This document shows positions 1 to 34,827 of a DNA stretch of 34,827 nt, one piece after another. The stretch comes from Sphingorhabdus sp. (GTDB lineage Bacteria > Pseudomonadota > Alphaproteobacteria > Sphingomonadales > Sphingomonadaceae): positions 6,255 to 41,081 of the forward strand of contig JADMKQ010000039.1 of assembly GCA_015478735.1 (NCBI GenBank), given 5' to 3'. A program made the position numbers and the translations under genes. Within the stretch, counting starts at the first letter, position 1. Every line of letters begins with the position of its first letter. Below the pieces are notes generated by a model. The model was not told the origin of the DNA and did no database searches. It saw nothing but the letters and a program-made list of their open reading frames with translations.

Positions 1-1121
1 ATCCTGGCGTAAATATCCGAAAGCTGGTCCAGATCTGCAATGGCAACGGCTTCATCCAGCTTGTGCATGGTGGCATTGCACAGGCCAAACTCCACCACTG
101 GCATGATCCTCGACAGGAACCTTGCATCTGATGTTCCGCCCGTGGTCGATAATTCCGGCTCGACGCCTGTCACCTGCATAATAGCATCGGCGATCATGCC
201 CGACAATTCCCCCGGAGGCGTCAGGAATGGCTCACCGGAAATAATCGGTTTCAGCTCCCCGCCGTTACGCTCGACAATCGCGCGGACCATCTCGCTCAAA
301 CTATCGCCGCTATGCTCGTCGTTAAAGCGGATGGACAAGCGGCCTTCTGCCTTGGCCGGGATGACATTATGGGCAGGATTGCCGACATGGATGTCGGTAA
401 ACTCGATATTGCTGGGCTGGAACCAGTCAGTGCCCTGATCCAGCTCTACCGCGTCAATTTCGCTCAGGATCTTGCCCAGCTTCGTGATCGGATTATCGGC
501 CAGATGGGGATAGGCGACATGGCCCTGCGTGCCGTGAACGGTGATCCACATATTGACCGATCCGCGCCGCCCGATCTTCATCATATCGCCCAGCCGGTTA
601 ACCGAAGTGGGTTCACCGACAAGGCAAAGGTCCGGCGTAATGCCACGCTCTTCCATCAACTGCATGATCGCAACCGTGCCAAAGCGGGCGGGGCCTTCCT
701 CGTCGCCGGTGATGATGAGGCTGATCGTGCCGAGATCGTCCGGCACGTTTTGGAGCGCGCTGACAAAAGCGGCGATGCTGCCCTTCATATCCACCGCGCC
801 GCGTCCGTGAAGCAAATCGCCCCGGACTTCCGGCACGAAGGGGTCGCTGGCCCAGCCTTCACCCGGCGGCACAACGTCGAGATGCCCGGCAAAGGCAAAA
901 TGGCGTGTTCCCGGCCTGCCTTTCCGGATGGCAAAAAGATTTTCGACAGCCCCGCCGGAATCCTCATCCTCCGGCACGTCGCCCGCAATGAAGCGCGTCA
1001 CTTCAAAACCCAGCGGTTCGAGCATCGCCGCCATCACATCAAAAACAGCGCCAGTAGCGGGCGTGACACTGGGACAGGCGATCAGCTCTTTGGCCAGATC
1101 AAGGGTGGATTTTTTGGTCAT
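1..1121 (-). CDS. dapE: Succinyl-diaminopimelate desuccinylase (3' end cut by window edge)
   Basis: Reverse-strand translation from ATG at 1121: MTKKSTLDLAKELIACPSVTPATG...FAFAGHLDVVPPGEGW...GRGAVDMKGSIAAF...TGDEEGPA...; M20 metallopeptidase motifs (GHLDVVP, DMKG, TGDEE). Open to position 1, so missing from the ORF track. Confidence 0.93.
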   Translation of the reverse strand, partial: MTKKSTLDLAKELIACPSVTPATGAVFDVMAAMLEPLGFEVTRFIAGDVPEDEDSGGAVENLFAIRKGRPGTRHFAFAGHLDVVPPGEGWASDPFVPEVRGDLLHGRGAVDMKGSIAAFVSALQNVPDDLGTISLIITGDEEGPARFGTVAIMQLMEERGITPDLCLVGEPTSVNRLGDMMKIGRRGSVNMWITVHGTQGHVAYPHLADNPITKLGKILSEIDAVELDQGTDWFQPSNIEFTDIHVGNPAHNVIPAKAEGRLSIRFNDEHSGDSLSEMVRAIVERNGGELKPIISGEPFLTPPGELSGMIADAIMQVTGVEPELSTTGGTSDARFLSRIMPVVEFGLCNATMHKLDEAVAIADLDQLSDIYAR

Positions 1122-1157
1122 TATTTTACTCGCCGAGCTGCATTTGTGTAGGCACCT

Positions 1158-1823
1158 TCACTCTGTAAAGGGCTGTTCCAGACGCTCGATCACCCATGGT
1201 TCGTCCTGCGCCGAATCCATCCACTGCGCCATCCACTCATGCTCCAGCACGGTTTCCATATAGGCTGCGGCAAAGCCGGGGACTTGCAGACCATAAGTCT
1301 GGAAGCGCGAAATGACGGGCGCATACATGATGTCGACCGCACCGAACGTGCCAAACAGGAAGGGCCCGCCATTGCCAAAGCGCGCGCGGGCCTGCGCCCA
1401 TAGCTGCATGATGCGGGCGGCGTCGTGCAAGGTTTCGTTCGTGAATTGCAGGCCCTGATAGCGTTTGCGCGTGTTCATCGGGCATTGTTTACGCAGCGCC
1501 GTAAAGCCGCTGTGCATTTCGGCCGCCATCGACCGGGCCATGCCGCGTGCGGTTTCATCCTTGGGCCAGAAACGGTCGCGGTGTGTCTTGTCGGCCAGCC
1601 AGTCGATAATCGCCAGGCTGTCCCAGATCACGGTTTCACCGTCCCACAGGATCGGAACCTTACCGCCAGAGGGTGCAAAATTTTCCCCCATCCGGATATT
1701 ATCCCAGTCTTCGCCGTATAGCGGAACGGTGAGTTCCTCGAACGGAAGACCGGATTGTTTGCAGGCAAGCCAGCCGCGCAGGGACCAGCTGGAATAGGCT
1801 TTGTTTCCGATTATCAGTTTCAT
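1158..1823 (-). CDS. Glutathione S-transferase family protein
   Basis: MKLIIGNKAYSSWSLRGWLACKQSGLPFEE... thioredoxin-fold GST N-terminus with SSWSLR, then an all-alpha C-terminal domain. Confidence 0.85.
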   Translation of the reverse strand: MKLIIGNKAYSSWSLRGWLACKQSGLPFEELTVPLYGEDWDNIRMGENFAPSGGKVPILWDGETVIWDSLAIIDWLADKTHRDRFWPKDETARGMARSMAAEMHSGFTALRKQCPMNTRKRYQGLQFTNETLHDAARIMQLWAQARARFGNGGPFLFGTFGAVDIMYAPVISRFQTYGLQVPGFAAAYMETVLEHEWMAQWMDSAQDEPWVIERLEQPFTE

Positions 1824-1918
1824 ATTCAGCCCTTGGTTATTTCAACAATCCGGATAGCTTGAAGAGTCAGAAGATTCCAGCCTTTGCCGGATTGGCAATA
1901 AAAGGCAATAGAGCGCGG

Positions 1919-2551
1919 CTAAATCTGCACCGCTTCCAGCACCGCGAGACGTAGCTCATCAATCCCCTGTTTTTTCTCGGAAGATGTGATGATGAGGTCA
2001 GGGTGCGCCGCCGGATGCTTTTTGGCTGCGGCGATGACTTTTTCCTTGGTCGCTTCCAGTTCGCTCGTCTTTACCTTGTCGGCCTTTGTCATGACGATGC
2101 GATAGCTGACGCCCGCCTTGTCCAGCATGGTCAGCACTTCTTCGTCCGTTTCCTTGACCCCGTGGCGGCTGTCGATCAGGACGAACGTGCGTTTCAACAC
2201 TTGCCGCCCGCGCAGGTAATCATTGACCAGATAGCGCCATTTCTGGACGGTTTTAAGCGGAGCCTTGGCAAAGCCGTAGCCCGGCATATCGCAAATCCGG
2301 AAAATCGGCGGGCCATCACTCGTGTCACCGACATCAAAGAAATTAAGCTCCTGTGTCCGCCCCGGCGTATTGGATGTCCGCGCCAGTCCGTTGCGCCCGG
2401 TGAGCGCATTGATGAGCGAGGATTTCCCGACATTGGAGCGCCCTGCAAAGGCAATTTCCGGCACAGTCGGCGGCGGCAGGAACTGAAGCTGCGGCGCGGA
2501 TTTCAGGAATGAAATCGGACCGGAGAATATTTTGGGGTGCAATGGTGTCAT
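1919..2551 (-). CDS. engB: Ribosome biogenesis GTP-binding protein EngB/YihA/YsxC
   Basis: [14 protein letters not shown] (P-loop), [28 protein letters not shown] motifs. ORF opens at 2587, but [11 protein letters not shown] at 2551 is the more likely start. Confidence 0.93.
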
Positions 2552-2629
2552 AAATTTGATCCGTATATTCAGCAGCCAAGTCAGCATATACTCAGCAGAG
2601 CCAAGCCGTTAGCCCGAAAGCTTGCCAAG

Positions 2630-2717
2630 GGTCTTGCCCTGTCGGTGGTGCGCCTGTCGAACCACATATATTGGACGCGAAACGCCCTTCGACAAGCTCG
2701 GAACCAACGGCAAGACC
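2630..2717. repeat. Imperfect inverted-repeat (REP-like) intergenic element containing a TTCGACAAGCTC-type motif
   Basis: Arms GGTCTTGCC (2630-2638) and GGCAAGACC (2709-2717) are perfect inverse complements; inner arms GGTGCGCCTGTCGAACC / CCTTCGACAAGCTCGGAACC are imperfect complements. Lies between yidC and engB. Confidence 0.65.
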
Positions 2718-2744
2718 TGTCTGGCCCTGCCGTTAATACCGTTT

Positions 2745-4628
2745 CTAATTCGCTTTCGCTGCCTTTTCTTCTTCTGCCTTCTTGGCCTTTTCCTCGGCAT
2801 CCTTTGCCATTTGCTCTTTCAACTGCGGATGGCGGGAATAGAGCCATTTCTGCTGGGCAATGGTGAGGACGTTGGAAACGGTCCAGTAAAGCTGCAAACC
2901 GGCGGCAAACGGTGCCATGATGAACACCAATACCCACGGCATCAGGCCGAAAATCTGCTGCTGCATCGGGTCCATTTGTTGCGGGTTAAGCTTGAACTGG
3001 AAGTGCATCGTAATGCCCATCAGGATCGGCAATATACCCACCGCAAGGAAGCTTGGCGGATCAAATGGCAGCAATCCGAACAGGTTGACAGGGGTCAATG
3101 GGTCGGGTGCTGACAGATCCTGAATCCACAACATAAACGGCTGGTGCCGCATTTCGATGGACAGCATCAACACTTTATAGAGCGCAAAGAAAATCGGGAT
3201 TTGCAGGAAGATCGGCAAACAACCGGCGAGGGGATTGACCTTCTCGTCCTTGTACAGCTTCATGATTTCCTGTTGCTGCTTTTGCTTGTCGTCTTTGTAT
3301 TTTTCCTGGATCTTCTTCATCTTCGGCTGCACAGCGCGCATTTGTGCCATCGAGGCAAATTGCTTCTGGGCAATCGGGAACATGATAGCGCGCACGACAA
3401 AGGTCATCAGGATGATCGCGACGCCGAAATTGCCGACCATCTGGAACAGCCAGTTGAGCAAATAGAATAAAGGCTTTTCAAACCAGTAGAACCAGCCCCA
3501 GTCGATCGCACGGTCGAGCAGGGTGATGTCATATTGCTCTTTATATGTGTCGAGCAGAGCGGTTTCCTTGGCACCGGCGAACAGGCGCGTGGTGGTTTTC
3601 AGCACTTTTCCGGGAGCAATGATCTGCGCGTTTTCGCGGGCAAACTCGGCCTGGAAAACATCGTTCGCACCGCTTCGGAACTTGCCTACAACCTTGGGAT
3701 TGTTCACCGGAATGATCGCACCGAGCCAGTATTTGTCGCTGAATCCAAGCCAGCTGACGTCTTTGTCAAAGCTGTTCGTTCCGGCAGAGGCAGACGTTCC
3801 GAACATGTTGGTGAAAAATCCGGGGTCTTCACCAGCCAGATTTTCATAATCGACATCATAATTGGCCGCGCCGTCAAAAACGCCGACCGGACCGATATGG
3901 ATGGTCCAGCTACTCGCCTCTCCGGCGGGCACGTTGTTAAGATCGCGCGTGCGGTTGATCAGGCTATAGGGTTTCAGCGCAATGGCATTTTCGCCGCGGT
4001 TGGTAACGCTTTGCTCCGCGGTAATCAGGTAATTTTCGTCAATCGCCAGGGTGATCGCGAAAGTCTGTCCGGTATCGTTGCTCCAGCGCAATGTGACCGG
4101 GCTTTCGGGGGTGAGCTTCGCTTTGTCGGCGGTCCAGATCGTCTGGTCATCCGGCAGGGCAACTCCATCACCGGCCCAGCCAAAGCGGCTGAAATAAGCA
4201 TTTTTCGTGCCAGAGGGAGCGAACAGGCGCACAGGCGGGCTGTCTTCTTCCAGTCCGGTGCGGTGATCGGTCAGCGTCAGGTCGTCAACCCGTGCGCCTT
4301 GCAGGTTGATCGATCCGTTCACGCGCGGCGTTTCAATCGGCAATCGCGGCGATTCGGCCAGCACAACCGGCAGCGTGCGGATGGTTCCGGCGCCGGCATC
4401 CGCGCCAGGAGTGGCAGCACCCGGCGTCATCGACGCAGCAGGATCGGAGCCGTTTGGAACCGTTCCATTTGCCACTGCCGCGCTGGACTGGTCAGTTTTT
4501 TCTGCCTGCTCCACCGCTTCGTTCTTGTTCACCATGTCAGGAAAGAATGTTTCCATCAGGACAGGCCAGCCGAACAGGATGATGCCGGTCAGCAAAACCG
4601 CCATGATAATATTACGCTTGTCGTCCAC
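2745..4628 (-). CDS. yidC: Membrane protein insertase YidC
   Basis: N-term MDDKRNIIMAVLLTGIILFGW; C-terminal 60KD_IMP region MRAVQPKMKKIQEKYKDDKQKQQQEIMKLYKDEKVNPLAGCLPIFLQIPIFFALYKV; rpmH-rnpA-yidD-yidC synteny. Confidence 0.98.
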   Translation of the reverse strand: MDDKRNIIMAVLLTGIILFGWPVLMETFFPDMVNKNEAVEQAEKTDQSSAAVANGTVPNGSDPAASMTPGAATPGADAGAGTIRTLPVVLAESPRLPIETPRVNGSINLQGARVDDLTLTDHRTGLEEDSPPVRLFAPSGTKNAYFSRFGWAGDGVALPDDQTIWTADKAKLTPESPVTLRWSNDTGQTFAITLAIDENYLITAEQSVTNRGENAIALKPYSLINRTRDLNNVPAGEASSWTIHIGPVGVFDGAANYDVDYENLAGEDPGFFTNMFGTSASAGTNSFDKDVSWLGFSDKYWLGAIIPVNNPKVVGKFRSGANDVFQAEFARENAQIIAPGKVLKTTTRLFAGAKETALLDTYKEQYDITLLDRAIDWGWFYWFEKPLFYLLNWLFQMVGNFGVAIILMTFVVRAIMFPIAQKQFASMAQMRAVQPKMKKIQEKYKDDKQKQQQEIMKLYKDEKVNPLAGCLPIFLQIPIFFALYKVLMLSIEMRHQPFMLWIQDLSAPDPLTPVNLFGLLPFDPPSFLAVGILPILMGITMHFQFKLNPQQMDPMQQQIFGLMPWVLVFIMAPFAAGLQLYWTVSNVLTIAQQKWLYSRHPQLKEQMAKDAEEKAKKAEEEKAAKAN

Positions 4629-4714
4629 TGTAATTCCTAAAATTCTGGCTTAAAAATCGTTTCTACACCCGAATGACCGGGCCAAGTAAGGCAGGCATCT
4701 GTTTCGTTTGTCGT

Positions 4715-4927
4715 TCAAGGAACCGGATCGTAACCAGAGCCCCCCCACGGATGACAGCGCAATAGCCGTTTCGTGCCAAGCCAGCTACCCCTAATCACAC
4801 CGTATTTTTCGATCGCTTCGATTGCATAGGCCGAACAGCTTGGGCTGTAGCGGCAGCTGGGCGGCAAAATGCGGGATGGCCCCCATTGCCAGCAGCGCAC
4901 AAAGAATATGAAAACTGCTTTCAACAT
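4715..4927 (-). CDS. yidD: Membrane protein insertion efficiency factor YidD
   Basis: 70 aa; [46 protein letters not shown] is the YidD (DUF37) signature. Confidence 0.97.
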
Positions 4928-4932
4928 AAGTG

Positions 4933-5364
4933 TCAGAGCTTTTTAGCGAGATGTTTCAGCGCTTTTTCAAGATCCGCTTTCATCGCGGAAAAATCCCGCT
5001 CCCTACCGTCTTTCGAACCTTCTTTACGTCCGATCATGATATGATCCGCGCCGCTTATACCATATTGCGGCAGCAACTCCGCAAGCAAAGCGCGAAACCG
5101 GCGCTTCATGCGGTTGCGCGTAACAGCATTACCGATTTTCTTGGTAACAGTGATGCCATAACGGATAGTGTCGGAGGGGACGGGATGGCCCGTGCGGCGT
5201 TTATGGGCGAGCAGGATGAAATCCGGCGTCACGAATCGCTTGCCCCGATTCGCAGCCAGAAAATCCGGCCGTTTGCGAATCACTTCAATAGGGACAAGCG
5301 GTTTAGCCGCAACCGGCTGCGCATCTTCTGCGCCGGGCCGCTGATGTGTATTTTCAGTCACCAT
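4933..5364 (-). CDS. rnpA: Ribonuclease P protein component
   Basis: [29 protein letters not shown] is the RnpA RNR signature; adjacent to rpmH. Confidence 0.96.
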
Positions 5365-5402
5365 TCACCCTTTGGCCAAAGCCGGGTGAGCGGATCTCTG
5401 TG

Positions 5403-5537
5403 TTAGGCAGAAAGCTTGTTACGGCCACGCGCGCGGCGGGCAGCCAAGATTTTGCGGCCACCGACAGTTGCTTTGCGGGCGCGAAAACCATGGCGCCGTT
5501 TACGGACCAGGCGGCTAGGTTGAAATGTGCGCTTCAT
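5403..5537 (-). CDS. rpmH: 50S ribosomal protein L34
   Basis: [44 protein letters not shown] is canonical L34. ORF opens at 5636, but the conserved start is at 5537. Confidence 0.98.
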
Positions 5538-5570
5538 CGCGTTTATCCTACGTCTGAAAATGTCAATTAA

Positions 5571-5593
5571 AAAGGCCGCCAAAAGCTGCGGCC
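5571..5593 (-). terminator. Intrinsic-terminator-like hairpin in the rpmH 5' region
   Basis: Minus strand GGCCGC-AGCTTTTG-GCGGCC-TTTTT: 6-bp GC stem (5588-5593 / 5574-5579), 8-nt loop, run of five T. Confidence 0.55.
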
Positions 5594-5607
5594 CCGTGTA
5601 GAGGCTG

Positions 5608-5636
5608 CGAATAAGTGTGACGCCGCGCAAAGTCAA
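5608..5636 (-). promoter_or_regulatory. Candidate sigma70 promoter for rpmH
   Basis: Minus strand TTGACT (5631-5636), 17-nt spacer, TATTCG (5608-5613). Confidence 0.45.
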
Positions 5637-5664
5637 GCATTAGCCCGCTGCTTGGGTAAATAAT

Positions 5665-6003
5665 TCAGCTTTCCGACTTGGTTTTGACCTTGCCCACGAT
5701 CGGCAGTTCGAAATCATCCGGTAAAGTCTTGTGCCTGTTGCGGCGCATGGCCCAGTCGGTCCACTTGCCATATTGCGGGAAACGCCGCTTGAAATCGACG
5801 TAGCGCCGCTTTGACCATTGGGAGTTTTTCAGCACCAGCGCCAGGCCGATAGGGAACATGATAATGAAACCCGGCCCCGGAAGCGCCCCGATAATGGGAG
5901 AGAGCAGCATCAGCGTAAAGCCGATGATCGACAGCGCAAGGCGCGTGCCCGCCGTGTTGCGTTCGCGCTTTTTACTCCGAATCTCTTCATTATCCACGGT
6001 CAT
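5665..6003 (-). CDS. Small membrane protein, PGPGW-type transmembrane family
   Basis: LALSIIGFTLMLLSPIIGALPGPGFIIMFPIGLALVLKNSQWSKRRYVDFKRRFPQYGKWTDW: two hydrophobic segments around a PGPG motif. Confidence 0.7.
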   Translation of the reverse strand: MTVDNEEIRSKKRERNTAGTRLALSIIGFTLMLLSPIIGALPGPGFIIMFPIGLALVLKNSQWSKRRYVDFKRRFPQYGKWTDWAMRRNRHKTLPDDFELPIVGKVKTKSES

Positions 6004-6260
6004 GCCTTTTATGTGATGTTTCCCGATAGAAGCCGCAAGACGGACTGTCGAAGAAAACAGGCTTTTGGTCGCGTATCGGTTTAAATAGTCTTCATGACGC
6101 GAAGAAGAATCGCCTAGAAGCGTTTTGCGAATCTGGGCTTGCTAAGCGAGCCACAGCTTCATTCTTTTGACCGTTCCGGACAAGTCCTTGCTTTGCATCG
6201 ACTTTTTCACTGCCGCTTGCCATTATTTCGGCAATTCAGGGATATTCGGGGCGGTATGAC

Positions 6261-7769
6261 ATGGTAGCACTGGTTTCCACCGTCGCTTATCTCGGTCTGG
6301 AAGCGCGCGGGGTAGAGGTGCAATGCCAGGTCGCACCGGGACTGCCGGCCTTCAACATCGTGGGATTACCGGACAAAGCGGTTGCCGAAAGCCGCGAACG
6401 GGTACGCGCGGCGATTGCGGCTTTGGGCCTGTCATTGCCGCCCAAGCGGATCACGATCAACCTGTCACCCGCGGACTTGCCCAAGGAAGGGTCGCATTAC
6501 GACCTTCCCGTTGCGCTGGCGCTGCTCGGCGCGATGGGAATTATCGATGCGGAAACGATGGCGCGATATATTGTCGTGGGCGAATTGTCGCTGGACGGAC
6601 GGCTGGCCGCAACGCCGGGCGTATTGCTGGCCGCGCTGCACGCATCGGGCGAGAATCTGGGGCTGATCTGCCCGGCTTCGCAGGGACCGGAAGCGGCCTG
6701 GGCGGGCGATGTCGAAATATTGGCACCGCATGACCTGCTCGCCTTGCTCAACCATTTCAAAGGACAGACGGTTCTGGACCCGCCCGGCAGCGGCGAGGCT
6801 CCGGCGCCGGTCTATGGCCCGGACCTGAAAGACGTGAAGGGACAGGAAACTGCCAAACGCGCGCTGGAAATCGCAGCGGCTGGCGGGCATAATCTGCTTA
6901 TGAACGGACCGCCGGGATCGGGAAAATCCCTGCTGGCGTCTTGTTTGCCGGGCATATTGCCGCCGCTGTCGCCAGCCGAAGCGCTGGAAGTGTCGATGGT
7001 GGCCAGCGTTGCCGGAACATTGGAGGGTGGCCGGATGAGCCGGACCCGTCCGTTCCGCGCGCCGCATCATAGTGCGTCGATGGCTGCGCTGGTCGGTGGC
7101 GGATTGAAAGTGCGTCCGGGGGAAGTCAGCCTGGCGCATCTCGGCGTTTTGTTTCTCGACGAATTGCCGGAGTTTCAGCGCGCTGTGCTCGATTCGCTGC
7201 GCCAGCCGCTCGAAACAGGCGAAGTCAGCGTGGCGCGGGCCAATGCCCATGTGACCTTTCCGGCGCGGGTGCAGATGGTGGCGGCGATGAATCCGTGCCG
7301 CTGCGGTCATTTGGGGGATGCTGCGCTGGCCTGTTCGCGCGCGCCGCGCTGCGCCGCCGATTATCAGGCCAAGGTATCGGGGCCGCTGCTCGACCGGATT
7401 GACCTGCATCTGGAGGTAGAGGCGCTGTCCGCCGCCGACCTTACCATGCCGCCGCCTGCCGAAAGCTCTGCCACAGTCGCAGCGCGCGTGGCGCAGGCCC
7501 GCGATCTGCAAAGCGCGCGCTATGCCGGTCTGGATGCCCGCACCAATACGGAAATTGACGGCGACGCGCTGGAGAAATTTGCAAAGCCGGATGAGGCGGG
7601 CCAGCAATTACTGGCGCAGGCTGCTGCTGCCATGCGCCTCTCCGCCCGCGGCTATACAAGAGTGCTACGCGTATCCCGCACAATCGCCGATCTGGCCGGC
7701 ACGGAGCAGGTCAGCCGCATCCATGTGGCAGAGGCGCTAAGCTACCGGCGACAAGCGCCGCGTAATTAG
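6261..7769 (+). CDS. comM: YifB/ComM-family Mg-chelatase-like AAA ATPase
   Basis: VALVSTVAYLGLEARGVEVQCQVAPGLPAFNIVGLPDKAVAESRERVRAAI; Walker A GPPGSGKSLLA; LFLDELPEF; AAMNPCRCGH. Confidence 0.93.
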   Translation: MVALVSTVAYLGLEARGVEVQCQVAPGLPAFNIVGLPDKAVAESRERVRAAIAALGLSLPPKRITINLSPADLPKEGSHYDLPVALALLGAMGIIDAETMARYIVVGELSLDGRLAATPGVLLAALHASGENLGLICPASQGPEAAWAGDVEILAPHDLLALLNHFKGQTVLDPPGSGEAPAPVYGPDLKDVKGQETAKRALEIAAAGGHNLLMNGPPGSGKSLLASCLPGILPPLSPAEALEVSMVASVAGTLEGGRMSRTRPFRAPHHSASMAALVGGGLKVRPGEVSLAHLGVLFLDELPEFQRAVLDSLRQPLETGEVSVARANAHVTFPARVQMVAAMNPCRCGHLGDAALACSRAPRCAADYQAKVSGPLLDRIDLHLEVEALSAADLTMPPPAESSATVAARVAQARDLQSARYAGLDARTNTEIDGDALEKFAKPDEAGQQLLAQAAAAMRLSARGYTRVLRVSRTIADLAGTEQVSRIHVAEALSYRRQAPRN

Positions 7770-7977
7770 CCTTGGTTCGGTGAAGTTTGCCGTGCTCCGC
7801 ACTTGATACCGAGCCCAGAGTGCTGCCACCACGTTCCGGTTATCTCGTGCCTCAAATGTAAAACGCAATCCGCAAATATTACGAAAAAGCGCTGTCCTAC
7901 AGGATCAAAACTATGCTAGTTCCTGATCTGTTCTTTCTCATCCTTGAATATCACGCGCGCAGAAGCTGTATCTCCTT

Positions 7978-8056
7978 CGTCATCCCCGCGCAGGCGAGAA
8001 TCGCTTTGTGGGATAGTGCCAGTCTTCCAGAGATTCCTGCCTGCGCGGGAATGACG
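7978..8056. repeat. Long inverted repeat of a CGTCATTCCCGCGCAGGCGGGAATGACG-type element
   Basis: Arms 7978-8002 CGTCATCCCCGCGCAGGCGAGAATC and 8032-8056 GATTCCTGCCTGCGCGGGAATGACG are complementary at 22 of 25 positions. The same core recurs at 21545 and 26211. Confidence 0.75.
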
Positions 8057-8308
8057 GGTGGGGAAAAATGCGCCCCAAATCCAACAGTTTAGGGTTGTTG
8101 GAATCCTACAAAGTCCATTTTAGAAGAATTGGCGGAAAAGGGCGGTTCCTTGGTGTGAACTTTGTGAACTTTGACCCGTCACCACAGCCCATCCACGAAG
8201 CATAAGAGAACCCCTGCCACCCGAAAGCGACACTCTTATCCCTTGCAGGAAAAAACCTAAATGAAAATCTTGGGCGGAAGGGCCAACCTCCCGCTCCAGA
8301 TCAAAAAG

Positions 8309-8821
8309 CTAAGCCGCTTTCTCGCCAGAAGTCAGCTCCAGTGACGGCGCTTTCGCGGATACATCGAGCGTGTTCTTGTTCAGATGCGGTGTCCGGTTGC
8401 TCTTATGCTTGAAGCGACCGTCAACCTGGGCACCCTGTTCGATCTTGACGTTTTCATAAGATACATCGCCGCCGATACGGGCGCTGGAATTGATGACCAG
8501 ATCGCCTGCCTCGATAGAACCCTCGACCGATCCGGACAGGTTGGCATTATCGGCGATGATGGAGCCTTGAATCTTGCTCGACGGGCCTTGCACCAGTGAC
8601 TGGCATTTAATGTCGCCAATGACTTCACCGTCAATATGCAGATCGACTTTCGCGTCGATATTGCCGGTGATTACGATGCCATCGCCAATGACGGAGAAGC
8701 TCGGCTGGTTGTTGCTATGGTTGTTTCTAGCCACGACGGGAGCCTGTTCTGCCGGTGCGCTCTTGGGCACTGGTGGTGGCGTCGGTTCGCTCTCTGGCGA
8801 GGGTTTGAACTTCGAGAACAT
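8309..8821 (-). CDS. Bactofilin family cytoskeletal protein
   Basis: FSVIGDGIVITGNIDAKVDLHIDGEVIGDIKCQSLVQGPSSKIQGSIIADNANLSGSVEGSIEAGDLVINSSARIGGDVSYENVKIEQGAQVDGRFKH: bactofilin beta-helix repeats. Confidence 0.93.
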   Translation of the reverse strand: MFSKFKPSPESEPTPPPVPKSAPAEQAPVVARNNHSNNQPSFSVIGDGIVITGNIDAKVDLHIDGEVIGDIKCQSLVQGPSSKIQGSIIADNANLSGSVEGSIEAGDLVINSSARIGGDVSYENVKIEQGAQVDGRFKHKSNRTPHLNKNTLDVSAKAPSLELTSGEKAA

Positions 8822-9959
8822 CTGTATTCTCCTTCAGAAAAGGGAGAGGGTTTATCGCCGCTCCATTTAACCGCACTTCAAAATGAAGATGCGTGCCGGT
8901 TGAACGGCCCGTGCTTCCCATTGCCCCCACTTGTATGCCCCTCTTTACTTTTTGACCAGCTTTGACCTGAATCCCGGAAAGATGAGCATAACGCGTCATC
9001 AGTCCGTTACCATGGGTAATTTCCACGGTTTTGCCATAACCGGATTTCCATCCAGCATGGGTAATAGTGCCGCGCGCGGCCGACAATACCGGCTGCCCGC
9101 TGCGCCCTTTGAAATCAATGCCGCTATGCATCGCGCCGCTGCCGTTGAAAGGATCTCTGCGATAGCCGAAACTGCTCGTCATCATGGCCATATCGGGTGT
9201 TCCGGTTGGCATGGCAGACGGAATGGCAAGCAGGATGCGTTCGACATGATCCATCTGCAACAATGCATCGTTCAGCCGTTTCAGCGTCGGGTGCAACTGT
9301 TTCTCACCATCGGTAAACAGCGGAATATAGGGACCACCAGCGGCTTTGCCCGATTGGGGGGAGAGAATCGAAGGGTTAAGCCCGAAATCGCGAATCGCTG
9401 CTTCGGCGCGGGCAGTGCGGGCAAGGGCAGCGCGGGTCAGTTTGTCGGCAAAGCTGATCTGGCGCGATTCAAGCTGGGCCAGAATAGCAGCTTCCGGAAC
9501 CGCAGCGCTGAGCTTTTTGGCATCGAGCGAAATCTTGCTGCCGGTTTCGGAAAGGGGAGCAGCGCCTTTGATAAGCTCTCCGCCGTTCAGGCCTTCTTCG
9601 CCGATAAACTGCTGGGTAATCTGTTCCATCGCTTCCTGCCGCCGGATCAGATCTTTGGCGAGGCCGTCAATCGAATCCTTGTAAGCGGCAATCTCGCTCT
9701 GGCCGCTATTTACTTCGGCTTCCTTCTTGGCAAGCGCCATCCGTTCGCCGGACGCGGTCAAGGTGCTGACGGTCATCACCAGTGTCGCCAACAGCCAGAT
9801 CGCAATCACAGCGCCGACAGCCAGTGCGACGCGTTTTTGCAGCTTGGCCGAAATGGTCAGGAAACGGACCTGTCCATTGGCGCGCATGAAAAACTCGCGG
9901 TCCGTGAACATACGGTCCACGCGCGCGGAAAATCCGCTCTTCAAATTTTGGTTGTGCAT
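8727..9959 (-). CDS. Membrane-anchored LytM/M23 peptidoglycan endopeptidase
   Basis: N-terminal TM segment (VALAVGAVIAIWLLATLVMTV), coiled coil, then HSGIDFKG...YGKTVEITHGNGLMTRYAHLS...GTHLHFEVRLNG with intact HxxxD and HxH zinc ligands. Confidence 0.93.
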   Translation of the reverse strand: MHNQNLKSGFSARVDRMFTDREFFMRANGQVRFLTISAKLQKRVALAVGAVIAIWLLATLVMTVSTLTASGERMALAKKEAEVNSGQSEIAAYKDSIDGLAKDLIRRQEAMEQITQQFIGEEGLNGGELIKGAAPLSETGSKISLDAKKLSAAVPEAAILAQLESRQISFADKLTRAALARTARAEAAIRDFGLNPSILSPQSGKAAGGPYIPLFTDGEKQLHPTLKRLNDALLQMDHVERILLAIPSAMPTGTPDMAMMTSSFGYRRDPFNGSGAMHSGIDFKGRSGQPVLSAARGTITHAGWKSGYGKTVEITHGNGLMTRYAHLSGIQVKAGQKVKRGIQVGAMGSTGRSTGTHLHFEVRLNGAAINPLPFLKENTDVLEVQTLARERTDATTSAQERTGRTGSRRG

Positions 9960-10213
9960 ACCCGAAACTCTAAACTAATCCCCAAAGCGCGGTTAGCAGA
10001 GGGTCGCCGATGGCGCGAATCATCAGGGCCGGACTCGTGACGAATCGAAACAGAGATCAGATGAGTTGCGGGAAAGGATGTAAAATCTACGCATATTAAG
10101 ACGGATTTCCGAGTCGTTTGTGCGATTTGTCACTTTTGATGAAATAGTTTTGTCCATAGGACGCAAAGACTTTTTTGCTTATCGGCTGGCAATAGCCATG
10201 CTAGCAAGCAGGC

Positions 10214-11467
10214 ATGACTGAACATCAAAAACTTGTAACCGACATGGGCCAACGCGCCCGCGCCGCTTTTGCGGTTTTATCCAATGTAACGGACGAACAG
10301 AAAGCCCGCGCCCTTAATGCTGCTGCGGCAAAGCTGCGTTCCGACGAAGCAGAAATCCTTGCCGCCAATGCGGCCGATATGGAAAGGAGCCGCGCCAACG
10401 GGCTCAGTGATGCGATGCTGGACCGGCTGATGATCGACAGCGAACGGCTTGAAGGGATTGCCTCGGCGATTGAACAGGTAGCGGCTTTGCCGGATCCGGT
10501 CGGAGCGGTAATCGACCGGAATGAACGCCCCAATGGTCTTGTCATGGAACGGGTGCGCGTGCCACTTGGCGTGATCGGGATCATCTATGAAAGCCGGCCC
10601 AATGTCACGGCGGATGCAGCGGCTTTGGGCCTGCGCTCCGGCAATGCGGTCATCCTGCGCGGCGGGTCAGAGGCGATTGAAAGCAACCGCGCGATTCACA
10701 AGGCGATGACAGACGGCATTGTGTCAGAAGGTCTACCTGAAGACGCGATCCAACTGGTGCAGACAACAGACCGCGCCGCAGTCGGAGAGATGCTGAAAGC
10801 GGCTGGCCTCATTGACATCATCATACCGCGCGGCGGAAAGTCACTGGTCGCGCGGGTGCAGCAAGAAGCGCGGGTTCCCGTGCTCGCTCATCTTGACGGG
10901 ATCAACCACACTTATATCGACAAGACAGCGGATCAGGAAAAAGCGGTCGCCATCGCAGTCAATGCCAAGATGCGGCGCACCGGGGTTTGCGGAGCGATGG
11001 AAACATTGCTGATCGATCAGGATTACCCGGCACCTGCCGCGCTGCTCGGCGCATTGCTGGATGCCGGATGCGAAGTGCGCGGCGACGATGCTGTCATGGA
11101 ACTGGATTCGCGGACGGTTTCGGCTGACAGTCAGGACTGGGATACCGAATATCTCGCTCCGATCGTTTCGGTACGAATGGTTGGCGGACTGGATGATGCA
11201 CTGGATCATATTGCCGAGCACAGCTCACATCATACCGATGTCGTGGTGGCGGAAGATGAAGCAGTCGCCAACCGCTTCATCCGGAGCGCGGACAGTGCGA
11301 TCGTGATGTGGAATGCGTCCAGCCAGTTTGCCGACGGCGGTGAATTCGGCCTTGGCGCAGAGATCGGCATATCTACGGGCCGCCTTCATGCCCGTGGGCC
11401 GGTCGCGCTGGAAGGGCTGACCACCTATAAATGGGTGGTGCGCGGAACCGGTCAGGTCCGGCCTTGA
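10214..11467 (+). CDS. proA: Glutamate-5-semialdehyde dehydrogenase (gamma-glutamyl phosphate reductase)
   Basis: RVPLGVIGIIYESRPNVTADAAALGLRSGNAVILRGGSEAI; IIPRGGKSLV; MRRTGVCGAMETLLID; EFGLGAEIGISTGRLHARGPVALEGLTTYKWVVRGTGQVRP. Confidence 0.98.
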   Translation: MTEHQKLVTDMGQRARAAFAVLSNVTDEQKARALNAAAAKLRSDEAEILAANAADMERSRANGLSDAMLDRLMIDSERLEGIASAIEQVAALPDPVGAVIDRNERPNGLVMERVRVPLGVIGIIYESRPNVTADAAALGLRSGNAVILRGGSEAIESNRAIHKAMTDGIVSEGLPEDAIQLVQTTDRAAVGEMLKAAGLIDIIIPRGGKSLVARVQQEARVPVLAHLDGINHTYIDKTADQEKAVAIAVNAKMRRTGVCGAMETLLIDQDYPAPAALLGALLDAGCEVRGDDAVMELDSRTVSADSQDWDTEYLAPIVSVRMVGGLDDALDHIAEHSSHHTDVVVAEDEAVANRFIRSADSAIVMWNASSQFADGGEFGLGAEIGISTGRLHARGPVALEGLTTYKWVVRGTGQVRP

Positions 11468-11477
11468 GCATCAGTTA

Positions 11478-11960
11478 GTGAGGACGACAGGCCTTCTTGG
11501 CGGGTCGTTCAATCCCGCGCACGGCGCACATCGTTCGATCAGTCTGTTTGCCATACAGGAACTGGCGCTCGACGAGATGTGGTGGCTGGTGTCACCGGGA
11601 AACCCGCTAAAGGCACAGGCCAGTGACATGGCCCCGCTTTCCGCGCGGTTGGCTTCAGCGCAGAAAATGGCACGACGTAGCGCGATCAAGGCAACGGCTA
11701 TCGAACAGACTCTGGGCACGCGATATACTTATGATACGCTGTGTGCGCTCATCCGGCGCTATCCGAAACGACAATTTATCTGGATCATGGGAGCGGATAA
11801 TCTGGCGCAATTCCACCGTTGGAAGGATTGGCGGAAAATTGCACGTTTATTGCCGATTGCAGTTATCGCGCGTCCCGGCTATGATGACGATGCTTTTGCG
11901 GCACCCGCAATGGCATGGCTCCGGCGCTCCGTCCGGCCTGCGAGCCAGCGGATGAACTAG
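11478..11960 (+). CDS. nadD: Nicotinate-nucleotide adenylyltransferase, N-terminal part ending at an in-frame TAG
   Basis: GTG start; TGLLGGSFNPAHGAHRSIS (GGSFNPxHxGH-type motif), DEMWWLVSPGNPLK, RYTYDTLCALI, FIWIMGADNLAQFHRWKDW. Stops at TAG 11958-11960 before the expected C-terminus. Confidence 0.9.
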   Translation: MRTTGLLGGSFNPAHGAHRSISLFAIQELALDEMWWLVSPGNPLKAQASDMAPLSARLASAQKMARRSAIKATAIEQTLGTRYTYDTLCALIRRYPKRQFIWIMGADNLAQFHRWKDWRKIARLLPIAVIARPGYDDDAFAAPAMAWLRRSVRPASQRMN

Positions 11961-12119
11961 ACTAACTGGAGTACGCCAGCGCTGACATTCTTGCGCTATC
12001 GTCCCGACCCCCGCTCAGCCACCGCGATCCGGATGGCCCGGCCCCATTGGCACAAACAATATGCAGATCGCTGTGTCCGCGACACCGTGACGCATAAATT
12101 GGTTTGCCAGACATATTGA
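11961..12119 (+). pseudogene. nadD: In-frame continuation of nadD after the amber codon (C-terminal segment)
   Basis: Same frame after the TAG: TNWSTPALTFLRYRPDPRSATAIRMARPHWHKQYADRCVRDTVTHKLVCQTY* (TGA 12117-12119). RSATAIR fits the NadD (I/V)SxTxxR motif. Confidence 0.8.
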
Positions 12120-12130
12120 TAGGATTTGAA

Positions 12131-12556
12131 TTGACGAAACCGAAAAGCAAAGTGCTGAAATCCGCTACTTCCAAGGAAGGAAAAGCCGAATCAGAGGCTC
12201 TTTATGCTCTCGTGATGAAATCGCTCGACGATGATCAGGCACAGAATATTGTTTCCATCCCGCTGGAAGGGAAAAGCAATATCGCCGATTATATGGTCAT
12301 CGCCGAAGGGCGTTCGACCCGTCAGGTCGCATCTATGGCGCAGAAAATGGCTGAGCATATCAAGCAAGCCGGCGGCGAGGCGCGAATCGAAGGACTCGCC
12401 AATGCCGACTGGGTATTGATTGATGCAGGCGATGTGATTGTTCACATTTTCCGTCCCGAAGTACGCAGCTTTTACAATCTGGAACGCATGTGGGCTGTGG
12501 GAGAGGAAGAAGAAGCAGAAGCAGAGGCTTCCGAAGCAGAGGCTTCCGAAGCCTGA
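12131..12556 (+). CDS. rsfS: Ribosomal silencing factor RsfS
   Basis: AQNIVSIPLEGKSNIADYMVIAEGRSTRQVASMAQKMAEHIK...EGLANADWVLIDAGDVIVHIFRPEVRSFYNLERMW. ORF opens with TTG at 12104; TTG 12131 preceded by AGGA (12121-12124) looks likelier. Confidence 0.93.
   Translation: MTKPKSKVLKSATSKEGKAESEALYALVMKSLDDDQAQNIVSIPLEGKSNIADYMVIAEGRSTRQVASMAQKMAEHIKQAGGEARIEGLANADWVLIDAGDVIVHIFRPEVRSFYNLERMWAVGEEEEAEAEASEAEASEA
12521..12550 (+). repeat. Two tandem copies of the 15-bp unit GCAGAGGCTTCCGAA inside the rsfS 3' end
   Basis: 12521-12535 and 12536-12550 are identical; encode (AEASE)x2. Confidence 0.85.
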
Positions 12557-12574
12557 TCCGGCGGTTTATCGTTC

Positions 12575-12997
12575 ATGAGGCTCCATATTGTCGCTCGCGG
12601 GAAAATCGGCCGCAGCCCCGAACAGGAGCTGGTTGACCGGTATATCAAGCGGATCAACTGGGATGTGAAGCTGAGCGAACTGCCTGAACAGGGCGGGAAA
12701 ACACCGAAAATAAGCGACCAGACAAAAATCATCGCGCTTGATGAGACCGGGGAAAACTGGAGCAGCAAGGCCTTTGCCGATATTTTAAGCAACTGGCGCG
12801 ATAGCGGCGTTCGCGAAGCTCGTTTTTTAATCGGGGCCGCCGATGGCCTGACCAGCGAAGAGCGGGGCAGCGCGGACCATTTCTTTTCATTCGGAAAAGC
12901 CACCTGGCCGCATTTAATGGCCCGGGCAATGCTGGCCGAACAACTGTTCCGGGCGACTGCCATTATCGCAAACCACCCTTATCACCGTGAAGGCTAG
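12575..12997 (+). CDS. rlmH: 23S rRNA (pseudouridine1915-N3)-methyltransferase RlmH
   Basis: MRLHIVARGKIGRSPEQELVDRYIKRI; IALDETGENWSSKAFA; FLIGAADGLTSEE; WPHLMARAMLAEQLFRATAIIANHPYHREG (SPOUT signature). Confidence 0.97.
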   Translation: MRLHIVARGKIGRSPEQELVDRYIKRINWDVKLSELPEQGGKTPKISDQTKIIALDETGENWSSKAFADILSNWRDSGVREARFLIGAADGLTSEERGSADHFFSFGKATWPHLMARAMLAEQLFRATAIIANHPYHREG

Positions 12998-13000
12998 GGC

Positions 13001-14200
13001 GTGATCCGCTGGCTATTCATCATACCCGTTCTTCTGGTGACAGGTGTGTTTTTCGCTGCCTCCCTGCCAGCACAAAGCAGCGACCCGTTGCTGGCCGACG
13101 AACAGCAGGCTTTGATTTCCGCGCGCGAGCAATCGGAAAGGGCGCAGCAGCGCAGCATTGCCCTTCGCTATCAGGCAGAGGCCGCAACCAATGACGCTGA
13201 CAAAGCCCGCATAGAAACCGCTGCCATGGCGGCGCGCATAGAAGCGGCAGAGGCCGACATCCGTGCAGCACGGGCACGCATAGCGATTGTAGCCCGACTG
13301 CAGGACAGTCAACGCGCGCGGCTGGCCGAAAAGCAAAGGCCGGTGGTGCGCCTGACCGCCGCTTTGCAGATGATGACGCGTAAGCCGACGGCCCTTGCCA
13401 TAGTCGAACCACGCTCGTTGGATGAGCTTATCTATATCCGCTCGATCATGTCCACGGTCCTACCCGAAATTGAACGTCGCACAGCCAATCTACGCAGCGA
13501 AGTTAACGAAGGTGAAAAGCTGCGTGTCCAGTCGGCGCGGGCAGTAGCTTCTCTTGATGAAAGCCAGCAGCGTTTGACACAGCGGCGGAAACAGCTTGCT
13601 TATCTGCAATCCGGTGGGACGTCCGGCTTGCAATTCCCCACGACTTTGGGACAGGATCGTGCCCTGGCACTGGGCGAAGAAGCGCGTGATTTGCTCGACC
13701 TGATGGGCCAGATCCGCGAAAGCGGCGCGGTTCGCGAATCGCTGGCGGCGCTGGATGGTCCGATGCTACGTCCGAATCCGGACAATATGAATCAAAACGG
13801 AGTTCAGGCGGCTCGCTTCCCCGCGCGGCGCAACATCGCCACGGCCTATCTTTTGCCTGTGACGGGTGAGCTTGTTACCGGCCTGGGTGAGCGGTCGGAC
13901 AGCGGCTATCGCTCTCGTGGATTAACCATCACCGCCGAACCGAACGCACAAATTGTCGCGCCAGCCGAGGGCCGGATTGTCTTTGCCGGTCCTTATAATG
14001 GTTATGATAATATCCTGATTATCGAACATGATGCGGACTGGACCAGCCTGATTACCAATATGGCAGCGATCAATGTAGCGGTCGGCGATATTGTGAAGCA
14101 GGGCGCACCCATTGGCCGTTCAGCGGACCGCAACACCGATATCACGGTCGAGCTGCGGCGTCATGGCCGTCCGATTGATATTGCTGCGCTGATTTATTGA
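13001..14200 (+). CDS. EnvC-like murein hydrolase activator (coiled coil plus degenerate LytM domain)
   Basis: Signal peptide, long coiled coil, C-terminal LytM-like fold (LPVTGELVTGLGERSDSGYRSRGLTITAEPNAQIVAPAEGRIVFAGPYNGYDNILIIEHD); canonical zinc ligands not apparent. Confidence 0.82.
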   Translation: MIRWLFIIPVLLVTGVFFAASLPAQSSDPLLADEQQALISAREQSERAQQRSIALRYQAEAATNDADKARIETAAMAARIEAAEADIRAARARIAIVARLQDSQRARLAEKQRPVVRLTAALQMMTRKPTALAIVEPRSLDELIYIRSIMSTVLPEIERRTANLRSEVNEGEKLRVQSARAVASLDESQQRLTQRRKQLAYLQSGGTSGLQFPTTLGQDRALALGEEARDLLDLMGQIRESGAVRESLAALDGPMLRPNPDNMNQNGVQAARFPARRNIATAYLLPVTGELVTGLGERSDSGYRSRGLTITAEPNAQIVAPAEGRIVFAGPYNGYDNILIIEHDADWTSLITNMAAINVAVGDIVKQGAPIGRSADRNTDITVELRRHGRPIDIAALIY

Positions 14201-14256
14201 TTGGTTGGATTATCGCGGTTTCGCGTTTATATTCGTAACATAGTAAAGTTTACAGG

Positions 14257-15654
14257 ATGCCGATTATGAAAAAGCCTTTCTTGCAAGCCACCGCTCTGGT
14301 GCTGTCCGTTGCGCTCCTGCCTGCGGCTACTTCGGCTCTTTCGGCTGTTGATGCGAGCACCTATCGCGAGATGGAACAGTTTATGAACGTGTTCGACCGG
14401 GTGCGGACGGAATATGTTGACCAGGTGGATGACACGGATCTTATCAAAGGCGCGATAAACGGTATGTTGGCCAGCCTTGACCCGCATAGCAGTTTTCTGG
14501 ATGCCAAGGACTTTGAAAATCTCCGCACACAGACAGACGGCAATTATGGCGGCCTTGGCCTTTCGGTGACGATGGAAGATGGCGCGGTAAAAGTGATTGC
14601 GCCGTTCAAGGATACACCGGCTGATATGGCGGGCGTGAAGGCAGGCGATTATATCACGCATATCAATGGCAAGCTGATCTATGGCGGTTCGCTGGATGAA
14701 GCGGTTGATGAGATGCGGGGCAAACCCGGCTCGCCGATCAGCATAACCATCGTCCGGCCGGGCCGTGACAAACCGTTTGACGTGTCGATGAAACGCGCGA
14801 TCATCGACCTGAAGCCCGTCACCTGGGAAGTGAAAGACAAGATTGGTGTCATCAGCATCAACAGCTTCTCCAGTGACACCGGTGCCGATGTGCAAGCTGC
14901 GGTTCTGGGCATTGACAAGGCGCTGGGCCAAAAACCCCTGGGATATATTCTGGATATGCGGTCCAACCCTGGCGGATTGCTGGATGAAGCAGTGAATGTT
15001 TCCGACGTTTTCCTTACCCACGGAGAAATCGTGTCGCAGCGCGGGCGCGGTAAATCCGACATTGAACGCTATTTTGCTACGAGCGGCGATGCCACAAACG
15101 GCTTGCCGATCATTGTCCTGATTGATGCCGGTTCCGCTTCGGCTTCGGAAATTGTTGCCGGGGCGTTGCAGGATCATCATCGCGGGCTGGTAATGGGTGA
15201 GCGCAGCTTTGGTAAAGGGTCGGTGCAGACCTTGCTGCCTCTGTCCAACGACTCGGCTTTGCGTCTGACCACGGCGCGCTATTATACACCATCGGGCAAG
15301 TCGGTTCAGGAAGGCGGCATCAAGCCGGATATTCTGGTCCCGCAACTATCCGACCCCGATTACAAAACCCGTCCGCGCTTCCGCGAATCCGATCTGCGTA
15401 GGCATCTTATCAATGAAGTGGGTCTGGAAGATGAAGTGCTGGAAGAGGATCTTAAAGATGATCCGCGCTTCAAGGCCACTGCGGAAGAACTGAAAGAACA
15501 GGGTATTGAGGATTTCCAGCTACATTATGCTTTGCAAACCCTTTCGCGGCTTGGGCCAGAAGGTCTTAAGGCTGCCATGAACAAGGCAGCTGAGAAGACA
15601 GCAGCAAAAGCAGTGAAGAAATCGGCCAAACCGGCTACCGCTGCGAAAAACTAG
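14257..15654 (+). CDS. ctpA: S41 family C-terminal processing peptidase
   Basis: Signal peptide, PDZ (GGLGLSVTMEDGAVKVIAPFKDTPADMAGVKAGDYITHINGK), LDMRSNPGGLL, DAGSASASEIVAGALQDHHRGLVMGERSFGKGSVQT. Confidence 0.95.
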   Translation: MPIMKKPFLQATALVLSVALLPAATSALSAVDASTYREMEQFMNVFDRVRTEYVDQVDDTDLIKGAINGMLASLDPHSSFLDAKDFENLRTQTDGNYGGLGLSVTMEDGAVKVIAPFKDTPADMAGVKAGDYITHINGKLIYGGSLDEAVDEMRGKPGSPISITIVRPGRDKPFDVSMKRAIIDLKPVTWEVKDKIGVISINSFSSDTGADVQAAVLGIDKALGQKPLGYILDMRSNPGGLLDEAVNVSDVFLTHGEIVSQRGRGKSDIERYFATSGDATNGLPIIVLIDAGSASASEIVAGALQDHHRGLVMGERSFGKGSVQTLLPLSNDSALRLTTARYYTPSGKSVQEGGIKPDILVPQLSDPDYKTRPRFRESDLRRHLINEVGLEDEVLEEDLKDDPRFKATAEELKEQGIEDFQLHYALQTLSRLGPEGLKAAMNKAAEKTAAKAVKKSAKPATAAKN

Positions 15655-15667
15655 GAGCTTTCCCGAT

Positions 15668-16153
15668 ATGGCTCCTTCTTACGCGGCACTTCGGCTGTCC
15701 ATTGCTATCCCGTCGGCGCTGATTGGCGGCGCGTTGATTAGCCAATATGTGTTTGGCCTTTATCCGTGCGAAATGTGCATGTGGCAGCGCTGGCCGCATT
15801 ATGGCGCTATTTTCCTCGGAGTAGCAGCCACGGCACTGCACCCGCGGCCTTTGTCGAAATATCTGGTCTTAGCCGCTGCACTGGCGATATTGACAAGCGG
15901 TTTGATCGGCGGTTTTCATGCCGGTGTAGAATATGGCTGGTGGGAAGGGATAACATCCTGCGCGTCTAATATTGCGGCGGGGGACGATTTGCTCGGCTCG
16001 ATCATGAACGCGCCGCTGGTGCGCTGTGACGTCGCGCCGTGGTCACTTTTCGGCATATCGCTGGCCGGGTATAATTTTCTCTTGTCAGTTGGCGGAGCGA
16101 TGATCATCTTAGGTTTATTGGCCGTGGGCCGAAAGGATGCGAAAAATGGCTGA
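15668..16153 (+). CDS. DsbB-like disulfide bond formation protein
   Basis: Four predicted TM segments; CEMCMWQRWPH CxxC motif after TM2 and a second cysteine pair (TSCASN... / VRCDVAPW). Confidence 0.88.
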   Translation: MAPSYAALRLSIAIPSALIGGALISQYVFGLYPCEMCMWQRWPHYGAIFLGVAATALHPRPLSKYLVLAAALAILTSGLIGGFHAGVEYGWWEGITSCASNIAAGDDLLGSIMNAPLVRCDVAPWSLFGISLAGYNFLLSVGGAMIILGLLAVGRKDAKNG

Positions 16154-16697
16154 TAGCCAGAGCAAAGCTACCCTGGGTAACGTAAAGCCGGATATCGGTT
16201 CGATGATCCGTGTCAATCAGGCCGGTGAATATGGCGCCGCGCAAATCTACAAGGGCCAGCTTGCCGTCATGGGTGAAGATGCGCCCGATAGCAGCGCGAT
16301 CCACCGCATGGCGGAGCAGGAGCAGCGGCATCTGGATGCGTTTGACCGCATGATTGTCGAGCGCAATGTCCGTCCTACGGCACTGCAACCTTTTTGGAGA
16401 GTGGCTGGCTATGCGCTGGGCGCTGGCACAGCAATCATGGGGCCGCGCGCGGCTATGGCCTGCACCGCGGCTGTCGAGACAGAAATTGACCTGCATTATC
16501 AAGAGCAGATGGAACAGCTTGCAGATGCAGGCGAACCCGAATTGCTTGGCAAGATTACCGAGTTTCGGGAAGAAGAGCTGGAACATAAGCAGACAGCGAT
16601 TGACTCCGGCGCAGAAGAGACGTTTGGCTATCCGGTGTTGAGCGGGGTCATAAGGCTGGGCTGTAAGCTGGCAATAGGACTTTCAAAACGGATTTAG
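16146..16697 (+). CDS. coq7: Demethoxyubiquinone hydroxylase (COQ7 family)
   Basis: SMIRVNQAGEYGAAQIYKGQLAVMG; EQEQRHLDAFD; EEELEHKQTAID di-iron ligands. ORF opens at 16137; MADSQSK at 16146 is the likely start, overlapping the dsbB-like gene by 8 nt. Confidence 0.95.
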   Translation: MADSQSKATLGNVKPDIGSMIRVNQAGEYGAAQIYKGQLAVMGEDAPDSSAIHRMAEQEQRHLDAFDRMIVERNVRPTALQPFWRVAGYALGAGTAIMGPRAAMACTAAVETEIDLHYQEQMEQLADAGEPELLGKITEFREEELEHKQTAIDSGAEETFGYPVLSGVIRLGCKLAIGLSKRI

Positions 16698-16724
16698 CCC
16701 CTGGGTTACATGGTTCAGCCCGTG

Positions 16725-16745
16725 CCGCCGGGGCTTCAGCGGCGG
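16725..16745 (+). terminator. Possible hairpin terminator downstream of coq7
   Basis: CCGCCG (16725-16730), 9-nt loop, CGGCGG (16740-16745); weak T content downstream. Confidence 0.3.
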
Positions 16746-16774
16746 TTCATTCGGGTTATGGCAAAGGATAATAT

Positions 16775-17449
16775 ATGAAAAAGACAGCTTTTCTTTCCAC
16801 AGGTTTGCTTTTCGCAAGTGCTATGCTGGCCAGCCCCGCGCTTGCGCAGGATGAACCCGGTGACCGGGTCAACCAGCTGATCGTCTATGGCGATGATCCT
16901 TGCCCGCAAAGCGCGGAAGGGGAAATTGTTGTCTGTGCGCGAAAGGACGAGTCCGAACGTTATCGCATCCCCGAAACACTCCGCGGAGCCGAACTTGGCG
17001 ATGCCAAGAACCAGGCATGGTCTGAACGCGTCCGGTCTTATGAATATGTCGGCAAAAACGGAACCCAAAGCTGTTCGCCGGTTGGCGCTGGCGGCTTTAC
17101 CGGCTGTACGCAGCAACTGTTGACCCAGGCTTATGCCGAACGGGGCCAGGACGATACAGTCAACTGGGGACAGTTGATCGAGGAAGAGCGTCAGAAACGG
17201 CTTTCGAGCATCGACGAACAGGCCGAAGAGGTGGAAGAGCGTCTCCGCGAAATCGAAGCCCAGCGTGAAGCTCGCGAAGTCGGTGCAGCGGAAGCGCGCG
17301 CTCGTCTGGAAGCGCAGGATGCAGAAGCCGCTGCAGACGCAAAGGCAAAGGAACGGGCCGGTAATGCACTAGCCGTTCCGCCGGGCGCTGATGAACGCGC
17401 ACCCGAAACAGACGCAGAAGAGGCTCCCGAAGATTCCGGCGACGAATGA
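16775..17449 (+). CDS. Exported conserved hypothetical protein with acidic coiled-coil C-terminus
   Basis: Signal peptide MKKTAFLSTGLLFASAMLASPALAQ; CPQSAEGEIVVCARKDESERYRIPETLRG and CSPVGAGGFTGCTQQL cysteine motifs; Glu/Ala-rich tail. Confidence 0.85.
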   Translation: MKKTAFLSTGLLFASAMLASPALAQDEPGDRVNQLIVYGDDPCPQSAEGEIVVCARKDESERYRIPETLRGAELGDAKNQAWSERVRSYEYVGKNGTQSCSPVGAGGFTGCTQQLLTQAYAERGQDDTVNWGQLIEEERQKRLSSIDEQAEEVEERLREIEAQREAREVGAAEARARLEAQDAEAAADAKAKERAGNALAVPPGADERAPETDAEEAPEDSGDE

Positions 17450-17453
17450 TCCC

Positions 17454-17491
17454 TACCGCCGCTTGATATAGAGAATTATCAGGCGGCAGTA
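17454..17491. terminator. Candidate bidirectional terminator between convergent genes
   Basis: TACCGCCGCTTGATA (17454-17468) and TATCAGGCGGCAGTA (17477-17491) form a 15-position stem (13 WC, one GU, one mismatch) with an 8-nt loop. Confidence 0.55.
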
Positions 17492-17507
17492 ATCTCGTTT
17501 GACGGGT

Positions 17508-19274
17508 TTATTTTTGCGCTTCGATCCAGCGGGTGACTTGCGCGTCCAGCATGTCAAGCGGCACCGCGCCTTGACCCAGCACAACATCATGAAATTCGCG
17601 CAGGTCAAAATTGTCGCCAAGTGCTGTGGTGGCCTTTTCGCGTAGTTCGCGGATTTTCAGTTCACCCATTTTATAGGCAAGCGCCTGTCCGGGCCAACTG
17701 ATATAGCGGTTCACTTCCGCTTCGATATTGGCTTCGCTCAGCGCCGTGTTGTCTGTCATGAAATCAATCGCGCGCTGCTTGCTCCATCCTTTTGAATGGA
17801 TGCCGGTATCGACCACCAGCCGCGCTGCGCGCCACATTTCGTAGGACAAACGGCCCATATCCTTTGCGGGCGTGTCATAAAGGCCCATCTCAATACCCAA
17901 ACGTTCGGAATACAGACCCCAGCCTTCGACAAAGGCAGTGAAAAACGCGCCGTGTTTGCGAAAGTCCGGCATGTCCAGTTCCTGTTGCAGCGCGATTTGC
18001 TGGTGATGGCCAGGCACCGCTTCATGGACACTGAGCGCAGGGATTTCCCAGAAGGGCCGCTGGTCGAGCTTGGACGTGTTGACATAATAGAAGCCGGCAA
18101 TACCGACTTCGGGTGATCCGGGATTATAATAAGCTGTCGTCGTGCCTTCTGCCGTTTCCGCCGGAATCTCTTTGATGCCATAGGGCAGGCGGGCCAGCTT
18201 CCCGATGACCGAAGGCATTTTGCCGTCAATCATTTTGTTCACACGCGCGACTTTTTCCATCAGTTCTTCGGGCGTTTTCGCGTAATATTTGGGGTTGGTT
18301 CGCAGTTCCTGGATAAACGCTTCCCGCGTATCGAACCCGGCCTGTTTCGAAACTTCCACCATTTCGGCGCGGATGCGAGCGACTTCGGACAGGCCGATAT
18401 TGTGAATCTCGGCCGCCGTTTTGTCGGTAGTCGTCATCTGCCGGACGCGGAATTCGTAATATTCCGCACCGCCGGGCTGCGCAGATATACCCGGTTCCTT
18501 GGCACAATTGGGCGCATATTTGCTATTATACCAATCGAGATGCTGTTTCAGCGCGGGTTCGATCACCGTGCTGATGGCGTTGCTGGCACTGGCCGCCAGA
18601 GCGTCAAAAGTTTTCTGGTCAATCGTTTCGGGTTTGTTGCGGGTGAACGGTTCGTAAAAGCGCGTCTCCTTCGGGTCTTCCTTGATCAGGCCGGAAATAG
18701 TTTTCTCGTAACCTACCAGCGCCGCGCAGGGCTGGACATAGCCGCCCTTCAGCGCCTGATTGGCGACCGCAATAGATTGCTGATGGACAGCGCCGTATTT
18801 TTTCAGGCGATTGACATAGGTCTGATAATCCGCCGCCGTGCGAAAAGGCATGCCGTTCTGCATACCGGCAAAGTTTTGATGCCAACTGCTGTAACTGGTA
18901 AAATTGATTGTCCGCTGGCCATAGCTGTTCGCCTCTACCTGTTCGGAAAGGGTTCGGCGCAGGATGCCGTAATTGGTTTTGTCCTCTTCGGAGAGGCTGC
19001 TCTGGTCAATTTGATCGAGCTGAGCCAGCCATTTTTTGGCCATCTCAACCCGCTTGTCTTCGGCTTCCAGACTGTAATCGGTGACTCGTCCGGCTGGATC
19101 ACTGACGCCCAGTGACGAGGCAAATTCAGGATTTTGGTCCAGCACATAGGCCCAGTAAGAGTCGATAATCTGGTGTAATTGCGCTGATTTTCCATCTTCA
19201 TTCGCGGCCTGGAGTGGCGCGCTGATCGCCAGTGCTGTCAGTGAAATCAATTTTAGAAAATGTTTCCGGCGCAT
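17508..19274 (-). CDS. DUF885 family protein (probable exported metallopeptidase-like)
   Basis: MRRKHFLKLISLTALAISAPLQAANEDGK signal peptide; SVHEAVPGHHQQIALQQEL motif typical of DUF885. ORF opens at 19289; ATG at 19274 has GGAG upstream. Confidence 0.9.
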   Translation of the reverse strand: MRRKHFLKLISLTALAISAPLQAANEDGKSAQLHQIIDSYWAYVLDQNPEFASSLGVSDPAGRVTDYSLEAEDKRVEMAKKWLAQLDQIDQSSLSEEDKTNYGILRRTLSEQVEANSYGQRTINFTSYSSWHQNFAGMQNGMPFRTAADYQTYVNRLKKYGAVHQQSIAVANQALKGGYVQPCAALVGYEKTISGLIKEDPKETRFYEPFTRNKPETIDQKTFDALAASASNAISTVIEPALKQHLDWYNSKYAPNCAKEPGISAQPGGAEYYEFRVRQMTTTDKTAAEIHNIGLSEVARIRAEMVEVSKQAGFDTREAFIQELRTNPKYYAKTPEELMEKVARVNKMIDGKMPSVIGKLARLPYGIKEIPAETAEGTTTAYYNPGSPEVGIAGFYYVNTSKLDQRPFWEIPALSVHEAVPGHHQQIALQQELDMPDFRKHGAFFTAFVEGWGLYSERLGIEMGLYDTPAKDMGRLSYEMWRAARLVVDTGIHSKGWSKQRAIDFMTDNTALSEANIEAEVNRYISWPGQALAYKMGELKIRELREKATTALGDNFDLREFHDVVLGQGAVPLDMLDAQVTRWIEAQK

Positions 19275-19288
19275 CTTGCTCTCCTGCA

Positions 19289-19316
19289 AATAATATCAGC
19301 TGCAACCGATATTATT
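19289..19316. promoter_or_regulatory. Perfect 9-bp inverted repeat upstream of the DUF885 gene (possible operator or hairpin)
   Basis: AATAATATC (19289-19297), 10-nt spacer, GATATTATT (19308-19316). Confidence 0.4.
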
Positions 19317-19367
19317 CAGCCGTTCAAGTCAAGTATGATGATATTCGGAAAGGAAAAGTTAGGGGGC

Positions 19368-20924
19368 TCAGATCAGCTTTGTCCGCAATTCCCCGGCAAG
19401 GGCAACGGGAATATCATTGATCCTAAGCGGTGTGGTAACTGATCCGCCCGCAATCCCCACTATAATGGTGGCAAGGCCAAGCGGATGGTCGAGCGGCGAT
19501 TGGCTAATATCGACGCTCTGAATTTTGCGGATCGGCAAAATCGTCAGTTTTCGTCTCCACCAGCCCTGATGGACATAAAGCTGTGTGGCGCTCAACGCAT
19601 AAAGGTGATGGCGCCAGTTAAGATACTTGACGGCAATGACCGGGATAGCCAGCAAACTGAGCCCGTAGATTACTGGGTTAAGCAGCATCCCGTTGGCAAT
19701 ACTAACCGCCAAAATCACGACGACCCAGATGATCGCATCGCGCCACCATAATGCCGAATGCACATGATGAAATTGCAGATCACCGGTCACACCTGCAATC
19801 CCCGTCTCGACCAGTATCGGATCAATCTCGTCCATTTGCGCGCATGGTGCAACACTATGGTCGCGCTCTCCGCTGCCATCGCTGGCGAGGGACTGGAACT
19901 TCAAATGGTGCCAGCCAAAGCGGCTGCGGATGGGTCCGGTTTGAATAATGACAGCCTGCACCCGGTGGATTGGCATAACCATATCGGTCAGCGTAAACAG
20001 GCCGCGCCGCCGCCGGAACCCCGGTCTGCCTGTATCAACGCGGTCAAGGCGAAAGCCATATTCGCGGATGAAAGTGCGGATGATACCGCCAACCATTCCC
20101 ACCACAATGATCGAGAAAAGCATCCCGATAAGCCAGATAAAACGCGTCGTAGCGCTTAGCGTGTATATGATGGCCTGATCTTCAAATTCATCGGCCCAAT
20201 CCCACAGGCTGAACATCTTTTCGGGGATCAGAAAATCCAGATTCTGGGTAACCGCGCCCATGATGGCGAGCAGGATGAAAGAGAAGTTGAACAGACTGGC
20301 AATGAATATCCGCCGGTTGTCCATGGCAAAGAGTGGCGCGCGTTCTTCCCCTTCCGGCTGCTCGTCTCCGTGATCTGAATCGGCAACATCTGCAGCTTCA
20401 GCGGTAATTCCCGACTTATAGTCCCGCAGCCTGTCGCGAAGCGCACGGGCATCGGTCAGCAAAAGCGCATCCAGCTTGCCATCCTCGCCCACCGAGGCTC
20501 CTGTTTCCAGCTTTACCGTGGCGAGCCCCAATATCCGGCTGATCAACTTCTGTTCCAGGCTGACATCCTGTATCCGGTCATAGGGGATCGACCGGTTATT
20601 GCGGTTGAGCAGGCCGCTTTTAATGCGGATTTCCTTTGCTCCAACCTGATAGGTAAAGCGCCACCAGATCAGTGACATGACACCAATGATGAAGCCGGAG
20701 AAGAGAAAAGCCGCCAGCAGAGTATAGACAATATTCCGGTCAAAAACGCTGAAATATAAAACAGCAATGGCAATCAGGTTCTGACCAATAGCCGAAACGG
20801 ATTTCATGATGATGCTGAGCGGATGAAGATGGCGGAACCCGTTGTCAGCCGCCATAGACGAAGCGATTGGTTCTGGGTCTATTGCTGTATGCGCCGGTGA
20901 TTTGGGGGGAGGGGCATCATTCAT
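19368..20924 (-). CDS. Membrane protein with bacterial PH domains (YdbT-like)
   Basis: Repeated TM pair plus bPH2-like units (IRIKSGLLNRNNRSIPYDRIQDVSLEQ; LYVHQGWWRRKLTILPIRKIQSVDISQSPLDHPLGLATIIV). Confidence 0.85.
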   Translation of the reverse strand: MNDAPPPKSPAHTAIDPEPIASSMAADNGFRHLHPLSIIMKSVSAIGQNLIAIAVLYFSVFDRNIVYTLLAAFLFSGFIIGVMSLIWWRFTYQVGAKEIRIKSGLLNRNNRSIPYDRIQDVSLEQKLISRILGLATVKLETGASVGEDGKLDALLLTDARALRDRLRDYKSGITAEAADVADSDHGDEQPEGEERAPLFAMDNRRIFIASLFNFSFILLAIMGAVTQNLDFLIPEKMFSLWDWADEFEDQAIIYTLSATTRFIWLIGMLFSIIVVGMVGGIIRTFIREYGFRLDRVDTGRPGFRRRRGLFTLTDMVMPIHRVQAVIIQTGPIRSRFGWHHLKFQSLASDGSGERDHSVAPCAQMDEIDPILVETGIAGVTGDLQFHHVHSALWWRDAIIWVVVILAVSIANGMLLNPVIYGLSLLAIPVIAVKYLNWRHHLYALSATQLYVHQGWWRRKLTILPIRKIQSVDISQSPLDHPLGLATIIVGIAGGSVTTPLRINDIPVALAGELRTKLI

Positions 20925-21454
20925 ATCATGTCTTGACGGATATGATCCTTGATCGTGTCGCGCATGGATTCTGCATCCGAAGGATCAAGGCCGGGCAACG
21001 TGACAATGCTGTTATGCGTGCCCGCCGTGTGGACGATCAGGGTCGATAATCCGAACATCCGTTGGAGCGGCCCCTGTGCCACATCAATATGCTGAATCCG
21101 GTTAAACGGAACGATCGTATCCGTGCGCCAAAGATATCCGCGCAAAATACGAAGTTGCTGGTCCCCCATGTCATAGCCCCAGCGGCGATAGATGCGATCC
21201 GGCAGCAACGTGAAAAGCACAATCGCAATCACCGCCACCGGCCCGGCAACGGCACCTGCTGCCAAGGGTAACTCATTGCGAATGAAAAATTCCGCGACCA
21301 TTGAAGCAATGAACAGAATGGCCGCAATGATTCCGATATTCAGCCGGATGAGGGATTTGTGCGGAGGGTGTAGCGGGGTCAGGCCCTGATTATAGGTCCG
21401 CGCGCTGTCTTGCTCCATCTGGTCAAGCGGGTCGATGATCGTATCGGTCATCAT
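20921..21454 (-). CDS. PH domain-containing membrane protein (YdbS-like)
   Basis: YDMGDQQLRILRGYLWRTDTIVPFNRIQHIDVAQGPLQRMFGLSTLIVHTAG; 4-nt overlap with the next gene. Confidence 0.87.
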   Translation of the reverse strand: MMTDTIIDPLDQMEQDSARTYNQGLTPLHPPHKSLIRLNIGIIAAILFIASMVAEFFIRNELPLAAGAVAGPVAVIAIVLFTLLPDRIYRRWGYDMGDQQLRILRGYLWRTDTIVPFNRIQHIDVAQGPLQRMFGLSTLIVHTAGTHNSIVTLPGLDPSDAESMRDTIKDHIRQDMI

Positions 21455-21544
21455 TTTACTATGCCGAAGCTGTGTTATTTAGACAAGACAGTTAAGGGAC
21501 GTCTCTAAGAAATTTCGGGTGTAAAGAAAAAGGACACCGCACAC

Positions 21545-21572
21545 CGTCATTCCCGCCTGCGAGGGAATGACG
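21545..21572. repeat. REP-like palindrome CGTCATTCCCGCCTGCGAGGGAATGACG
   Basis: Arms CGTCATTCCC (21545-21554) and GGGAATGACG (21563-21572) are perfect, 8-nt loop; same family as 7978-8056 and 26211-26238. Confidence 0.8.
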
Positions 21573-21613
21573 AGACATGTTTACGCAGCGGCAAATAGCA
21601 AACGAGCCGAACC

Positions 21614-22618
21614 CTATCGCGCCAGCGCCGCTTCCGCTTGCTCAATCAGCGATTTCATAATGTCCGCCACGCTTTCTTCGGCTTTTACCATGCCGACAGA
21701 TTGCCCGGCCATAACCGAACCATTTTCGACATCGCCGTCAATCACTGCCTTGCGGAGCGCACCGGCCCAAAAATGCTCGATCTGCAACTGCGCCTCGCCC
21801 ATTTCAATTTCACCCGCATCCAGTAGTTTTGCGACTTCAAGCTGTTTACGGGTAAATTCTTCGGTCCCCTTGTTTTTCAGGGCGCGGACAGGAATGACCG
21901 GCAGACGCGGATCGACCTGGACGCTGATCACGGCGTCACGGGCATTGCCGCGAATGAAGGCTTTTTTGAAATTGGGGTGGGCAATGGATTCATGGGCGCA
22001 GACAAAGCGGGAGCCAAGCTGGACGCCGCTCGCGCCCATTTCCAGATAGCTGGCAATGGCTTCGCCGCGGCCAATTCCGCCTGCGACAAAAACCGGAATC
22101 TGGTCTGCAATTTCCGGTAATATTTCCTGGGCGAGCACCGATGTGGCCACTGGTCCGATATGGCCGCCCGCTTCCATGCCTTCGATAACAATGCCGTCAA
22201 CGCCTGATTTGATGAATTTCTTTGCCAGCGAGAGGGCAGGCGCGAAACAGATCACCTTCGCGCCGGTTGCTTTTATCGCTTCAAGGCTGCCTTTGGGCGG
22301 CAATCCGCCCGCCAGCACGATATGGCTGACACTATGTTGGCCGCAAACGGCAATCAGTTCCATCAGATCGGGGTGCATGGTGATCAGGTTGACGCCAAAC
22401 GGTTTGGTCGTGCGCTTTTTTGTCTCGGCAATTTCGGTGTCTAGCAGGTCCGGCGTCATCGCACCGCAAGCAATCACACCAAATCCGCCTGCATTGGAAA
22501 TCGCGCTGACCAGATTACGTTCGGAAACCCAGCTCATCGCGCCGCACATGATCGCGGTCTCGCTACCAAGCAGTTCTGTGCCGCGCTGCATCAGGGATGC
22601 GAGTTTCGATTGCGTCAT
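21614..22618 (-). CDS. Nitronate monooxygenase / 2-nitropropane dioxygenase-like flavoprotein
   Basis: MCGAMSWVSERNLVSAISNAGGFGVIACGAMTPD; GVDGIVIEGMEAGGHIG; VFVAGGIGRGEAIASYLEMGASGVQLGSRFVCAHES. ORF opens at 22651; MTQSKLASL at 22618 is the likelier start. Confidence 0.88.
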   Translation of the reverse strand: MTQSKLASLMQRGTELLGSETAIMCGAMSWVSERNLVSAISNAGGFGVIACGAMTPDLLDTEIAETKKRTTKPFGVNLITMHPDLMELIAVCGQHSVSHIVLAGGLPPKGSLEAIKATGAKVICFAPALSLAKKFIKSGVDGIVIEGMEAGGHIGPVATSVLAQEILPEIADQIPVFVAGGIGRGEAIASYLEMGASGVQLGSRFVCAHESIAHPNFKKAFIRGNARDAVISVQVDPRLPVIPVRALKNKGTEEFTRKQLEVAKLLDAGEIEMGEAQLQIEHFWAGALRKAVIDGDVENGSVMAGQSVGMVKAEESVADIMKSLIEQAEAALAR

Positions 22619-22694
22619 ATATTTCTTACCTTTTAACCTCTTCCCTTCCAACGAAGGGGCAGGGGCGGGTGATTTCAGGAGCAGTGGCGCCTAA

Positions 22695-22713
22695 CCCTCT
22701 CCCGAAGAGAGGG
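22695..22713 (-). terminator. Hairpin downstream of lysC
   Basis: CCCTCTC (22695-22701), 5-nt loop, GAGAGGG (22707-22713); no strong T tract. Confidence 0.35.
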
Positions 22714-22721
22714 GCTTTCAT

Positions 22722-23987
22722 TCAAACCGTTTCTTCTGCATCCAGCCCGTAAGCGGTGTGCAACACGCGCAGAGCTAGTTCGGCATAATCTGCTTCGATC
22801 AGAACGCTGACCTTGATTTCCGAGGTGGTAATCGCCTGGATATTGACGCCGCGCTCGGCCAGTGCCTTGAACATTGTCGAAGCAACACCGGCATGGCTTT
22901 TCATGCCGACGCCCACGACAGAGATTTTTGCCACATTGGTGTCTGAAAGTATGCGGTTATAACCGATCTGGTCCCTTGCCTTTTCCAGTATCTGCATCGT
23001 CCGGTCCAGGTCGCTCGCCGGAGTGGTGAAGGTCACGTCGGTTTCGCCTTTTTCGCGGCCGACGTTCTGGACGATCATGTCCACATTGATGGCGGCTTCG
23101 GCCAGAGGTTCAAATATGCTCGCCACTGCACCGGGCTTGTCCGGCACGCGGGTGAGGGTGACTTTACATTCATTCTTGTCATGGGCAATGCCGGTGATGA
23201 GCTGGCGTTCCATATCATTTTTCTCCATTTCGCTTTCGCTGACGATCATTGTTCCGGGCAGGTCATCGGCGCATGGCGCGTCGTCCCCGTTAAACGATGA
23301 CAGCACCTGAATACGCACATTCTCTTTCATCGCCAGACCGACAGAGCGTGTCTGCAAGACTTTTGCGCCGACGCTGGCGAGTTCCAGCATTTCCTCGAAC
23401 GTAACGGTTTTCAGCTTGCGCGCGCGGGTCACAATGCGCGGGTCCGTTGTGTAAACCCCGTCAACATCGGTATAAATGTCGCAGCGATCCGCCTTTACCG
23501 CTGCGGCAATGGCGACGGCGCTGGTATCGGATCCGCCCCGGCCCAGTGTCGTAATCCGGCCATTCTCGCTTATCCCCTGGAAACCCGGAATGATCGCGAT
23601 TTCACCGCTTTCCATGGATGCGGTCAGCTCAGCAGCATCAATCGTTTCGATTCGCGCCTTGCTATGGGATGAGACAGTGCGGATCGGCATTTGCCAGCCC
23701 AGCCAGCTGCGCGCTCTGGCGCCAAGCGATTGCAAGGCAATGGCGAGCAGTCCGGATGTCACCTGTTCACCGCTGGCAACCACCACATCATATTCTGCCG
23801 GATCGTATAACGAGCTGGCTTCGCGGCAGAAATTGACCAGCCTGTCGGTGTCGCCTGCCATAGCAGAGACGACAACGGCGACCTCGTGCCCCGCATCGGC
23901 TTGCCGCTTGACGATCTGGGCTACCCGGCGGATACGTTCGATGCCAGCCATAGAGGTGCCGCCAAATTTCATCACTATTCGTGCCAT
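22722..23987 (-). CDS. lysC: Aspartate kinase
   Basis: MARIVMKFGGTSMAGIERIRRVA; GRGGSDTSAVAIAAAVKADRCDIYTDVDGVYTTDPR; tandem ACT domains at the C-terminus. Confidence 0.98.
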   Translation of the reverse strand: MARIVMKFGGTSMAGIERIRRVAQIVKRQADAGHEVAVVVSAMAGDTDRLVNFCREASSLYDPAEYDVVVASGEQVTSGLLAIALQSLGARARSWLGWQMPIRTVSSHSKARIETIDAAELTASMESGEIAIIPGFQGISENGRITTLGRGGSDTSAVAIAAAVKADRCDIYTDVDGVYTTDPRIVTRARKLKTVTFEEMLELASVGAKVLQTRSVGLAMKENVRIQVLSSFNGDDAPCADDLPGTMIVSESEMEKNDMERQLITGIAHDKNECKVTLTRVPDKPGAVASIFEPLAEAAINVDMIVQNVGREKGETDVTFTTPASDLDRTMQILEKARDQIGYNRILSDTNVAKISVVGVGMKSHAGVASTMFKALAERGVNIQAITTSEIKVSVLIEADYAELALRVLHTAYGLDAEETV

Positions 23988-24059
23988 GATGCCTGCTTAT
24001 GTTACTTTCTGTTGAAAAAGGGTCTGAACGAGACGCGTGCGCTGTGATAAAGAGACGAT

Positions 24060-24833
24060 ATGACAAACGCAAGCATCAGCAATAGGGAAGTTTCAGGGGC
24101 GTCTGTACCTGAAATCAAAAGCACAATAAACCCCGAAGAAGCGGCGCATTTCGGTGCTTTAGCGGCAGAGTGGTGGGATCCGGAAGGCTCGTCTGCCATG
24201 CTCCACCGGCTGAATCCGGTCCGGCTCGGTTATATAAGGGACGCGATCAACCTGCATTTCGGCGTTGATCCAGCCGGATTGCGGCCCTTGACCGGCAAGC
24301 GCGCGCTGGATGTCGGGTGCGGAGCGGGGCTGGTTTGCGAACCGCTCGCCCGAATGGGGGCAGAGGTAACAGGGCTCGACGCTGCACCGGAAAATATCGC
24401 CGCAGCACGCGCCCATGCAGAGCCGCAGGGGCTGGATATTGTTTATCAAAACAACGGGATCGAAACATTCGGTGAAAGCGGATTTGATCTCGTCACCTCG
24501 CTTGAAGTGATAGAGCATGTCGAGGATCCTGACGGCTTTGTCGCCGGGCTTGCCAACGCGCTGGCGGATGGTGGTCTTATGATCCTTTCCACCCCCAATC
24601 GCACGGCGATGTCAAAATTGCTGATGGTCGATCTGGCGGAGAGGACCGGGCATATACCCAAGGGTACGCATCATCATGACCAGTTTTTCACGCCCGATGA
24701 GCTGGAAAAACTCTTGGGTCAGGCGGGCCTGCGCGTGACGGATGTAACGGGCATTTCCTATAGTCCGTCGCATGGTTTTGGGCTTTCCGATAACCTGGCG
24801 CTCAATTACCTGATGACCGTGGTGAAGGACTAG
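24060..24833 (+). CDS. ubiG: Ubiquinone biosynthesis O-methyltransferase UbiG
   Basis: HFGALAAEWWDPEGSSAMLHRLNPVRLGYIRDAI; ALDVGCGAGLVCEPLARMGAEVTGLDAAPENI; STPNRT. Confidence 0.97.
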   Translation: MTNASISNREVSGASVPEIKSTINPEEAAHFGALAAEWWDPEGSSAMLHRLNPVRLGYIRDAINLHFGVDPAGLRPLTGKRALDVGCGAGLVCEPLARMGAEVTGLDAAPENIAAARAHAEPQGLDIVYQNNGIETFGESGFDLVTSLEVIEHVEDPDGFVAGLANALADGGLMILSTPNRTAMSKLLMVDLAERTGHIPKGTHHHDQFFTPDELEKLLGQAGLRVTDVTGISYSPSHGFGLSDNLALNYLMTVVKD

Positions 24834-24841
24834 ACCCTGTT

Positions 24842-24929
24842 CAATTTTGATTGAATCAAAATTGGGGCCTAGTTTATTGTTTTACCGTGATTTCCGAGCC
24901 GTGAAATGTTCCATTTCACTCGAAACCAC
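24842..24929. repeat. Composite palindromic intergenic element (two hairpins)
   Basis: CAATTTTGATT-G-AATCAAAATTG (24842-24864) is a perfect 11-bp inverted repeat; GTGAAATG-TTC-CATTTCAC (24901-24919) is a perfect 8-bp stem that extends with bulges through GTGATTTCCGAG / CTCGAAACCAC. Confidence 0.7.
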
Positions 24930-24956
24930 TCTAAGCAGGGTGCATGGTGAGTAGGG

Positions 24957-24980
24957 CGACCCCCGCCTTCGCGGGGGTTG
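24957..24980. terminator. GC-rich hairpin between convergent ubiG and the FzlA-like GST (terminator or REP-like)
   Basis: ACCCCCGC (24959-24966), loop CTTC, GCGGGGGT (24971-24978), extendable by a GU and a CG pair. Confidence 0.55.
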
Positions 24981-25012
24981 ATGCTTCGGGATGTGTTACA
25001 TTACGCGGCGCG

Positions 25013-25684
25013 TCAAAAATCAACCAGCTCGTAATGGGATGGCGGAGAAATGACTTCCATGCGCTCAGACAATAATGGCCGGAACGAAGGGCGCGATTTG
25101 AACATGGCATACCATGCCTTGGTCTGCCCATGGCCCGTCCAGTCGATCCCGCCCAGATAATCCGCTACCGAAATCTGCGCCGCAGCGGCAAGGTCGGCAA
25201 GGCTCATCGTCGCCCCGGCCAGCCAGCTACGATGGTCGATCAGATAGTCGATATAATCGAGATGGACATTGGCCCGCCGCATGGCTTCGCGCAATATCTT
25301 GGCATCCGGCGGAGCACGATGGACAATGCGTTTATGCATGCGTTCATAAAGCAATGGCGCAGTCACATCACCGTAAAACTGTTCGTCAAACCAGGCCACA
25401 AGCCTGCGGATCTCGGCCCGATTTGTCGCGGTGCCATTTATCATCGGGGATTTTTCGACCGTCTCTTCGATATATTCGCAGATCGCGACGCTATCGGCGA
25501 GGATGATGTCGCGTTGATCGTGGCTCATCACCGGAGTCCGGCCAGCAGGGTTCATATCCAGAAATTCATCGCGCTGTAGCCATGGCGATTCGCGCACCAG
25601 TTCGTAACCGACAGATTTTTCGCCCAGTAACAGACGTACTTTGCGCGAAAACGGACAAAGCGGAAATTGGAATAAATGCCACAT
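25013..25684 (-). CDS. fzlA: GST-fold protein, probable FtsZ-binding FzlA orthologue
   Basis: MWHLFQFPLCPFSRKVRLLLGEK...NPAGRTPVM...RRLVAWFDEQFYGDVTAPLLYERM...LDYIDYLIDHRSWLAGATMSLADLAAAAQISVADYLGGIDW...KSRPSFRPLLSERMEVISPPSHYELVDF; the PPxHYxxxDF tail resembles alphaproteobacterial FzlA. Confidence 0.75.
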   Translation of the reverse strand: MWHLFQFPLCPFSRKVRLLLGEKSVGYELVRESPWLQRDEFLDMNPAGRTPVMSHDQRDIILADSVAICEYIEETVEKSPMINGTATNRAEIRRLVAWFDEQFYGDVTAPLLYERMHKRIVHRAPPDAKILREAMRRANVHLDYIDYLIDHRSWLAGATMSLADLAAAAQISVADYLGGIDWTGHGQTKAWYAMFKSRPSFRPLLSERMEVISPPSHYELVDF

Positions 25685-25773
25685 ATTGTTGCTGTTAAGC
25701 CGGATTGTGCTGCGGGGGAAGAGCCTTGATGCGCGAAATGCGGATTACCGGTTCCTTTGCAGGATGACCGGTT

Positions 25774-26121
25774 TCATTCGGTCATCGCAGCGGTCTTGTA
25801 AATGGCCAGCCGGTTACCCGCCGGGTCTATACATTCAAACCTGCGGCCACCGGGATAGTCAAAAATCTCTTTGACAATTAAGCCGCCCGCAGCCGTCACC
25901 TGAGCCAATGCCGCTTCCAGATCATCAGCCTCAAAAGTCGGGAGAGGGGCCGCAGGTTCATCCCCGGCAGCAAGACCGATTTGCACAGGTCCGCTTTCTT
26001 CCCCGGCATAGTCCGGACCATAATCGGTGAAGTTAAAGCCAAAGGCTTTCTCGTAAAAGGCCTTGCTGGCCGTCATATCAGCGGCCTTCATTTCTATATA
26101 ATTGGGCGTGATCCGGGACAT
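25774..26121 (-). CDS. VOC (glyoxalase/bleomycin resistance) family protein
   Basis: ITPNYIEMKAADMTASKAFYEKAFGFNFTDYGPDYA...AGGLIVKEIFDYPGGRRFECIDPAGNRLAIY. Confidence 0.9.
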   Translation of the reverse strand: MSRITPNYIEMKAADMTASKAFYEKAFGFNFTDYGPDYAGEESGPVQIGLAAGDEPAAPLPTFEADDLEAALAQVTAAGGLIVKEIFDYPGGRRFECIDPAGNRLAIYKTAAMTE

Positions 26122-26210
26122 GCTTATGGTTCCTCCCTGTTGGCTTGTCTGGTGTCATGGTTTGTCCCGTGCGGACATATCATGACTGCAGGCAAGCAAA
26201 AAGCGGTTAC

Positions 26211-26238
26211 CGCCATCCCCGCTTAAGCAGGAATGACG
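26211..26238. repeat. REP-like palindrome CGCCATCCCCGCTTAAGCAGGAATGACG
   Basis: Imperfect palindrome (28 nt) with the same GTCATTCC/GGAATGAC core as 21545-21572. Confidence 0.65.
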
Positions 26239-26279
26239 ATAGCCGGGTTTCGCGCCCCGAAAAACGTGCGTCCTTGGCG

Positions 26280-29200
26280 TTACTCCGCCGCCTGAATCGT
26301 TTCGCTGTCCGATAAAGGATGCGTCAAACGGGTAAGCATTTCTTTTGGACAAACCTGCCAGAAGCGTAACCGCCAGCGGTCCCAGTCGCGCAGAACAGTC
26401 TCGGACCATTTACTGTCGGTGGCCTTGAAATGTGCCTCGATAAGCCGCTTAAGATGCTGTTCCCAATATTCGCTTTCCAGCCGTTGCCAGACAATAGATT
26501 CGGGATTGGCAAGTTTGGCAAAGTCGCGGTTGAGGTCGAGGATGAAGGCCATGCCGCCGGTCATGCCTGCGCCAAAATTATTGCCGACTGCACCCAGAAT
26601 AACCGCGTTGCCGCCGGTCATATATTCACAGCCATTGGCGCCGCAGCCTTCCACCACAACATCCGCGCCGGAATTACGAACGGCAAACCGCTCGCCCGCC
26701 TGACCCGCAGCAAATAACCGGCCTGCTGTCGCGCCATAAAGCACCGTGTTGCCAATGATCGTATTGCTCTTGCTGTCGAGCGGTGAACTGACCATCTGGC
26801 GCACGACGATGGTGCCGCCTGACAGACCCTTACCGACATAATCATTCGCATCACCGAACACTTCCAGCGTGATCCCCTGACATAAAAATGCGCCAAGCGA
26901 TTGCCCCGCGCTGCCGCGCAGACGGACATGGACATGGTCTTCGTTCAATGTGCTCATGCCATATTTGGCGGTGATCTCTGCCGAGAAACGTGTGCCGACC
27001 GCGCGGTGGGTGTTACGCACCGTATAGGTAAGCTGCATTTTCTCGCGCCGCTCAAATACCGGTTTAGCATCGGCAATCATTTGCGCGTCCAGACTATCAG
27101 GCACTTCATTACGGTGCGTTGGCAGATTGAACGTGCGCTCTGCGTCCGGTGCGTCAACTTTGGCGAGGATCGGGTTGAGGTCAAGGTCATCAAGATGCTC
27201 GGCCCCGCGGCTGACCTGGCGTAGCAATTCCGTTCGGCCGATAACTTCTTCCAGAGTACGGAAACCAAGCCGCGCCAGAATCTCGCGCACTTCCTCGGCC
27301 ATATAGGTCATCAGGTTGATAACCTTTTCCGGTGTGCCGGTGAATTTTTCGCGCAGCTTTTCATCTTGCACACACACGCCGACCGGACAGGTATTGCTAT
27401 GGCACTGACGCACCATGATGCAGCCCATGGCGACAAGGCTCAGCGTGCCGAGGCCATATTCTTCCGCGCCCAATATCGCCGCGATGACAATATCACGGCC
27501 GGTTTTCAGACCACCATCGGTGCGGAGCTTTACCCGGTGACGCAGATTGTTCAGCGTCAAAACCTGGTTGGCTTCGGTAAGTCCCATTTCCCATGGTGTG
27601 CCGGCAAATTTGATCGACGTTTGCGGAGACGCGCCTGTCCCGCCGGTATTACCGGAAATCAGGATAACGTCGGCATGGGCCTTGGCAACGCCAGCCGCAA
27701 TCGTGCCGATGCCGGCAGAGGAAACCAGCTTTACGCAGACGCGTGCTTTGGGATTGATCTGTTTCAGATCGTAAATCAGCTGCGCAAGATCTTCGATCGA
27801 ATATATGTCATGATGCGGCGGCGGGCTGATCAAGGTGACACCCGGCGTCGAATGGCGCAGCTTGGCGATAAACTCGGTAACTTTGAAGCCGGGCAACTGT
27901 CCGCCTTCGCCGGGCTTTGCACCTTGCGCGACCTTGATTTCAAGCTCTTCACAAGCGCCCAGATATTCCGCCGTCACACCAAAGCGGCCGGAAGCTACCT
28001 GCTTGATCGGGCTGGATGCGTTATCGCCATTTTCATAAGGCGTATAGCGACGCTTTTCCTCGCCGCCCTCGCCGGAAACGGATTTAGCGCCGATCCGGTT
28101 CATGGCGATGGCCAGTGTTTCATGGGCTTCGGGGCTAAGCGCACCAAGCGACATGCCGGGGGTGTTAAACCGTTTGCGGATTTCTGTAATCGCTTCGACT
28201 TCATCAATCGGAATCGGTTCCGGCGCGTAGTTAAACTCCATCAAATCGCGCAGGTAAACAGGTTCCAGCTCGCGGACACCTTGTGAAAATTGCAGGTAAG
28301 AGGAATAGCTGTCATGTGCGACTGCGCTTTGCAGCAAATGCATCAGATGCGCGCTGTAAGCATGGGTTTCGCCGCCGTCGCGCTGCTTATAAAAACCGCC
28401 GACGGGCAAACGGACTACTGCCGCATCAAATGCCGCTCCGTGTTTCTCCTGGGCATTGATGAACAAGGACGCATAGCCTTCGCCGGAAATTTTCGTCGGC
28501 ATTCCGGGGAACAGGTCGTTGCACAACGCGCGCGACAGGCCCACGGCCTCGAAATTATAACCGCCGCGATAGCTCGAAATCACGGCAATGCCCATTTTGG
28601 ACATGATTTTCAGCAGTCCCTCATCCACGGCCTTTTTGTGACGGGCGATACATTCATCGAGTGACAGACCGTCGAAAAGCCCGCGGGCATGGCGGTCCAC
28701 AATCGCGGCTTCGGACAGGTAAGCGTTCACTGTCGTCGCGCCCACACCGATCAGCACAGCATAGCAATGGGTGTCCAGACATTCGGCTGCACGGACGTTG
28801 ACCGACGCATAAGAACGCAGCCCCTTGCGGACCAGATGCGTATGTACGGCAGCAGTGGCGATGACCATGGAAATGGACATATAGTCTTCGTCAATATTCT
28901 CGTCAGACAGGAATATTTCGGTCTTGCCCTGACGCACGGCCTGTTCTGCTTCATCGCGGATCCGGGCAATCGCATCGCGCAAGGTAATGGCCCCGCCCGT
29001 GGTCGACATGGTGCAATCAATCGTGGCAACCGCATCGCCAAATCCGGCCTTTAACCGCTCCCAGTCGCCGCAGCTTAAAACAGGGCTGTCGAGCACCAGA
29101 ACATTCTCGTTCTGGCTGTCTTTTTCCAAAATATTCGCAAGGTTGGAAAAACGTGTCCGCAGGCTCATCACGTGCCGCTCACGCAGGCTGTCGATCGGCG

Positions 29201-30806
29201 GGTTGGTGACTTGGCTAAAATTCTGGCGGAAAAAATGGCTGACTTGCCGGGGTTTCAGGCTGATGACAGCCAGAGGAGTATCATCGCCCATGGAGCCGAC
29301 CGCCTCTTTCGCGTCCTCAACCATAGGGGCGAGGATCATCTCCATGTCCTCCAATGTGTGACCGGCAGCGGCCTGGCGGCGGATCAATTCTTCCTTGGAA
29401 AAGTTCATGCCCGATTCCGCCGGAGCGGGGGGCAGATCATCTATCGTCCGGAAACCTTTGACGAGATCGGCATAGGGTTCTTCCGAAGCTATCCGGTCCT
29501 TGATTTCCTTATCGGCAAAAACCACGCCTTCCTGAAGATCAACGGCAATCATCTGTCCGGGGCCAAGGCGCCCTTTTTCGGTAATCTGGCTTTCGGGAAC
29601 GACAACCATGCCGGTTTCCGAACCGATGATCAGCAAGTTGTCCGACGTTTTGCTATAGCGCAGCGGACGCAAAGCATTGCGGTCCACTCCGGCAACGGCC
29701 CAGCGACCATCGGTCATGGCAAGTGCAGCGGGGCCATCCCAAGGTTCCATCACGCTGGCCAGATATTCATACATGGCCCGGTGCGAAGGATCGAGGTCCG
29801 TGCCATTCTGCCATGCTTCCGGCACCAGCATCAGTTTTGCAGTCGGTGCATCGCGGCCAGAGCGGCAGATGGTTTCAAACACGGCATCCAGCGCAGCCGT
29901 ATCCGAAGCGCCAGCGGGAATCACGGGTTTGATATCTTCCGAATGATCACCAAACGCGAGGCTTGCCATCTTGATCTCGTGGCTTTTCATCCAGTTGGTG
30001 TTGCCGCGTATCGTGTTCACTTCGCCGTTATGCGCAAGGGTCCGGAACGGCTGTGCCAGCCACCATTGCGGGAAGGTGTTGGTGGAATAACGCTGGTGGA
30101 AAATCGCGACCCGGCTCTCAAACCGCTCGTCGAGCAGATCAGGGTAAAAGACGGACAGGGATTCGGCAAGGAACAGGCCCTTGTAAATGATGGAACGGCA
30201 AGACAAGCTGCAAATATAGAAATCCTGTATCTGCGCCGCGACAGCCTTTTTCTCGATACGGCGGCGAATGAGGTAGAGGTTTTTTTCAAACTCCTCGACA
30301 CTCTGCCGATCCGGCATCGGCCCTGCGATCATGATCTGTTCGATTTCGGGCCGGGTATTTTGTGCCTTTTCACCAATAACCGACACATCCACAGGCACTT
30401 GCCGCCAGCCATAAATGGTATAACCGGCTTCGATAATCTCAGCCTCGACAATGGTGCGACAAGTCTCCTGAGCGCTCAAATCCGTGCGCGGCAGGAATAT
30501 CATCCCCACGGCCAGCCGGTTGGGTCTGACCTTGTGCCCGCTATCGGCAACCGCATCATCAAAGAAGCGGGCAGGTAAATCAACATGTATGCCTGCACCG
30601 TCTCCAGTCATTCCATCCGCATCAACCGCGCCGCGATGCCAAACTGCTTTCAACGCATCAATTGCGGATGATACCACCCGTCTTGACGGCTTTCCATCAG
30701 TTGCCGCAACCAGACCGACACCGCAGGCATCAGATTCAAATTCAGGTCGATACATACCGGTATCAGCAAGCCGCTTATGTTCCGGTGTGGGATAATAATG
30801 GGTCAT
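26280..30806 (-). CDS. gltB: Glutamate synthase, large subunit
   Basis: 1508 aa; ESDACGVGLVAATDGKPSR (GATase-II Cys), LAHNGEVNTIRGN, PGEGGQLPGFKVTEFIAKLRHSTPGVTLISPPPHHDIYSIEDLAQLIYDLK, C-terminal GXGXG repeats. Confidence 0.99.
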   Translation of the reverse strand: MTHYYPTPEHKRLADTGMYRPEFESDACGVGLVAATDGKPSRRVVSSAIDALKAVWHRGAVDADGMTGDGAGIHVDLPARFFDDAVADSGHKVRPNRLAVGMIFLPRTDLSAQETCRTIVEAEIIEAGYTIYGWRQVPVDVSVIGEKAQNTRPEIEQIMIAGPMPDRQSVEEFEKNLYLIRRRIEKKAVAAQIQDFYICSLSCRSIIYKGLFLAESLSVFYPDLLDERFESRVAIFHQRYSTNTFPQWWLAQPFRTLAHNGEVNTIRGNTNWMKSHEIKMASLAFGDHSEDIKPVIPAGASDTAALDAVFETICRSGRDAPTAKLMLVPEAWQNGTDLDPSHRAMYEYLASVMEPWDGPAALAMTDGRWAVAGVDRNALRPLRYSKTSDNLLIIGSETGMVVVPESQITEKGRLGPGQMIAVDLQEGVVFADKEIKDRIASEEPYADLVKGFRTIDDLPPAPAESGMNFSKEELIRRQAAAGHTLEDMEMILAPMVEDAKEAVGSMGDDTPLAVISLKPRQVSHFFRQNFSQVTNPPIDSLRERHVMSLRTRFSNLANILEKDSQNENVLVLDSPVLSCGDWERLKAGFGDAVATIDCTMSTTGGAITLRDAIARIRDEAEQAVRQGKTEIFLSDENIDEDYMSISMVIATAAVHTHLVRKGLRSYASVNVRAAECLDTHCYAVLIGVGATTVNAYLSEAAIVDRHARGLFDGLSLDECIARHKKAVDEGLLKIMSKMGIAVISSYRGGYNFEAVGLSRALCNDLFPGMPTKISGEGYASLFINAQEKHGAAFDAAVVRLPVGGFYKQRDGGETHAYSAHLMHLLQSAVAHDSYSSYLQFSQGVRELEPVYLRDLMEFNYAPEPIPIDEVEAITEIRKRFNTPGMSLGALSPEAHETLAIAMNRIGAKSVSGEGGEEKRRYTPYENGDNASSPIKQVASGRFGVTAEYLGACEELEIKVAQGAKPGEGGQLPGFKVTEFIAKLRHSTPGVTLISPPPHHDIYSIEDLAQLIYDLKQINPKARVCVKLVSSAGIGTIAAGVAKAHADVILISGNTGGTGASPQTSIKFAGTPWEMGLTEANQVLTLNNLRHRVKLRTDGGLKTGRDIVIAAILGAEEYGLGTLSLVAMGCIMVRQCHSNTCPVGVCVQDEKLREKFTGTPEKVINLMTYMAEEVREILARLGFRTLEEVIGRTELLRQVSRGAEHLDDLDLNPILAKVDAPDAERTFNLPTHRNEVPDSLDAQMIADAKPVFERREKMQLTYTVRNTHRAVGTRFSAEITAKYGMSTLNEDHVHVRLRGSAGQSLGAFLCQGITLEVFGDANDYVGKGLSGGTIVVRQMVSSPLDSKSNTIIGNTVLYGATAGRLFAAGQAGERFAVRNSGADVVVEGCGANGCEYMTGGNAVILGAVGNNFGAGMTGGMAFILDLNRDFAKLANPESIVWQRLESEYWEQHLKRLIEAHFKATDSKWSETVLRDWDRWRLRFWQVCPKEMLTRLTHPLSDSETIQAAE

Positions 30807-30875
30807 TATATTTTCATTTCAATCAATGGAGTCTTCGTCATTCGCAGTTTTCACATTGTGATGTGCAGCGTCTAT

Positions 30876-32339
30876 TCAGGCCGCTTGCTTTTCCGCATTG
30901 GCTTTTTCGCGCAAAAATTTATGCATATGCTCAGTCACATCCCGCCCGTCCCGAATCCCCCAAACAACCAGGCTTGCCCCGCGAACAATATCACCGGCAG
31001 CAAAAACACCGTCGAGATTGGTCATCATAGATTTATGATCGACCCTCAACGTGCCCCAGCGTGTGACGCTGAGATCGGGACAATCGAACAGGGTCGGGAG
31101 TTCTTCTGCATCAAAGCCCAACGCCTTGATGACGAGATCGGCTTCTAGCGTAAATTCGCTATCGGGCTGAACCTCTGGCGAGCGCCTTCCACTTGCATCG
31201 GCCGCACCAAGACGCATTTTCGTAGCTTTAACTGCAGTGACATGATCTGTGCCCTCCACTGCTTTAGGGGCTGACAGCCAGACGAATTCAACGCCTTCCT
31301 CCTCGGCATTTTTAACTTCGTTCTGAGAGCCGGGCATATTGTCGCGGTCGCGGCGGTAGAGGCATTTTACCGATTTAGCACCCTGACGGATCGAAGTCCT
31401 GACACAGTCCATGGCAGTGTCTCCGCCGCCGATGACAACGACATTTTTGTCTTTTGCGTTAAAGCGACCATTGTCGAAATCTGGCACGTCATCGCCAAAG
31501 CTCTTGCGATTGGACGCGGTAAGGAATGCGAGTGCTTCCTCCACACCCGGAGCCCCCACACCAGGCATCATTATTTCACGAGCTTTATAAACACCTGTCG
31601 CGATCAGGATTGCATCATGTTTGCCCCGCAAGTCATCAAGTGTCGCGTCTTTGCCAACCTCAAAATTCTCATGGAAATTGATCCCGCCATCTTTCAGCCG
31701 CTGGACCCGTCGCATAATAATGTCTTTTTCCAGTTTAAAACCTGGGATACCATAGGTCAGCAAGCCACCTGCACGGTCATGGCGATCATAAATATGCACG
31801 TCATAGCCAGCCGCGCGCAAATATTCGCCAGCCGTCAGACCTGCAGGCCCAGCCCCGATAATGCCAACTGATTGGCCGCGAGGTTTTCCAGGTACCAAGG
31901 GTTCGACCCAACCTTCATCCCAAGCTGTATCGGTAATATATTTTTCTACCGCCCCAATGGTAACTGCGCCATGGCCGGAAAATTCGATAACGCAATTACC
32001 TTCGCACAATCGATCCTGTGGGCAGATGCGTCCGCAAATCTCTGGCATCGTGGAAGTGAGGTTCGACATTTCATAGGCTTCCCTGACCCTTCCTTCCGCA
32101 GTTAGCCGAAGCCAGTCCGGGATATGATTGTGCAGAGGACAGTGGACGGAGCAATAAGGCACTCCGCATTGTGAGCAACGAGAAGCCTGCTCAGCCGCTT
32201 TTGCTGGATCATAACGATCAGCAATTTCACGAAAATCTTCGGCGCGTAAAATCGGTTCGCGCTTTTCCGGATAATTTTGTCCGGTACTAACAAATTTCAA
32301 CATATCTAGTTTATTTGCGACTTTTGCCATGCCCGTCAC
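30876..32339 (-). CDS. gltD: Glutamate synthase, small subunit
   Basis: CSQCGVPYCSVHCPLHNHIPDWL; CGRICPQDRLCEGNCV; GIIGAGPAGLTAGEYLRAAGYDVHIYDRHDRAGGLL; VVVIGGGDTAMDCVR. Start could also be 32330. Confidence 0.97.
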   Translation of the reverse strand: MTGMAKVANKLDMLKFVSTGQNYPEKREPILRAEDFREIADRYDPAKAAEQASRCSQCGVPYCSVHCPLHNHIPDWLRLTAEGRVREAYEMSNLTSTMPEICGRICPQDRLCEGNCVIEFSGHGAVTIGAVEKYITDTAWDEGWVEPLVPGKPRGQSVGIIGAGPAGLTAGEYLRAAGYDVHIYDRHDRAGGLLTYGIPGFKLEKDIIMRRVQRLKDGGINFHENFEVGKDATLDDLRGKHDAILIATGVYKAREIMMPGVGAPGVEEALAFLTASNRKSFGDDVPDFDNGRFNAKDKNVVVIGGGDTAMDCVRTSIRQGAKSVKCLYRRDRDNMPGSQNEVKNAEEEGVEFVWLSAPKAVEGTDHVTAVKATKMRLGAADASGRRSPEVQPDSEFTLEADLVIKALGFDAEELPTLFDCPDLSVTRWGTLRVDHKSMMTNLDGVFAAGDIVRGASLVVWGIRDGRDVTEHMHKFLREKANAEKQAA

Positions 32340-32507
32340 TCATTTCCAGTAGTTTTATTATATTTGGGTCAACTCCAACGGCGACTCTTCAGAATGAACT
32401 AGGTGCGAGTTGATATAGCTTTAATAGAGCAGGTCAGAATCAGAGTCACGCAAAAATTTGGTAAATGGGCAACTTTGCTGTCCTAATTTAGAATTTTCCA
32501 CATCATA

Positions 32508-32541
32508 GGGCTCTAATTGTCTTATGCGGGCTTCTAATTGT
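32508..32541. promoter_or_regulatory. Pair of near-identical direct repeats in the gltD/uppP divergent intergenic region
   Basis: GGGCTCTAATTGT (32508-32520) and GGGCTTCTAATTGT (32528-32541), 20 bp start to start. Confidence 0.35.
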
Positions 32542-32639
32542 ATATCAATCCGGACCTAATCCTACCCTGACAAAAATTAGCGACAAATTCAAATGCCGCT
32601 TCTATACGGATATTTCGTTCAGATTATCGGGATCCTATC

Positions 32640-33434
32640 ATGACATTTATTCAAATGCTGCTCCTCGCCATTGTGCAAGGTGTCACTGAATTTTTGCCAA
32701 TTTCCTCATCCGGCCATTTAATACTGCTTCCTGTTTTTACAGGTTATTCCGATCAGGGACCGATGATCGATATTGCCGTTCATGTGGGGTCACTGCTTGC
32801 CATTATTACTTTCTTCTTCAAAGATGTGATTGCTCTAGGCAAGGGGGGTTTCGCAACCATTGGTATCGGTAAGGCTGACGCGGAACGTCGCCTGTTATGG
32901 TGGATAATTATCGGTACGATTCCTGCGGTAATTGTAGGTCTATTCCTGAAAACAGGAGGATATCTGGATGGGTTTCGCAGCACTACTTTGGTAGGCGTCA
33001 ACCTGATTATATATGGCATATTACTCGGTATTGCAGACCGAGTAGGGCGACAGGTCAAAACTTTTGAAGAGATGACACTTAAAGACGGAATCATCGTCGG
33101 TTTAGCCCAGGCACTTGCACTGATTCCGGGAACCAGCCGTTCGGGCGTGACTATGACGGCAGCACGATTCTTGGGCTATAGCCGTGTTGAATCAGCGCGG
33201 TTTTCGTTTCTTCTATCGATCCCTGCCGTCGCGGGGGCCGGCATATTGATCGTGCCGGATCTAATGGAGGCGAATAGTGAACTGCTCAAAGAAGCCTTCA
33301 TTACAGGCGCTATGACTTTTGTTGCTGCATTACTGACAATGACCTTCCTCATGCAGTTTTTGCGTAAGGCATCTATGATGGTATTTGTGATCTATCGCGT
33401 CGCTCTAGGTGCAGCGCTACTGATCTGGTTTTGA
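32640..33434 (+). CDS. uppP: Undecaprenyl-diphosphate phosphatase
   Basis: QGVTEFLPISSSGHLIL and AQALALIPGTSRSGVTMTAARFLGYSR are BacA/UppP signatures. Confidence 0.98.
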   Translation: MTFIQMLLLAIVQGVTEFLPISSSGHLILLPVFTGYSDQGPMIDIAVHVGSLLAIITFFFKDVIALGKGGFATIGIGKADAERRLLWWIIIGTIPAVIVGLFLKTGGYLDGFRSTTLVGVNLIIYGILLGIADRVGRQVKTFEEMTLKDGIIVGLAQALALIPGTSRSGVTMTAARFLGYSRVESARFSFLLSIPAVAGAGILIVPDLMEANSELLKEAFITGAMTFVAALLTMTFLMQFLRKASMMVFVIYRVALGAALLIWF

Positions 33435-33445
33435 CGCCGAAAGGT

Positions 33446-34393
33446 TTAACCCGCTTTAGCCTGCGTCCCAAAACGGCCATGGATTGTATAAGTTTCCATC
33501 CATCCATGCCCGACAGCGGCCAGCGGTGTGGGTGTTATACCAAAGGCTTCCATTCCCGCTTGGCCTTCGCTTACAACATTGTTCTTTAGCAGCATCCTAT
33601 ATTGATCGGATGTTATGGGAGCGCCGGGTAAAAAGCCTGTAAGTTTTGCAATAATCTTTGCAGCGATCTCGGGAAGTTCAACAAACACCCGGTCCCGGCG
33701 AATTCTTTTAGCAATCTGCCGGTTAAGGTCAGACATGCTAATGACTTCCGGACCACCCAATTCAAAAACCTGACCAGCATATAGTTCCGGATGTTCCAGA
33801 GCTTCGGCAACGACCTGAGCAACATCATCGACAAACACCGGCTGAAGCTTGGTTTCACCGCGAATGATTGGAACAATAGGCAACATCCGGATCATCCCCG
33901 CAAAACGGTTGATAAACTGGTCTTCCCGGCCAAAGACAATAGACGGCCTCAGAATGATCGCCTCTGGAAAAGCGCTCAGCACTGCTTCCTCTGCTTCTGC
34001 TTTGCTCTGCCCATAGCGGGATGGCGATGCAGTATCCGCACCTATAGCTGACATCTGGACCAAGGCGCCGCACCCTGCCTGCGTCGCCGCTTCGGCAATG
34101 TTGCGAGCGCCTGTCACATGCACAGCATCAAAATCACCGTCTAATATGCCCACCAGATTGATGACGGCATCACAGCCATGTACTGCGCGGAGGACGCTAT
34201 CTTTTTTGGTTACATCCGCACTGCAAAGCTGGGTCTGTCCTAGATTGCCTAGCGGTTTGATATAGAATGCATTTTTAGGATCACGTTCAGCCACCCGCAC
34301 GCGTGCGCCGCGCGACAAGAGATGCTGTGATATATAGCGGCCCAAAAATCCACCACCACCAAAAATACAAATCAGTTGCCCGTCGAGCGTCAT
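33446..34393 (-). CDS. NAD(P)-binding SDR protein, complex I NDUFA9-like
   Basis: LICIFGGGGFLGRYISQHLLSRGARVRVAERDP; CDAVINLVGIL; VQMSAIGAD; RPSIVFGREDQFINRFAGMIRMLPIVPIIRGETKLQPVFVDDVAQVV. Confidence 0.9.
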   Translation of the reverse strand: MTLDGQLICIFGGGGFLGRYISQHLLSRGARVRVAERDPKNAFYIKPLGNLGQTQLCSADVTKKDSVLRAVHGCDAVINLVGILDGDFDAVHVTGARNIAEAATQAGCGALVQMSAIGADTASPSRYGQSKAEAEEAVLSAFPEAIILRPSIVFGREDQFINRFAGMIRMLPIVPIIRGETKLQPVFVDDVAQVVAEALEHPELYAGQVFELGGPEVISMSDLNRQIAKRIRRDRVFVELPEIAAKIIAKLTGFLPGAPITSDQYRMLLKNNVVSEGQAGMEAFGITPTPLAAVGHGWMETYTIHGRFGTQAKAG

Positions 34394-34563
34394 AATCCAG
34401 TATCCGTTTCTTGTCGCAAATATCTATATTCTGCGCGCGCTTGTGCCCGACCGGCACGCTTCACGCAATATCCGAATCCAATTAATAGCAAGATCAATTA
34501 TAGTATATTAGAGCGAACAATCTCGCCAAAACAATTTGATTGCAGATAAGCGCAGATGAATCA

Positions 34564-34592
34564 TTGACAATATCATCTTCATAGCGCTAATC
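34564..34592 (+). promoter_or_regulatory. Candidate promoter for tRNA-Leu
   Basis: TTGACA (34564-34569), 17-nt spacer, CTAATC (34587-34592), 31 nt before the tRNA 5' end. Confidence 0.45.
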
Positions 34593-34623
34593 GCCCGCTG
34601 CTACACCGGTAATGTATCGGCGT

Positions 34624-34710
34624 GCCCAGATGGCGGAATTGGTAGACGCGCTAGCTTCAGGTGCTAGTATTCGCAAGGATGTGGAGGTTCGAGTCCTCTT
34701 CTGGGCACCA
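34624..34710 (+). tRNA. tRNA-Leu (CAG anticodon), CCA encoded
   Basis: GCCCAGA...TCTGGGC-A-CCA acceptor stem, CTAGC-TTCAGGT-GCTAG anticodon arm, variable arm, GGTTCGAGTCC T-arm. Confidence 0.96.
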
Positions 34711-34827
34711 TTGGTTTTCTTGAAAATCTCCTGAGATCGCTAAAGTCGTTCATTATGTGTCCCACACGGGTTTACTGAATGGATCAATAATTAGCGACCG
34801 ACACTTTTCGAAGATTCAGATTATCCA

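Follow-up and report, generated by a model that had tools for sequence, protein, structure and literature searches.

A single in-frame amber codon in the nadD gene of a Sphingorhabdus draft genome, a probable base error or minority allele located in a segment of reduced synonymous change

The nadD gene of this Sphingorhabdus draft genome is interrupted by one in-frame amber codon, probably through a base-level error or because a minority allele entered the consensus of this fragmented assembly. The base at this position would then be wrong or drawn from a minority of the population, the TAG would not be carried by the functional population, and the cell would make a normal 213-residue NadD. 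Judged from its sequence, the gene at 11478-12119 is an ordinary single nadD. The amber codon lies within a segment of the gene in which synonymous change is reduced across the genus, and this segment possibly has a second function of its own. The features are collected in Table 1, with positions counted in the window, that is, the whole stretch of 34,827 nucleotides that was analysed.

Table 1. Position of the amber codon, the two parts of the nadD frame and the adjacent features in the window.
Feature	Coordinates	Strand	Remarks
proA, upstream neighbour	10214..11467	+	intact
nadD 5' part	11478..11960	+	GTG 11478 to TAG 11958-11960, 160 codons; nicotinate-nucleotide adenylyltransferase; NF000843 251.5 bits
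nadD codons 100-200, reduced synonymous change across the genus	11775..12077		strongest in codons 126-200; contains the TAG
Amber codon TAG, codon 161	11958..11960	+	the other 29 copies read in the genus have TGG (Trp)
nadD frame continuation with RSATAIR motif	11961..12119	+	ends at TGA 12117-12119
rsfS-like gene, downstream neighbour	12104..12556	+	intact; true start may be slightly inside the ORF

The TAG is the sole interruption of the nadD frame and separates its two conserved motifs, the N-terminal GGSFNPAHGAH being located 5' of the stop and RSATAIR 3' of it. The frame reads MN, the stop and then TNWSTPALTFLRYRPDPRSATAIRMARPHWHKQY, and continues via TNWSTPALTFLRYRPDPRSATAIR to the TGA, giving 213 codons with the TAG included. 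Against the NCBIfam model NF000843 the read-through frame scores 285.8 bits (cut-off 240), and the truncated frame stops matching at model position 167 of 212, so that positions 168-210 are lost. The frame is not a product of chance, because other members of the genus have full-length matches to an intact version of it. An AlphaFold2 model of the read-through protein (pLDDT 87, pTM 0.86) matches solved NadD structures with a best E value of 1.9e-10, and the PDB matches listed are all NadD enzymes. The split of the frame before RSATAIR had been described in a sequence-only reading of the window, which also proposed that a single G-to-A change from TGG would account for the stop; both descriptions hold, TGG being the codon in 29 of 29 other genus copies.

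The search within the genus yielded 33 genomes, Parasphingorhabdus and Sphingorhabdus species included, each with one nadD match; two of these matches are fragments, both in less complete assemblies. The 29 copies used here are those that can be read at the position of the amber codon, the own copy being excluded. In 59 outgroup copies from other genera the same column holds arginine in 26 and tryptophan in 17, and tryptophan is thus not universal in the family. No outgroup copy ends at this position, and comparison with the NadD of relatives, a check named in the sequence-only reading, brought up no homologue among those read that naturally terminates there. The gene was found in 401 of 401 genomes of the order, and among the best matches listed the nadD stops of G161, G288 and L074 are all at the very C-terminus. 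A near-complete genome of a relative (G017, L008) carries a different TAG in nadD, a few codons short of where the gene usually ends; it shortens the protein only slightly and is unrelated to the stop described here.

When the window is compared with two relatives, nadD is the only interrupted gene, and rlmH, which also lies downstream of it, is intact. The block at 8310-14187 is inverted relative to its flanks in comparison with relatives G031 and G032, and contains a bactofilin-like gene, an M23 peptidase, proA, nadD, rsfS, rlmH and a second peptidase. A tRNA-Leu (CAG) gene is located near the end of the window (34624-34710).

The segment of nadD that contains the stop is unusual at its synonymous sites. 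Across the genus, codon choice differs in 22% of the same-residue pairs in codons 100-200, against 49-55% in proA, nadD codons 1-96, rlmH and envC. In two-genome comparisons of 27 genes of the window, the top four of 1,152 sliding windows are all located in this segment, with values of 0.87-0.92 against a mean of 0.54 (sd 0.084). Both clades of the genus show the effect, and other genera show it much less or not at all. Distances in the segment are as closely correlated with those of the adjacent genes as the latter are among themselves, which fits a slower rate of change and not a recent exchange. A milder suppression of synonymous change (0.37 against about 0.5) is present in an early 60-codon stretch of rsfS (12137-12316).

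Several explanations of the segment were examined and set aside. An overlapping gene was rejected, as each alternative frame contains stops in most genomes and none stays open in all of them. A stable RNA fold was rejected too, the folding energies being equal to those of codon-preserving shuffles (mean z near 0), and the consensus structure shows few two-sided changes. Repeat copies offer no explanation, the segment occurring at one place per genome. Searches of the segment found no matching Rfam family, no promoter-like sites and no GANTC sites. By these tests the segment is neither an overlapping gene nor a stably folded RNA. From the pattern of codon choice it may be suggested, tentatively, that 11775-12077 carries a second, nucleotide-level function in the genus, in the form of a DNA site or an RNA sequence that fixes the synonymous positions.

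At the level of the protein, the own nadD copy shows no decay apart from the stop. It differs from the other genus members compared at 1 of 125 codons whose amino acid is invariant among them, and this one is the TAG; the same test on its neighbours gives 5 of 218 for proA, 3 of 81 for rsfS and 7 of 85 for envC. Before the stop, dN/dS is 0.04-0.10. With no additional change at about 270 non-synonymous sites, the time without constraint amounts, as a rough bound, to under about 0.01 neutral substitutions per site, where the synonymous differences to the relatives, for scale, are 0.5-0.6. The stop is therefore either not real or extremely young. The sequence-only reading had left three options, namely an error, a recent nonsense mutation, and suppression or readthrough; the first two stand in this narrowed form, and the third finds no support.

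The draft assembly consists of 243 contigs with a completeness of 97.1%, and its fragmentation suggests that it is probably a metagenome bin. Spurious internal stops are documented in draft assemblies, mainly where coverage or read quality is low (PMC11017572). The quality of this assembly was examined by a protein comparison of 169 matched genes (487,785 bases, 55,444 codons) with relative G031, which replaced a coding-potential scan for internal stops in which the nadD TAG was not flagged. In these genes nadD is the only one with a genuine internal stop, and no frameshifts were found. Apparent stops at window position 16769 and in L165, L256 and L262 were rejected by eye, since they lie in poorly aligned sequence that apparently precedes the true starts. 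Since the nadD stop is isolated in an otherwise clean set of genes, it cannot be put down to a high error rate, and any error would be an isolated one. The cleanness of the assembly also speaks for a genuine nonsense mutation of very recent date that is fixed in the strain sampled; this reading ranks second to an error or minority allele and is on balance unlikely. Single G-to-A transitions arise commonly, and the truncated protein would keep its N-terminal catalytic motifs. Such a strain would have to survive by residual activity of the 160-residue fragment, by low natural readthrough or by an unseen source of NAD, or a failing clone would have been sampled. Against these routes, the model places a strand (169-173) and helices (181-195) of the C-terminal fold (residues 169-195) after the stop, together with S180, A181, R185, P189 and W191, residues that do not vary among 42 proteins, and from this model the fragment is unlikely to be a sound enzyme. 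Furthermore, nadD is essential in E. coli (PMC1249556), and no other NaMN/NMN adenylyltransferase was found in this draft, where the remaining PF01467 matches are CoaD, RibF and PanC. The second nadD or nadM that the sequence-only reading had proposed to look for was thus not found in the draft, which is 97% complete. Both nadA and nadE are present and intact, and the NAD synthesis pathway is therefore probably in use. Finally, with the 124 other invariant codons all unchanged, constraint could have been lost only extremely recently.

It is very improbable that the TAG is real but read through to give full-length NadD, whether by a suppressor tRNA or because of a leaky context. The tail does stay conserved and in frame, but synonymous sites in the same stretch are constrained too, and because of this nucleotide-level constraint its conservation alone is unusable as an argument for readthrough. 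The suppressor tRNA considered in the sequence-only reading did not appear: none of the 38 tRNA places found has a CUA anticodon, and the one tRNA cut by a contig end is a tRNA-Asp by its anticodon. About 3% of the genome is missing, and a suppressor could sit in this gap. However, release factor RF1 is intact (prfA match 503.7 bits), TAG serves as an ordinary stop that ends 10 of 28 genes of the window, no other genuine internal TAG occurs in the 55,444 codons compared with G031, and none of the 29 genus copies has a stop at the amber position. A true split gene, with the tail made as a protein of its own that complements the N-terminal fragment, is scarcely credible. The open frame of the tail speaks for it, and nothing more. 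No start codon lies close to the stop; the earliest one in frame would be TTG at 11991, which is without a purine-rich upstream site and would leave 42 residues, and separate translation of 11961-12119 is therefore unlikely. Nor is any homologue read split at the amber position.

The case is a caution against taking a nonsense codon as a sign of gene loss or recoding, where it interrupts an essential single-copy gene in a draft genome, until the reads have been inspected. If the stop were real and fixed, it would provide a natural test of the amount of NadD that a cell needs. The segment of reduced synonymous change, if confirmed, would point to an unrecognised element in a housekeeping gene, and would matter more than the stop codon.

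The gene shares with NadD (NF000843, Pfam PF01467) the GGSFNPAH motif, the full-length frame, the RSATAIR motif, which in this gene lies beyond the stop, and the neighbours proA and rsfS, and differs in the one in-frame TAG at codon 161. Amber suppression and the recoding of UAG are known from other systems, such as the supE- and supF-type suppressor tRNAs and the pyrrolysine systems. An in-frame UAG in a conserved protein is common to these and to the present gene, but here the suppressor tRNA was not found, RF1 is present and UAG is an ordinary stop. Although the 169 genes compared show no excess of internal stops or frameshifts, the gene resembles the spurious pseudogenes that arise from base miscalls (PMC11017572) in its single internal stop, in being otherwise perfect and in its origin from a fragmented draft.
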